Source: Cytophagales bacterium (lineage in GTDB: Bacteria > Bacteroidota > Bacteroidia > Cytophagales > 172606-1). From it: 64,000 bases of DNA. Under the pieces are notes generated by a model. The model was given only the letters and a program-made list of their open reading frames with translations, was not told the origin of the DNA and ran no database searches. This document shows positions 1 to 64,000 of the stretch, one piece after another (positions within the stretch are counted from its first letter, which is position 1; every line of letters begins with the position of its first letter). A program made the position numbers and the translations under genes. Where the stretch lies: assembly GCA_030446715.1 (NCBI GenBank), contig JAUJMU010000004.1:1-64000 (forward strand), read 5' to 3'.

Positions 1-3000
1 AGTAGGACTGCTCTCCGTTGCGGGTGATGTTGTGAAAAGTATTCTCTTCCTGAAGAGCCAGTTCAGGATCCCGGTCTTCCATGGTGGCTACGTACCGCTG
101 CTGCGGGCCCTGCTCCCGGAAGGCCAGCCGGGTGTTGCCCAGATGATCCGTGTAGTGGTATTCGTATATCCAGCTACTGCTCTGGTTGCCGCTTTGCCGG
201 GGAGCCAGTACCCTTCCTTCTGAAGTGTGCACGTACTGAATTTTATTGTCCTGATACAGGAAACTTCCCCGGTAATCTGTCGTCTGCTCCAGCGTGCCCT
301 CCCGGTACAGGTTCTTCTTCAGCTTGCTGCCTGCACCGTCATACACATACTCAATATAATTCTTTCCGGCAGGCTGCATGAAATCAGCCTCGAAGATGAT
401 TTTTGCCGGCAATCCGAGTGCATTGTAGACAATGCTGTATATACCCTTGTTTTTGTCTTCCAGCAGGTTGCCGTCCGGGTCATACTGATACTCGCTTACT
501 GCCTGACCCGGCAGGCTCTGGTCGTTTCCGTTCCGGAAGTCACCGGCTACTCCCTGCGTAAGCTGGCTGTCTTCCACAATACGCAGCCGGTTGCCCTGGC
601 TGCCGGGTTGACCGGGCGGGTGGTACTGATAGGTCAGGGCATCCACTACTCCGTACACGGGCTGCTGGTTATGGTCCCGGCGCTGCATTCCGTGGCGGGT
701 AAAGCCTTTGATGTTGCCGTTCTTGTCGTAATCCATCCCCGTCAGGGAGAAATCTTCGGTGCCCGTACCGTCGGTGCGGGAGTAGCCGGCGGTCAGCAGC
801 CGGCTGAGCGGATCGTACTTGTACTGGTACTGACGGCCTGCTCCGTCAATCTTACTCTTCCAGGCAATTCTGGTAATGTTTCCGTCCAGGCGGCTGTTGG
901 CAGTGTTATCATTGTAGGTATATTCCATGCCGAACAGATCATTGTCACCGGGAGTATCCAGGTTCGTATTGTTAATTTTAGTGAGCCAGCCCCGGATATT
1001 ATAGGTGTAATCAACGTGCTGCAGGAAGGTAAGGGTGTTCTGGGAAGGCTCTTGCAGAGCAGCAATCTGTGCCGTAAAGGTGGAGCCTGACTGAGCCCAG
1101 AACCCATCCGCCAGCAGAATTTCCCTCGTGGCCGATACTGTTTTTATATCCCCACTGGGAATGATGTGTTCCGCAGATGAGCTATACCCGTTTCCCAGTT
1201 TTACCACTTCCGGCACGGAGTTCCCGTTCTGATCGGTCAACTTACCGTGCAGTTGTTTCTTTACCGGTTGGCCCAGCTCATTGTATTGCAGCCGTTTGAG
1301 CAGCACTTTACTGTCTCCGTTGATTTGGTGATACTGCTCCGTCAGACGGCTGGCATGGTCATACACGAACTGCTGTTCAACGGTAACGGAGGCTGCCGCA
1401 GCATGAACAGTTTTCTGGCTTTTCACTCTTCCGGCAAAGTCCAGCAGGAGTGTAGTTACTTCCTGACCGCTTTTTGCTCCGTTTACGTACTGGTCAGATT
1501 GCGTCTGGATGGCCCGGCCCTCCTCGTCGTAAAAGGAGGCGGTGGTCAGAAAAACATCCGTGTCCAGCACCCGCACCCGGGCTCCGGTCATTCTCCCGCG
1601 GTTTCGGGCAGCAGCAACGGGTTCCGGGCTGGAACCAGAATTTTGGTAGGCCGGATCTTTGTATTGAGCCGGGTCTGAGTCAAGTCCAGCGTTGAAATCA
1701 TGATCATCATAGTAGCTGACAGTAAAAATCTTGTCCCTTGACAGGTCAAGCGCCGGGAAGGCACCGCTGACTGTATACCCATGTTGCTGCGTGAAATTCT
1801 CACCCGTACGGCTCTCAAACAGTCCGGTGAAACTGTCTGCCAGATCCTGCATGGCTTTTCGGTTGATTACGTCAGGGCGGGTATACGTGCCGGTCATAAC
1901 GGCTCTGCCCAGTACATCATATTTGACAAAATTCCACTGGTGAGCAGACTGCTGCCTTTCACTTTGGGTAAGAACAAGCTCATCCCGGCGGTTGTACACC
2001 ATGAATTCGGTACCTGCTCCGGGCACACGTTTTTCGATCAGGCGTCCGCGGACGTCATAGGTATACTGAAAACACCAGTTTTTCAGAAATTCAGGAGAAA
2101 GATCCGCGCCGTGTGCGGGAATTTGTGCGGGAAATTGCGTGACACCTTCCGGCTGAACCACCAGCCGCAAGGCGCCAAAGTCATCGTACACGTAGTAAGT
2201 ATCAAGGTAATCTCCCGCTGCAAGCTCAGCCCGCTTGAGTACCACCTGCCCGAAAAGGTCAGTGTACTGCCAGACCTTATGATTCTCCTCATCGCGCACT
2301 TCACTTACCAGCAGTTTCCCGGCTGCGTAGGTACCCGCCAAAGTGGCGCCTCCGAAAGCCTCCGGTGAGGCAGCATCAGGTTTATAAACCAGCCGCCGGA
2401 CGTTGTCACTGGCAGTATGATCACTGCCGGTATTGGTTCTCAGGAAAGACTTCAGGGAAGCATTCTCCCATGCCTTCCCGACCCCGTTTTGCTCAAGGGG
2501 CGTATGGAGCGGAGAGTCTTCAAAGTAGGTCTGAGAAAATGGCCTTGCGTCCGGTGTAACCCCGGTCAGGTTCTGATAAAATTGATACTGTACGCTGGTG
2601 GAGTAGTCAGCAGAACCAAGCGCAGCAGGTTTGTATTTACCGTCATTTCCTTCGGAGAAGGGCAGAAACTGCCGGGGCTGAAGGCCGTACTGATCATAAG
2701 CGGTTGCCCGGACAAGGTCTTTACCGGAAGGGCTTGCCTGTTTGCCGACGGCCTGAACCGGTCTTGCCAGTCCGTCAAGGTAGACTGTTGTCTGCTGTTT
2801 TTCCCTTACCGACAGACCTGGGATATCCGCTTCCGCTACTTTGCTGTTGTCTGATTTCTTGTCCGTCATCAGCACGGTGGTTGTAACGTAGTTCATGCAC
2901 TGGTCGGTGCCGGTAACCTTTATGGTACGGTAGCTGCTTGTGGCGCAGCCTTCCGGATTGGTAAAAGTATAGGTCAGCCTGTATTCTCCCATGGAAAGGC

Positions 3001-4625
3001 CCGATGGATTGAAGGTATTGTTGCTTACCCCCGGTCCTGACCATGTGCCACCGGCGGGCTGGCCGGTAGTCAGTGGTACAGGAGAACTGAATGAACAGAC
3101 AGTCAGGGTATGACCTGCCTCTACCCGATACTTCTGCTGTAGCGTAATTTCATAGGAAAGCGCCGTACTGGTGGTCACGCACTGGTCAGGGTTGGTCAGT
3201 TCGCAACTCACCCGGTCGCCTGAGCGAAGATTCGCTATGAAATCAGCTCCGCCGTTTCCGGCATTCTGCCCGTTTATTTTCCACTGATACCGGGGAAGTG
3301 AGCCGCCATTGGTGGAAATGGCCTTGAAAAAAACTTCCTCATGATCACATATGAGCTCCTTATCTGAAGTGATGCGGATGGCAGGAGTGACTACAGGATT
3401 GATTGAAACAGGGATCTGCTCAGGATCATCAGGATCAAAGGTAAAGGTAGTGGTAGCAGAGGTACTGGTAAGACACTCTCCGGAAAGCCCGGTAGCCGTT
3501 ACGGTAATGCTGGTTCCGGGGCGAAAAGCGTCTCGTCACCTGCATCAAGTGATGCAATCATATCCAGGCTGCCGGCGGTGGTGGCAGGACCCTTTGAATT
3601 TCCGTTAACCGCCCATTGGTAAAGTGTACTGCTGGTAGCATGGGAGGACAAAGCTCTTACTGTTACCAAGTCTCCGACACAGAAAGTATTGCCCACCGGC
3701 CAGATACTTATGGTTGGAGTCACATTAGGCGTGTTAGTGGCAGTAATCGTATTGGAAGTGGCTACTGCAGGACTTACACATCCGGATGCTGCAGCTACGC
3801 AGTAAATCGATGCGCCGGATGGAACTGGCTCTACAGGAGCAAAAACATAAGCAGAGGCGTGGGAGCCGTTTTCCTTTCTGACACCATCTACGTACCATTC
3901 ATATGAAGTGGGACTCACGCTCCCTGAAACTTCGGCTATGTAACCGCCACTGGATCCTTCGCAGGATAATCCGGTAGAATGGATACTCAGGCTCCAGTCA
4001 GCAGGCGTAAGCACGCTTGTGGAAATTATGGATGAATTCACCGTGCTGGTTGTAAGACATGCCCCACTGTTGTTGTACATTTTTACGTACACCGAATGGC
4101 TGCCACTGCCCAGGGAAGTTGAATAGGTTGCCGTATACCCTTGTGCTACCTGCTGATCATTCACATACCAGTAATAGTAGGGAGTGCTTCCCCCGTTGGT
4201 GGGAGTCGCAGTATATTTTACCGAAGTGCCGGGGCAGAAATTATCCTTATCCGCGCTGATGCTAACCGAGGGAGTAATGGGATTGGTTATAGTATAGCTG
4301 GCAGAGCTGACATAATTAGTGTAACTTAATCTGGCTTCAACGTAAACCGGCTGACTCTGGGGCTGTGCCAGGTTACCTGCACGGAAGTGCCGTATTTCTC
4401 CGCGCTGAAATTTGAACCAGAAATGTACCAGTCTGATGCTGTACCATCACCATCACTCAGGGAAAAAACCATGGTAGAACCAGCACATGGACTTCCCGCT
4501 ACCCAGGTAACTGTCTGGGCAAGTACAGGAATCAGATTGAAAAGGAAAAATACTGTCAGACCAAAACCTCAGGGTGTGCCGGTCAGGCAATACACTACCT
4601 GACAGGCGATATAAATGAGCCATGG
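1..4625 (-). pseudogene. RHS/YD-repeat (DUF6443-type) secreted protein, 3' end outside the window, reading frame broken
   Basis: Minus-strand translation gives Ig/PKD-like repeats, then RHS text (e.g. LTYQYHPPGQPGSQGNRLRIVEDS, YEYHYTDHLGNTRLAFREQGPQQRYVATMEDRDPELALQEENTFHNITRNGEQSY). The frame must change by 1 nt near 3522, 4368 and 4563-4566. Confidence 0.8.
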
Positions 4626-4706
4626 CTAGAGAAAATAAAAGAAATGAGAAAAAGAAATGGTAAGAAACCTGATGGGGTTATCAGGGTTTATCTGGCTTTG
4701 GAATTT

Positions 4707-5369
4707 CTATTTCCTTATCCCCGTACCAGACTTTATCTCCCTGGACAATTCCGTCTTTCCACTCAATTTTTGACTTTTTCTTTCCGCTTGGAAAAACTCT
4801 GCCAGATCACCGTTTATCCGTCCGTTAACTGTGTAATACTGGATTTTCAGATTGCCGTTTTCGTAGTAGATGGACATCAGTCCTTCGTCTCTTCCATTTT
4901 TCAGAAATCCCTCCGAAGCCAGTTGGCCGCTACGGTACCAGTACTGGTGTCTCCCCTGCCCCATGCCGTTCAGATAATCCCCCTGAAACCGGATCTGACC
5001 GTTGTCATGGTATTCCCGGAAGGTGCCTTCTTTCACAGCCTCCTTAAACCCGGGCACGTGCAGGTGAACCCAGTTCACAGGATTCTTTTTTGCAAGGTAA
5101 GATCCCGATGAAAAACGGTTTCCCGTTGACAGAAAAGTCTCCACTCTGTAGCGCAGGGTATCTTTCTTGTCCTGGATAATGACAGAGTAAAAATGCGCGT
5201 TTGGCTTGCCTGTGACTTTACCGGTACTGCTGTAGTAGATCGTATGGTTTTTTTGTGCATAAGAGTTACCGGCCGGCACAAACAGACAAAGCAAGGATAT
5301 ACAAAGTAAACTCAATGTGTAACCCTTGACCTTAGCCGTTGAATCAGAAGTATGAATACAGTTCTTCAT
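4707..5369 (-). CDS. MORN-repeat / YwqK-like exported protein
   Basis: 220 aa ORF, N-terminal signal-like hydrophobic stretch; repeats such as DNGQIRFQGDYLNG, YRSGQLASEGFLKNGRDEG, YYENGNLKIQYYTVNGRING. Confidence 0.75.
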   Translation of the reverse strand: MKNCIHTSDSTAKVKGYTLSLLCISLLCLFVPAGNSYAQKNHTIYYSSTGKVTGKPNAHFYSVIIQDKKDTLRYRVETFLSTGNRFSSGSYLAKKNPVNWVHLHVPGFKEAVKEGTFREYHDNGQIRFQGDYLNGMGQGRHQYWYRSGQLASEGFLKNGRDEGLMSIYYENGNLKIQYYTVNGRINGDLAEFFQAERKSQKLSGKTELSREIKSGTGIRK

Positions 5370-5450
5370 TGAAGGAATGTAAAACTTTATGATAAGATTG
5401 CTTTTTGTGATTTAATCTTTTACTGATGATCAGCCGCTTACTTGAAAGAA

Positions 5451-8400
5451 CTACTGCCCCTGATAATGATATTCCACTTTTTTAAGGATATTACCGTATT
5501 GGTCCCGGACAAGCCTGAGGCGATTCTCCCCATCATACTCATAGGAGACAATCATCCCGTTCTGATCTGCCTCCGTCAGCGGCCCCACCTGCTCTTTATA
5601 GGTGTAAGTGGTCATGACAGCTTCCGCCGGATGTAGCCTCAGTTCATCAAGCCGGGCTGTACCTGTCCGGACAGTGACTTTGCCGGGATTATCAAGTAGT
5701 TGCTCTCCATATTTCCAGTCCGTGCTTCCCGGAATAGCATTGCCGTTGACGGTTATACCGTTCCCTTTGTACCAGAAAGAAACCTTGTACTTTCCGGCCG
5801 GCAGATCACTTTCTGAGCTTACTTCTCCGCCGCTGAAAGATTGCGAGCCTGTTCTGGCATCACCCGCCTGACCGGCTGAATAATTCCAGTTGCCCTTGTC
5901 TCCGTAGGCTTCAAAACTGGTAAAGGCAACACTTTTATGACGTGCATTCATCACGCGGGCAATGATAAAAGTCCCGTTGTTCCCGAGTACAGTACAGGCA
6001 GGAGGGCTGTTCAGCGCCTGTACTTCCAGCGCATTCCCTCTGGTATCATAGGAGTCAAAGATGGATTCGGCGGTAAACCGGGAGGCATCGTAGCTGAATG
6101 CACCAGTGGATGTGAGGGTTGAAAAGCGGTAATTTGAGGGGTCTGCCGGTGCAACTGATAACGGGGTAAGAAGAAGCAGTTTAAGTGTCCGCTTAGGAAC
6201 AATGAGATTATATTTTAACTGGCTGCCCACTGCTCCGGTACCCGGAGATAGTACATAAGTAAACTGGTACCACGGGTACCCTTCTGGTTTGCTTACATAG
6301 TCAAATTCATTGAGAGTAGCAGACAGAAGCTGCTCTTCTCCACCGCCGGTCTGCTGCCAGGTCTGGGTCTCCAGTACCACAGAGGTCATATTTCTGCGCA
6401 GCATCTCATTGACAGCAGCCTTTCTGTCTTTGATTCCCAATGTTTTGTAGATGTCATCAGGATTTGGATCCTCTGGAATATCGGGGTAGTCCGACGGATA
6501 CTTAAAACGTTTGATTATTTTTTTGCCGTTTCCGTCCGCGGCTATTACTTCTGCCACCTGAAGATTGGCAGCATTATAGCTGTATCCGGTTGATGATTCG
6601 ATGAATTCAGTCTCAGAATCCTGATTATAATGTCTGTCTGTAACTTTTGTTACAAAAACCCACTCGGGCACCTCTGTGTATTTTCCGAAATATGAAAAAG
6701 CCGGAAAACCATAATTCGCATTCCGGTTGATGATTTCCTCCGAATAAAAAACTAACCCCGGCAGATGTTTACTTTCGTCAGTTTCTGTTTTGAATCCATA
6801 ATCTGTGTGCCGCCAGCTTCTGATCCGGCCTCCTTCAGTATATGACCTGACGTCAGTTGTTAAGCCGCGCCGCCATCTGCGGCTGGCTTTGGTCATGTAG
6901 TCCAGCAAAAACTTCTCCTTGCTACTGTTAAAGTTCTGGTCTAGCCGCTCCTTTTTAAACATCCGGTAGACTTCGGGCGAAATGTCTCTGTTCTCCGGCT
7001 CTTTGAATGAAGTAAAGGAGTGCACCACCTGACCCTTGCCAGGTTGTTTAACGGTAACCGTGCTGTAGATTATTTCATCAGAAATATTGGCGGCCTGCGA
7101 TGACCGGATCAGATAATAACCAGCGGTGATTTGGGCAGACAATTCTTCAATTAAATTTGCTATAAAAGGGTTAAGTTTAGTAAAAGCCGTGGAGAAAGAT
7201 GTTTTGGTACGATCGGTAACAATCATCGGGCGGTTATACAGATCAGTCGAATACTTTCCCGTTACTTTTGACAGAAAAGAGTCATCTACCGTGCCACTTG
7301 ACCGGGCAGCATTACTTTCTTCAGTATAATAATATTCGGTTATCATATCATTTGATGAGTTAAGACCATCACTTGTCGTGACTCTCTCAATTCTTAATCC
7401 TCCCCAGTCCTCATCAGCCCTGGTAACGGGATTCCAGTATTTATGGCAGCCGTACTCGTATCTTGTCCATCCACCGGTTGGAAAAGTGATCTGAGTAAGA
7501 ATACAAGCTTTCATTTTGGCTGCATTGGGACCACGGTCAGCTCCAGCCCTCTGGTAAGGTTTATTTTCATCAATATTGAGATACTCTTCTCTTAAAAGAA
7601 ATTCTGGTAAGCCCGCTCCTGTATAGCGGCAAGCGGGTATGCCATGAGAGTTGTCCTTACCGTTGTAATACCCCCAATAGTCAATCATGGGAGAATTTCT
7701 CTCCGGCAATGTTTCGTTCAAATTATAGTTAAAGTAAAAGGGTGGCTTATTTCCTTCCTGAATCCGGTCTAAACGTAACCTCAGGTTGGAGTTAACCCCA
7801 AAATAGGAGTAGAAAAAGCTGATACTCCTGGTTGTTTCACCGCTTCTGCTTCTGGAAGTGATTGATTCTAACTTCTTACCATTATCCTTCCTGCTGTCTG
7901 AGTAACTGAGCCGTATTTCATCACCGGTCTCCGGAGAGTATATTCTTGATAGGTAACGGGGGTTTTTAATGGTAGTTGTTCTTTCAACTGTTGTATGGAA
8001 GAGCTTGTAATTATCTGGTCCTGGTTCAATAACTGGCATATAACATATACCAGATGAATTATCAGCCGAGAACGTTTTTAAATGATCATACCGTACCTGA
8101 TCAAAATCTTTATTGATTATGCTGATACCAGTTTCATATTCAAATACTGCCTCAACATTACCAGTAGGAGAAACTATTTTCTGTAGGTGCCAGCTGGAGG
8201 TAAAGGTTGTAGTAATGGTTTCACTCGCCCAGCATGTTGTAAACCATGGTAACACTGTCTGGCATTCGGTTTCTTCAAACAAGGCACTGCTCCCGGGCAC
8301 CCTGTTCCACATTGGCATCCCCGAAGAGGTAGCTTACGCCATCATTGGTGGTGATGACCCACGTATAATACTTTTGATCCGTGCTGTAATCTCCTACCGG

Positions 8401-9060
8401 AGTCAGATGAATCAGATTGATTTTTATATCCTGCTGCGGAATCAGAACCGGTACTTTGTTCTCATCCAGAAAGAATTGTCCGGACCTGCCCATGAAACTG
8501 AAGTAGTACATATCCGGCTCTTACTATCCCACTTGTTTTTTCTCAAACTGCCCAATGTTGGTAGTGTAAGTGGCTGAAGCATCACTGCTGTTGATGGCCT
8601 GTTTTAGTTCATATGCCCTTCCTCTTGTGTTATCAATATGGGGGCCGGCATAGCCTTTGGTCGTTTCCGCAATATTCTTATAACCATTTTCGTCATAAAA
8701 AATGTACGTTCCGTGTTCGTCATCCGGCTTATCCCTGACTATCCGTGTGATTACGCCCCCGGCATTCAGGCCCCAGCCTAAGCCGACGCAACGGCCACAT
8801 CTTTTACCCTGATGCCGGATGACTGGTAGCCTATGGACACTGGAATCTGCATTGAGTAGCCTCCCATACTAACCAGGGATACTGATCTGGGCTGTACCAG
8901 TGCTCAGGTTAACCTGCGCAGCGACAAAGCCACCCATTGTTTCTTGGGATGAAGCAATGGCGGAACTGGAAGGAAAAGCAGTTTCAGCGCCTTGTGTCAC
9001 TGCCTTGGCTGAATGCATGAATACTGCGCAAATAATAAAAAATATGTTAACTCTGGCCAT
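5451..9060 (-). pseudogene. RHS/YD-repeat protein with several frameshifts and a double in-frame stop
   Basis: N-terminal ORF 8869-9060 (QVNLSTGTAQISIPG), middle ORF 8275-8511 (YTWVITTNDGVSYLFGDANVEQG) and C-terminal ORF 5451-8318 (YEYDGENRLRLVRDQYGNILKKVEYHYQGQ) are consecutive parts of one RHS protein in different frames. Confidence 0.8.
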
Positions 9061-9130
9061 AAGTACAGGTATCGTAAAATTGAATAGCTATTGAAAAGTG
9101 AAGGTTTGCTCTGATTTCAGAACAATGGCT

Positions 9131-10786
9131 TCACCAGCGTGCTCCCAACTGACTGCGGAGTTTATGCTGCTCCGCTACCGGAAGCAACTCGGACTGAAAG
9201 GAGAAATTCTCCAGCTTCCTAAGCTTACTGAAGTCGGCATGTATGCTCTTTACCGGATTACCTGAGACATTCAAAGAACGCACCTGTTCCAGATTGGTGA
9301 GGGAAGCGGGCATTTCGGTCAGGTTATTTCCTTAAAGGTTAAGGTAATTTAAACTTTTCAGGTCACCAATTTTAGATATCAGCGTTTCAAGCCGGTTCCC
9401 ATTGAGATCCAACTCCTCCAGTTTTTCCAGGTGGCCAAGAGTAGCAGGAAGTTTCAGCAGGCGATTTCCTCCAAGATTCAGGTTCTTCAGGTGGGCTAAT
9501 TCTCCCAGCTCATCAGGCAGTTGGTTCAGCAGATTACCCTGTAAGTCCAGATTTTCAATATTTATAAGTCCTTTAATCGTAGGAGGCAGACTTTGCAGCT
9601 GATTTCCAAAAAAGCTCATTCTTTTTAGCTGGCTCAGCATTCCGATTTCTACAGGCAACTGTTTCAGACTATTCTCCCCCGCAAACATCCCTTCTAACTG
9701 CTTCAATTGTCCTATTTCTTCAGGCAGATCAATCAGCTTATTACCAATAAGGTTTATTTCTTTCAGGCCCGTGAGCTTTCCGATTGAGCCGGGAATTTTC
9801 TGCAACCTATTACCATTCAGGCCCAGGTAAGTCAATTTTGCGAGCAGTCCGATTTCATCCGGAAGTGCAGAAAGTTTATTAAAGCCCAGATTCAGTAAGC
9901 GCAGATTCTTTAATCCGGCAATCTCCTCTGGCAGAAATGTCAGATTATTATTTACAATCTGCAGGCTTTGCAGAAGTGATAAATCTCCTATCTCTGAAGG
10001 AAGTGCGGAAAGATCATTGTTGCTGAGCCGCAGTTCCTGCAGGTTCTTTAGCTTTCCTATTTCTGCGGGCAATCGGTTCAATCCATTTAACTGGAGACGG
10101 TATATTTTCAAAGGATTCAAAAGCGCTGCATCCAACGTCTCGACCAAAGGCGTAACCATCAGTTCTTCGGTGGATAACAGCAGATCAGGAACCGGATTGC
10201 CCCTTACCTGCAGGTCTTTCACGCCCTGCATCAGTTTCAGCTTCTCCGGCAGCTGGGTAAACTGATTATCCACCAGGTGCAGGACTTTCAGGTTGGACAG
10301 ACCTTCAAAAGAAGCAGGTAAAGTTTTCAGTTGATTATTCGTTACTTTCAGGGATTCCAGCTTCCCTAGCTTTACCAATGAAACCGGCAGTTGCCGCAGC
10401 CCGTTATTGCTTACATCCAATACTTGTAGCTTAGAGAGGCTACCTATTCCTTCCGGAAGTTGCTCCAACTGGTTGCCCGATACATTCAGTCTCTCCAGAT
10501 CCGACAACTGCACAATCTCGTCGGGCAGACGCTTCAACCTGCCTCCCGAAAGATGGAGTTCCTGAAGATTCCTGAGCCTGCCGATACTTGCCGGCAGGGA
10601 GTCAAGCCCTTTCAGTGACAGGCGGTATACACGCTTTGGATGCTTCAGCGCTTCCTCAAGGCTGGTAAACACGGCTGCTTTCTCCTCCTGCCGGGACGCA
10701 GCAGGGGGGGTGAGAGCAGTCTGGGCCCGTAGCAGGGCAGGGAAAAGGCAAAGCAGTGCCAGTCCCGGAAGTAAATATCTGGACAT
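9131..10786 (-). pseudogene. Leucine-rich-repeat protein interrupted by an in-frame TAA (ORF 9332-10786, continuation 9131-9331)
   Basis: ~20 repeats of LxxLxLxxNxLxxLPxxIGxLxxL; after TAA at 9332-9334 the same frame continues GNNLTEMPASLTNLEQVRSLNVSGNPVK. Confidence 0.85.
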
Positions 10787-10825
10787 AGAGGTATCGGGTG
10801 GAAATCTGATGTGATAAAGGCTGGC

Positions 10826-11875
10826 CTAATGCTTGAATTTTCGCTTCCGGGAGAGTTGCCCGATCTGCCGGGCCTGCTGCTCGTTTTCTTTCTGGAGTTC
10901 GATCAGGTAGAGGGTGAGTTCTTCTATTTTCTTGAGCAGGGTATTTTCCATCTCTCCCACGTTCATGCCCTCTTTGGCTACTTCCGCCGCGGAGGGTACT
11001 TCGGGTAAGTGTCCGTTCTGCTTGATGTACGCGTCTACTTCCGTCAGCGGCCGAAGCCGGTAGGCCGGCGAAAAAACATAATCTCCCAGTCCTGCAACTG
11101 CTACTTTGACTTCCGTTGCCCAAACTTTACCTTTTACTACCAGCTTATAATCTCCATTTCCTGGAAGAGGTAGGGCAGGATTCAGACCGATGCCCATACC
11201 TTGAGGATTGATAAAACAAGCTGCTATTCGGTTTCCCCCAGCGCCATCGGAGGTATAGAAACTATGAACCTGATGAGCAAAGTAATTCAGAGTAGAACTA
11301 CTAACCCCAAATCCGTAAAGGGATTGATTACCGCTCGTTTTCCATAAACTGATCGTGGGGCTTTCCGTGCCGGCTGGGTTGGACATGAGGTGACCTCCTA
11401 AATCCAAACGGGAGATGGGTTGAAACGTTCCCATACCAATCTTAGTGCCATCGATAATCATGGCCGTGGCATTGCGGGTGGAATTAAATAACATTCGGCT
11501 ACCCGCATTAGTTGCCCGGAAGATTAGGTCACCTTGTCGGGCTCCATCCGCAAAGTGATCTACGTTACCGGCCACCCCAATGGCTAAATCCTGCGAAGTT
11601 CTTCCCAAACCAATTCCTGTCCACCACTGGAGATTAGAGCTATAGCCAGAAAAAACGTACCCTTGTCCCAGCACTTGATCCCTATCCACACGGAGCTTGG
11701 CATCCGAAAGCGAAGTACCAACACTTACGTTACCCCTATAGTCGCCTCCGCCATTATAATAGATATTGCTACCACTGGTTGTCCATTGTGCCTGCGTCTT
11801 AAGGGTAAATGGCACCAGCAGTACCAGAAGGATTAATATGTTCTTCATGAGTATTCTTTTGATGAAAAATTGCAT
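10826..11875 (-). CDS. Tail-fibre-like / cell-wall-anchor-like exported protein
   Basis: 349 aa; signal-like N-terminus; C-terminal YVFSPAYRLRPLTEVDAYIKQNGHLPEVPSAAEVAKEGMNVGEMENTLLKKIEELTLYLIELQKE typical of Bacteroidota tail-fibre-domain proteins. Confidence 0.7.
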   Translation of the reverse strand: MQFFIKRILMKNILILLVLLVPFTLKTQAQWTTSGSNIYYNGGGDYRGNVSVGTSLSDAKLRVDRDQVLGQGYVFSGYSSNLQWWTGIGLGRTSQDLAIGVAGNVDHFADGARQGDLIFRATNAGSRMLFNSTRNATAMIIDGTKIGMGTFQPISRLDLGGHLMSNPAGTESPTISLWKTSGNQSLYGFGVSSSTLNYFAHQVHSFYTSDGAGGNRIAACFINPQGMGIGLNPALPLPGNGDYKLVVKGKVWATEVKVAVAGLGDYVFSPAYRLRPLTEVDAYIKQNGHLPEVPSAAEVAKEGMNVGEMENTLLKKIEELTLYLIELQKENEQQARQIGQLSRKRKFKH

Positions 11876-11903
11876 AAAAAAGTGAAACAGTAATTAAAGA
11901 GTT

Positions 11904-12476
11904 CTATCTAGGGACAGTAATGTTTAACTCCTTGAGCACTAGTGGGGTAATATCATCAGCAGGATTGAAGTAAATGACTTGACTCATATCCATTACCCCA
12001 TTGTAATTGTTCCTGGTAGCAACTATGCTAATAGCTTGTTGCACCCTGCTTAGTAATGCCCCTTTCATCTCTTTTTCTTTGTTGATTAAAGTTTGATCTC
12101 CTTGCAACTCTAGGGCTAATAGTTGCGCTGACAATTCGCTAAGTTCCCTTTCCTTAGCCTTTTTATCCAAGGGACTAAGCCTGACGGGAGCAAGAGTATC
12201 ACGGCTTGCTCGTAGTTGGTCTGATAATTCCTTGCTGCGTTTGGCTTTCACCTCAAATTCATCCTGCTGCTGCTGCCGGAAAGTTTTAAGGGATTCATCT
12301 GCTTTTTTAATATCGGGTAGCTGGCTTAGTACTTGTTGTATATTCACATAAGCCAATCGACCTGTCTGTGCTTCAAGTGTAGCGGAGCATAAGGTAAAAC
12401 CGAGAAGCACAACCAATGAAGAAAAATATTTAATTTGAATGTTCATAAATATGTGACAGTAAATTCGGCAGAGCAT
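11904..12476 (-). CDS. OmpH/Skp-family periplasmic chaperone-like protein
   Basis: 190 aa; GRLAYVNIQQVLSQLPDIKKADESLKTFRQQQQDEFEVKA; coiled-coil middle; NNYNGVMDMSQVIYFNPADDITPLVLKEL C-terminus. Confidence 0.75.
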   Translation of the reverse strand: MLCRIYCHIFMNIQIKYFSSLVVLLGFTLCSATLEAQTGRLAYVNIQQVLSQLPDIKKADESLKTFRQQQQDEFEVKAKRSKELSDQLRASRDTLAPVRLSPLDKKAKERELSELSAQLLALELQGDQTLINKEKEMKGALLSRVQQAISIVATRNNYNGVMDMSQVIYFNPADDITPLVLKELNITVPR

Positions 12477-13167
12477 AATATAGTATATTTAAATATTTGA
12501 TAACAAACTTTTTTAATAAGCAAGTATAGTTAGCCAAGCGGATAAGCCAATAATTGCATCATAGGTGTATATGGATTAAGACTTGCAGCAGCTGTAATGA
12601 GCGTTACCCAAGAATAGTCATAGCAATCCCATCAGAACGTAGTTGTTCTGTTAAATAAGTTAATAATACAGGTAGCTGGTTAGGGCAAGCCTGGTCGTAG
12701 CTGGTTTAACAGCAAGCGTAAAGGCTTTCAGGTAAGGGAAGAGGTAATCAGACGGCTTTGCAATCCCGGCCGGAGAACACTTTTCCTCAGGCTTTAATCA
12801 AGCCTGGACAATGAGCGTAGTAACACGTTTCCCATAGGCAACGACAAGAGTTGGTAGTGAAAATGGATAGAACAGGAAGATTAAGCAAAGGCAGGATTCG
12901 GAAAGAACCCATTCTAAAAATCCGAAAAGTAATGAGCGCTTAAAGTATGGTGGTACTTAAGCCGGATATTACTTTGGGAAGTATTAGTCTGAAAGTGGTT
13001 TGTGGGGGATTGCGCTTCAAAGTAAGCGTATGCTTGTGATCTTTGCAAGTAATTGTCAGATAAAATTAGTGTTAACTTTTATGAATTTTTTTAGCAATGG
13101 ATTCATCTTACTTATTAACCTTACATACTCTTCTTTGCCAAAAAATCCAATTCTTGCTTTTATTGAT

Positions 13168-13655
13168 AGGGTTTCCGCACCAAAAATAGGGAAAGGGTAG
13201 CTTTGGGGATGAACACAGCCAGCATGAACATACCAGCGTACTTTACTTCCCTGTCTGACTACCGGGTAGCGGGTCGTTGTCTGCACCAGTCAGGAGATAT
13301 ATCAGGCTTGGTGCTGTGTGGGACAATAGCAGATTGTGATGATCTTTCAGAAACAGAAGATTACGGCAAGGATAACACTGACTTTCTCAGGGAGCAGTTG
13401 GGCTTTGAATTTGCTAACGGCATTCCTGCTGAAGATACGCTTAACCGGCTGGTAAGAAGACTCAAAGCCAAAGAGCTGGAAGGCTGTTTAAAATCCTGCC
13501 TGCAGGCACTCACGCTGGCTGGCAAGCACCTGAGCATAGACGGCAAAGAACTCAGAGGCACCCCATCCCTTCGGGCAGTAAACACGCCTTGGTGCAGATG
13601 GTGAATGTGTGGTTGGACTTGCTAGCTTTGACTGGAGGGAAAAAGACAGGCAGAT
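13168..13655 (+). mobile_element. ISAs1-family element, 5' fragment (end-like sequence plus N-terminal transposase)
   Basis: GGGTTTCCGCACCAAAAATAGGG end-like sequence; ORF 13203-13604 FTSLSDYRVAGRCLHQSGDISGLVLCGTIADCDDLSETEDYG...LSIDGKELRGT, then a 2-nt shift into IPSGSKHALVQMVNVWL before replacement by IS3 sequence. Confidence 0.75.
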
Positions 13656-13922
13656 TTAATTGATGATTAAATCTGACCCCATGAAAAGACAAGTGTTTGA
13701 CCATGCATTCAAGCAGATGGCCGTAGAGCTATCTCACGCCAAAGGCTCCGTAAAAACAGCGGCAGCAGAATTAGGAATAGATCCGGGTAGAATCAGTAAA
13801 TGGAGGCAGCATCAGAATGGCAACGTAGTTACTAGTGAAAAACCCGCTCTTTCAGCCGAACAAACAGAAATCAGACGCCTGCAGAAGGAGTTGAAGCAGG
13901 CTCAGTCAGAGCGCGATATACT

Positions 13923-13952
13923 GGACCCGATGCTGACATCGTCTGCTGGTCC
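13923..13952. repeat. GGACC...GGTCC mini-insertion (locus F) in IS3 orfA
   Basis: GGACC CGATG CTGA CATCG TCTGCT GGTCC between ERDIL and KKAVSIFS codons. Confidence 0.8.
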
Positions 13953-14151
13953 AAAAAGGCGGTCAGCATCTTTTCCAGGGGAGAGGGCAGCTATTCCGGT
14001 TTATAAAGGAGCACCGGGAAGTATTTTCTGTTGAAAAGATGTGCAAGGTGATGAGAGTAAGCGTTAGTGGCTACTATTACTGGCTAAAACACCCTATTAG
14101 CTCTCGAACAAGCAAAGAACAGGAGTTACTGGTTGACATTGATAGGATATA

Positions 14152-15299
14152 TAGAGGGCGTCACAACTTAATGGAAAAAGTCGTAAAACAGACTTGAAGA
14201 AGTACAAAAGGCAAAAACGATGAAAAGAATAGCCATAGACGAACCAGCGCGTTTGGATCGGTTTGTAAAATCGTTTGGCGGCAGCCATAGTGAAGACTTC
14301 AAAGGGTTAGTACTGAGGCTGGTGGAGTCAGGCCAGAGTTTGGAAAGTGTATCTGAGTTAAGTGGGGTGAGGCACAAGTACGCTCTATGACTGGGTAAAG
14401 GACTGGAACGAAAAAAAGAGACTGGCTTAGAGAACCATCAGGGCAAAGGCGGGGGCTTAAAAGCGCGCTTAACCAAAGAGCAGAAACAGGAGTTAAAGCA
14501 GACGTTGGACCAGAAGGATTACTGGAGTGTGGGGCAAGTACGCAATCTGGTCAAAGCCCACTACGGGGTGAGCTACGGTAAGCGGCAGCTGCAGCGCATC
14601 TTAAGGCAATCGGGCCTGTATTGTTATAAGCCCCAGCCCCGAGACTTTCGTCAGCCCGACAAGGCCGATGAAAAGCTCAAAGAACGCTTAAGAGCCGTAG
14701 CCGATGCATTAGGCCTGAAAGGCAAAGACCCCGACAAGCTGTGTATCGGGTTTGCCGATGAAACTTCTCCTCAATTGCATTCAAATTCTGCCCGGCTCTG
14801 GTCCACAAAGAAAGGAGTGATCAAAAAGGTCAACACGGATAAAAAGAGACGCAACAGTTTTGGTTTCTATGCTTTGAAGGGCAATAGTATCATCAGTAGC
14901 ATTGGCAAAGGCAATCAGGAGACGATGGTCAAAATGCTCACTTTGATCCGGGAGGCTAACCCGAAGGCCCAAACCATTATTCTCATTTGGGACAATCACA
15001 AAGCCCATCTGACTCCCTTGGTAGAACAGACGGCAAGAGACTTACAGATCGTACTGGTGAACTTGCCTCCTTACTCGCCTAACCTCAACCCCATTGAAAG
15101 AATCTGGAAACAAATCAAGAAAGCCATTAGTGAGGCCGGCACCGTTGAAGACCTCAAACAACTTGAACGCTTGATTCAGACCGCTTTTGAAGCCTGCGCC
15201 AAGAAGCTCTCTTTCGCCAAATCCTGGATTGAGAAGGTCTGGAATCAGGTCTTTGAGAATAATCCTATTCCCTTTTCCGACAAGTTGTGACCCCCTCTA
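14152..15299 (+). mobile_element. IS630-family element inserted in IS3 orfB, TA target duplication
   Basis: Inverted ends TAGAGGGCGTCACAACTT (left) / AAGTTGTGACCCCCTCTA (right), 1 mismatch; removal restores DIDRIYNESKKRYG in the IS3 orfB. Confidence 0.85.
14220..15290 (+). CDS. IS630-family transposase (two overlapping frames; second ORF 14505-15290)
   Basis: HTH N-terminus MKRIAIDEPARLDRFVKSFGGSHSEDFKGLVLRLVESGQSLESVSELSGV; DDE part LCIGFADETSPQLHSN...IILIWDNHKAHLTPL...LVNLPPYSPNLNPIERIWKQIKK. Frame changes near 14374 and at an A7G run near 14410. Confidence 0.8.
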
Positions 15300-15393
15300 T
15301 ATAATGAGAGTAAAAAGCGCTATGGCAGTCCCAGGATCACCAGTGAGTTGAAAGAACTGGGTATTCAGGCTTCTCGTCCACGGGTAGCCAGGC

Positions 15394-15422
15394 GGACCCA
15401 ATGCTCAGGCACGTGCAGGTCC
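15394..15422. repeat. GGACC...GGTCC mini-insertion (locus A) in IS3 orfB
   Basis: GGACCCAATGCTCAGGCACGTGCAGGTCC between RPRVAR and MKKANIKSI. Confidence 0.75.
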
Positions 15423-15684
15423 ATGAAAAAAGCTAACATTAAAAGTATCATCAGGAAGAAATACCGGGTGCAGACTACTGATTCTGACTATGAATACGCC
15501 ATAGCTGAGAATACGCGATAGCTGAAAACCACCTCAACAGAGATTTTTCTGCACAAGTCACCGGACAGAAGTGGGTGACGGATCTGATTGGATCCGGTGA
15601 TCTGACTTATATCAGAACTGAAGAGGGATGGCTGTACCTGACAGCTATCCCGGATTTAGCTGACAGAAAGGTGGCTGGCTGGGC

Positions 15685-15714
15685 GGACCTCAGATGAGAT
15701 CTGATCTCAGGTCC
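15685..15714. repeat. GGACC...GGTCC mini-insertion (locus B) in IS3 orfB, perfect a-b-a'-b' form
   Basis: GGACC TCAGA TGAGA TCTGA TCTCA GGTCC between DRKVAGWA and MSDTMKAGDT. Confidence 0.9.
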
Positions 15715-15897
15715 ATGAGTGATACCATGAAAGCTGGTGATACCACCATAGCGGCCTGGAAAATGGCGGTCAGAAACAGACCTGTAAAGCAGGATCTGTT
15801 ATTCCATTCTGACAGAGGGGTGCAGTATGCCTGTAACGATTTCAGAGAGCAACTGAAAGGATTGCCTGTACTGCAAAGCATGAGCAGAAAAGGCAAT

Positions 15898-15928
15898 GGA
15901 CCTCAGACCAAGGCCTGATTTGGGGTCC
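15898..15928. repeat. GGACC...GGTCC mini-insertion (locus E) in IS3 orfB
   Basis: GGACC TCAGA CCAAGG CCTGA TTTGG GGTCC between SMSRKGN and DNAVAESFF. Confidence 0.8.
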
Positions 15929-16242
15929 GCCGGGATAACGCAGTAGCCGAAAGCTTCTTTAAAACGCTGAAAACAGAGCTGGTTTACCATGAAGATTATC
16001 TGACAAAGCAACAGGCCAGACTGGCTGTTTTTGAATATATCCAGGGCTGGTACAACCGAAAAAGAAGGCATGGTGCACCGGGCAACCGAAGTCCCCAACA
16101 CTACCAGCCTTATCTTGAACACCAAAGAACGGCTGCCTGAAAAAGTCCTCCAGTAAACTGTTGCAATTCCAAACGGGTGCTGTTCAGAATATAGCTCCCT
16201 TCACTTAAACTGACGAAGAACCACTTTTCAGTTAATATTTAC

Positions 16243-16326
16243 AGCCAAATTCTGGATTGAAAAGGTCTGGAACCAAGTCTTTGAAAATAATCCTGTTCCC
16301 TTTTCCGGCAAGTTGTGACGCGCTCT
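16243..16326 (+). mobile_element. Solo right end of a second IS630-like copy
   Basis: AAATTCTGGATTGAAAAGGTCTGGAACCAAGTCTTTGAAAATAATCCTGTTCCCTTTTCCGGCAAGTTGTGACGCGCTCTA parallels 15223-15299 of the nested IS630. Confidence 0.75.
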
Positions 16327-16780
16327 ATACAATAAAAGAACAACTGTTGGGGTGCTTAGAGGCTATCCGAAAAACAGCCTGTTCAATTAGTAACCTACTG
16401 TTTTACAGTATAATAACTTTATTTTCCGGATAGGCACTTAGTGGATGGGGCTATAGGGGATGCTATTAGTGGGTACTACAACTAATGCAGATGTGCTGGC
16501 TTACACCTGGCACACATCAGATCTTCGGCTTGTTGCTCTCAAGCATCGAAAAGTGATGATAAAAAGGAGAGACCAAGTCCCTCTTGCCTCATGGGTTCCA
16601 ATGCATGGAAGTCTAAATTCTCTCCAGATAATTGCAGAATTGGCGTTTTTTTGCTACCTTAACCATACAATCGTTCTTTCGTATCATACCAAAACACACC
16701 AATTCATTCGGTTACCTGATCGGTTACCAAATGGTTTAAGGCAAGAGCAAAGCATTGATATTTAATCGGTTCTGATAAAA

Positions 16781-16802
16781 GTTCGAGTCCCATCTTCTCC
16801 AC
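16781..16802 (+). other. Possible tRNA 3'-end fragment / attachment-site remnant
   Basis: GTTCGAGTCCCATCTTCTCCAC has TPsiC-loop (TTCGA) plus acceptor-like layout, no matching 5' half upstream, sits directly upstream of an integrase fragment. Confidence 0.45.
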
Positions 16803-16838
16803 AAAACCCGCAAATTTTAAGGATTTGCGGGTTTTTAA
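16803..16838 (+). terminator. Rho-independent-like terminator
   Basis: AAAACCCGCAAAT-TTTAAGG-ATTTGCGGGTTTTT hairpin with T tract. Confidence 0.7.
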
Positions 16839-16920
16839 TAAAAAGAGACAAAAGAGACTGTCATTGTGAAAGTTGTTTTCAAGCGTGTCAGAGAGGGCCA
16901 TCGAGAACGCTGGAAACAAT

Positions 16921-17217
16921 GAAGCCACAGAAAAAGGCAATTCCTGCCAAAGTTCACATCCTAACGACCCAGCCACTGGTCGTTGGTTCGTCTATTACTC
17001 TTTCCGTAATCCTGCAACCGACAAGCTTGAGAGGTTCAAAGCCTATGAAGGCTTTAGCGAGTTGAAGTCGTACGAAGAGCGTCAGGCACACGGTAAAAAG
17101 CTGGTCCAGAAGATCAACAGGAAGCTCAGGAACGGCTGGTCACCATTCCAGGATGGTCAGCATGCTATCTATGAAGACGTAATTGGGTACTTCGTGAAAA
17201 GAGAAGGCTCCTTATAA
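16921..17217 (+). pseudogene. Tyrosine recombinase/integrase, N-terminal fragment
   Basis: MKPQKKAIPAKVHIL then 1-nt shift to DPATGRWFVYYSFRNPATDKLERFKAYEGFSELKSYEERQAHGKKLVQKINRKLRNGWSPF, typical Bacteroidota integrase N-terminus; truncated next to an IS3 copy. Confidence 0.65.
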
Positions 17218-17247
17218 GGAGGTTGATCATTCCATAGGAACACATTG

Positions 17248-18499
17248 TGGGTTTCCCCAAAATCGTGGAGGATTAGGAAAGGTCAAGCGGCCACAGAATA
17301 CTGCCGTATATTGTTTTCAAATTCCTCGGGACTCATGTGCCCAGCGTAGAATGGGTTCGCTTGCGGTTATACCACACTTCGATATACTCGAATAGGTCCT
17401 GTAGCTTGCTGGCATGGTTTTGGTAGTGCTGATGGTAAACCCGTTCCTGCTTAAGGGTGGCAAAGAAACTCTCCATAACGGCGTTATCATAACGGTTGCC
17501 CTTTCGGCTCATGGAACAAGTGATTTTATTGTCGTCAAGCAGTTTCTGATAGTCGTTACTGGCATATTGGCTACCCCCTGTCGGAGTGGTGGAGCAGCTC
17601 CTTTGCGGCTTTCGAGCAAGCAGAGCCATCCGTAAAGCACTCATCACCAGTCCTCTTTCCATGTGCTCATCCATTGCCCAGCCGACTACTTTTCTCGAAT
17701 ACAAGTCCAGCACCACTGCCAGGTACAGCCAGCCTTCTTTGGTGGGGATGTAAGTAATATCAGTGGGACCCACTTTTGATTGGGCTTGCTAGCGGTAAAG
17801 TCCTGATTGAGTTTGTTTTCTGCTACCGGCAAGTCGTGTTTGGAACGGTAGTTACAACAAACTTCCTTTTTCGCTTAGCAGCAATCTCATTGAGTTGCAT
17901 CAGCCGTGCTACCCGGTTAAGTGAACAAGGGATGTGCTGTTTTTTCAAGTCCACATACACCCGGGGCTACCGTAAGTCTGACGACTCTGTTTGTGAATTC
18001 GCTTAATACGTTCCAAAAGCTGCTGATTCTGCCGTTTACGCTCACTTTCGCCTTTTTACCCAGGCGTAGTACCCACTTACCGACACTTCCATTGCCTGGC
18101 ATAGTCGATCTACAGAATACGCCTGCTGGTGCTCTAATAAACTGGTATCTTACGGAGCCTTTGCCGAAGATACCACTGCCTTTTTTAGGATCTCGACGGT
18201 CTCCTTTAACCGTTGATTCTCCCGCTGTAACTGCCGCAACTCCTCCTCCTTGGTATGCCCCTTGCCGGGAAAGGCCTTTTCCCCGTCTTGATTGAACTCT
18301 CCTTGATCCAGCGCCGCAGCACGCTTAGTGCGCAGCCTAAATCCCGTGCCGTTTGGCTTTGGTTGCCATGCTGCTCAATAGCCGTACGGCCTCCTCTTTA
18401 AACTCCTTCGAATACGTCTTCCTGGTGGTCATTACACTTGGCGGTTTGGGTGGTTAAAGGTACTCTTTTCCATCCCTCCACTTTTACGGGGGAATACCA
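17248..18499 (-). mobile_element. IS3-family element (second type), decayed reading frames
   Basis: Imperfect ends TGGGTTTCCCCAAAATCGTGGAGGATTAGGAAAGG and (rc) TGGTATTCCCCCGTAAAAGTGGAGGGATGGAAAAGAG; orfA MTTRKTYSKEFKEEAVRLL; orfB ORF 17333-17773 TDITYIPTKEGWLYLAVVLDLYSRKVVGWAMDEHMERGLVMSAL...SMSRKGNRYDNAVMESFFATLKQERVYH. Confidence 0.8.
18461..18499. repeat. 39-bp IS3 end, copy 1 (copy 2 at 31983-32021)
   Basis: TACTCTTTTCCATCCCTCCACTTTTACGGGGGAATACCA present identically at both places. Confidence 0.9.
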
Positions 18500-19280
18500 G
18501 TTTCACCCTGCCCACGTTTGGCCGGTGCAACGGAGAACTTAATAAGCTTACATTTACCAGAGCACTACTGATTTTCACGCCGTTATAATCAAGTAATACC
18601 CTATAAGCAGGCACCAATCATCAGCTGGCAAAACAAAATGAAAATGAAAGAGCCGTTAAGATTTCCCGTTCCAAAGAATCAAACGTCTCTCCGGGCACTC
18701 CAACAGCGCGGAATACAGCCCACCTTGCGGGCGACTGATTTTGTTGGTCCCACCTGGCTGAAATCCGGTTTTTGTCAAACCCCATTTCCCTGATCCCTTT
18801 GCCGGACACCAACCAGCAAGGTATCTGATCCCTGACGGGATTGGAAAAAACAGCCCCGCCATATCGCCTTTTATCATTCCATTATGAAGAAGAATCAATT
18901 CTGTAAAGTGCCAGATGCACTGTACGATGGGTAATCCATGCCCAACCGGTGGTTCCGCGTGGCCAGACAGAGCTGACCAGCCGGGCAACCCGGGATACCC
19001 GTAATGCAATATGCTTTCATCCGCGGGTAATGCATTGTAAGGCGAATAATCCATTCTGTGTACAATTATTACGCCGGGAACAGGAAAAAATTTTCTCCCT
19101 TGATGGCCATACATTCATGGCCGGTCATGCTTTGAAAAGACATTCCAATCCACGGCAAATCCGGGCAGGAGTTAATCTATCTGATACGCTCGATTCAATA
19201 AATCATTGCGGAATACCGACGAACTGTCGTCCGCCGGTATTCTTTCCTTTCAAATTCTTTCGCGATTTAAATAAACAAAT

Positions 19281-20990
19281 ATGAAACCAGAAAAAGTGTT
19301 CATGATGATACTTATGCTATGGGTAGTATTATTCGGCGGTTGTAAAAAAGAAGACGATCCCGGGGTACGTCCGCTTGTGACGGCAACCGGCCCGATAAAT
19401 GAAGCCATCAATATAGCCATCAACAGTAAAGTCTCCGCCACCTTCAGCGGGGCGATGGATCCTGCCACGATCACGAATACGAAATTTACTTTACGGCAGG
19501 GAATTACTCCTGTTTCCGGAACAACAGCTTACTCCGGTATGACGGCTTCCTTTAAGCCAGCCGCGAATTTGGTCCCTAATACGCTCTATACGGCAACCAT
19601 TACGACCGGCGCGAAAGACATGTCCGGCGTAAGCCTTGCAAAAGACTACGTCTGGAGTTTTACAACGGGCGGAATTCCCGATAACACTCAGCCCACTGTG
19701 ACTGTAACCGAACCGGCGAACAGCGCTACAGGAGTGGCCCTCAACCGTCCTCTCGTGGTAACTTTCAGCGAACTGATGGACCAAACCACCATCACACCTT
19801 CGAGCTTCACCCTGAAGCAAGGGGAAGTCATGGTTCCCGGCGTCATCACCTACACCGGTACAAACGCCACTTTTACTCCGGCAAGTAACCTTGCGCCCAA
19901 CAAAATGTATACGGGAACGATTACAACGGGAGCCAGAGATATGGCTGGCAATGCACTGACGGGCAACCACACGGTTGGTTTTACCACCGGTGATGCAGCC
20001 GATATATTATTGCCAAGGGTCAATTCCACCGGCCCGCTCAACAACGCCATCAATGTCCCGGTCAATAAGGTGGTGGCCTTTACATTCAGCGAGGTCATGG
20101 ATCAGGCAACGATCAACAATACGACCTTTACCTTGAAACAAGACGCAACCGTGGTTCCCGGAACGTTGGCTTATTCCGGCACAGCTGCCACGTTTACCCC
20201 GTCAGCTATCCTGACCGCCGGTGTTACGTATACGGCAACGATCACTACCGGAGCGAAGGACTTAGCCGGTAATGCACTTGCTGCCAACACAGTCTGGAGT
20301 TTTACTACCGGCGCTTCTTCGTCCGCCCTGGCGGTAGTCAACCTTGGAGCCGCCGCCAGTTACGTGATCCTGGCCAAAACAGCCATCAATAACAGTCCGG
20401 CTTCCAGGGTTACCGGTGATCTGGGCCTTAGTCCGGCTGCTACCTCTTACATTACCGGATTTGCCTTGACCAACGCAACCGGATATGCTACTTCGACCCA
20501 GGTGACCGGAAAAATCTACGCAGCGGACATGGCCGATCCTACTCCCATTAACCTGACCACGGCCGTCAACAATATGATCACTGCCTACAACGATGCCGCC
20601 GGACGCCCTTCCCCCGATTTCTCCGAATTGGGTACGGGAAGTATTGGCGGAAGAACGCTCACCCCGGGACTTTATAAATGGACGAATACGGTTTCATTGA
20701 CCTCCGATGTGACCATTTCAGGTGACGCCAGCGATGTCTGGATCTTTCAGATTGCCGGGGACCTTTCCCTGAGTTCTGCGGTGAAAATTACCCTGACGGG
20801 CGGCGCCCAGGCCAAAAACGTCTTCTGGCAGGTGGCAGGTCAGGCGACTTTGGGCACAACCTCCCACGTTGAAGGCATCATCCTGTCGATGACTGGCATA
20901 ACCTTTCAAACCGGGGCCTCCATGAATGGCCGGGCGCTGGCACAGACCGCTGTTATTCTGGACAGCAATGCCATTACAAAGCCGCAATAA
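19281..20990 (+). CDS. Ice-binding (DUF3494) lipoprotein with SbsA-like Ig (Big_5) repeats
   Basis: Lipobox LFGGC; repeats VTxTFSEVMDQATI...FTPSAILTAGVTYTATITTGAKDLAGN; C-terminal LGAAASYVILAKTAINNSPASRVTGDLGLSP...DVWIFQIAGDLSLSSAVKITLTGGAQAKNVFWQVAGQATLGTTSHVEGIILSMTGITFQTGASMNGRALAQ. Confidence 0.85.
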   Translation: MKPEKVFMMILMLWVVLFGGCKKEDDPGVRPLVTATGPINEAINIAINSKVSATFSGAMDPATITNTKFTLRQGITPVSGTTAYSGMTASFKPAANLVPNTLYTATITTGAKDMSGVSLAKDYVWSFTTGGIPDNTQPTVTVTEPANSATGVALNRPLVVTFSELMDQTTITPSSFTLKQGEVMVPGVITYTGTNATFTPASNLAPNKMYTGTITTGARDMAGNALTGNHTVGFTTGDAADILLPRVNSTGPLNNAINVPVNKVVAFTFSEVMDQATINNTTFTLKQDATVVPGTLAYSGTAATFTPSAILTAGVTYTATITTGAKDLAGNALAANTVWSFTTGASSSALAVVNLGAAASYVILAKTAINNSPASRVTGDLGLSPAATSYITGFALTNATGYATSTQVTGKIYAADMADPTPINLTTAVNNMITAYNDAAGRPSPDFSELGTGSIGGRTLTPGLYKWTNTVSLTSDVTISGDASDVWIFQIAGDLSLSSAVKITLTGGAQAKNVFWQVAGQATLGTTSHVEGIILSMTGITFQTGASMNGRALAQTAVILDSNAITKPQ

Positions 20991-21092
20991 TTAGCAATAA
21001 TTAAATAAGCGGGATCAACTCCCGACAGAGGCTTCCTCCGGAACACCCTCCCTGCAAATCTTTAGACGAAAACGAAAACTAATACCAAGCAG

Positions 21093-22817
21093 ATGAAGAT
21101 AAAAAAGATATACCTGACCGCCATCGCAGCCTTACTCATGGCAGCGTTTACAGGCGGTTGTAAAGATGAGAACGTGGAGATCGTTGGCGTATGCCCGGTT
21201 GTAGAATCGACAAACCCCATTAATTCGGCTACCGGGGTACCACTCGACCGCGTAATCACAATCGTGTTTAATGAAGCCATGAACCCTGCTACCATTACCC
21301 CGGCCGCTTTTACCTTAACCGGCCCAAATGAAAGTATAGCGGGAGCAATGGTAGTTTCAGGCACCCTGACGTACGATGCTGCCACGCACAGCATGAGCTT
21401 TGCGCCGGGCGCCAAATTCAAATCCAGAACCACCTATACGGGCAGGGTTGCCTCGACGGTCAAGGATTTAATGGGCAATACCTTGCAAACCGATTACGTA
21501 TGGACCTTCCAAAGTGGGGCAACCCTGTCGCCCGCCGTGATTGCTACCGATCCGGCTGACAGTGCCCAAAACGTATTCCTGAATAAAGGGATCGCCGCCA
21601 GCTTCAGTGAGCCCATGGACCCGCTGACGCTTACCACGACAACCTTTACGGTAAAACAGGGGACCACCGCAGTCGCAGGGACCGTTTCGTACTCCGGTAC
21701 AACGGCTTTCTTCAAACCTTCCGGGGACTTTACCCCGGGCACCACGTATACCGCTGCCATTACCACCGGAGCGAAGGATGTACAAGGCAATACACTGGCG
21801 AAAGACTACGGATGGACATTTTCCACCGGTACCATTCGGGCGCCGAAAGTGAATGCTGCCGAGCCGGTCAATCTGGCTACCGGCGTGGCGCTGAATAAAG
21901 TAATCAGTGCCACATTCAGCGAAGCAATGAATCCTTCAACGATCACCACATCGTTTAGGTTAATGGCCGGAACAATGCTTGTTCCCGGTAGGGTGAATTA
22001 CGCCGGCACGACGGCGACCTATACCCCAGCCAGTAACCTCTTATCCGGTACTACTTACACGGCTACTATTACCACTGGTGCCAAAAATCCGGCCGGAACG
22101 CCCATCGCGAATGACTACGTATGGAGCTTTACTACGGCAGCAACTTTAGGCGCTCCGTGGGTTGATCTCCAATCGGTTGCCCGGTTCGGGATTATCGCCG
22201 GGACGGGCGTGAGCAACAACGCCGGCTTCAGCGAGATCCGGAACCTGGACGTGGGAATCAGTCCGGGGGTTCGTTCTTCGATTACGGGGTTTCCTCCCGC
22301 CATCATCGTGAACGGAGGAATGTATGCCTCTGATGATATCGCGCCACCCGGTGTGCCGGCCATGCTGACAAAGGCCAAAGGAGACCTGACCGCCGCGTAT
22401 CTTTTTGCGGAAGGAGCCACTTCCCCGGCACCTGCCACCGTATCCGGCGATCTGGGTGGCACTACCCTGGCCCCGGGTATATACAAAACGACTTCCACGC
22501 TGCTCATCCAGTCCGGCGATTTGACGCTGGATGCCCAGGGGGATGTGAATGCCGTCTGGATTTTCCAGATCGCCTCTGACTTCACCACGGTAGGCGGAGC
22601 AGGCGGCAATGTCATCCTTACGGGAGGCGCTCAGGCCAAAAACGTCTTCTGGCAGACCGGCAGTTCAGCGACCATCGGAGACGGTACCCGGTTTAAAGGC
22701 AACATTCTGGCCCTGACCTCCATCACTATGAATTCGGGAGCAACGGCAGTGGGCAGAATGCTGGCCCGGAATGGCGCAGTCGTATTGACCAATACAAACA
22801 TCATCGAAAAGCCTTAA
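21093..22817 (+). CDS. Ice-binding (DUF3494) lipoprotein with Ig-like repeats, second copy
   Basis: Lipobox FTGGC; Big_5-like repeats; C-terminal DVGISPGVRSSITGFPP...AVWIFQIASDFTTVGGAGGNVILTGGAQAKNVFWQTGSSATIGDGTRFKGNILALTSITMNSGATAVGRMLA. Confidence 0.85.
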   Translation: MKIKKIYLTAIAALLMAAFTGGCKDENVEIVGVCPVVESTNPINSATGVPLDRVITIVFNEAMNPATITPAAFTLTGPNESIAGAMVVSGTLTYDAATHSMSFAPGAKFKSRTTYTGRVASTVKDLMGNTLQTDYVWTFQSGATLSPAVIATDPADSAQNVFLNKGIAASFSEPMDPLTLTTTTFTVKQGTTAVAGTVSYSGTTAFFKPSGDFTPGTTYTAAITTGAKDVQGNTLAKDYGWTFSTGTIRAPKVNAAEPVNLATGVALNKVISATFSEAMNPSTITTSFRLMAGTMLVPGRVNYAGTTATYTPASNLLSGTTYTATITTGAKNPAGTPIANDYVWSFTTAATLGAPWVDLQSVARFGIIAGTGVSNNAGFSEIRNLDVGISPGVRSSITGFPPAIIVNGGMYASDDIAPPGVPAMLTKAKGDLTAAYLFAEGATSPAPATVSGDLGGTTLAPGIYKTTSTLLIQSGDLTLDAQGDVNAVWIFQIASDFTTVGGAGGNVILTGGAQAKNVFWQTGSSATIGDGTRFKGNILALTSITMNSGATAVGRMLARNGAVVLTNTNIIEKP

Positions 22818-22829
22818 TCCATAAACGAT

Positions 22830-24860
22830 ATGAAGACGAAAACAAATATTGATAAAGGATCGCTCCCCGCGGGAGCCTCCTATAGACTAACTGTTAAATA
22901 TCTTATCATCAGTGCCTTTCTTTTAACGGGTATTCAAACGTCACTTCTGGCGCAGGTGCCGGCTGCTCCCTTCACCAAACCCTCCTGGTGGATTGGCGGA
23001 GCCGCGGGGGCCAATTTTAATTTCGATCGCGGCACCACGCAGCAGTTGAATGCCGATCTGACCGTTCCTGCCGCTTTTCACCATGGCAGGGGTGTGGGAC
23101 TCTTTCTGGCACCGCTGGTGGAGTTTCACCGCCCCGGTTCAAGATGGGGGATCATGTTGCAGGCAGGCTATGACAGCCGCAGGAGTTCGTTCAGGGAAAT
23201 ACTGACCCCTTGTAACTGCCCGGCGGACTTATCCACCAACCTTGGCTATCTCACCGTAGAGCCTGGCCTCCGCTTCGCCCCGTTCAGATCCGGATTTTAT
23301 CTGTTCGGCGGCCCGCGCCTGGCTTTTAATGTGCAAAAATCCTTCACCTACAGCCAGCAAGCGAATCCCGCTTACCCCGAACAGGTAGTCAACCCCGATG
23401 TAACGGGAGACTTCAGCATGGTGAACAAAACGCTCCTCTCGCTTCAAATCGGCGCCGGGTACGACCTTCCACTCTCCTCAATGGAAAAGCAAACCCAGGT
23501 CGTATTCTCACCATTTGTTTCTTTTCAACCTTATTTTGGTCAATCACCCCGTTCAAAGGAAACCTGGACCCTGACAACGTTACGGATAGGCGCTGCCTTT
23601 AAGTTTGGCCGGGGGCATAAAAATTCATCAACGGCAGAGAGTGAAGCAACAGATTCTGAAGTCCGGTTTTCGGTTAACTCCCCCGAAAACATTCCGGCAG
23701 AGCGTCAGGTAAGGGAAACATTCCCGCTTCGTAATTACGTGTTTTTCAACATCGGATCAACGGAAATACCGGACCGGTACGTGTTGCTCCGGAAAGAGCA
23801 GGTGAAAGACTTCAAAGAGGACCGGCTGGAGATGTTCAAGCCTGAAGAAGTGTCTGGTCGCTCCGAACGACAAATGGTTGCCTATTACAATGTGCTGAAT
23901 ATCCTGGGTGACCGGATGGGGAAAAATCCTGCGACCACCATTACCCTGGTCGGCTCGTCGGAAAAAGGTCCGGCAGACGGAAGGGCCATGGCGGAGTCGG
24001 TCAGGCAATACCTGGTTGGTGTATTTGGAATTGATGCTTCGCGAATAAGCATCGAAGGGCGGGACAAACCCAAAATTCCTTCTGAGCAACGGGGTGGCAC
24101 ACTCGAACTTGACCTGCTTCGGGAGGGAGACCGCAGGGTATCCATCGAGAGCCGTTCGCCTTCCTTGCTGATGGAGTTTCAGAGTGGCCCGGATGCACCG
24201 CTGAAACCGGTGGAAATCGTTGCCCTTCAGGAAGCACCGCTTGACAGCTACGTTACTTTCAGTGCAGCGGGAGGAGAAGAACCCTTCACGTCATGGTCGC
24301 TGGAAATACGGGATGAAAAAGGAAAAGTGCAAAACTTTGGACCGTATACCATGCAGCAGGTGAGTATACCGGGAAAATCTATTTTGGGTACCCTTCCCGA
24401 AGGCAACTATCAGGTGGCAATGACTGGTCAAACGAAGGCCGGCAAAAGGGTAAAGAAGGAAACCTCCGTACACATGGTGCTCTGGACCCCGCCTGAAAAC
24501 GAGGATGCGATGCGTTTCAGCGTCATTTTCGAATTCAACGAATCGAAGGCTACCAGGATTTACGAAAAATACCTTACCGGTATCGTAGTGCCGAAGATTC
24601 CCAACGGAGGAAAGGTGATTATCCACGGGCATACCGATATTATCGGAGAGGAGACCCATAACGAGACCTTGTCACTGGCCCGGGCCAACGAGGTACGGGA
24701 CATTCTTGAAAGAAGCCTGTCGAAGGCCGGCCGCACCGGTATTACCTTTGAAGTGCACGGTTTCGGGGAAGATCAAAATTTTTCACCGTTCGACAACAGA
24801 TTTCCGGAGGAGCGCTTTTATAACCGGACGGTTGTTATAGATATTATTCCAAGGCAATAA
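22830..24860 (+). CDS. Outer-membrane beta-barrel protein with OmpA-family C-terminus
   Basis: N-terminal barrel-like region; C-terminal GGKVIIHGHTDIIGEETHNETLSLARANEVRDILERSLSKAGRTGITFEVHGFGEDQ...FYNRTVVIDI. Confidence 0.8.
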   Translation: MKTKTNIDKGSLPAGASYRLTVKYLIISAFLLTGIQTSLLAQVPAAPFTKPSWWIGGAAGANFNFDRGTTQQLNADLTVPAAFHHGRGVGLFLAPLVEFHRPGSRWGIMLQAGYDSRRSSFREILTPCNCPADLSTNLGYLTVEPGLRFAPFRSGFYLFGGPRLAFNVQKSFTYSQQANPAYPEQVVNPDVTGDFSMVNKTLLSLQIGAGYDLPLSSMEKQTQVVFSPFVSFQPYFGQSPRSKETWTLTTLRIGAAFKFGRGHKNSSTAESEATDSEVRFSVNSPENIPAERQVRETFPLRNYVFFNIGSTEIPDRYVLLRKEQVKDFKEDRLEMFKPEEVSGRSERQMVAYYNVLNILGDRMGKNPATTITLVGSSEKGPADGRAMAESVRQYLVGVFGIDASRISIEGRDKPKIPSEQRGGTLELDLLREGDRRVSIESRSPSLLMEFQSGPDAPLKPVEIVALQEAPLDSYVTFSAAGGEEPFTSWSLEIRDEKGKVQNFGPYTMQQVSIPGKSILGTLPEGNYQVAMTGQTKAGKRVKKETSVHMVLWTPPENEDAMRFSVIFEFNESKATRIYEKYLTGIVVPKIPNGGKVIIHGHTDIIGEETHNETLSLARANEVRDILERSLSKAGRTGITFEVHGFGEDQNFSPFDNRFPEERFYNRTVVIDIIPRQ

Positions 24861-24910
24861 ATCATTGATTGCCTGATTGATGGAATCTGCCCAAGCCTAT
24901 CGGTTGAATG

Positions 24911-24949
24911 GCAAAAAGGACCTAGCTTTAAAAGCCCGGTCCTTTTTGC
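24911..24949 (+). terminator. Bidirectional terminator-like hairpin after the OmpA-family gene
   Basis: GCAAAAAGGACC-TAGCTTTAAAAGCCC-GGTCCTTTTTGC, 12-bp perfect stem. Confidence 0.75.
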
Positions 24950-25025
24950 TCTCTTCCATCTGCCTTTCACCCGGAGGAGAATAAAAGCCAGGCCTTTCAT
25001 TCCCGTCAATAATCTACTTAACCCT

Positions 25026-26243
25026 ATGGATAGCCAGAAAAAAACCGATCAGAAGAAACCTGGTAAGATCAGCCAGCTGAAAGGAGAAAACCAGGATCTG
25101 AAAGCAGAAAAAAAATCTGCTAAAGTAAAAATTGTCAAACTGGAAGAGGAGATAGATCTGAAAGAAAGGTACGCAGAGAGTCAGACCCGGTTCGAAACCA
25201 TCTTCTACCAGTCCAAGCTGGGCAATAAGATCATTGCACCCGACCTGAAGATTATGCAAATCAACGAAGTCTTCCGGGCCATGCTGGGCTATAGGGAAAA
25301 AGAGATTATCGGCACCACAATCACCGCCTTTGCCCACCCGGATTTTATTCATCACTGGCACGAGTTGCAGGAGAACCTTTGGACCCGGCAAATCCCTTCT
25401 TTCCAGATCGAGACCTGCCTGATAAAAAAAGACGGTGCTGTCTTATGGTGCCAGGTCACCTCCATCATTTTCCGGGACAATGGGATTACGCTGGGCTATA
25501 CCATCATAGAAGACATTTCGGAGCGCAAAGCCCTGGAAGCGGAACTTAAAAAGCTGCACGAGGACCAGGAGACCATGATGCACATGGTGGCTCACGACCT
25601 CAAAAGTCCACTAAACAACATCCAGTCCCTGCGCGGCTTGCTGCAAAAGAATGTTGAAAAGCTGGTAGCGGGTAGCGAAAAGAAGGAACAAAGTCTGACT
25701 TTGCTCCAGATGATTTCGGATACCTGTGATAAAGCCCAGGCCATTATCCGGGATTTGTTGTTTGTGGGTGATTTCAATTCCAAAACCACTTTCAGGAAAA
25801 CCGACCTGACAACCTTAATTGAATCACAGCGGAGTGTGCTGGGATTGGAAGCGGAAAAAAAAGGCGTCATCCTGCGTTTTCATTACCCATCCACCCCCGT
25901 TTATGCCCATCTCAATAAAGATAAATTTCTGAGGCTATTGGAAAATCTGCTGTCCAATGCCATTAAATTCACCCCCGGGGGCGGATGCGTCACCCTATCG
26001 CTGAAAAATAAAGGAACAAAGGTGCTGCTCCAGGTCAGCGATACCGGAATCGGTATTCCGGCGAAATTGCAATCCAGTATATTTGATAAGTTTACCATGG
26101 CCAACCGGAAAGGAACCGCGGGAGAGACAACCACGGGATTAGGCCTTTACATAGTCAAACGAATCGTGGAGTTGTATCAAGGAACCATCTGGGTGGAAAG
26201 CCAGGAAAACCAGGGCACTTCCTTTTTTATTGAACTCCAGTAA
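25026..26243 (+). CDS. PAS-domain sensor histidine kinase
   Basis: N-terminal coiled coil, PAS region, HisKA MVAHDLKSPLNNIQSL, HATPase LLENLLSNAIKFTPGGG...VSDTGIGIP...TTGLGLYIVKRIVELYQGTIWVESQENQGTSF. Confidence 0.9.
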   Translation: MDSQKKTDQKKPGKISQLKGENQDLKAEKKSAKVKIVKLEEEIDLKERYAESQTRFETIFYQSKLGNKIIAPDLKIMQINEVFRAMLGYREKEIIGTTITAFAHPDFIHHWHELQENLWTRQIPSFQIETCLIKKDGAVLWCQVTSIIFRDNGITLGYTIIEDISERKALEAELKKLHEDQETMMHMVAHDLKSPLNNIQSLRGLLQKNVEKLVAGSEKKEQSLTLLQMISDTCDKAQAIIRDLLFVGDFNSKTTFRKTDLTTLIESQRSVLGLEAEKKGVILRFHYPSTPVYAHLNKDKFLRLLENLLSNAIKFTPGGGCVTLSLKNKGTKVLLQVSDTGIGIPAKLQSSIFDKFTMANRKGTAGETTTGLGLYIVKRIVELYQGTIWVESQENQGTSFFIELQ

Positions 26244-26360
26244 AACCTGTCCACCCGTGCCGGGGATCATGCAATCGTCGCAGGGCTACTCCCAGGCCAT
26301 TTCACTGCGTTCAATACTATATAAACCGACCATAAGTAAACGCGAATAATCATACAACCG

Positions 26361-27608
26361 ATGGAAAACCAGGAAGAGCAAACGCCCATTTATCTGGAGA
26401 GGATCAAGCAGCTGGAGGAGAAAAATCAGGCATTGGAGGAGAAGATCACGCGCTTGCTTTCCCTAAACGAAAGTCAGTTAGCCATTGAAAAAAGATACGA
26501 AGAGAGTCAGGAACGTTTCCGCACCATCTTTGAGCAATCGCAGTTTGGCAATAAAATCATCACCTCCAACCTGGAGATCATTCAGGCCAATAATGCATTG
26601 CACGAGATGTTAGGGTACAGTGCCCAGGAGTTGGTTGGTACCAGAATCATTGACCGGGTGCATCCGGACTACATCCCGGCCTGGCATGATTTACAGGAGA
26701 ACCTGTGGACGAAGAAAATCCCGTTTTTTCAGATTGAGACCTGCCTGGTCCGCAAAGACGGTTCCCATATGCGGTGCCAGGTTACCTCCATATTATTCCA
26801 CGATAACCAGGCCACCCTGGGCTATACCACGCTGGAAGATATCTCCGTGCGAAAAGAGATGGAAGACCTGCTGGCCAGGCAAACCGAGCTGATTAATGCC
26901 GACCTGGATAACTTTATTTACGTCGCTCACCACGATTTAAAATCACCCATTGTCAACATTGAAGGATTGCTATCGGTCCTGAATCAGGAGCTGGCGGGTG
27001 AACTTTCACTCACCAAGGAGCAAAGCCAGTTGCTTGCCATGATCGGCAAGGCTTCCGATAAATTAAAAGCCACCATTGCCGACCTCACCCGGATTGCCCG
27101 GCTACGAAAAGAGGCCGTAGAGGTGGAAGTCATCTCGATGGAAGCACTGTTTGAAGAAGTATACGGGGAGTTGCATACCCTGATCGGCCAGACGCCAGTG
27201 AAACTATCCAGGCAGATGGAGGTGACGGAGATCTGCTTTGTCAAAAGATATCTTCAAAGCATCCTGTATAACCTCTTGTCGAATGCAATCAAATACCGCT
27301 CGCCGGAAAGACCGTTGGCCATTACCATCCAAACCCGCCGGCAGGGAAAGTATACCCTGCTGGAAGTGGCCGACAATGGCCTGGGAATGGCGGAAAGTCA
27401 GGTACCCAGGCTTTTTACCATGTTTAAGCGCTTTCATATCCATGTGGAAGGGACTGGCATTGGCCTGTACATGGTCAAAAGGATGATTGAAAATGCCGGT
27501 GGCAGGATCCAGGTAGAGAGCCAACTGGACGTAGGAACCATCGTAAGGGTATACTTACCACATCCAGGGGGAAGCAACCGGCCAGGGGGATTAGAGACTG
27601 TACAATGA
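26361..27608 (+). CDS. PAS-domain sensor histidine kinase, paralogue of the preceding gene
   Basis: Same layout; HisKA YVAHHDLKSPIVNIEGL; HATPase YNLLSNAIKYRSPERPL...VADNGLGM...GTGIGLYMVKRMIENAGGRIQVESQLDVGTIVRVYLP. Confidence 0.9.
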   Translation: MENQEEQTPIYLERIKQLEEKNQALEEKITRLLSLNESQLAIEKRYEESQERFRTIFEQSQFGNKIITSNLEIIQANNALHEMLGYSAQELVGTRIIDRVHPDYIPAWHDLQENLWTKKIPFFQIETCLVRKDGSHMRCQVTSILFHDNQATLGYTTLEDISVRKEMEDLLARQTELINADLDNFIYVAHHDLKSPIVNIEGLLSVLNQELAGELSLTKEQSQLLAMIGKASDKLKATIADLTRIARLRKEAVEVEVISMEALFEEVYGELHTLIGQTPVKLSRQMEVTEICFVKRYLQSILYNLLSNAIKYRSPERPLAITIQTRRQGKYTLLEVADNGLGMAESQVPRLFTMFKRFHIHVEGTGIGLYMVKRMIENAGGRIQVESQLDVGTIVRVYLPHPGGSNRPGGLETVQ

Positions 27609-27659
27609 ACTGTGTCAGGGGAGTCACCTGAAATGCTGCCTTTCAACCAGTCACAGACG

Positions 27660-27900
27660 CAATGGAACCCAGGGCACCCTTCGGTTTCGAGGCCTTCAGG
27701 CAGCAGGCTATCCAAGGCTTGTACGCCGGCCAACCCATCAATGGCGAGTGGACCTCCGATGCTCAGGATGGGCAGGTCCGGGCATCTTCGCCCCCTTGCT
27801 AAAGTAGTAGCTGGAAGAGGCCCGGAAGGAGAAATGGCCGCTCACCTGAACGGAGAGGAACACTGGCAGGGCAACGGCCGCTGCATATTTCGGAGGATGT
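27660..27900 (+). pseudogene. IS256-family transposase, N-terminal fragment
   Basis: MEPRAPFGFEAFRQQAIQGLYAGQPINGE | (mini-insertion) | GIFAPLLK ... EGEMAAHLNGEEHWQGNGR. Confidence 0.65.
27750..27779. repeat. GGACC...GGTCC mini-insertion (locus H) in IS256 fragment
   Basis: GGACC TCCGA TGCTCA GGA TGGGCA GGTCC between AGQPINGE and GIFAPLLK. Confidence 0.75.
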
Positions 27901-28097
27901 TAACCCCTCTCTGTGGTGAAGCTGCCCCCCTTTTCCGGTGATGTTGACCCCGGGGTCAGGATGGCCGAAACGCAATAGCTGACCCCTGGCTGGAGAAGTA
28001 GTGGAATACGGTTGATTAGTGGCTTGAACCACTAAACTTCCAGGCGAGTCATGCCGGCAAAGCCACGGACCTCTACGACAAAGATCGGCTCTGATCG

Positions 28098-29475
28098 ATG
28101 TCTCTACTCAAACAACTCTTACGTCTCCGGTCTCAGGGCTGCGGCATCAAGGAAATTGCCCGGCAGACGGGTAACTCCCGCAATACGGTCAGAAAGTATC
28201 TGCACTTAGCCGATTCAGGCGGGGATCCGCTGGAGGTGCTGCTGGCCCGGCCGGAAGGGGAACTGGAAGCACGGCTGATGCGCAGTCAGCCGGCCCAGAG
28301 CAGTGAATATCAGGCGCCGGAAGCCAACAAGGAGTATCTGCTCAAGGCCCTCAGAGAGCCGCACGTGACAAGGTGGCACCTGTGGGGCGAATACCGGCAG
28401 GTGCATCCTTCCGGCTACGGCTATACCCAGTTCTGCCACTACTTAAGACAATGGGAGCTGCCCCGCAAAGCGGTGATGCACCTTCTGCACCAGCCGGGGG
28501 AGAAGCTCTTTGTGGATTTTACCGGTGATAAACTCTCCATTATTGATCCTGCTACCGGTGAAGTGCAGGAAGTGGAAGTACTGGTGGCGGTGCTTGGCTA
28601 CAGCCAGTATACGTACGTGGAAGCGGTTGCTTCCCAGAAACTGGAAGACTTTCTGGAGGCCTGCCAGAACGCCCTGCGGTATTTTGGTGGTGCCCCCAAA
28701 GTGATTGTTCCCGATAACCTCCGCTCTGCCGTCACCAAAGCCAGCCGCTACGAGCCGCAGCTCAACGAGACCTTTGCTGATTTGGACCTGAGATAAAATC
28801 TCATTTTAGGTCCGCCAATCACTATCAGATGGCAGTCATGCCGGCCCGGCCTTATAAGCCACGTGACAAGGGGCTGGCTGAGAACGGGGTGCTCAATACT
28901 TACCGGCGCATCTTTGTTCCCTTACGCAATCAAAGATTCTTCTCGCTGGCATCTCTCAATCAGGCCATCAGGCAGCAGTTGGAGTTATACAACCAAACAC
29001 CTTTCCAGCGGGATCCGGACAGCAGCCGTGAGCAGCGTTTTCTGAGTGAAGAGAAACACCTGCTCACGCCGCTGCCAGCCGAAAGCTACAGCCTCCGGCG
29101 CAGCCAGCAGGTAACGGTAATGAAAAACTGCCACGTCCGGTTGGGTGCAGACCAGCATTACCATAGTGTGCCTTACCGCTACATCGGCCAGAAAGTCCTG
29201 CTGCAGTTTACTAACCGGCAGGTAAGTGTTTTTCACCAAAACCAACTCGTTGCCGTGCATCCAAGAGACCGGCGTGCCCACCGCTATACGACACTTAAAG
29301 AACACCTTCCCTCCACCCATCAGTACGTAAGCGAGTGGCCGGAGGCCTTCTTTCTGGAACAGGCAGCACGGATTGATCCGGCAGTAAGTGATTTCGTTGC
29401 CGGTATTCTGGCCTCTAAACGTTATCCCGAGCAAGGCTACAAAAGCTGCTCGGGGGTGCTGGCGCTGGCCCGGAA
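28098..29475 (+). pseudogene. istA: IS21-family IstA transposase, split by a 30-bp mini-insertion and truncated at the 3' end
   Basis: ORFs 28098-28796 (MSLLKQLLRLRSQGCGIKEIARQTGNSRNTVRKYL...LFVDFTGDKLSIID...FADL) and 28829-29635 (...ANHYQMAVMPARPYKPRDKGLAENGVLNTYRRIF...); C-terminus runs into antisense IS3 sequence. Confidence 0.85.
28784..28813. repeat. GGACC...GGTCC mini-insertion (locus C) in IS21 istA, perfect a-b-a'-b' form
   Basis: GGACC TGAGA TAAAA TCTCA TTTTA GGTCC between ETFADF and ANHYQMAV. Confidence 0.9.
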
Positions 29476-30099
29476 AACGGAAAAAGCCGTTTTTCTGGCC
29501 AGCAGAGCCATCTGTAAAGCATTCATTACCAGCCCTCTTTCCATCGTTTTATCCATCGCCCAGCCTACCACTTTCCGGGAAAACAGATCTGATACTACGG
29601 CTATGTACAGCCAGCCTTCCCGAGTCCACACGTAAGTGATATCAGTGACCCATTTTTCATCAGGTTTCGTAGCGTTAAACTCTTGGTTGAGTTTGTTTTC
29701 AGCCACCGGCAAGTCGTGTTTAGAATCGGTCGTGACGACAAACTTTCTTTTTCTGTATCTAAACGTTGATTATCTTCGGCCAGCGGCAATCCGGTGGTTC
29801 TTCATTAACCTGGCCACCCGGTTCTCCGGGCAGATTCTTCCCTTTTCCTGCAAATCCACACGGATACGAGGGCTCCCATACGTTTCACGACTCTGCTGGT
29901 GGATCACTTTGATTTCTTCCACTATCGGCTTGTTTTCATGTTGCCAAACACTTTCCGGCCGCTTTTTTCAGGTCTAAAAGCTGCTCAATGATACATCTGA
30001 GGCCTTGCACAGCCGCTCCGGCGAATACTCATTCCGATGCTCCTCAATGAAGGGGTATCTCTCCAGGAGCGGCTTGCGGACCTGAGGTACTGTCTTGAA

Positions 30100-31450
30100 A
30101 AGCAAATTTGGAAGTATAATTTTTTCAATAATTTTGTTTTACCGGAAAGAGAGCTTCAGGCGAGGAGTCGCACGGAAGTTCATCTTGTGTAGCCCTGCTG
30201 GCCGGGGCTACTTCTTTTGCAGGCAGGGATTCAGCCAGGCTTCCTGCGGGACTCCTCCGGAGTCTACCGGAAAGAGAGACTTGGGCTCCAAATCACCGGA
30301 AGTAGCTTTTGGTTGATAACCGGGCTCATAGGGAGTATCGTTCTTCCAGAGGGTGTACATCAGGACTAATAGTTTCTTTTGGATGGCTACCCGAGGCCTG
30401 CATTTTCTTTTTTCCATTGCTGATCAAGCGGTCGAAAAGGTTTTGAACAAGCCACCTTCATAGCGGACCACGTTAAAAGAGGGCAAATGCAGAATGCGCC
30501 GGATGCGGTAATTGCCCTTTTTGGAAATACTGGTTTTCCCAACTCTTTTGCCTGATTGGTTCTCTACCACATCATAGCCGGCATAGCTGACTAACTGCTT
30601 GCCGTTCTCAATGAGAGCGAATCCAAGTGGACCTGACACTACGTGTCATCGGTCCACAGGTTTCGGCAATTACGGTAATAGCGCTCATTAAGCCTACGCC
30701 TTTGATTTGAGTAATATGCTCAGGTTTTCTTTTCAATTCACTATCCGCTTCCACCAGCTGGTGCCGCACCTCCTGCTGAATGCTTTCGATCTGCTTGTCA
30801 AGGAGTTTGATCATAGCCAGCAGTCTTTTTTGAGTAGACTTGCTTTCAAACTGCGCATGGGACAGGGCGTGTAGTTGATTGTTGAGCGCGGTTTTTGTCT
30901 GATGCAGGTTTTCCAGTTCCCGGGTCAACGTACGTAATTGGTAAAACTGCTTGCTAAGCGGTTGCCATCGCGGCAGGTTCTGCTCAGCTCCCATTCTGGC
31001 CAGGCCAGTCGAATCAATCTTGTCATTCTTACTTTTCAGACCTGAACTACGGGCGTACTGACGTGCCTTGTTTGGTAGAATAACTGAAACGACCTTTTCC
31101 TGAGTAAATAGATACCAGGCAATCTGTTCATAATAAATTCAGTTGCCTCCATTGTATATACTAAAGTAACGGAAGCATCGGCGTGTTTTTTTACCCATTG
31201 CTCCAGTTCCTTGAAGCCAGCAGGGGTATTGACGAACCTGCGGGTAGCCTTCACGGTCACCTTTCTGAGTTATATCAATAACCGAAAAGCAGGCATCTGA
31301 CTGGTCACTGGAAACATCCAGGGCAACGGATTGTTTGAGCTTGAGCATGAGGTAGAGAGCCAGAGGGGAAATAGTTGAAAGCAGGATTCCGATTTCCTTC
31401 CTCATCGTCTTTTCTCATCGTTTATGCAGGATTAGCAGGACTATGCAGCT
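30100..31450 (-). mobile_element. IS110-family element, decayed transposase (approximate bounds)
   Basis: VALDVSSDQSDACFSVIDI...; LVYTMEAT; RKPEHITQIKGVGLMSAITVIAET | LGFALIENGKQLVSYAGYDVVENQSGKRVGKTSISKKGNYRIRRILHLPS...KKLLVLMYTLWKNDTPYEPGYQ across ORFs 31139-31405, 31036-31260, 30608-30994, 30424-30639, 30208-30417. Confidence 0.8.
30629..30655. repeat. GGACC...GGTCC mini-insertion (locus G) in IS110 transposase
   Basis: GGACC TGACA CTACG TGTCA TC GGTCC between VIAET and LGFALIENGKQ. Confidence 0.8.
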
Positions 31451-31835
31451 ATCCTTAAGTACTGTTCAGACTCTGTCAGGAAGGAAAGCAGAAAGGATAT
31501 ACCTGAGGTACAGTATCACCTTGAGCTGGTGTACTTGATGCACGAGATCCATTTGCCTGTTCTGCTTTCGGTCTCTTACTTGCCAATTTGCACTTTCTTT
31601 AACTATTCCAAAGATATGAGATGCACGATCTGACCGGCAGGTCCAGGATACCCACCGCTTTTTTAATATCTCTGCCGTTTCTTTCAGCCGCTGATTCTCC
31701 CGCTGCAACTGGCGTAATTCTTCATCTGCCGTGTGCCCCTTACCCGGAAAGGCTGACGACCCGGTAACGGGCATCGTCAGGGCCGCTCACCCTCATCCTC
31801 CTGTTGCTTCTTCCGGCGCCGGAGCACACTCTTGT

Positions 31836-31851
31836 GGACCAAATTCGGTCC
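31836..31851. repeat. Short GGACC-AAATTC-GGTCC insertion (locus D) in IS3 orfA
   Basis: GGACCAAATTCGGTCC interrupts the NLG..SVLRR region and shifts the frame. Confidence 0.5.
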
Positions 31852-31982
31852 TGCAATCCCAGATTGCAGGCTGTTTCCGTTACGTTTCCGTTTTGCTGAG
31901 CCAGCCGTACAGCCTCCTCCTTAAATTCTTTCGTGTAGGTCTTCTTGCTTGCCATTACGGTAGTGGTTTAGAGTGTAAAATA

Positions 31983-32021
31983 TACTCTTTTCCATCCCTC
32001 CACTTTTACGGGGGAATACCA
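31983..32021. repeat. 39-bp IS3 end, copy 2
   Basis: Identical to 18461-18499. Confidence 0.9.
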
Positions 32022-32031
32022 CACCCTAAAT

Positions 32032-32093
32032 CCCTCTCCCAGGGAGAGGGACTTGACTGCGACGCTTCTGCTCGCCTTCTCCCAAGGAGAAGG
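32032..32093. repeat. Pair of 19-nt intergenic hairpins
   Basis: CCCTCTCCCAGGGAGAGGG (32032-32050) and CCTTCTCCCAAGGAGAAGG (32075-32093). Confidence 0.7.
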
Positions 32094-32633
32094 GGCCGGG
32101 GGATGAGGCTTCCTGAAGACTTTTCCCTATAAGTCTCCAGGAACCGGGAGTTGCAACCAATTCATTGACATTACAATACTTATCTGTGCTTTGCTGAAGA
32201 AAGATCCGGCCTGCTCCCCGGTGGGGCCGGCCTTTGAACTGATGTAAGAAATAAAGAAGCTTTATCAGAAAAAAAGTACTCTTTTTCCCTTTTCAAAGCT
32301 GGAAAAAAGAAAATACAACTTTTAAAACGTATTTCTGCTACGTGTTTTTCTCCGCTAAATAAGCAGAAATTTGCGCATCCATTTCATTTTTTTCCTCCAT
32401 TACTTGCATAATATTGCAGGCAGCATATTTTATACAATTCAGGAATTTTATTTTTCCTGATCAGTCCCCCGGTTTTCTTTACAACATTGTTTTTTTTGCA
32501 TAACCTTCGTTGAATTAAAGCCTTATCAGGAGTACTGCTCTGCTGACAGTAGATTTTACTGTTAGGGGAATTCTTGCCCGCTCAAGTCCTGAAGCGCCTT
32601 GAATTTATAATCTGTATTAAAAATACATCAGCT

Positions 32634-35021
32634 ATGAAATTAAAAAATTATTTACCACTTGCGGGGCTTTTGCTCCATGTTTTTTCATTTAGAGTGGCCG
32701 TAGCCCAGTTGCCTGCCTCAGCCACCGCTAATGCATACGTAAGGCCGTATCAGCATGGGTTCAGGTATGGAAGCAACATGGGCTATTACAGTACCGGCTG
32801 GAATGATGAAAAGCTGGCCGGCATCATAAGCAAAGCCGGCGGACAGACCATCAGGCCCACTTTACCCGATCATTTCATTGAGCAGTGGGGCATAAATGTC
32901 CGTCTGAACGCCTTCAACTACTACACCGGAACGCTTGGCATGAGGGATCTGGTCTGCTTTGTGGAGGGGCCTTCGGATGCGCACCGGGACTGGACCACTT
33001 ATCCCGGCTGCTGGCAGCCTTCAAAGCTTTTTGCCAACCTCTATCAGCCCATCTGGAATCCGGATGGCACGGTCAATCAGAATAATTATTATGCCTGGTA
33101 TATTTACCGCCTCGTACAGACTTACGGAAGCCATATCCGCTTCTGGGAAGTGGTAAATGAACCCGATTTCGTGAACGGCGTCAATCCGTCCGAGTGGCTT
33201 ACCCGGCCCCCGCTACCTGCCGAAACGGCAAATACGCTTGCCCCGTTCTACCACTACATCCGGATGCTGCGCATTACCTGGGAAGTGGTGAAGAAATACA
33301 ATCCGGACGATTACGTGACCCCCGGCGGCATAGGGTACACCGAGTATCTGGACGCTTTGCTCCGCTATACCGACAACCCGGCGGATGGAAGTGTCACTTC
33401 CCAGTACCCGCATAAGGGCGGGGCCTACTTCGACGTACTCAGTTACCATGTGTACCCCTCATGGTTCCTCAGAAGATGGGACAACAGCAGTGGCGGCTTC
33501 CGGTACATGAATACCTCTGATCATGCTGTAAATCAGATGATCTCCCACAAAAACGGGATGGAATCCGTGCTGACGAAATACGGATACAACGGTGCCAGCC
33601 ATCCCCGGAAACATTTTATCTTGACGGAAGTCAATGTGAGTCGCCGGACCTCAGACTGGCAGTACAGTTCGGACGAGATGCAGCGCAATTTTGGCATCAA
33701 GGCCCTTGTACTCGCCCAGAAAAACAACATCAGCCAGGTTCATTTTTTTGGTGTGGGTGAAGGGGTCAATGCCCCCGACCCTTCGGCCTCCGTTTCTTCC
33801 GGGGTAGCTTACGGGCTGATGGGATTATACGAAAACCTGAACCGCGATGCACCCGGATCCGAGAAATTAACCCAGCAGGGAAGAGGCCTCACCACCACAA
33901 CCCAATTGCTTTCCGGCTTTCAGTATGATGCCTCCCGTACGGCAGCCATGAACCTGCCGGCCTCCGCAGAAGGCGGAGCTTTCGTAAAAGATGGTGCTTA
34001 CGTGTACGTACTGTGGGCAAAAGCCCTGACGGACAGAAGTGAAAATGCTTCCGCCGTTTATTCTTTCCCCACTGCCTGGAATATGGCTGATGTGGAGCGG
34101 TTTGAATGGGATTACTCCTCTACTGCAAGGGTGGCCCGCTTGTCATCACAAGGCATCAGCTTAGGCGGTTCGCCCTCTTTCTTCAGGCCGGGTGGCGTTA
34201 CCACGACGACTCCGGCTCCGGCCAGCACGTGCAGCGGCAGCGGCACGATCCTGTGGGAGCAGTGGACGGGTATCAGCGGCAACTCGGTTTCATCCATCCC
34301 CCTGCAAACGGCTCCCAATGCTACGGCCCAGCTGACCTCCTTTGAGGCCGGAACCAACATCGGTGACAACTACGGAGCCCGCATCCGCGGCTATATCTGT
34401 GCGCCCCAGAGCGGCAGCTACACCTTCTACATTGCCGGTGACGATGACTGCGAACTGTGGCTGGGCACGGACGAAAATCCGGCAAACCGCAGAAGAATTG
34501 CTTCCTTCTCCGGCTGGACCTACCCCAGGGAGTGGGCAAAATATACCGGTCAGCGGTCGGCGGCCGTCAGCCTTACCGCCGGACGACGCTACTACGTGGA
34601 AGCCCTCCACAAGGAAGGTATCGGGGGAGACAATCTGGCCGTGGGATGGATCACACCCGGTTCCGGTTCCATCTCCGTGATTCCCGGCTCCAACCTCTCG
34701 CCTTTTGTGACTTCATCTGCGGCAAGGCAGGCTTACGACGGACAGCTCAGGGTAAGTCCCGAAACCGATCTCCGGGTTTTTCCCAATCCGGTCAAAGACA
34801 ATGCTACTGTCGAGTTCCGCTCATCAGAGTCAGGTCCGGTGGTTCTGGAACTGCGTGACCCGCAAGGCAGACTTATGCAAAAATTATTTGATGGAGAAGC
34901 CGTAGCCGGCGTATCTTATTCTTGTCCGCTACGGCCTTCGGGCCTCTCCAGTAAATTGTACTTCTTACAATTGAGGACCAGCAGCAAGGTAGTCATGCAA
35001 AAAGTGATACTGAGCCGATAA
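32634..35021 (+). CDS. Secreted glycoside-hydrolase-like protein with PA14 domain and T9SS C-terminal signal
   Basis: Signal peptide MKLKNYLPLAGLLLHVFSFRVAVAQ; clan-A-like FWEVVNEPDFVNG; PA14-like YGARIRGYICAPQSGSYTFYIAGDDDCELWLG; tail LRVFPNPVKDNATVEF...VMQKVILSR. Confidence 0.8.
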   Translation: MKLKNYLPLAGLLLHVFSFRVAVAQLPASATANAYVRPYQHGFRYGSNMGYYSTGWNDEKLAGIISKAGGQTIRPTLPDHFIEQWGINVRLNAFNYYTGTLGMRDLVCFVEGPSDAHRDWTTYPGCWQPSKLFANLYQPIWNPDGTVNQNNYYAWYIYRLVQTYGSHIRFWEVVNEPDFVNGVNPSEWLTRPPLPAETANTLAPFYHYIRMLRITWEVVKKYNPDDYVTPGGIGYTEYLDALLRYTDNPADGSVTSQYPHKGGAYFDVLSYHVYPSWFLRRWDNSSGGFRYMNTSDHAVNQMISHKNGMESVLTKYGYNGASHPRKHFILTEVNVSRRTSDWQYSSDEMQRNFGIKALVLAQKNNISQVHFFGVGEGVNAPDPSASVSSGVAYGLMGLYENLNRDAPGSEKLTQQGRGLTTTTQLLSGFQYDASRTAAMNLPASAEGGAFVKDGAYVYVLWAKALTDRSENASAVYSFPTAWNMADVERFEWDYSSTARVARLSSQGISLGGSPSFFRPGGVTTTTPAPASTCSGSGTILWEQWTGISGNSVSSIPLQTAPNATAQLTSFEAGTNIGDNYGARIRGYICAPQSGSYTFYIAGDDDCELWLGTDENPANRRRIASFSGWTYPREWAKYTGQRSAAVSLTAGRRYYVEALHKEGIGGDNLAVGWITPGSGSISVIPGSNLSPFVTSSAARQAYDGQLRVSPETDLRVFPNPVKDNATVEFRSSESGPVVLELRDPQGRLMQKLFDGEAVAGVSYSCPLRPSGLSSKLYFLQLRTSSKVVMQKVILSR

Positions 35022-35037
35022 ACTCACCTCGGTCTGA

Positions 35038-35074
35038 GCAAAAGGGATTATACAAGGTGTATAATCCCTTTTGC
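35038..35074 (+). terminator. Terminator-like hairpin
   Basis: GCAAAAGGGATTATAC-AAGGT-GTATAATCCCTTTTGC, 16-bp stem. Confidence 0.85.
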
Positions 35075-35120
35075 TTTAAGCACCCATTTTGAATGGTGCG
35101 GAAAGGTTACATCCGCCGGC

Positions 35121-36122
35121 TTACCTTCTTCTCAGTTTCTCGGGCAAAGCAGCAAATTTCATTTTCAGGCTTAGTTTGGCCACTTTCCAGTAAAGCTGCG
35201 GGCTCTGGTGCATCTCCAGCGCTTTTTCAATATTGATTTTTGCTCCGGACCGGTGCGAGGCCAGGTGCCAGAGTTGGTTGGCTATCCGGAGGGCGTAGTG
35301 GGCGTAGAACTTTTTGGACCTTTTGAGAACAATTTTCTGCTGATCAGCCGGAAGATGTGCCTGAATCAGGCTCATTATATATGCCAGATCTTCCAGATAT
35401 TTGCCGTTCAGAAATTTCTGCCCGGAAATGGAACCGGTATGTTTCCGGTAATCGGCCATGATTTCGGGTGTGTAGGCAACCGGGTAATAGCGGGCTATCC
35501 GGGTCCACATCTCCCAGTCTTCGCCATAAGTTACGCCGTAGAAACCGCCCAGCCTTTCGTACACTTCCCGCCTTACGGCAACGGCCACGTACTGGATATG
35601 GTTGCGTTCGGCAATTTTTGGCAACCAGTCCGGCAGAATGCCATCGGAATTCATTTCAGGCTCCTGATCAAAAATCTTATTTCCGGCTTCATCCATGTAA
35701 GTATATCCGCAGAAAGCGGCGCCGGCATCGGGATGTTTCCGGAGCAGGCTCTCCAGTTTCTGGTAAAACCCGGACCTGATTCTGTCATCCCCGTGCAGAA
35801 TATGGATCAGTCTGCCGCGTGACCGGTTGATACAGCTTTCAAAGTTCCGCAAGCTGCCCACATTTTCTGACTGACGGAAATATTTGACCCGGCCACTGCC
35901 AACCTGCTCAACCAGAGCTTCCACATCGGCATCCGTGCTGGCGTCGTCAACTACCTCTATCTGCATATCGGCTTCCGGCAGGCACTGCATCAGCACGCTT
36001 TCCAAAGCTTCGGTCAGGTACCGGGCACAGTTATATACCGGGATCATAACCGACCACCGCGGACGTATTTCATCCGGAGAAAGAGGCGGAATAACAGGGG
36101 GTGAAGCGTAAATCAGGCTCAT
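35121..36122 (-). CDS. Family 2 glycosyltransferase
   Basis: WSVMIPVYNCARYLTEALESVLMQ...IEVVDDASTDADVEALV...HGDDRIRSGFYQ. Confidence 0.9.
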   Translation of the reverse strand: MSLIYASPPVIPPLSPDEIRPRWSVMIPVYNCARYLTEALESVLMQCLPEADMQIEVVDDASTDADVEALVEQVGSGRVKYFRQSENVGSLRNFESCINRSRGRLIHILHGDDRIRSGFYQKLESLLRKHPDAGAAFCGYTYMDEAGNKIFDQEPEMNSDGILPDWLPKIAERNHIQYVAVAVRREVYERLGGFYGVTYGEDWEMWTRIARYYPVAYTPEIMADYRKHTGSISGQKFLNGKYLEDLAYIMSLIQAHLPADQQKIVLKRSKKFYAHYALRIANQLWHLASHRSGAKINIEKALEMHQSPQLYWKVAKLSLKMKFAALPEKLRRR

Positions 36123-36202
36123 ACAGTATTAAAATATCCAAAGACTTCATGCACCGGGCAGCATCACCGGCAAAGCCTCAGTGCCGAAGAATCACACCCG
36201 CA

Positions 36203-37636
36203 CTACCGGGAAGTTTCCAAAACCCGGGCGTTAGTCTTTTCATTTTTCCGACTTCTGTTGAGCAGGACCACGAGGTAACCAAAGACAAACGGGGCAATGA
36301 CAAAATTCGGATACAGGTACCGGACATGCTGTGCAGGTATGGTCAGTAATACGCCAAGGGTATTGATCACCAGAGGGGCAATAAGAAAAATCAGACTAAT
36401 TCTCTTTAACCTCCAGGCGACCAACAGGGTCATCAGCACAATCGCGTAAAAATACAAAGCCGGCCGGTAAAGAAGAGGCCCGAGTCTGGAACTGTGAACC
36501 GAATAATAGTAAAATTTTGTAAAGATTTTCTGAAGGGACGGAAGCTTACTATTAAAAGCCAATCCCATGTCATTCGCATCAAGAACAGGGTGCACGGCGT
36601 ACGTATAACTTCCCGGCTGCTGACCAACATTCCATACCAGATCACTTACCTGATACTGATGCTTCAGCAGGATTGGAATATTTCTGCTGACAATTGCAAA
36701 CCATGTACTCCGGAACCTGGATTTTCCCAGATCAGTATCAAGAAGCAAATAGTTAAAATCCTTATTGAACACCAAATCATCGCTATTATAAGGATTATAG
36801 CAAGCTTTCCAGCAGGACATTGGCAGAACCTGTGCCAAAAACTCTGTTTCCTCCGGCTTCAGTTCCGCACCATGGTGTATGGCAGCAGCTATCTGGTGGG
36901 TCAGCAGAATTTCCACTCCGTAAAATCTGCCGGTAACGTTGAAAGCCCTGTAAACGGGTACTTTGATGAAAACAACAACTGAGGCGATCAAAGCCACCAG
37001 AATCCCGATTTTCTTCAGATGCCGGGAGTAAAAAAAACCCAGACTACCCACAACTGCCAGTACAGCCAAAATACCATTGTGCCTGATGACCAGTACAAAG
37101 CTGAGAGTCAGGGCAAAAAGAAACAGGTTTCGTACCGGATAAAGCCATTGCCCTTTGGTTTCAAGGATCAGGATGCTGTAAATGAAGATCAGCAGAAAAG
37201 CAATTCCGTAAGGAACATCCTTGAACAAGGTATTAACATAGAATCCATTGAGCGGGAAAAGGCTGAAAAATAATGTAATCAGCACCAGAGACCATACCGG
37301 TGCCCCGATCTTCTCCAGTTTTATCATCCCGTATGCAAAAACAAGTGCCAGGGCCAGAATCTGAAAAAGACAAACCACTGCCGGAGAAAACCAGATCCGG
37401 CTCAACAGCCAGTAGAGAATGGTAAGAAAGGCGGGATGCCAGTCGTCAAACTCAAATTTAATCACCTGCACCCACTGGTCAAGTGAATCCTGGGACATCA
37501 TACCCGGAAAGTAAGCCAGAAAAAACAGGCTCCACACGCCCATACAGGGCCCCGCGTAGATTAAAATTCTGTTCATAGTGACGCCCCTGAAGGGCTCCTT
37601 CATCAGGTAATTTTTAACTATCTCAGTGGCTGTCAT
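36203..37636 (-). CDS. Multi-pass membrane protein, GT39/DUF6020-like
   Basis: 477 aa with many hydrophobic helices; SQDSLDQWVQVIKFEFDDWHPAFLTILYWLLSRIW. Confidence 0.65.
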   Translation of the reverse strand: MTATEIVKNYLMKEPFRGVTMNRILIYAGPCMGVWSLFFLAYFPGMMSQDSLDQWVQVIKFEFDDWHPAFLTILYWLLSRIWFSPAVVCLFQILALALVFAYGMIKLEKIGAPVWSLVLITLFFSLFPLNGFYVNTLFKDVPYGIAFLLIFIYSILILETKGQWLYPVRNLFLFALTLSFVLVIRHNGILAVLAVVGSLGFFYSRHLKKIGILVALIASVVVFIKVPVYRAFNVTGRFYGVEILLTHQIAAAIHHGAELKPEETEFLAQVLPMSCWKACYNPYNSDDLVFNKDFNYLLLDTDLGKSRFRSTWFAIVSRNIPILLKHQYQVSDLVWNVGQQPGSYTYAVHPVLDANDMGLAFNSKLPSLQKIFTKFYYYSVHSSRLGPLLYRPALYFYAIVLMTLLVAWRLKRISLIFLIAPLVINTLGVLLTIPAQHVRYLYPNFVIAPFVFGYLVVLLNRSRKNEKTNARVLETSR

Positions 37637-37700
37637 ATAAATGAACTTAACATAAAGATTTTAGTCTCCGCCTGATTAAAAGAGCTTGTAAACACAACAG

Positions 37701-38600
37701 TCACTGATTACATCTGATGTCTGCTACCTTTTCCCTGATTTTAAGAAAGAGTTTCTGAGAAACCGGGTATTCAAACTTTCGCGCAAAAAGGCAATCAGAA
37801 GCCAACAGGTCTTCATAATCACTTTCATCCAGATTGGCGGGATAATTGCCATTCCTTTCCTGCCACACAATATGTCTTAAATTGTTATTGACGACATTTT
37901 CACGGTATGGAGAATTCAGAATTATGGTTTGGAAAAAAATCTCTTCTGAACAAAAGGTATACTTAAACCTGTCTGTAAAGTCAGGGTTTTGATTCAGGAA
38001 ACTGAAAACGTGATTTAAACAATCAGCACTCAATGTCCACCAGGTAGACCCGCCATACAGCCTGGAAAAATGCCCGGGTAACTTTCTGCTAATCTTGAAT
38101 TGCCATTGTACATCCAGAAAAGCATAGATCATCTGTTTGCCCAGCCTGCTTTTGGCATTGAAAAAATCATACAGATTATATTTATGCATCCGGTCCATAC
38201 CTCCATGGGGCCAGTTTTCAGTCGGCAACTCAAAATGTTCCATGAATTGCTTGCCGTAGTTTCTGGAGATGAAAAATTTTATGTATTCGCCCCCCTTGAT
38301 CGGAAAGTCATGACCGCTTATGAGATGAAAATATTTGGTTTTTTTGTCCTTTACAGCCTCTGAAGCCAACAATAAAATACTTTGTAAATGATTGAAGCCT
38401 CCCCAGTTGATACTGAATTTCCTTGAAAGAAAAATTACTTTTTTATTCTCAGAAAGCAGTAAAATGTCTGCTTTGCCCGGTTTGGATTTTTTGTCAATAT
38501 GAATATAAAACAGAAAGTCGTCATCAAAAAAATCAATGATCTCTCTTAAATGAGCAATATTTTTATAGGCAGTTATCAGAATGGCTTGCTGCATACGCAC
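37701..38600 (-). CDS. GT14-like (core-2/I-branching) N-acetylglucosaminyltransferase
   Basis: AILITAYKNIAHLREIIDFFDDDFLFYIHIDKKSK...FHLISGHDFPIKGGEYIKFF...GGSTWWTLSADCLNHVFSF. Confidence 0.8.
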   Translation of the reverse strand: MRMQQAILITAYKNIAHLREIIDFFDDDFLFYIHIDKKSKPGKADILLLSENKKVIFLSRKFSINWGGFNHLQSILLLASEAVKDKKTKYFHLISGHDFPIKGGEYIKFFISRNYGKQFMEHFELPTENWPHGGMDRMHKYNLYDFFNAKSRLGKQMIYAFLDVQWQFKISRKLPGHFSRLYGGSTWWTLSADCLNHVFSFLNQNPDFTDRFKYTFCSEEIFFQTIILNSPYRENVVNNNLRHIVWQERNGNYPANLDESDYEDLLASDCLFARKFEYPVSQKLFLKIREKVADIRCNQ

Positions 38601-38764
38601 TAAGTAAGTTTATTCATGATGATCAACTTTTTTGGGCAAGTAGGATGCAGGTAATAAATTCCATATCTCTCCGTAAGGAAAAATACGCAATGGCAGGTAT
38701 CTGATGATTAACTGATAGCCGGGCATTGGGGTGAACCACCATCCAAAATCCGGACAGGCCCGGG

Positions 38765-39868
38765 TTACAGCACTTTGAATAGTGTTCTGCTGATGATTTT
38801 TCTCCGCCTGAAGTTTACTGACAGGTTTGTTGGCAATGGGTTTCTGAACACATAAGGCCGGCAGATTTTCCACAAAATATTGAAACACCTGAGCCTCAGC
38901 AGCAACATCACTCCCCGGTATGGGGGAAGCTGCCTTGCAAAAAAATTGATGATAAAATTCCTTTTGTACCCGGCAGCTTCTCTGATAGCCGCCGGATCGC
39001 GGTTGACATTCTCTTTTTGTAATATACACTGACTGATCAGGTCCAGTTGTCTGATACAGTCAATGATGCTTTCAGTCTTTCCTTCGGCCAGCAGGGGCTG
39101 AAAATTATGCTGCATGCATTCAAGATAACTATCAGGAACAGTATAATCACTTCCTGCATAATACCGCAGGTTGCGCAACAGCTGCTCCCGCTGCGCCTCC
39201 GCATACTCCTTCTTTTTCAGCACCTGGTGCAGACTCTGACCGGTGACCCGGTAATCAAGCAATACTTCTGGCAGATTATAAAGCCTGCAGGTCCGGGAAA
39301 TCTGCCAGAAAAGCTCAAAGTCTTCCGAAAAGGGCACTGTATACATACCTGCCTCCACTACTGCCTTCCGGGTATACATTACGGTAGGATGATAGATCCA
39401 GCAGATAAAGGTCAGGTTATAGTAATAATACCCGCTCTCAAAAATATCCTGCCGGACAAATTCATTTTCCTCGGAGATCACTCTTACCGAGGAAGAAACC
39501 AGATGACAGTCAGGATGCTCCTGTAAGTAGTGGTACTGCTTTTCCAGCCGGTCCGGATAGCTGATGTCATCAGCATCCATTCGGGCAATAAAGTCCGTAT
39601 CTGCCAGTTCTATTCCCCGGTTGAGGGTGCGGGAAATCCCGAGGTTTGTATCGTTCCGGAAGAAACGAATCCGGCTGTCGGCATAAGACTGAATGATATA
39701 CGCACTGGTGTCAGTGGAGCAATCATCAATAATAATGAACTCAAAATCAGCAAAAGTCTGGTTCAGAATGCTGTCCATTGCTTCCGGCAGGAACCGGGCG
39801 GAGTTATAGACTGGCATCAGAACGGTTAGCTTCGCCATGGCATCCGGCAGTTTATCGGCTAATTGCAA
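38765..39868 (-). CDS. Family 2 glycosyltransferase
   Basis: LTVLMPVYNSARFLPEAMDSILNQTFADFEFIIIDDCSTDTS...RMDADDISYPDRLEKQ. Confidence 0.9.
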   Translation of the reverse strand: MQLADKLPDAMAKLTVLMPVYNSARFLPEAMDSILNQTFADFEFIIIDDCSTDTSAYIIQSYADSRIRFFRNDTNLGISRTLNRGIELADTDFIARMDADDISYPDRLEKQYHYLQEHPDCHLVSSSVRVISEENEFVRQDIFESGYYYYNLTFICWIYHPTVMYTRKAVVEAGMYTVPFSEDFELFWQISRTCRLYNLPEVLLDYRVTGQSLHQVLKKKEYAEAQREQLLRNLRYYAGSDYTVPDSYLECMQHNFQPLLAEGKTESIIDCIRQLDLISQCILQKENVNRDPAAIREAAGYKRNFIINFFARQLPPYRGVMLLLRLRCFNILWKICRPYVFRNPLPTNLSVNFRRRKIISRTLFKVL

Positions 39869-40814
39869 AAAACAGGTTCTGTGATCTTCTTTTTATCTTC
39901 TGCGGCATTTCACTGATAAGAAAATGGTAGAGCGGACGATGATAGGGCACCAGTGCTTTTCTTACCAACCGGTTCAATTCTTTGTCATTGATTTCCCGGG
40001 CGTTCAGATAATCACTCAGCCATTGCAGATAATGTTGCCGCACCTTGTGGTAATACCCTTTTGCGGTGACCCATTTTACAATTGACTCGGGCCGTTGCCG
40101 GTACAGGTTATTGCAGGCGGAGGAAACATATACCTTGTGCTGCAGATATATTTTGCTCAGAAATGCCTGATCCTCGTAGAGTTGGTTCTCTTTGGTGAAG
40201 AACTCTTCAAAGCCTCCGACTTTGGTGAAGGCCTCTTTGGCAACCATCAGTCCGGACGGACAGGGAGCGGCCCCGTTTCCCAGCGGGTATAAGTGAAACA
40301 TAAGCTGCAACGGATCAAACACCCGGTCCTGAACCGCTGGCACTGGTATTACCCGTTTCTCCGTGTGATGTGCGCCAACGGGAATAACCATATCCTTCTG
40401 GGTTGGATCACTCCAACTGTACCAGTACTCGTTGGCCTCCGCTACCATAGCAATCTCAGGATGCTCTTTGAAAATAGAAACCTGGTTACTCAGTTTACCA
40501 GGCAGCCATACGTCATCTGCATCCAGAAAGGCAAGCAGCGGACCGCCTGTTTGTCTGACCCCATGGTTACGGCTGGCACTCAACCCTTTGTTGACATGGC
40601 CGGTGTGCTCAGTATAAAAGATTTTTCCGGGATATTTCTCTGCGTATTCTTTTGCAATTCTGGTACTCCGGTCAGCAGACCCGTCATCTACAAGTACCAG
40701 TTCCCAATTCGGATAATCCTGCCGGATCACGCTTTGAATGGCCTCACCGAGAAATCTTTCTTCATTGAGAAAGGCAATTACCACTGAAACCAGTGGCTTT
40801 GTTTGATCAGACAT
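39852..40814 (-). CDS. Family 2 glycosyltransferase
   Basis: VSVVIAFLNEERFLGEAIQSVIRQDYPNWELVLVDDGSADRST...FLDADDVWLPGKL. Confidence 0.9.
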   Translation of the reverse strand: MSDQTKPLVSVVIAFLNEERFLGEAIQSVIRQDYPNWELVLVDDGSADRSTRIAKEYAEKYPGKIFYTEHTGHVNKGLSASRNHGVRQTGGPLLAFLDADDVWLPGKLSNQVSIFKEHPEIAMVAEANEYWYSWSDPTQKDMVIPVGAHHTEKRVIPVPAVQDRVFDPLQLMFHLYPLGNGAAPCPSGLMVAKEAFTKVGGFEEFFTKENQLYEDQAFLSKIYLQHKVYVSSACNNLYRQRPESIVKWVTAKGYYHKVRQHYLQWLSDYLNAREINDKELNRLVRKALVPYHRPLYHFLISEMPQKIKRRSQNLFFAISR

Positions 40815-40829
40815 AACTCCTGTTTAAGC

Positions 40830-41843
40830 TTAATTTGTACGATTCTGCCACAGCGTTTTTTTGCTGAACTGGCCGTAATTCAGATTTTTTACCTTAAATC
40901 TTGCCAGTTGAAACCGGTCAGACCGCCTCTTTACTACCTGTTCTTCCGTTGTAAAGGCGGCGCTGAAATTTAAATCTGCCGCAATTCTGGCGGTATCTTT
41001 ATTAAAATTTCCATACGGGTAGGCCAGCAGATCTATTCTTTCTCCTGTAACTTCTTCCAGAAATAACTTACTTTCTGCCAGCTCCTTCTTTTGAAACGCA
41101 GGCGCATGAGAGGCCAGGGCCGGATGGGAAACCGTATGGGCCCCGATGTCAGTCAGGCGGCTTTTTCCCATCTCCTTCAGCTCGGCAAGCGACATGCTCT
41201 GAAAATCGGGACGGCTTCCTTTTCCCACACCTGCCCAGTCCCTGATCTTCTGGAGCTGAGTCTGCTGCTCTACGGGTGGCACGGGCTTGAGCTGCTCCCA
41301 AATCCTGTAGTATAACCTGCACCTTGGCGTGGGGGGCGCTTCTGTGCATGCTTTCCACAGAATATGCTTTTGCCGCATTTGGGCAGTCAGCGCTGCCGGA
41401 CTCAGTTCTTCTTCAATCAGTTGGTTGTTTATACGCATTGAAAACCTTGCGGGTAGCTTTTCAGCAAAAAGAATGATATGCTCCAGCTCATCCCACCAGA
41501 ACTCTGCCGCCTGCCCGATGTTACCGGTTGCGATAAAAAAAGTAGCAGGCAACTGGTACTTCTCCAGGAGAGGCTTTGCCACCCGGAAGTTATCGGCATA
41601 GCCGTCATCAAAAGTAATGGCGATGCTGTTCTTCTTCAGGGCACCATCCGCATGCCGGCCGGCCAGTTCCTGCAGGGGTACTACATTCCCGGCGCTTTTC
41701 AGTGCCTGCAGATGTTTCTCAAACTGGGCCGGACTTACGGCTATATCCCAGATATCGGCTTCCGGTTCGGCAATGCGATGATACATCAGCACCAGTGCCT
41801 CCGGTTCAAACAGACTTTTTATTTTTTGATAAACCTTTCTCAA
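40830..41843 (-). CDS. Polysaccharide deacetylase family protein
   Basis: LMYHRIAEPEADIWDIAVSP...IAITFDDGYADNFRVAKPLLEKYQLPATFFIATGNIG...IGAHTVSHPALA. Confidence 0.9.
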   Translation of the reverse strand: MRKVYQKIKSLFEPEALVLMYHRIAEPEADIWDIAVSPAQFEKHLQALKSAGNVVPLQELAGRHADGALKKNSIAITFDDGYADNFRVAKPLLEKYQLPATFFIATGNIGQAAEFWWDELEHIILFAEKLPARFSMRINNQLIEEELSPAALTAQMRQKHILWKACTEAPPTPRCRLYYRIWEQLKPVPPVEQQTQLQKIRDWAGVGKGSRPDFQSMSLAELKEMGKSRLTDIGAHTVSHPALASHAPAFQKKELAESKLFLEEVTGERIDLLAYPYGNFNKDTARIAADLNFSAAFTTEEQVVKRRSDRFQLARFKVKNLNYGQFSKKTLWQNRTN

Positions 41844-41850
41844 TGAAAAA

Positions 41851-42582
41851 TTATTTTACTGCCTTTACGGTGATGATTACCTGAAAATGCGGGTCGTTGT
41901 AATCGAGTTTTTCTTTGGGGACTTCCGATATGCCCATGCCGTACAGAAACGAACTGGCTGCAAACACGTTACCAAAAGTTTCTACCTCCGTTTTCCCGTT
42001 CGGGAAGGTATCTTTCATGAGCTTCTCTATTGACAGGCCGGTAAACGACCAGTACCAGGTTTCTTTCCATGCGCCATGGGCAATGGGCGTTATCCCCGGA
42101 ACGGTGAGCAGTAAGGTACCCCCCGGCTTCAGTAACCGGTAGCAGGTGTGCAAAGCGGCCTTGAAATCGTAGATCAGGTGCAGCGTCTGCGTGAGCACAA
42201 TGCAGTCAAACTGATTACCGGGTATGTGGGGTGCATTGCTTAAATCTCCGGTCAGGGTAGCGGCCGGGTTGCTGTCATTCACGTGAAGAATATCACTCCT
42301 GGTGACCCTGGTTCCGCCGTACTGCATTGTATACGCATTGTCACCGATTTCCATCACCCTTCCCTTTACACTGCCTGACTCTTTACGGAGAAAGTTTTCA
42401 ATGTAATACCGGTCTACGGGTCCGCCACGGTCGTAACCAAAATCACGACTGAAGGGCTTTGCCCGGCCAAAGTCACCCAGGTCTATATGCCCAACCGTGG
42501 GGACGTAATTCCGGTAGAGTCCACTGCTGTGCAGCAGGCGCAAACCAAAGTCAGGGGCAAATCTTTTTAGCGTTTCTTTCAT
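41851..42582 (-). CDS. Class I SAM-dependent methyltransferase
   Basis: GRVMEIGDNAYTMQYG...FDCIVLTQTLHLIYDFKAALHTCYRLLKPGGTLLLTVPGI. Confidence 0.85.
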   Translation of the reverse strand: MKETLKRFAPDFGLRLLHSSGLYRNYVPTVGHIDLGDFGRAKPFSRDFGYDRGGPVDRYYIENFLRKESGSVKGRVMEIGDNAYTMQYGGTRVTRSDILHVNDSNPAATLTGDLSNAPHIPGNQFDCIVLTQTLHLIYDFKAALHTCYRLLKPGGTLLLTVPGITPIAHGAWKETWYWSFTGLSIEKLMKDTFPNGKTEVETFGNVFAASSFLYGMGISEVPKEKLDYNDPHFQVIITVKAVK

Positions 42583-43466
42583 CTCAACAGGAATTGGGCT
42601 ACTAAATATTTAATATACAAGCGCGACTGGTACCGGAATAGCAGGTTTAAAGCTTCTCCGGGAGCCGGCGCTTTGCTTTTCCGTAACTTTTTGTACAATT
42701 CGGTGCAGTAATACTCCTTCCATATTCTGCCGCCCCGGGCATAGGACTGTTTTTCTTCCCCGGTTCTCAGATTTGCTTTCTGCCGCTTCAGCACTTCAAG
42801 GGTAGTAGATAACATAGCCGGAATGTTTCCTGACATATTTGTTGTGTGCAGCCGGTAGGCGGCGATTTTTCTGGTATGGTGCATGACCGCATGCTTCCTT
42901 GCAATCTTCAGGTACAGATCATAATCCTCGCACCGCCTGAGGGTGGTATCGTACTGATATTCATCGAATACCCACCTTCGGTACATCACCGTTGCGTGCA
43001 TGCCGATGTAGTTGCCCTGCAGCAGGTGCCGGTAGTGGTCGGCGTTTATTTCTATTGTCTCCTCTCTGACGGCTCCCGTATCTTCAAAGACCTTGTCGTG
43101 CGCACCCGATACAAAGGCAAGCTTCTCGTCCTGCAACAGATAGTGCAGGTTGGTTTCCATCGAAGCCGGATACAACCAGTCGTCGGCATCCAGAAAAATC
43201 AGGTATTCACCTGTGCTGTGCTTAATACCCGTATTTCTGGCCGCCGAGAGCCCTGCATTGGGCTGATACACGTACTTTACTCCCGGGCAGCTTTGGGTAA
43301 CCTCTCTGGTGTTGTCGGTGGAACCGTCGTCTACCACGATGATTTCAACGGCCGGATAGTTCTGCTGCCACACGCTTTTGAAGGCTTCCGGCAGGTAGGA
43401 CCCGTGATTGAAGCACGGGATAATAACCGATACAACAGGAGGAACTTCGTAACGTGCTGGAGACAT
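42579..43466 (-). CDS. Family 2 glycosyltransferase
   Basis: VSVIIPCFNHGSYLPEAFKSVWQQNYPAVEIIVVDDGSTDNTREV...FLDADDWLYP. Confidence 0.9.
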   Translation of the reverse strand: MSPARYEVPPVVSVIIPCFNHGSYLPEAFKSVWQQNYPAVEIIVVDDGSTDNTREVTQSCPGVKYVYQPNAGLSAARNTGIKHSTGEYLIFLDADDWLYPASMETNLHYLLQDEKLAFVSGAHDKVFEDTGAVREETIEINADHYRHLLQGNYIGMHATVMYRRWVFDEYQYDTTLRRCEDYDLYLKIARKHAVMHHTRKIAAYRLHTTNMSGNIPAMLSTTLEVLKRQKANLRTGEEKQSYARGGRIWKEYYCTELYKKLRKSKAPAPGEALNLLFRYQSRLYIKYLVAQFLLR

Positions 43467-43473
43467 ACAGGTA

Positions 43474-44466
43474 TCAGATTAGCCGGGAAGTACGATTACG
43501 GTTTTTAGAGTAAAAAACCAGTCCGGAAATTATTCCTCTGACCTCTGCCCCGACCGTCCGGAATTTAGACCGGTAAAAAGGAAAACCTCTGAAAAGCTGA
43601 ACGCAGTAGTACTTAGGCAATACGCCAAACAGGTGCCTCCTGTAGCCTGCCTCCTGATGCTGTTCCTGCTGAATGAGTGCGGCCGCGGCAAATCCGCGCA
43701 TGTAGCTGTACATCTGCCGGTACAGGGATTTGAAATCCTGCCGGTGCCTGTGAAACACGACCGGCGCGGGCGTATACAGGATTGAATGCCCTTTCAGCAG
43801 AATCCGGTACCACATCTCTGAGTCTTCGCTGCACCCGGAAGCGCCGGCCCCCAGCCTCACATCGAATAATCCCACCTCATCAAAGATTTCTTTTCGGAAA
43901 GCCATGTTGGCGCCTGCCCCGATGTCCCAGACGGGCGGGCCAATGGAAAGCGTTTTTTGCAGAAAATCCGTATCAAATAAAATATCAGCATAGCCCCGGT
44001 TAAAACTCCAGAATTTTTCAAAGATCAGCTGCGTTTCTGACTCCAGTTCTGAAGCTATGACCAGGCCGGTAATAGCCGAAGCACTGCTTTTCCTGAATGT
44101 CTCCCAGATGCGGAATATCCACAGCGGATGCACCGTCACATCATCGTCGGTAAAGGCGATGACCGGCTGGCTGGCGTTAAGTACACCCGTATTTCTCGCA
44201 TACGAGAGCCCGGCGGACGGTTCATGGCAGTAACGTATCCGGGGATTGGCGTAAGCGGCAATCAGCTTTTCGGTATTGTCATTTTCCCGGGCGTTGTCAA
44301 CTACAATAATCTCCCCGGGCTGGCAAACCATCCGGTCAATTGCATCCAGGCAGTTTCTGAGGTCATCAGGCCGGTTGCGGGTACAGATAATCAGGGATAC
44401 GGGCACACTGGCCGGAATTGTACTTTGCGTCGCCGGAGAAAAACCCTGCCCATCCATTCCGTCCAT
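43474..44466 (-). CDS. Family 2 glycosyltransferase
   Basis: VSLIICTRNRPDDLRNCLDAIDRMVCQPGEIIVVDNARENDNTEKL...AFTDDDVTVHPLW. Confidence 0.9.
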   Translation of the reverse strand: MDGMDGQGFSPATQSTIPASVPVSLIICTRNRPDDLRNCLDAIDRMVCQPGEIIVVDNARENDNTEKLIAAYANPRIRYCHEPSAGLSYARNTGVLNASQPVIAFTDDDVTVHPLWIFRIWETFRKSSASAITGLVIASELESETQLIFEKFWSFNRGYADILFDTDFLQKTLSIGPPVWDIGAGANMAFRKEIFDEVGLFDVRLGAGASGCSEDSEMWYRILLKGHSILYTPAPVVFHRHRQDFKSLYRQMYSYMRGFAAAALIQQEQHQEAGYRRHLFGVLPKYYCVQLFRGFPFYRSKFRTVGAEVRGIISGLVFYSKNRNRTSRLI

Positions 44467-44741
44467 TCATCAAACTTCCGATTGTGCAGCCAGTTCTCCC
44501 ATTCTGTGTGCCCTGCCGGCTGCTGCTTTGCCTGAAAAACAACTGCCGCCCCGATGGCCTTTGTCAGTTTGCGGTAATACTGATCCTCCGGCAGGTTCTC
44601 CTGCGGATCTACGTACAGGTGGCCCAGTGCGACCTCCTTCCACCAGAATACCAGATAATTGCCCTGCCCGCTGACAGTGAGTGCGGGCCTGGCAGGATTT
44701 TTATCCAGACGGATGTGGGATATCTGATAAGGCAGGTACAT
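44391..44741 (-). CDS. Small protein resembling the N-terminal domain of some GT2 enzymes, overlapping the next gene
   Basis: YQISHIRLDKNPARPALTVSGQGNYLVFWWKEVALGHLYV...; 76-nt overlap with ORF 43474-44466 in another frame. Confidence 0.55.
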   Translation of the reverse strand: MYLPYQISHIRLDKNPARPALTVSGQGNYLVFWWKEVALGHLYVDPQENLPEDQYYRKLTKAIGAAVVFQAKQQPAGHTEWENWLHNRKFDEWTEWMGRVFLRRRKVQFRPVCPYP

Positions 44742-44877
44742 TTTATAGCGGCAACTTATACCAGGATGAACATGATCAAACGGATGAATTGGAGGATATT
44801 TATCTGATAATTAAATAGTTGTATACAATCAAATACGTGGTCTCCAATTCATATCAGTATTAACAGGGATGAAATTT

Positions 44878-46164
44878 TTACTGAAAAACATTTTCCGTTT
44901 GCCGTACGCGGAATGGTAATTTTGGGCGAACTGCCCCCATCCACTTATCAAACCATTGAATCGGGCCCCGGTAGTCTTCCAGTTCAAAAGACAGGCACTC
45001 CTCAAATGTGAATAAAGCCACCGATGTATTTCTGACCACTATTATTGATATATAATAGGAGCCATCATTGAGAAAATCCCCGGGGATCGTACACTCTGCC
45101 TCCACAAGGCCCTTCTGGCACACGATGGAAGGGGAAGGCACATCAAATATACATTCGCCGCTGTATGTGTAAAGATGCAGTCCGAAACCAAGCATTACAT
45201 CGTCGGCCATGTTCCAGATACCGAACTTTACGGTAAGCGGTACCCGTATATCCATAATGTCATCCGGATTGCCGAGTTGAGGAATCAGCTTCACGTAACT
45301 GAAACGCACCTGACTGTTACCGGGCGCTTCTTCCGGAGTGCTCCAGCTCTGGCTGAGTTTGAATTTCTGAATGCTGTTGATGTATCGGCTGACAATTTCG
45401 TGGGCACTCCCGATGTCTTTCATCTTTCCCTGATGCAGCCACAGTGCCTTGTCGCAAAGATTGACCACTGCCTGCGAACTATGGCTGACAAAAAGAATGG
45501 TCCGTCCTTCGCTCTGGGAAACTTCCCGCATCTTGCCCAGGCATTTTTTCTGAAAGTCGGCATCACCCACCGCCAGTACTTCATCAATGATCAGGATATC
45601 CGGCTCAAGGTGCGCCGCTACGGCAAATGCCAGACGCACGTACATACCCGAAGAGTACCGCTTTACGGGCGTGTCAATGAATTTTTCGATACCCGAAAAG
45701 GCTATTATTTCATCAAACTTGCTCTTTATTTCCTCCTTTGTCATGCCGAGGATGTAACCGCTGATGTAGACGTTCTCCCGGCCGGTGAGTTCCGGATGAA
45801 AACCCGTACCAACTTCCAGCATACTGCTTATTTTTCCCTTCCCTCTCACTACGCCTGAGGTTGGGCGCACGATTCTGGATAAAATTTTCAGCAAGGTTGA
45901 TTTTCCGGCCCCGTTTTGCCCGATTATCCCCCACACTTCTCCCTGCTTTATCTCGAAGTTGATGTCCCGGAGGGCCCAAAGGTTGTTTTTATCTGACGGA
46001 GCAGTGTTTCCGTCTGCAGACTCCAGTCTGAAGAAGGGATCTTCCTGCCTCCGTACCGATGTGGTCCACCACCGCTGTAAATCCTGGCGCAGGGAGCCGG
46101 TGCCAATTGTACCCAACCGGTAATGCTTCGTCAGTTTCTCGACCTGTATTACTACTTCAGACAT
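44878..46164 (-). CDS. ABC transporter ATP-binding protein, Wzt-like polysaccharide exporter
   Basis: Walker A GQNGAGKSTLLKIL, YSSGMYVRLAFAVAAHLEPDILIIDEVLAVGDADFQKKCL, C-terminal carbohydrate-binding-like extension. Confidence 0.9.
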   Translation of the reverse strand: MSEVVIQVEKLTKHYRLGTIGTGSLRQDLQRWWTTSVRRQEDPFFRLESADGNTAPSDKNNLWALRDINFEIKQGEVWGIIGQNGAGKSTLLKILSRIVRPTSGVVRGKGKISSMLEVGTGFHPELTGRENVYISGYILGMTKEEIKSKFDEIIAFSGIEKFIDTPVKRYSSGMYVRLAFAVAAHLEPDILIIDEVLAVGDADFQKKCLGKMREVSQSEGRTILFVSHSSQAVVNLCDKALWLHQGKMKDIGSAHEIVSRYINSIQKFKLSQSWSTPEEAPGNSQVRFSYVKLIPQLGNPDDIMDIRVPLTVKFGIWNMADDVMLGFGLHLYTYSGECIFDVPSPSIVCQKGLVEAECTIPGDFLNDGSYYISIIVVRNTSVALFTFEECLSFELEDYRGPIQWFDKWMGAVRPKLPFRVRQTENVFQ

Positions 46165-46171
46165 ACGGCAC

Positions 46172-47035
46172 TCAGATAACGTCTATTAATTTATCGCCCT
46201 TTTTATTGAAAACCATCAGCCCCGCCATGAACAGGAGAACAGTACATACGCCGCTGTACACCAGTTGGATTGCTGTAAAAGTGCCTTCTCCCAGTAAGGC
46301 AAACCTGAAAGCCTCAAAAAGCGGTGTCAGGGGATTCCACAATACCAGCCAGCGGATTTCTTCCGAAACGGTTGCCAGCGGATAGATCACGGGGGTAAGA
46401 AACATCAGCAGCCGCACCGCCAGCGGAACAAGGTTGCCCAGATCGCGGTATTTGGCGGTGGTCACTGAAAGCACAAGTCCGAAAGCCATGCCCATCCCAC
46501 CAATCAGCAGCAGGATAAGCGGTACAAAAAGTGTCCAGATGCTGAAAGAAACCGGCATTCCACCAAAAATCACGTACAGGCCGATCATAATCAGGAAAAA
46601 AATAAACTGGACCAGAAAACGCAGAAAATGGGTCACCAGCATCGAAAACGGCATGATCAGCCGCGGGAAGTATACCTTGCTGAAGATGTGGGCATTTTCG
46701 CGGAATGTATTGGAAGCCCCTCCCAGTGAATCACTGAAGAAGTTCCAGATGATAATGCCGGAAAGATAAAACAAGACAGGTGGCAGGGTACCCGTGGGAA
46801 TGCCCACCAGTTTGTCAAATACCAGCACGTAAGTAAACATGGTAATGACCGGCTGCACCAGTATCCACACCGGCCCCAGAATCGTCTGCTGGTAATTCAG
46901 CAGAAACTCCCGCCTGACCAGTCCCGTCAGCAGGTGATGGTACGACCAGAGTTCCTTAAAATCCCACCCCCACCACTTTGTTCTGGACGAAATAGTCCAG
47001 TCCCAGCCTTTGACATTTGCCTCTTTGGAAATCAT
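46172..47035 (-). CDS. ABC-2 permease, Wzm-like polysaccharide exporter
   Basis: RREFLLNYQQTILGPVWILVQPVITMFTYVLVFDKLVGIPTGTLPPVLFYLSGIIIWNFFSDSL. Confidence 0.9.
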   Translation of the reverse strand: MISKEANVKGWDWTISSRTKWWGWDFKELWSYHHLLTGLVRREFLLNYQQTILGPVWILVQPVITMFTYVLVFDKLVGIPTGTLPPVLFYLSGIIIWNFFSDSLGGASNTFRENAHIFSKVYFPRLIMPFSMLVTHFLRFLVQFIFFLIMIGLYVIFGGMPVSFSIWTLFVPLILLLIGGMGMAFGLVLSVTTAKYRDLGNLVPLAVRLLMFLTPVIYPLATVSEEIRWLVLWNPLTPLFEAFRFALLGEGTFTAIQLVYSGVCTVLLFMAGLMVFNKKGDKLIDVI

Positions 47036-48237
47036 ATGAGAAAATTCCTGTAAAAATCAGACTGATCCGTTTTAGCGCCTTATTAGTGAAAGAAACTGCC
47101 GATGGCAAGGAAAAAAGACCATATCAGGCAATGCAGCGGCGTAAAACGATATACGAAAACAACTGCGGACTGGTGATAAATTCCAGGACTTGAAAAAGAG
47201 CCCAGAAGCTCCGGCTATTTCCGGAAGGTAAATATACTATTGTATTGATGATTACCATGAGTTTGCCAAAGTGAAATCAGATTTTTATACTTTTTGATGA
47301 AAAATTACAGGACCATCTCCATTTTCTCCTGTTCCGGGCTCATCTTTCATCCGGTGAAACTTGTCGTAAACATTACTTAATTCATGATTTTAACTTTACG
47401 TAACCAGACAGTGTAAAATCAGTTGTCCGTCAACTTGCCTTTGCCTCCTTCCGAAAAGCTTACCTGATCCGTATTTAACGTTTATCCGGTTTCTGATCGT
47501 TGCTCAAGGGTTCTGAAGCCAGACCCTCACACATAACTAATTATCTGGTTTTCATTAAATTGTATTTAAATATCCTTTTCCGCGTTCTCCCGGCGGGTTT
47601 GTACAGATACCCGCCTGAACCCATTGGCACCGGGTTGACTCCTCTCCAAACCTTCAGCCGCAAACGCAGACATCAGGATGAATCTATGTGCATAGGCAGC
47701 CGTTAAGGACAGGTCTTACTTTTTCGTACCGGTGAAAAATACCAAATCCGTTCTCCGGTATGTCATTGGATTCAGGTTGAGAAGTCGCCGGTTTGATGGG
47801 ATGCATGGCGTCCGGACAGGTTAAAAGATGCCCGGTTCTTACATGGCGCAGCATTGAAGGGGCGGTTCCTCCGGATGCCGTGCAGACTGCTATTGTAGCT
47901 GTTTTGCGAACTTTTTCTTTCCGGCATCAGGGAAGCCGGATCCTGAATTACGTTACTGCTCCCCACGCGGGGCATTATTAAAATTTGCACTTTATTAATA
48001 GTGAGTTTACTTTAAGCCTGCTTGTAAAAGAGCATGGCCGGACAGTTCCTGCACGGGGCAGATGCCGCAATTCAATCCTGATGCCTGTGGCAGTCTGCGA
48101 TTGAAGTCATTTCCGGCGGCTTCAATATTCTTTATAAAGCTGAATCTGAGGTATTATCCAACAGACACGCCCCGAAAACCGTTAATCTTTGGTAAAGCCA
48201 CAACAGGCCCGAAAAGACATTTCATTCAGCTTACCCT

Positions 48238-49398
48238 ATGAAAAAGCAGTTCTTATTCTTATCGGTCATTACCGCCACCCTGAGCTTGACCGGGTGCGGA
48301 GACAGTGATACCCCCGACGCAGCCCCTGATACCGGAAACCAGCCGGGCGGCGTAGTGATCCGTTCTGAGAAGCAGAATTTCCGGGTAGACACCCTTGCCA
48401 CCGGCCTCACCAGCCCGTGGGGAGTGGCCTTTCTGCCCGATGGCCGGATACTTATTACCGAAAAAGCGGGACAAATCAGGATCGTGCAGAACGGGAGGTT
48501 GCTTACTGACCAGATCCGGGGTGTACCGGCGGTGTACACCAACGGCCAGGGAGGCCTGCTCGATATTGTGCTGCACCCTGACTACGCACGCAATGGCTGG
48601 ATCTACCTTACCTATTCAAAGGCGGGTGCCGGCGGAGGTGGTACAGTGCTGGCCCGGGTCAAACTGGAAGGCAATACCCTCACCAGTCTGCAGGAGCTTT
48701 ACGCCGCCCAGCCTCTGAACAATGCGGGTGTGCATTTTGGCTCCCGGATTGCCTTCGATGGCAAGGGGTACGTGTACCTGAGCACCGGCGACCGGGGCAC
48801 CCCGCAAAACGCCCAGAATCTCAGTAACAGCTGGGGCAAGATCATCCGCCTCCGCGAAGACGGGCAGATCCCACCGGATAATCCTTTTGTGAATACGCCC
48901 AACGCCCGGCCTGAAATCTGGTCTTACGGTCACCGCAATGTGCAGGGTCTGTTTTACGACCGGGGACGGGACCGGTTGTGGGCGCACGAACATGGTCCAC
49001 GCGGCGGCGACGAGATCAATCTGGTCAGGCGGGGCCTGAATTACGGCTGGCCGCTGATTACTTACGGTGTCAATTACGACGGCACTCCGGTTTCGGGCGC
49101 CAGTCAGGGGGACGGTCTGGAGCAACCGGTCCGTTATTGGGTTCCGTCTATTGCCCCCAGCGGCCTTGCCGTAGTGAGTGGCAATCTTTACCCGCAGTGG
49201 CAGGGCAATCTGCTGGTGGGTGCCCTGGTGGGTACGCACCTGGCCCGGGTCGAATTAAACGGTGACGCTTTCGCAAGGGAGGAAAAGCTCCTCAACAATA
49301 TTGGCCGGGTCCGGGCAGTGGTACAGAGTCCGGATGGTCACATCTACCTGAGCACGGAAGGAACCGGCTTGCTTGTAAAGCTGGTGCCGGTACTGTAA
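48238..49398 (+). CDS. PQQ-dependent sugar (glucose/sorbosone-type) dehydrogenase lipoprotein
   Basis: Lipobox SLTGC; LATGLTSPWGVAFLPDGRILITEKAGQIRIVQNG...GGLLDIVLHPDYARNGWIYLTYSKAG...RDRLWAHEHGPRGGDEINLVRRGLNYGWPLITYGVNYDG. Confidence 0.9.
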   Translation: MKKQFLFLSVITATLSLTGCGDSDTPDAAPDTGNQPGGVVIRSEKQNFRVDTLATGLTSPWGVAFLPDGRILITEKAGQIRIVQNGRLLTDQIRGVPAVYTNGQGGLLDIVLHPDYARNGWIYLTYSKAGAGGGGTVLARVKLEGNTLTSLQELYAAQPLNNAGVHFGSRIAFDGKGYVYLSTGDRGTPQNAQNLSNSWGKIIRLREDGQIPPDNPFVNTPNARPEIWSYGHRNVQGLFYDRGRDRLWAHEHGPRGGDEINLVRRGLNYGWPLITYGVNYDGTPVSGASQGDGLEQPVRYWVPSIAPSGLAVVSGNLYPQWQGNLLVGALVGTHLARVELNGDAFAREEKLLNNIGRVRAVVQSPDGHIYLSTEGTGLLVKLVPVL

Positions 49399-49670
49399 AG
49401 CACAGGATGCTTTGTGCCCGGGTGGCAGAACTGTCTTTTGGCGTTACCTCAAAAGAAGAACTGTCCCAGCCAGGGCCGTGGACCCTGGGGCTGGTGGCTT
49501 TCGGGGAGCAGTTGCCCAAGTACAAAACCGCCTGTAGTCGCCCTGCCCGCTTTGCGACCCCGCTCCCCGCAAGTATCCGGCAGATGCGAGACACATAGCC
49601 AGCCATTGTACCATACAACCATTCACCTTCCCATGCCCTCCCGCCGAACCTTCGTAGTTCTGACCGCTGC

Positions 49671-50330
49671 TCACAGCAGAGTCTGCGCAACGCCCAGCGT
49701 GTACAGAATCATTACCCCCATTTGCTCCCGGAGAGCCCGCATGGCCCTGAACATCAGATTCTTCACCGACTGGTAGTTGATATCCATCACTTCGGCGATC
49801 TGGTCATAACTGAGGTCACTGTAAAACCGGAGAAAAATAATTTCCCGCTGATTCTGACTCAGGCCCGCTACCGAAGCTTTCAGCCGCTCCTCCTGCTCAG
49901 CCGACAACTGGCTGCTGATCAGTTCTGATTCAAAGGAAAAAGAGAAGCTGAAGTGGTAATCTTCTCCCGGTGTTCCTGCCAGAGAGAGCCGGTTTTGCCG
50001 GGCTGAGGCCCTTAGAATTTTATGCTTCAGTGCCTTGAGCAGATAAAGCCGGATGGAATCGGTAGTACCAAGATGCTGCCTGCGTTCCCAGAGTTCAACA
50101 AAAAGATCGTGCAGAGAATCTTCAGCTAGCCGGTGGGTGTGAGCAATTTTCTTCCCGTAAGTAAGCAGTACCCGGGCATGCTCCCGATAAATCCGGGCAA
50201 AGGCCGCTTCACTGCCCGCCCGGAAATCCTCCCACAAAGCCACATTCTGCCTTTTCTTCTCCCGGAGCAGAGCACCTGTTGCGTCAGGCTGGTCAGCGGC
50301 TGATTGCTTGTGCAGAGGATTTGATACCAT
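49671..50330 (-). CDS. ECF-type RNA polymerase sigma-70 factor
   Basis: EAAFARIYREHARVLLTYGKKIAHTHRLAEDSLHDLFVELWERRQHLG...LSQNQREIIFLRFYSDLSYDQIAEVMDINYQSVKNLMFRAMRALRE. Confidence 0.9.
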   Translation of the reverse strand: MVSNPLHKQSAADQPDATGALLREKKRQNVALWEDFRAGSEAAFARIYREHARVLLTYGKKIAHTHRLAEDSLHDLFVELWERRQHLGTTDSIRLYLLKALKHKILRASARQNRLSLAGTPGEDYHFSFSFSFESELISSQLSAEQEERLKASVAGLSQNQREIIFLRFYSDLSYDQIAEVMDINYQSVKNLMFRAMRALREQMGVMILYTLGVAQTLL

Positions 50331-50448
50331 GGATAGGGATTGCAGATCAGGTCAGGCTGGTAAAAAATTATCGTATTCCCATGTCTTTGCCGAAACCTAC
50401 TGCCGGAAAAGATACTGGTCAATAAAATCTTGCAATAATGCTAATCTA

Positions 50449-51484
50449 ACGTGAGTTATCGAGGTAATTAATTGATAGAGAAACACTTAAAGCAAGAAGT
50501 CCAACACAGTTGCACAAAGAGTAGTTTAAGGAATTGTCACAAACCAAGAAACTACTACAATGAGAACCATACTGGACAGCTTAAAGTTAGTTGAAATCTT
50601 CATTGCCTGCGATGACTTTTGTAAACAATTCGAGCAGTACTCTATGCAAGAGAACGATGAGCCGCCGAAACAAAGACAGATGAGCGATAGTGAAATGATG
50701 AGCATCCTGATCTTTTACCATCATTCGGGCTTCAAGTGCTTCAAGTACTACTATGAACAGATCATTTTAAGAGCCATGCGCAGCTATTGGAAAAACCCTT
50801 ATGCCTATGCGGCTTTTGTGGCTCAGATACCAAGAGTCAACTTTGTCTTGTTTGCTTTCCTTTCGGCTTGTCGTTTAGCTGCCACTACGGAGGCCAATTA
50901 CGTTGATTCTACCCCCCTGGTAGTGGCCCACAACCGCAGAAAACAGAGCAACAAGACCTTTAAAAACCTGGCCAGAACCGGTAAAACCTCTACTGGCTGG
51001 TTCTTTGGCTTCAAACTTCATGCGGTCATTAACCAAAAAGGGCAATTAGTCGTCTTCCGCATCACTACGGCTAATGTAGCCGATAACAACCATGATCTGC
51101 TCGAAAAGCTTACTCAAAAACTCAAAGGCTTTCTCTACGGAGACAAAGGGTATCTGACCGGGCTGGCGGCCAGACTCAGGGAAAGAGGACTGGAAATCGT
51201 AACCAAATACCGAAAAACAATGGGACTGCAAGCAATCACTTACAAGAAAAACTACTATCTCTCCCATCGCGGACTGATTGAAACCGTATTTGACTGTCTC
51301 AAAAACCTCTGCGACCTGGATCACTCCCGGCACCGGAGCCCTTTGAACTTTTTTATCAACCTCTGGTCGGCGCTTATTGCCTATACCTTCTTTGATCAGA
51401 CCCCTTCCATTACCCCTTTCAAAGAACGTATTGCCCAATCCTGCGAAATTGTAGTTATCTAAGAACCTACTATATAACTCACGT
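50449..51484 (+). mobile_element. IS982-family element, apparently intact, 7-bp target duplication TAATCTA
   Basis: Ends ACGTGAGTTAT / ATAACTCACGT; flanked by TAATCTA at 50442-50448 and 51485-51491. Confidence 0.9.
50560..51462 (+). CDS. IS982-family transposase
   Basis: 300 aa; ANYVDSTPLVVAHNRR...GWFFGFKLHAVINQKGQLVVFRITTANVADN...LYGDKGYLTG...HRGLIETVFDCLKNLCDLDHSRHRSPLNFFINLWSALIAYTF. Confidence 0.9.
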   Translation: MRTILDSLKLVEIFIACDDFCKQFEQYSMQENDEPPKQRQMSDSEMMSILIFYHHSGFKCFKYYYEQIILRAMRSYWKNPYAYAAFVAQIPRVNFVLFAFLSACRLAATTEANYVDSTPLVVAHNRRKQSNKTFKNLARTGKTSTGWFFGFKLHAVINQKGQLVVFRITTANVADNNHDLLEKLTQKLKGFLYGDKGYLTGLAARLRERGLEIVTKYRKTMGLQAITYKKNYYLSHRGLIETVFDCLKNLCDLDHSRHRSPLNFFINLWSALIAYTFFDQTPSITPFKERIAQSCEIVVI

Positions 51485-51589
51485 TAATCTAGACAAAAAA
51501 GGAGATAAAAAAAAATTTTCTATAGAGTGAGTACCAAACGCATGTCTGTGTCCTATTCCTTTAGCAACGCAGACATTGGGCACGCTTAG

Positions 51590-52648
51590 ATGAACGAAGT
51601 AAACTATTCCGGTTTTTCGGTGGAGGATTTTCTGGTCGACGAGTATTTCCAGCAGTGGGTGCTGCAGCCCGGCCGGGAAACGGATTTGTTCTGGCAGGCC
51701 TTTCTGCGGGCCAATCCTCATCAGCAAGCCACGGTTGCCGAAGCAAAAGCATTGCTGCAGGCACTCCGGTTTGAAGAAGACAGGCAGCAACAAGCTACCG
51801 CTCAGGTGGAAAATGTATGGCAGCGGATACAAATCACCCGGCAGGAAGCGAACCTTGGTGGTAGTGGCCCCGGTGTCCTCAATCCGGTTCCGATGTGGCG
51901 TCGGCCCGTGTACCAGCGGGTAGCCGCCGTATTTACCGGCCTTCTGGTTTTTGCAGCCTTGCTCTGCTACTCGCAGGGTTTCTTCCGTACGCAACAGTAT
52001 ACGGCCGGATACGGGGAATTGAAATCAATCATCCTTCCCGACGGGTCGGTGGTGGTGCTTAACGGCAACTCGACGCTTCGCCATGCCTCCCGCTGGGATG
52101 GCACAGGAACGCGGGAAGTTCAGCTGGAAGGCGAAGCCTTTTTTAAGGTAACGCATACGCAGAGTGATCAGAAGTTCGTGGTCCGCACCACTTCGCCGAT
52201 GGCCGTGGAGGTACTGGGCACCCAGTTTGTGGTCCGGAGCCGTCCCAGCGGGGCAAGGGTCGTGCTGAGCTCGGGCAAAGTAAAACTTCACCTCGACCAG
52301 GGACAGGCCGTCCGTCAGGTAACGATGCGGCCCGGCGAAATGGTAGAACTGAACGGATCGGCGGAGGGCTATTCCCAGAAAATGGTAAACCCCGAACACT
52401 TTACCTCATTCCGTCAGCGCAAACTGCTGCTGAAGGATACGCCGATCCGTGAAATCGTATTGCTGCTTCAGGATACCTACGGGCTGGATGTTCAGGTGCC
52501 CGACCCGGCGGTGCTCAACCAGCGGATCAGCGGCTCCATACCGGCAGGTAATGTAAACAGCCTGTTATTCGTGCTTTCCCAGGCCTTCGGGTATCACATA
52601 AAGAAAGAGGGCAACCAGATCATTCTGGAGGAAAAATCCTCCCCTTAA
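51590..52648 (+). CDS. FecR-family anti-sigma factor
   Basis: Single TM region; TAGYGELKSIILPDGSVVVLNGNSTLRHASRWDGTGTREVQLEGEAFFKVTHTQSDQKFVVRTTSPMAVEVLGTQFVV. Confidence 0.95.
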   Translation: MNEVNYSGFSVEDFLVDEYFQQWVLQPGRETDLFWQAFLRANPHQQATVAEAKALLQALRFEEDRQQQATAQVENVWQRIQITRQEANLGGSGPGVLNPVPMWRRPVYQRVAAVFTGLLVFAALLCYSQGFFRTQQYTAGYGELKSIILPDGSVVVLNGNSTLRHASRWDGTGTREVQLEGEAFFKVTHTQSDQKFVVRTTSPMAVEVLGTQFVVRSRPSGARVVLSSGKVKLHLDQGQAVRQVTMRPGEMVELNGSAEGYSQKMVNPEHFTSFRQRKLLLKDTPIREIVLLLQDTYGLDVQVPDPAVLNQRISGSIPAGNVNSLLFVLSQAFGYHIKKEGNQIILEEKSSP

Positions 52649-52749
52649 GTATAACCAATAATTTCCGGTGCCCGTCAGCGGGTGAGGCTTTGCTGCCCAC
52701 CCCTGCGGAAGCTTTGCCCATTGATTTTTAAACCACTAAATCCAGCCTT

Positions 52750-55700
52750 ATGAAGAAGCTGAAATTCTACTGTTTTCTCCTGCTCCTGCCTGCACTGGCC
52801 GTTCCGGCAAATGCCCAGCAACTAGTGGCTTCGGGCGCCTCCGACCGGGTACTGCTTGCTAAAAACCAACCCACTCAGGAGGGCCAATCACTAAGCCTGG
52901 AAAAAGTGCTTTCCGGCCTGGAGTCGCGGTATAAGGTCTCTATTGCCTACAAGAGTGACCTGATCCGCGACAAAACCGTGCAGGGATTCAAAGCTTTCAA
53001 AACTGTGGATGAGACCCTCCGGCGCCTGCTGCGGCCGCACAACCTCGAATACCGGAAAGAAGGCTCCGTGTACGTGATTGTCGGCGCAAACCGGAAGGAG
53101 GCAGCCGGGACACCCGCCAACAGCGGCGACACCTCTGACGCTGCCGGCCCGGACCAGCGGACCACCCTCAGTCTGGATGGCCTGAGAAGCCTGCCGGTCA
53201 ATACGGCTTCGGGCAGGGCAATCACCGTGGGCGGACGGGTGACCTCTGAAAACGGAGAAGGAATCCCCGGCGTGAATGTGCTGCTGAAAGGCACTACCAC
53301 CGGCACTACTACCACTGCAGAGGGTACTTACAGCCTTGAAGTTCCGGATGGCACCGGCACCCTGGTGTTTTCCTTTATCGGCTACGTGACGCAGGAAGTA
53401 CCCGTGAACAACCGGACCAGCATCAACGTAAATCTTTTGCCGGATGTAAAATCACTGACTGAAGTAGTGGTGGTGGGATACGGCACGCAGGAGAAAAAAG
53501 ACCTGACCGGCTCGGTTTCTTCCCTGGACAGCAAGACAATCGCCGACCGGCAATCCATTCAGTTGTCCGACGCCTTGCAGGGCACTATGGCGGGGGTAAC
53601 GGTTACCCGCGGCGGTGGTCAACCCGGAGCCGCCTCTACCGTACGCATCCGGGGTGTTACGTCACTCAATGTCAATGATCCGCTGGTGATTGTGGACGGC
53701 GTACCGGGGCTTGGCCTTAACGACATCAACCCCAACGACGTGGAAAGCATCACCGTTCTGAAAGATGCCGCTTCGCAGGCGATTTACGGGGCCCGTGCCG
53801 CCGCAGGCGTGATTCTGGTCACGACCAAGCGGGCTAAGGAAGGAAAGCTACAGGTGGGCTACGACTACGAATACGGCATTAACACTCCCACCCGCCTGCC
53901 TTCTTTCGCTGATGCCCGTACCTACCGCATTCTGGCGAACGAACGGTCCCGGAATGACGGCGGCGGCAACATCTTCAACACGACCGAAAACGACAACTAC
54001 GCGCAACTGCACGCCGGTGACCCCGACAAATATCCCGACACCGACTGGCAAAAGGCGGTACTGGGCAAGTCCACTACCAACCGGCACCGCCACGATCTGT
54101 CGGTAGCCGTAGGCAGCGAAAAGGTAAGGACCCGCGCCTCGTTCAGCTACGTAACTGAAGATGGGCTGTACCCCAACCGCAACTACGAACGGTATACCTT
54201 CCGGGTCAACAACAACTTCCGGCTGAGCCGTATGCTGGAGGCTAACATTGATGCGTATTACAAAAGAACCAATACCCTCGACCCCACCCAGGGAAACGTA
54301 ATTGCCCTTGCAAGGCGGTTTCCAGGCATATTTCCCGCCGTCCGTACGGATGGACAGTGGGGAGAAGGCAAAGATGGCGAGAATCCATTGGCCCAGACCG
54401 CTGCCGGCGGCACCACTGAGCAGCGTTACAACCAATACAGCGGCATCATCGGACTTACGCTGACGCCACTGGAAGGTCTGAGCATCCGGGCCAACCTGGC
54501 ACCTACCTTCAACTACGACGCTTTTGATCAGTTTACCACCCCTGCCCTGATTCCCCGGCAGGGCAGCACGACGCAGTTCTGGCCCCAGAACCCGACCCTT
54601 CTTGAAAAGCGCCAGACCTCTTTTACCAATCTGACGAGGCAGGCTACAGTTGATTACCGGCGGAAACTGGGCGACCATACCCTCAGCGGCCTGGTTGGTT
54701 ACGAAGAAATCAGTTCGGATTTTGAGCAGGTCCGGACCACCAGCCGGAATCTGGCCGTCAACCTGCGGTCACTGACTTTCGGCGATCCGGCCCTGACCAA
54801 TAACAATCACTTTGCGGTACAGAATGCCCTGCGGTCTTTCTTCGGCCGGGTGTCCTACGACTACAAAGGCCGGTACCTGGTGCAGTCCAACCTCCGGACC
54901 GATGCTTCCTCGCGGTTTGCGGCCAACAAGCGGTGGGGACTTTTTCCCTCCGTTTCGCTGGGCTGGGTGGTTTCCAGTGAAGCCTTCAGCCTGCCCGGCT
55001 TTATCTCTTTCCTGAAGGTAAGGGGTTCTTACGGCGTGGTAGGCAACGAACGGATCGGGGAAGCCCGCACGGGAGGCGAGGAGTTCTTCAACTATTACCC
55101 TTATCAGGGCCTGTTTGAACGGACCAACGTGGTCTTTTACGATGGCAGTTTTGTTTCCAACACCGGCATCCGGCAGGATTTTCTGGCCGACCGGTCTATT
55201 CTCTGGGAAAGCACCCGTACCGTTGACGCGGGCCTTGACATCAGCCTGTTCCGGAATAAGTTCTCGTTTTCCGCTGACTATTACCGGAAGACCACCAACG
55301 ATATTATTCTGACGCTGGACATTCCCAATTACCTTGGCTACGAAGACGACACCAAGACCAACGTCGGATCCATGAAAGTAACCGGAATGGACTTTGAAGC
55401 CGGCTACCGCAGCAGCATTGGCGGCTTTACTTATTCGGTCAGCGCCAATGCCTCCGCCGTCCGGAGCGAAGTGACCAACGTGGGCGGCCGCCGGGATTTC
55501 ACCACCGAAGGTGGCACCAAAATCAACATATTGGGCAGTGAATTCAACGAATGGTTCGGCTACCAGACGCGGGGCCTCTACCAGACCAGGGAGCAGGCCG
55601 ATGCGTACGGCACCGGCGGCATGCCCGGCGACATCTGGATCGTGGATCAGCTTACGGTAGACACGGATGGGGACGGTATTCCCGACGCCGGCGACCGGAT

Positions 55701-56229
55701 CATCAACGAAAGAGACCGGGTGCCGCTGGGGGCTTCCCTGCCCAGGTTCACCTACGGCGGCAACCTTTCGGCGGGATTCATGGGATTTGATCTGTCGGTG
55801 GTGTTCAACGGCGTAGGCAATCATACCCGCCGGTACGCCGGCTTTCAGGTGCGGCCCTTTAGTGAGACGTTCGGCAACATCCCTTCCAATGTACTGGCCA
55901 GCTACTGGAGCCCCGAAAATACGGCGGAGCAAAACGAGGAAGCCCGGTATCCGCGCTTCTCCGGCCGCTCCGAACGCAACAACTACGCCGTATCGGATTA
56001 CTGGCTGTTCAACGGCAGTTACTTCCGGATGAAAAACATTACCCTCGGCTACTCCCTGCCACCCGCACTTACCGGGCGGGTGAAACTGTCGCAGGTCCGG
56101 TTTTATGCTTCGCTGCGGGACTTTATTACCATTGAGCGGAATTTTCTGAACGGCTGGGACCCGGAAGTAGACGACACCGGATACCCGATCATGAAATCCG
56201 TTCTCTTCGGGCTGAATGTAAAATTTTAG
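52750..56229 (+). CDS. SusC/RagA-family TonB-dependent receptor with STN domain
   Basis: 1159 aa; carboxypeptidase-like VTSENGEGIPGVNVLLKGTTTGTTT, plug EVVVVGYGTQEKKDLTGSVSSLDSK, C-terminal barrel. Confidence 0.95.
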   Translation: MKKLKFYCFLLLLPALAVPANAQQLVASGASDRVLLAKNQPTQEGQSLSLEKVLSGLESRYKVSIAYKSDLIRDKTVQGFKAFKTVDETLRRLLRPHNLEYRKEGSVYVIVGANRKEAAGTPANSGDTSDAAGPDQRTTLSLDGLRSLPVNTASGRAITVGGRVTSENGEGIPGVNVLLKGTTTGTTTTAEGTYSLEVPDGTGTLVFSFIGYVTQEVPVNNRTSINVNLLPDVKSLTEVVVVGYGTQEKKDLTGSVSSLDSKTIADRQSIQLSDALQGTMAGVTVTRGGGQPGAASTVRIRGVTSLNVNDPLVIVDGVPGLGLNDINPNDVESITVLKDAASQAIYGARAAAGVILVTTKRAKEGKLQVGYDYEYGINTPTRLPSFADARTYRILANERSRNDGGGNIFNTTENDNYAQLHAGDPDKYPDTDWQKAVLGKSTTNRHRHDLSVAVGSEKVRTRASFSYVTEDGLYPNRNYERYTFRVNNNFRLSRMLEANIDAYYKRTNTLDPTQGNVIALARRFPGIFPAVRTDGQWGEGKDGENPLAQTAAGGTTEQRYNQYSGIIGLTLTPLEGLSIRANLAPTFNYDAFDQFTTPALIPRQGSTTQFWPQNPTLLEKRQTSFTNLTRQATVDYRRKLGDHTLSGLVGYEEISSDFEQVRTTSRNLAVNLRSLTFGDPALTNNNHFAVQNALRSFFGRVSYDYKGRYLVQSNLRTDASSRFAANKRWGLFPSVSLGWVVSSEAFSLPGFISFLKVRGSYGVVGNERIGEARTGGEEFFNYYPYQGLFERTNVVFYDGSFVSNTGIRQDFLADRSILWESTRTVDAGLDISLFRNKFSFSADYYRKTTNDIILTLDIPNYLGYEDDTKTNVGSMKVTGMDFEAGYRSSIGGFTYSVSANASAVRSEVTNVGGRRDFTTEGGTKINILGSEFNEWFGYQTRGLYQTREQADAYGTGGMPGDIWIVDQLTVDTDGDGIPDAGDRIINERDRVPLGASLPRFTYGGNLSAGFMGFDLSVVFNGVGNHTRRYAGFQVRPFSETFGNIPSNVLASYWSPENTAEQNEEARYPRFSGRSERNNYAVSDYWLFNGSYFRMKNITLGYSLPPALTGRVKLSQVRFYASLRDFITIERNFLNGWDPEVDDTGYPIMKSVLFGLNVKF

Positions 56230-56280
56230 AGGGGAGATTTGAGAAGCGAAACTTGAGATAAGGGACAAAAGACAACCAAC

Positions 56281-57969
56281 ATGAAAAACTTGAAATACAT
56301 CATTGGCTCCGCCCTCCTGCTGCTCTGGGGTTGCGCCGACCTCGACGTTACGCCCAAGACGGCCATCTCGTCCGGTAACTTCTTCACCAACGCCAAAGAG
56401 CTGGAAATCGGCCTCAACGGGTTATACGACCGGAATCTGTGGAAAGTAGACCAGGATTACTGGTCGGATGACATGCTGCACCGGGGTGGAGGCGGCGTGG
56501 ACAACGACATTTCCCGGGCTACGCTTAACTCTGAATCGGGACTTTCAGGTGAGTACTGGCGGGACCTGTACGACGGCATCAAACGGGCCAATACACTGCT
56601 GGAGCAGATGCCGGGGGCACGGGCAAATGTCAACGAAAGCGTTTACAACCGGATTGAAGGCGAAGCCAGAGCCATCCGGGCGTATTTCTACAGCATACTG
56701 CTCACCAAGTTCGGCGATGTGCCCCTGATCACCAAAGCTGTTGACGTGGATGACGCCCTGAAGCTGGCCCGGACACCACAGGCCGAAGTTCTCCAGTTTG
56801 TGTACAATGAACTTGATGCCGCGGCGGCTGTATTGCCTAATGCCAATGCCAACCGGGCCACCAAAGGATTTGCGCTGGGAATCAAAGCCAGAACCGCCCT
56901 GTACAACAATGATTTTGCCGTGGCCCGCGACGCCGCCAGGGCCGTGATTGACCTTGGCACCTATTCCCTTGACCCTAACTTCCGGAACCTGTTCCTGAAA
57001 GGGGGCGCCAGCAGCAAGGAAATGATCTACTTTGTACCGCTGTCCTTTACTTTAAATGTAACGTTAGATAACAACACTACCCGGGGCTATCTGCCCCGCA
57101 ACGCCGGCGGATTCGGGGCTCAGATGCCGACCTGGGAAGCTTTCCACGCCTTCGAGGCGGCTGACGGACTGCCCATCGACGAGTCGCCGCTGTACAACCC
57201 GCGTGCCCCTTTCGCCAACCGCGATCCCCGGCTGAAGCAGACCATCGTGGAGTTTGGCACCGACTGGCTGGGCTATGTCTACCAGCCGCACCCGGATTCA
57301 ACGCGTACGATCAACACCGTTACCCGCGTCAGGGTAAATAACAACGACACCCGTTCGGTAGCTACGTTTGCCTCCTTTACCGGCTTTCTCTGGAAAAAAG
57401 GCATTGAGCAGTCATGGGCCGATACCCGGCTGGCCGACCCGAATATCATCATTCTCCGGTACGCCGACGTGCTGCTGATGTACGCCGAGGCCCTGATCGA
57501 ACTGAACGAGAACCTGGACGCCGCCCGGAACGCCATCAATCGGGTAAGGGCCCGCGCCTACGGCACCACGGTAGCGAATACCGCCGCGTACCCCGCCGTG
57601 CCCGAAACAAGTCAGACTGCCCTGCGCACCCGGCTCCGGCGTGAACGCCGCACCGAACTGATGCTGGAAGGACTGCGCTACCAGGACCTGATCCGCTGGC
57701 GGATTGCGAAAAAAGCGCTGGACCGCCGGGTGCTGGGCCTGCCCAACCCCACCGACCAGATCCGGAGCCAGTGGCCCTTCACCACCACCATTCTGCCGGA
57801 TGTGGACCCGGATGGGGTAGTCATTTTCAATGTGGATGCTTTAATTGCCAATAAATACGCCCGGCTGCTGCAGGACTACGATTTTGACGAGTCGCGGATG
57901 TACCTGTGGCCGGTGCCGGCCGCTGACCGCCTGCTGAACCCCAGCCTGACCCAGAACAGCGGGTACTGA
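56281..57969 (+). CDS. SusD/RagB-family lipoprotein
   Basis: Lipobox LLWGC; LYDGIKRANTLLEQMPG...GEARAIRAYFYSILLTKFGDVPLITKAV...ELMLEGLRYQDLIRWR...YLWPVPAADRLLNPSLTQNSGY. Confidence 0.95.
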   Translation: MKNLKYIIGSALLLLWGCADLDVTPKTAISSGNFFTNAKELEIGLNGLYDRNLWKVDQDYWSDDMLHRGGGGVDNDISRATLNSESGLSGEYWRDLYDGIKRANTLLEQMPGARANVNESVYNRIEGEARAIRAYFYSILLTKFGDVPLITKAVDVDDALKLARTPQAEVLQFVYNELDAAAAVLPNANANRATKGFALGIKARTALYNNDFAVARDAARAVIDLGTYSLDPNFRNLFLKGGASSKEMIYFVPLSFTLNVTLDNNTTRGYLPRNAGGFGAQMPTWEAFHAFEAADGLPIDESPLYNPRAPFANRDPRLKQTIVEFGTDWLGYVYQPHPDSTRTINTVTRVRVNNNDTRSVATFASFTGFLWKKGIEQSWADTRLADPNIIILRYADVLLMYAEALIELNENLDAARNAINRVRARAYGTTVANTAAYPAVPETSQTALRTRLRRERRTELMLEGLRYQDLIRWRIAKKALDRRVLGLPNPTDQIRSQWPFTTTILPDVDPDGVVIFNVDALIANKYARLLQDYDFDESRMYLWPVPAADRLLNPSLTQNSGY

Positions 57970-58160
57970 GAGGGTGGATGGTTGTTGGCTGTTGGTTGTT
58001 CGTTTATTAGTTGTTCGTTTAGTTGTTCGTTGCCCGCTATGACCACTGCTCCAGGCGTCCACGCCTGGAGCAGACTTCACGCAATCCATTGAACCCAGAT
58101 ACCACCCTGAGAAACAATCTTTTATTTTATCCTGATACCAAAGAACTTTTCTATTCAGAT

Positions 58161-60668
58161 ATGTCTTCAGCTTCTTTTTTAGCTCCCCGCCGGATTTTGC
58201 TGTGCGCGGCGTACCTGCTGCTTACCCTTTCCTGCGGCACCAAACGACCACAGGAGGCGGCAGTAGAGAAACCAGTCAATATCAGCGGCGTGTATCCGCA
58301 CCTCGCCTACTATAACAACGAAGGAGAATGCGGTACGGGCGCAGTAGTACCCTTCGCTGACCGCCTGTGGGTGATTACTTACGGGCCGCACCTGCCCAAC
58401 GGCTCTTCGGATAAGTTGTATGAAATCACGCCCGACCTGCAGCAGATCGTAAGGCCGGAAAGTACCGGGGGCACGCCAGCCGACCGGTTGATCCACAAGG
58501 AAAGCAATCAGCTTTTCATTGGGCCTTACGCCATTGATGCAAAGCGAAACGTAGGGGTCATTCCCTACACCGAAGCACCCGGCCGCTACACCGGGGCTGC
58601 CCGGCACCTGACCGACCCGGCTGGAAAGATATACATGGCCACCATGGAAGAGGGCTTTTACGAAGTGGACGTGAAAACGCTGAAAACAAACCTGCTCTAC
58701 GAAGATGGCAACGTGAAAAACAAAAATGCGGAGGACACTCAGCACAACCAGCCCAACCCATTGCTGCCCGGGGCGCACGGAAAAGGGGTATATTCCGGCC
58801 AAGGGGTGCTGGTGTACTCAAACAACGGGGAAGCCTCTCCTGAAGCACTGAAGCAGTTTGATATTGCATCTGGTGTGCTGGCTGAGTGGAACGGCAAAGA
58901 CTGGAAGGTGGTGCGCCGGGGTCAGTTTGTGGAAGTGACCGGCCCCGGTGGCATCTACGGAAATCAGAATCCGGAAACGGATCCCATCTGGGCGACCGGC
59001 TGGGACCACAGATCGGTGGTGGTTGGCGTACGGGACAAAGGTGCGTGGTCTTTTTACCGCCTGCCCAAGGCCAGCCACAGCTACGACGGTGCCCACGGCT
59101 GGAACACCGAATGGCCGCGCATCCGCGACGTAGGCACGGCAGGCAAACCTGACTACCTGATGACCATGCACGGCATGTTCTGGAAGTTTCCGCAAACTTT
59201 CACAGCGGCCAACTCCGCCGGCATCCGGCCCCGGTCGGCGTACCTGAAAGTGATTGGCGACTTCACCCGCTGGAACGACCAGTTGGTGTTTGGCTGCGAC
59301 GATTCGGCCCAGAAGGAATTCCTCAACAAGCGAAAAGTAAAGGGCAATATAGAGGGGCCAGGACAGTCTAATTCCAATCTTTGGTTTACTTCATTTGATC
59401 TTCCTGATCAATTAGGGCCTAAAACGGCTGAGGGTGCCGTGTGGTTAAAAGAACCGGTGAAAGCAAATGAGCCTTCCGAAGCCTTTCTGTTCGCCGGCTG
59501 GGCTCACCGCTCCGCGTGGATCATGAATGACGGCAAGACGAAGGTTGACTTCACCTTCCAGACCGACGTGAAAGGCACCGGCAACTGGCAGCCGCTCCGC
59601 ACGGTATCCGTAGAGCCGGGCAAGGCGGCACAAGTGGAGTTTTCCCCGAACGAATCGGGCGAATGGGTACGCGTAACTACTAATGCGCCAACTACGGCTA
59701 CCGTGCATTTTTACTACGCTGCCGAGGACAAGCGGCCCACCACCCCGGACGGGATATTCAACGGGCTGGCAAAAGTAACAGACAGTCAGGCAATAGGCGG
59801 GCTGCTTTACGGTTTAGGGGACAACCGCCGTGCCCTGGGCATTTCAGTACAAAACCTGAACGGAAACGAAAAGTCCGGCGCCGGCTATTACGAACTGGAC
59901 GCGCAGATGAAGCTGACGCCGAAAAATGACCCTAAAACACTGGAATTCATCAACCAGAAATTTGCCATTCCGAAAGATGTGATTACCGTGGAGGAATCAT
60001 CCGTGCTGGTGACCGACGATCTGGGGCGGCGGTGGCGGCTGCCGCTGGGCAATGATGCTTTTGCCGGACTGACCAGATCGGCTTCTACCCGCATTGCCCG
60101 CGAAGTGGCTACCGAACGGGACCTGCTCAACTGCATGGGCACTTTCTACGAACTGCCCGCCGAAAACGCCGACGGTTTTGCCAAGATCCGGCCGGTATCG
60201 TCGCATAATTTACGCATCCACGACTACGCCAGCTACCGGGGCCTGCTGGTAATGACCGGCATTGACCCGGCTGCCGCCAAGGGCAATCCGCACGTAATTG
60301 CATCGGAAGACGGCAAAGCCGCCGTGTGGGCCGGGGTGATTGATGATTTGTGGAAAATGGGCAAGCCCACCGGTAAAGGCGGCCCATGGAAGAATACAGC
60401 GGTCAAAGCCAACGAACCTTCCGACCCGTACCTGATCGGCTTCTACGACAAGCGCAGACTGACGCTTTCCCATGACCGGAAAGAGCCGGTTACCTTCCGC
60501 ATCGAAGCCGAACCGGTAGGGCACGGCCCATGGATGATGTACCGGGAAATGACCGTAGCTCCGGGCAAAACAGTGGAGTACACCTTTCCGGATGGTTTTC
60601 AAGCCCGCTGGGTCCGGTTTGTCGCCGACAAACCCGCCGTCGCTACTGCCTGGCTTACCTATGAGTAA
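58161..60668 (+). CDS. Large lipoprotein of unknown function in the SusCD locus
   Basis: ORF 58023-60668; likely start at 58161 (MSSASFLAPRRILLCAAYLLLTLSCGTKRPQE lipobox); discoidin/jelly-roll-like repeats near the C-terminus. Confidence 0.7.
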   Translation: MSSASFLAPRRILLCAAYLLLTLSCGTKRPQEAAVEKPVNISGVYPHLAYYNNEGECGTGAVVPFADRLWVITYGPHLPNGSSDKLYEITPDLQQIVRPESTGGTPADRLIHKESNQLFIGPYAIDAKRNVGVIPYTEAPGRYTGAARHLTDPAGKIYMATMEEGFYEVDVKTLKTNLLYEDGNVKNKNAEDTQHNQPNPLLPGAHGKGVYSGQGVLVYSNNGEASPEALKQFDIASGVLAEWNGKDWKVVRRGQFVEVTGPGGIYGNQNPETDPIWATGWDHRSVVVGVRDKGAWSFYRLPKASHSYDGAHGWNTEWPRIRDVGTAGKPDYLMTMHGMFWKFPQTFTAANSAGIRPRSAYLKVIGDFTRWNDQLVFGCDDSAQKEFLNKRKVKGNIEGPGQSNSNLWFTSFDLPDQLGPKTAEGAVWLKEPVKANEPSEAFLFAGWAHRSAWIMNDGKTKVDFTFQTDVKGTGNWQPLRTVSVEPGKAAQVEFSPNESGEWVRVTTNAPTTATVHFYYAAEDKRPTTPDGIFNGLAKVTDSQAIGGLLYGLGDNRRALGISVQNLNGNEKSGAGYYELDAQMKLTPKNDPKTLEFINQKFAIPKDVITVEESSVLVTDDLGRRWRLPLGNDAFAGLTRSASTRIAREVATERDLLNCMGTFYELPAENADGFAKIRPVSSHNLRIHDYASYRGLLVMTGIDPAAAKGNPHVIASEDGKAAVWAGVIDDLWKMGKPTGKGGPWKNTAVKANEPSDPYLIGFYDKRRLTLSHDRKEPVTFRIEAEPVGHGPWMMYREMTVAPGKTVEYTFPDGFQARWVRFVADKPAVATAWLTYE

Positions 60669-60770
60669 AACCTGCTGGCAAAGTTAAATAACATCAGAAG
60701 GACATTTGATGAAGGAAATGGTTTAAAATCATTGCATTACTAAAATCTGCCACTAACCGCACTGATAAAA

Positions 60771-62126
60771 ATGGATTTGCTGAAAAAGATGATCGGTTTC
60801 TGGTTTTTAGTGACCGCTGTTCTATCGCTGAAGGCGCAGCCGAAAGCAGACAACCGGCCTAATTTCATCATCATCTATACGGATGATCAACGGCGCGATG
60901 GGTTAGGAATCAATGGCAATCCGGTAATCCAAACGCCCCTGCTTGACCGGATGGCCAAAGAGGCGGTTCGGTTTACCAATGCCAATGTGGTATTTTCTCT
61001 GTGCAGCCCCATCCGGGCCGCTCTCCTGACCGGCAGATACGGGAGTGCAAACGGGGTGTTGCACCTGGAGAGCGCCCTACGGAAGGGAGAAAAGACCATT
61101 GCCCATTACCTGAAAGAGGCCGGTTACCAAACCGCCGTCTCGGGCAAGTGGCACATTGACCAGCGCCCCAAAGCGGTGGGCTTTGATTTTCATGCTTTCT
61201 TTGAAGGCAACGGATCCTATTACAACCGGCTGATCCACGACATGGGAAAGGACATTAAGCCCGAAAAACACTGCGATGAATACTGCGTAGATCGTTCAAT
61301 TGATTTTTTACAAGGGGCGGTGAAAGAGGATCAGCCCTTCTTTTTATTTCATTGCACCCAGCTTCCGCACATGAATGATGAACTGAAATGGGATGCCAAA
61401 GCAGAGACCCTGGCAAAATACAATGCCGCCGGTATGCCCGTGGCAAAGAACAGAAAGGATGACTTATCCGGTAAACCGGATTACTTAAAGCAGGTCAGGA
61501 ACCGCACCCAGGCATCCGCGTACGGTTACCCTGCTCCTCAGGCAATACAGCAGCATACGAAAGAATATTATGCAGTAATATCGGAGATGGATGATGCCCT
61601 GGGAAGGCTTTTCGAAGCCATTGACCAACTGGGACTACGGAAAAATACCTATATCATCTTCATGAGCGATAATGGTTGGATGTTGGGTGAACACGGATTT
61701 ACCAGTAAGGTCCTGCCATATGCGCCTTCAACCCAGGTGCCTTTGTTTATCCTCGGTCCGGGATTAACACCCCGCCTGAAAGACGAGCTAACCTTAAATA
61801 TTGATATAGCGCCCACTATATTAAACCTGGCAGGAATAAAAATACCGGCGAACCTGCACGGGAAAAGCCTGGTACCTTTGATTACCGGAAAAACGAATAA
61901 AATACGTGACTCCTTCGTGTATGAAGGGCTGGGAAACTACGGCGGAGCCAGGCCGAACCTTACGGTTATCAGTAAGCAATACCGTTATATTGAGACCTAT
62001 GCAGATGAATCGCTGAAAAAGATTGCTTTTCAGGAATTGTATGACCAGGCGAGGGATCCGGATGAAATGATTAATCTGGTTAACGATAAGCCTTACCAAA
62101 AGAAAGTGAGCGAATTTAAGTCTTAA
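60771..62126 (+). CDS. Sulfatase (type I, formylglycine-dependent fold)
   Basis: RPNFIIIYTDDQRRDGLGINGNPVIQTPLLDRMAKEAVRFTNANVVFSLCSPIRAALLTGRYG...FMSDNGWMLGEHGFTSK. Confidence 0.9.
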   Translation: MDLLKKMIGFWFLVTAVLSLKAQPKADNRPNFIIIYTDDQRRDGLGINGNPVIQTPLLDRMAKEAVRFTNANVVFSLCSPIRAALLTGRYGSANGVLHLESALRKGEKTIAHYLKEAGYQTAVSGKWHIDQRPKAVGFDFHAFFEGNGSYYNRLIHDMGKDIKPEKHCDEYCVDRSIDFLQGAVKEDQPFFLFHCTQLPHMNDELKWDAKAETLAKYNAAGMPVAKNRKDDLSGKPDYLKQVRNRTQASAYGYPAPQAIQQHTKEYYAVISEMDDALGRLFEAIDQLGLRKNTYIIFMSDNGWMLGEHGFTSKVLPYAPSTQVPLFILGPGLTPRLKDELTLNIDIAPTILNLAGIKIPANLHGKSLVPLITGKTNKIRDSFVYEGLGNYGGARPNLTVISKQYRYIETYADESLKKIAFQELYDQARDPDEMINLVNDKPYQKKVSEFKS

Positions 62127-62281
62127 TTAAGGAACATCAGGCAAATATCCTGAAGCAGTAAAAATTAAAGGCAACTTGTGGTCTTTCATTAGAATAGCAA
62201 CTTAACGGAGGGTCGGAGGAGCACAACAGACACTCTGCTTGCTTCAATCATTTTTCAATCGAATTTAATCCCGGTACCCCT

Positions 62282-63785
62282 ATGGTTAGGAATGCGATCC
62301 TGCTTTGTATGATTCTTTTTGTCTTTTGAGGGTTCCCTTGCCCAGAAAAGCCAGAAGCCCAACATCATCCTGATTTATACCGATCAGCACCGGTACGATG
62401 CTCTGGGAGCGTACGGAAATAAAAGGATAAAAACGCCTAATCTTGATAAACTTGCTGCCTCTGGCGTATATTTTCCCGAAGCTTTTGTCACTTCTCCCGT
62501 ATGTACGCCCTCCCGGTGGAGTTTACACAGCGGTATGTATACCACCAGCCATCAGAGTTATTCCAATCACCATCCCGGCGTGCAACCCCCAACCAACTTG
62601 CCTTTAGAATTAAAGAACGCCGGGTACGCCAATGCGCTGATCGGAAAGAACCACAGCTTCGTAGGAGAACGGGAGTTTATGCTGATTCAGGATGTACCCC
62701 GGAAGGAAAGTAAACGCATGGCAACGGAGGCGGCTCCCTGGTCTGTTGAAAATGACCCGATGCACCTTTAACCAATTACACGCTTAATTTTATGGCGGAT
62801 AACGTCAAGCGTGAGCAACCCTTCTTCATCTGGCTTTCTTATTTGTACCCGCATACCCCCTACGAAGTCCCGGAGCCTTATTTCTCCCTGTACAAAGATG
62901 TTACACTTCCGCCCTTGCGCGTAGAGAAAGAGGGGCTGATGGCTGCCAACAAACCGTTTCGTCAAGTATTTCACCAGGAAAATAATGACCGCCTGTTGCC
63001 TTTTGATGACAAGCAGGTGGATGCCATGCGAAAGACGTATTACGGTATGGTCACGTTAGTGGACGATGAGGTAAAAAGGATAACGGACTTTCTGCAGGCC
63101 AATCATCTGGCAGGTAACACCATTATCATCTTTACAAGCGACCATGGCGACTACCAGGGCGATCACGGAATGTTCACCAAAAGCCCGGCCCTTTACGACT
63201 GTCTGGTAAGGGTTCCCCTGATTTTCTCCTGGCCTGGCACAATAGCTGGAAATGTCCGCAGTGATCAATTGATTTCGCAGGTAGATATTATGCCTACTTT
63301 GTTATCCTTTGCCGGTGTACCGATTCCAAAACAGGTTCAGGGCGTTGATATTTCTGAGTATTTGCGCAAAGGAGCCACCCAAAAACCGCTACGACAAGAA
63401 GTATACGCCGAGTATGGTATTCCCGGAGCGCCTTTTGACCGGCCAGGCTGGAGAAGGTATTCCCGGACTATAAGGAGAATCCGATCACTTTTGCCGTGGG
63501 TATTCCATGGGAAGCCAACCCAGTGTCATTGGCCGGAAGATTCAGGATGATCCGCACGCACGACTGGAAATACATTCATAATCCGGGGAAAAGAATGAAC
63601 TCTACAACCTGAAAAAAGACCCCCATGAGTTGAAAAACCTAGCTGGACTAAAAAAGTACGCCCGCATCCAGCACCAACTCAACACCACATTAACGGCCTG
63701 GAAGGAGGATCTACCCGCAAGTGAAAGGGACCAGGAAAACCTTGTGGATGACTTTATCCAGAACTTTGCCATCAAAAGGAGGTAA
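62282..63785 (+). pseudogene. Sulfatase, reading frame broken by several 1-nt shifts
   Basis: KPNIILIYTDQHRYDALGAYGNKRIKTPNLDKLAASGVYFPEAFVTSPVCTPSRWSLHSGMY (62319-62771), then ADNVKREQPFFIWLSYLYPHTPYEVP...FTSDHGDYQGDHGMFTKSPALYDCLVRVPLIFSWPG (62792-63550), then ENELYNLKKDPHELKNL in another frame; stop at 63783. Confidence 0.85.
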
Positions 63786-64000
63786 AATGACTAAATATAT
63801 GCTGCTTTTTAATAGAATTTTACCGGAAAACGGGTAGCATCTCATTATAACATTAAGCAGCCTCGAATGAAAATCGAATGAGAATTATCAGCCTTTTAAA
63901 TCACTTAGAAGCTGTTTTAAAACCGGTAGGGGCTAAAAAAGGAAGTACTCAAAGTGGATAACTTTGCAAGAGCGAACAAACAGACAAATCCACCAGACAA

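Follow-up and report, generated by a model that had tools for sequence, protein, structure and literature searches.

Candidate mobile palindromes of about 30 nucleotides that interrupt transposase genes in Rhodocytophagaceae

Given that an IS21-type istA gene in the window (the whole stretch of 64,000 nucleotides of Cytophagales DNA analysed here) is broken by a block of 30 nucleotides, element C, and is otherwise open, we asked what this block is and how it came to lie within a coding sequence. Read in frame, istA runs from ...ETFAD into the element as LDLR followed by a stop, and ANHYQMAVMPARP resumes in the original istA frame; the joined flanks match Pfam rve with an E of 6e-11. Element C consists of six 5-nt blocks without remainder (5+5+5+5+5+5), in which block 2 pairs with block 4, block 3 with block 5, and the 5′ end with the 3′ end: two interleaved palindromes (X Y X′ Y′) enclosed by a closing stem. 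A search of the window confirmed the 30-mer on the forward strand, together with its relationship to element B, which a sequence-only reading had proposed: element C agrees with the reverse complement of element B at 26 of 30 positions, and the four differences form two compensatory pairs, CAG/CTG to AAA/TTT. The same reading had called the interruption a perfect modular insertion. The element does split istA, but the junction is not clean, as the F codon lacks one base (TT-30 nt-GCC; here and below, hyphens in nucleotide strings mark junctions).

Table 1 Interrupted istA, element C and related elements, with positions counted along the window
Feature	Position	Strand	Remarks
Related 30-mer GGACCCGATGCTGACATCGTCTGCTGGTCC	13923..13952	+	orfA/orfB junction, same IS3-type element; L074 position 424
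IS3-type orfB remnant carrying three elements	15322..16157	+	elements at 15394, 15685 and 15898
29-nt relative, same orfB as element B (VAR-MKKA)	15394..15422	+	two bases (TG) replaced
Element B (GGACCTCAGATGAGATCTGATCTCAGGTCC)	15685..15714	+	IS3-type orfB, after ...GWLYLTAIPDLADRKVAGW; empty site GGGC-A-ATGAG in L094, L096, L099
31-nt relative, same orfB as element B (SRKGN-WDNAVAESFF)	15898..15928	+	inverted relative to copies on C2 and at C7:112634
Related 30-mer GGACCTCCGATGCTCAGGATGGGCAGGTCC	27750..27779	+	decayed transposase N-terminus resembling IS256 (...AIQGLYAGQPINGE-..GIFAPLLK); family assigned by eye
istA 5′ part, IS21-type (MSLLKQLLRLRS...ETFAD)	28098..28781	+	dN/dS 0.105 against second copy, contig C10
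Element C, GGACC TGAGA TAAAA TCTCA TTTTA GGTCC	28784..28813	+	closing stem, X, Y, X′, Y′, closing stem
istA 3′ part (ANHYQMAVMPARPYKPRDKG...)	28814..29490	+	dN/dS 0.079; downstream end truncated by another IS fragment

The 30-mer of element C occurs once in the window with up to 3 mismatches allowed, and no Rfam family reached its gathering threshold there. When 464 kb of contig C7, to which the window belongs, were searched for the 15-pair 5+5+5+5+5+5 tiling regardless of sequence, 3 matches came up against 0.0004 expected, all of the GGACC type. The genome of the window (G000) holds about 45 relatives of 28-33 nt with ends as in element C; the pattern GGACCY...RGGTCC gave 50 matches in it against 17 for the reversed pattern. 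A separate control on reversed sequence was uninformative, since the architecture survives reversal and runs of N were counted. Many further relatives were found in the Cytophagales MAG YX2bin28 (G002), of the same genus, and in two genomes of a second genus, G004 and the isolate genome of Rhodocytophaga aerolata (G006). Rhodocytophaga belongs to the family Rhodocytophagaceae of the order Cytophagales, and the element-bearing family comprises soil bacteria. When 85,462 species genomes were scanned with a strict 30-nt pattern, matches were confined to these Rhodocytophagaceae genomes and one palindrome in a Mycobacterium MAG (L071), which is a long perfect inverted repeat and was set aside as a probable assembly artefact. 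The pattern was absent from 52 genomes from other families of the order, and the viral contigs searched gave no match. We reject an assembly artefact as the origin of the family itself, because the isolate R. aerolata and the single-contig genome G004 carry elements alongside the metagenome-type assemblies.

The differences between elements B and C had been described as mutually compensatory, and this description held up once many members were collected. Among 12 distinct 30-mers compared with 500 shuffles, 98.3% of cells were paired (87.9 +/- 1.3 in shuffles), 23 cells were double-changed (7.0 +/- 2.3) and the covariation score reached 0.349 (0.115 +/- 0.022), values of pairing, double change and score that none of the 500 shuffles attained. 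Sliding the partner by one column lowered pairing in these 30-mers to about 50%. The 29-nt and 32-nt classes behaved in the same way, with paired variants in the former such as CGAGG/CCTCG, CAACG/CGTTG, CGTCG/CGACG and CGACG/CGTCG, and at one IS1182-like site an entire base pair has been lost (TCAAGA/TCTTGA versus TAAGA/TCTTA). Pairing within the elements is under selection, and a chance origin is ruled out by the uniqueness in the window, the shuffles and the architecture search. In predicted folds only one of X and Y is paired at any time, and the strand of element C, as RNA, is predicted to pair X preferentially with Y′ through G-U pairs; a strand test on G-U wobbles gave cases on both strands. 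In our judgement, 5-bp stems make an H-type RNA pseudoknot with zero-length loops sterically unlikely. The same IS genes in G004 and G006 (L113, L117, L120, L018, L181 and L187) also hold different micro-palindromes at further recurrent positions, namely ATTGACC..GGTCAAT, GCAAACC..GGTTTGC, GGAGC N5 GCTCC and a 35-nt ACTACGTTGGCTTGC.. block, with closing stems altered to GGATC/GATCC among them.

Beyond what had been read from the window, the collected members showed transposase genes to be the hosts in nearly every case, a base to be replaced and insertion to recur at one site. All 14 pattern matches on contig C7 lie inside transposase genes (IS3, IS21, IS256), and the element-bearing kinds of IS comprise IS3, IS21, IS256, IS1182-like, IS66, ISL3, IS4/5 and IS630. 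A Pfam run on 20 representative joined flanks identified rve, DDE_Tnp_1, DDE_3, DUF772, Transposase_mut, the ISL3 zinc ribbon, DUF4096 and IS66; several of the 20 had no Pfam match, several of these being judged by eye, one matched ParE toxin and one a TonB plug, the host gene of the latter having apparently been struck by an IS fragment, again by eye. The clearest non-transposase context is a 29-nt element (L152, G000:C19:83273) just upstream of a ParE toxin gene, with an antitoxin-like frame on its other side; one G002 cluster lies just downstream of a transposase. A single gene can hold several elements, as in the IS3-type orfB of the window (three) and the istA of L079 (two). Furthermore, the same motif is struck in diverged IS3 subfamilies, at the Y of YGSPR, the L of R-L-M, the residue after WVSD and the C/Y of SRKGN-x-(W/Y)DNA, and some of these sites adjoin catalytic residues. 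The IS3 remnant of the window also holds, at about 15500-15640, a 17-nt near-duplication (ATAGCTGAGAATACGCG) and an 18-nt hairpin, CGGATC TGATTG GATCCG, which lies close to the catalytic D site. The IS3-type copies L092, L093 and L098 (G000 and G002), which are 98-99% identical across the two genomes, have G in place of both the D and the E of the catalytic DDE triad (WVSD to RVSG, AVAESFF to AVAGSFF).

Element-free homologues supplied the empty sites. These read GCGC-T-ATGG, AAT-T-GYTGG and GGGC-A-ATGAG in IS3 and AAATT-T-AAGT and TT-T-ATG in other IS3 subfamilies; the IS1182-like site is CCT-T-G(T/C)CAC when empty and CCT-element-G(T/C)CAC when filled, and an intact IS256 copy of 84% identity has ATGC-T-(C/G)TGG against the filled ATGC-29 nt-GTGG. 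Insertion thus replaces one base, usually T. None of the compared sites showed a target-site duplication, one or two bases being lost instead, and wherever it could be inferred, at ten site types, the lost base is a T of the coding strand. The boundaries follow a Y-T-R rule: among 67 distinct sites, the element is preceded by Y at 61 and followed by R at 65, with almost no further target signal. Exceptions that lose two or more bases are el1 (TG), L095 and L079, and the D1 sites of decayed copies have altered flanks.

The same nucleotide of the YGSPR site holds different element classes in different IS copies, L092 and L103 carry one element in opposite orientations at one site, and junctions at the el2 site differ among copies. 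In addition, the 32-mer of L195 has a 30-mer nested within it, which once more replaces a T, and filled and empty copies are interleaved in the tree of IS1182-like sequences. Together, recurrence, both orientations, nesting and the interleaved tree favour mobile elements over one ancient insertion at each site. L190 and L182 (G006 and G002) share a site near GEN-Y at which their elements measure about 50-64 nt and contain further palindromes, apparently through nested insertion.

Relative to its homologue on contig C10, the locus C istA has a dS of 0.59 before and 0.81 after the element, with strong purifying selection on both halves (Table 1), and yet element C is identical there at 30/30 positions. 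Likewise, the filled IS256 copy L140 (three identical copies) and the empty L206 differ at dN/dS of 0.041 and 0.044, with a dS of 0.85. Such low dN/dS values around the elements indicate that selection acted on the host genes until recently, or acts on them still. In G004, three element-bearing IS families are present as 8, 5 and 3 identical copies, intact element-free multi-copy families are present as well (8, 7 and 5 copies), and intact element-free IS1182-like singletons coexist with filled copies. Two of the expanded element-bearing families carry additional changes. In the IS256-like L140 (G004:C1 67300-70300), VLGIW is replaced in all three copies by the reverse complement of neighbouring sequence; the resulting palindrome is nearly perfect, has arms of about 19 bp and looks as if it arose by template switching. 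In the 8-copy IS3-type family (L131-L138), the element (+29) is accompanied by a TGGG to TCTC change (+1); both lesions together leave one open frame of 345 codons, with the intervening segment in another frame.

The reading that we prefer, and to which we give an even chance, is that the element is a non-autonomous, structure-dependent, ultra-short mobile DNA that inserts into transposase genes and disrupts them. Such an element would measure 28-33 nt, with a fixed GGACC/GGTCC closing stem and palindromes whose sequence is free provided that they still pair. Its insertion into transposase genes, at Y-T-R, would be carried out in trans by an enzyme; the inserted form would probably be a folded single strand, whose ends could come together at the stem's blunt base and span a one-nucleotide gap. 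Each insertion would cost one coding-strand T, sometimes two bases, would leave no target duplication and could take either orientation; its usual outcome would be a frameshift or stop, and hence an IS copy without transposase that could move only in trans. Beneath this proposal lie direct observations of architecture, covariation, empty and filled sites, T loss, boundary rule, nesting, both orientations, recurrence and confinement to transposase genes. The folded intermediate, the enzyme and some reason why transposase genes and the coding strand are chosen are inferred. Several findings sit uneasily with a free micro-element: spacers and host genes almost never hold elements, contrary to expectation; the same nucleotide is struck repeatedly in diverged IS copies although Y-T-R is common; and identical IS families of 8, 5 and 3 copies carry elements. 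As to a mobilising enzyme, genes with Y1_Tnp are present in genomes with elements and also in G001 and G007, which have none, and the distribution of neither Y1_Tnp nor RVT_1 (reverse transcriptase) genes appears to track element presence. The coding-strand T bias is hard to account for by a purely DNA-level process. It would follow if the process acted on RNA or on a strand displaced by transcription, or if only RNA-correctable insertions persisted; the latter possibility keeps removal from RNA alive as a hypothesis.

A programmed process of Rhodocytophagaceae that swaps a coding-strand T for a hairpin, whether by silencing at conserved motifs or with RNA removal that restores a U, is a possible alternative that we consider less likely than not. 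In its first form, a guide- or template-directed process, run by the host or by a competing element, would write hairpins into conserved transposase motifs and inactivate all copies of an IS. The near-exclusive presence of elements in transposase genes of all the IS kinds named above speaks for it, as do the shared motifs struck in diverged IS3 subfamilies, some beside catalytic residues, the otherwise pristine genes (dN/dS 0.04-0.1) and the three expanded families of G004 in which every copy has the same lesions. We nevertheless consider targeted silencing unlikely: an effector or guide locus was not found, other expanded IS families in G004 are untouched, one element lies at a ParE toxin gene, and lesions shared by 8, 5 or 3 copies are equally explained by copying of one lesioned IS in trans.

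Alternatively, the element would be a functional intervening sequence, either cut out of the mRNA or skipped by the ribosome in the manner of T4 gene 60 or the Magnusiomyces byps, so that the IS still yields transposase and remains active. In favour of this reading are the purifying selection on the istA parts flanking element C, the 30/30 identity of the element at a dS of 0.6-0.8 and the lack of close element-free copies for the element-bearing multi-copy families; furthermore, most 30-mers need exactly 29 nt taken out, the residual U restoring a conserved codon at ten site types. Against it, the length to be removed for the frame is 27, 28, 29, 30 or 31 nt depending on the element and 29, 28 or 27 nt among copies at the el2 site, one element lies inverted at its site, the filled copies form a polyphyletic set, and expanded families carry the replaced VLGIW and the TCTC frameshift as additional lesions. 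No one excised length would restore the frame at all sites, and an intron-like role is therefore not favoured. Given the variable length, the further lesions and the element-free multi-copy families, disruption with movement in trans is favoured over removal, which we rate as rather improbable. Shared ancestry alone, in which every site received its element a single time, in an ancestral IS, and paired changes then accumulated there by drift, is highly improbable: the IS1182-like elements of G002, G004 and G006 do have their site and junction in common and vary by compensatory changes, the base-pair loss included, but empty copies are nested among filled ones, one site has different element classes and junctions, and pairing is not kept by drift.

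If mobile, the elements would be among the smallest mobile DNA elements, and their restriction to transposase genes means that they act on the transposon population of the genome. A programmed process, if that is what operates, would be a new form of bacterial transposon control, one that the recurrent sites make testable in the cultured genus Rhodocytophaga.

Among known systems, the small dispersed repeats (SDRs) of cyanobacteria, reportedly described by Elhai et al. in 2008, are hairpin-forming sequences of about 21-27 nt that are considered mobile and in which compensatory changes preserve the pairing. Our elements resemble them in being very short repeats with paired changes and signs of mobility (nesting, empty sites); they differ from the SDRs in their interleaved palindromes within a fixed stem, the replacement of one T and the transposase targets. 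We know of no interleaved palindromes among the mitochondrial double hairpin elements. Those repetitive or double hairpin elements are very short hairpins with repeated invasion, organellar and mainly intergenic (PMC2800124). REP/REPIN sequences, small palindromic non-autonomous DNA, are mobilised in trans by RAYT (PMC3116915, which also cites Elhai et al. on SDRs, and PMC3733652), whereas our elements lack a GTAG or CGTC tag, beginning with GGACC and ending with GGTCC, are neither extragenic (14/14 on C7 lie in transposase genes) nor paired doublets, and do not appear to track Y1_Tnp genes. Rickettsia palindromic elements, of about 150 bp, lie in frame inside metabolic genes (PMC10969869); the likeness is that of palindromic elements within genes, the difference that ours are 28-33 nt long, mostly break the frame and sit in transposase genes. 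Byps occur in Magnusiomyces mitochondria. In Byp elements and the bypass of T4 gene 60, conserved genes are broken by short structured blocks, and one gene may contain several (PMC5009743). In this they resemble our elements, which likewise interrupt otherwise conserved genes, several in one gene; matched codons as in programmed bypass were not found at the elements, with removal lengths of 27-31 nt. Classical IS and MITEs share the terminal inverted repeats (GGACC/GGTCC ends), but our elements have no target-site duplication and lose one or two bases. To our knowledge, no known family combines interleaved palindromes with one-base replacement without duplication. By analogy, the element may work like the very small non-autonomous mobile repeats (SDR, REPIN and double hairpin elements), and we would class it with them as ultra-short mobile palindromic DNA.
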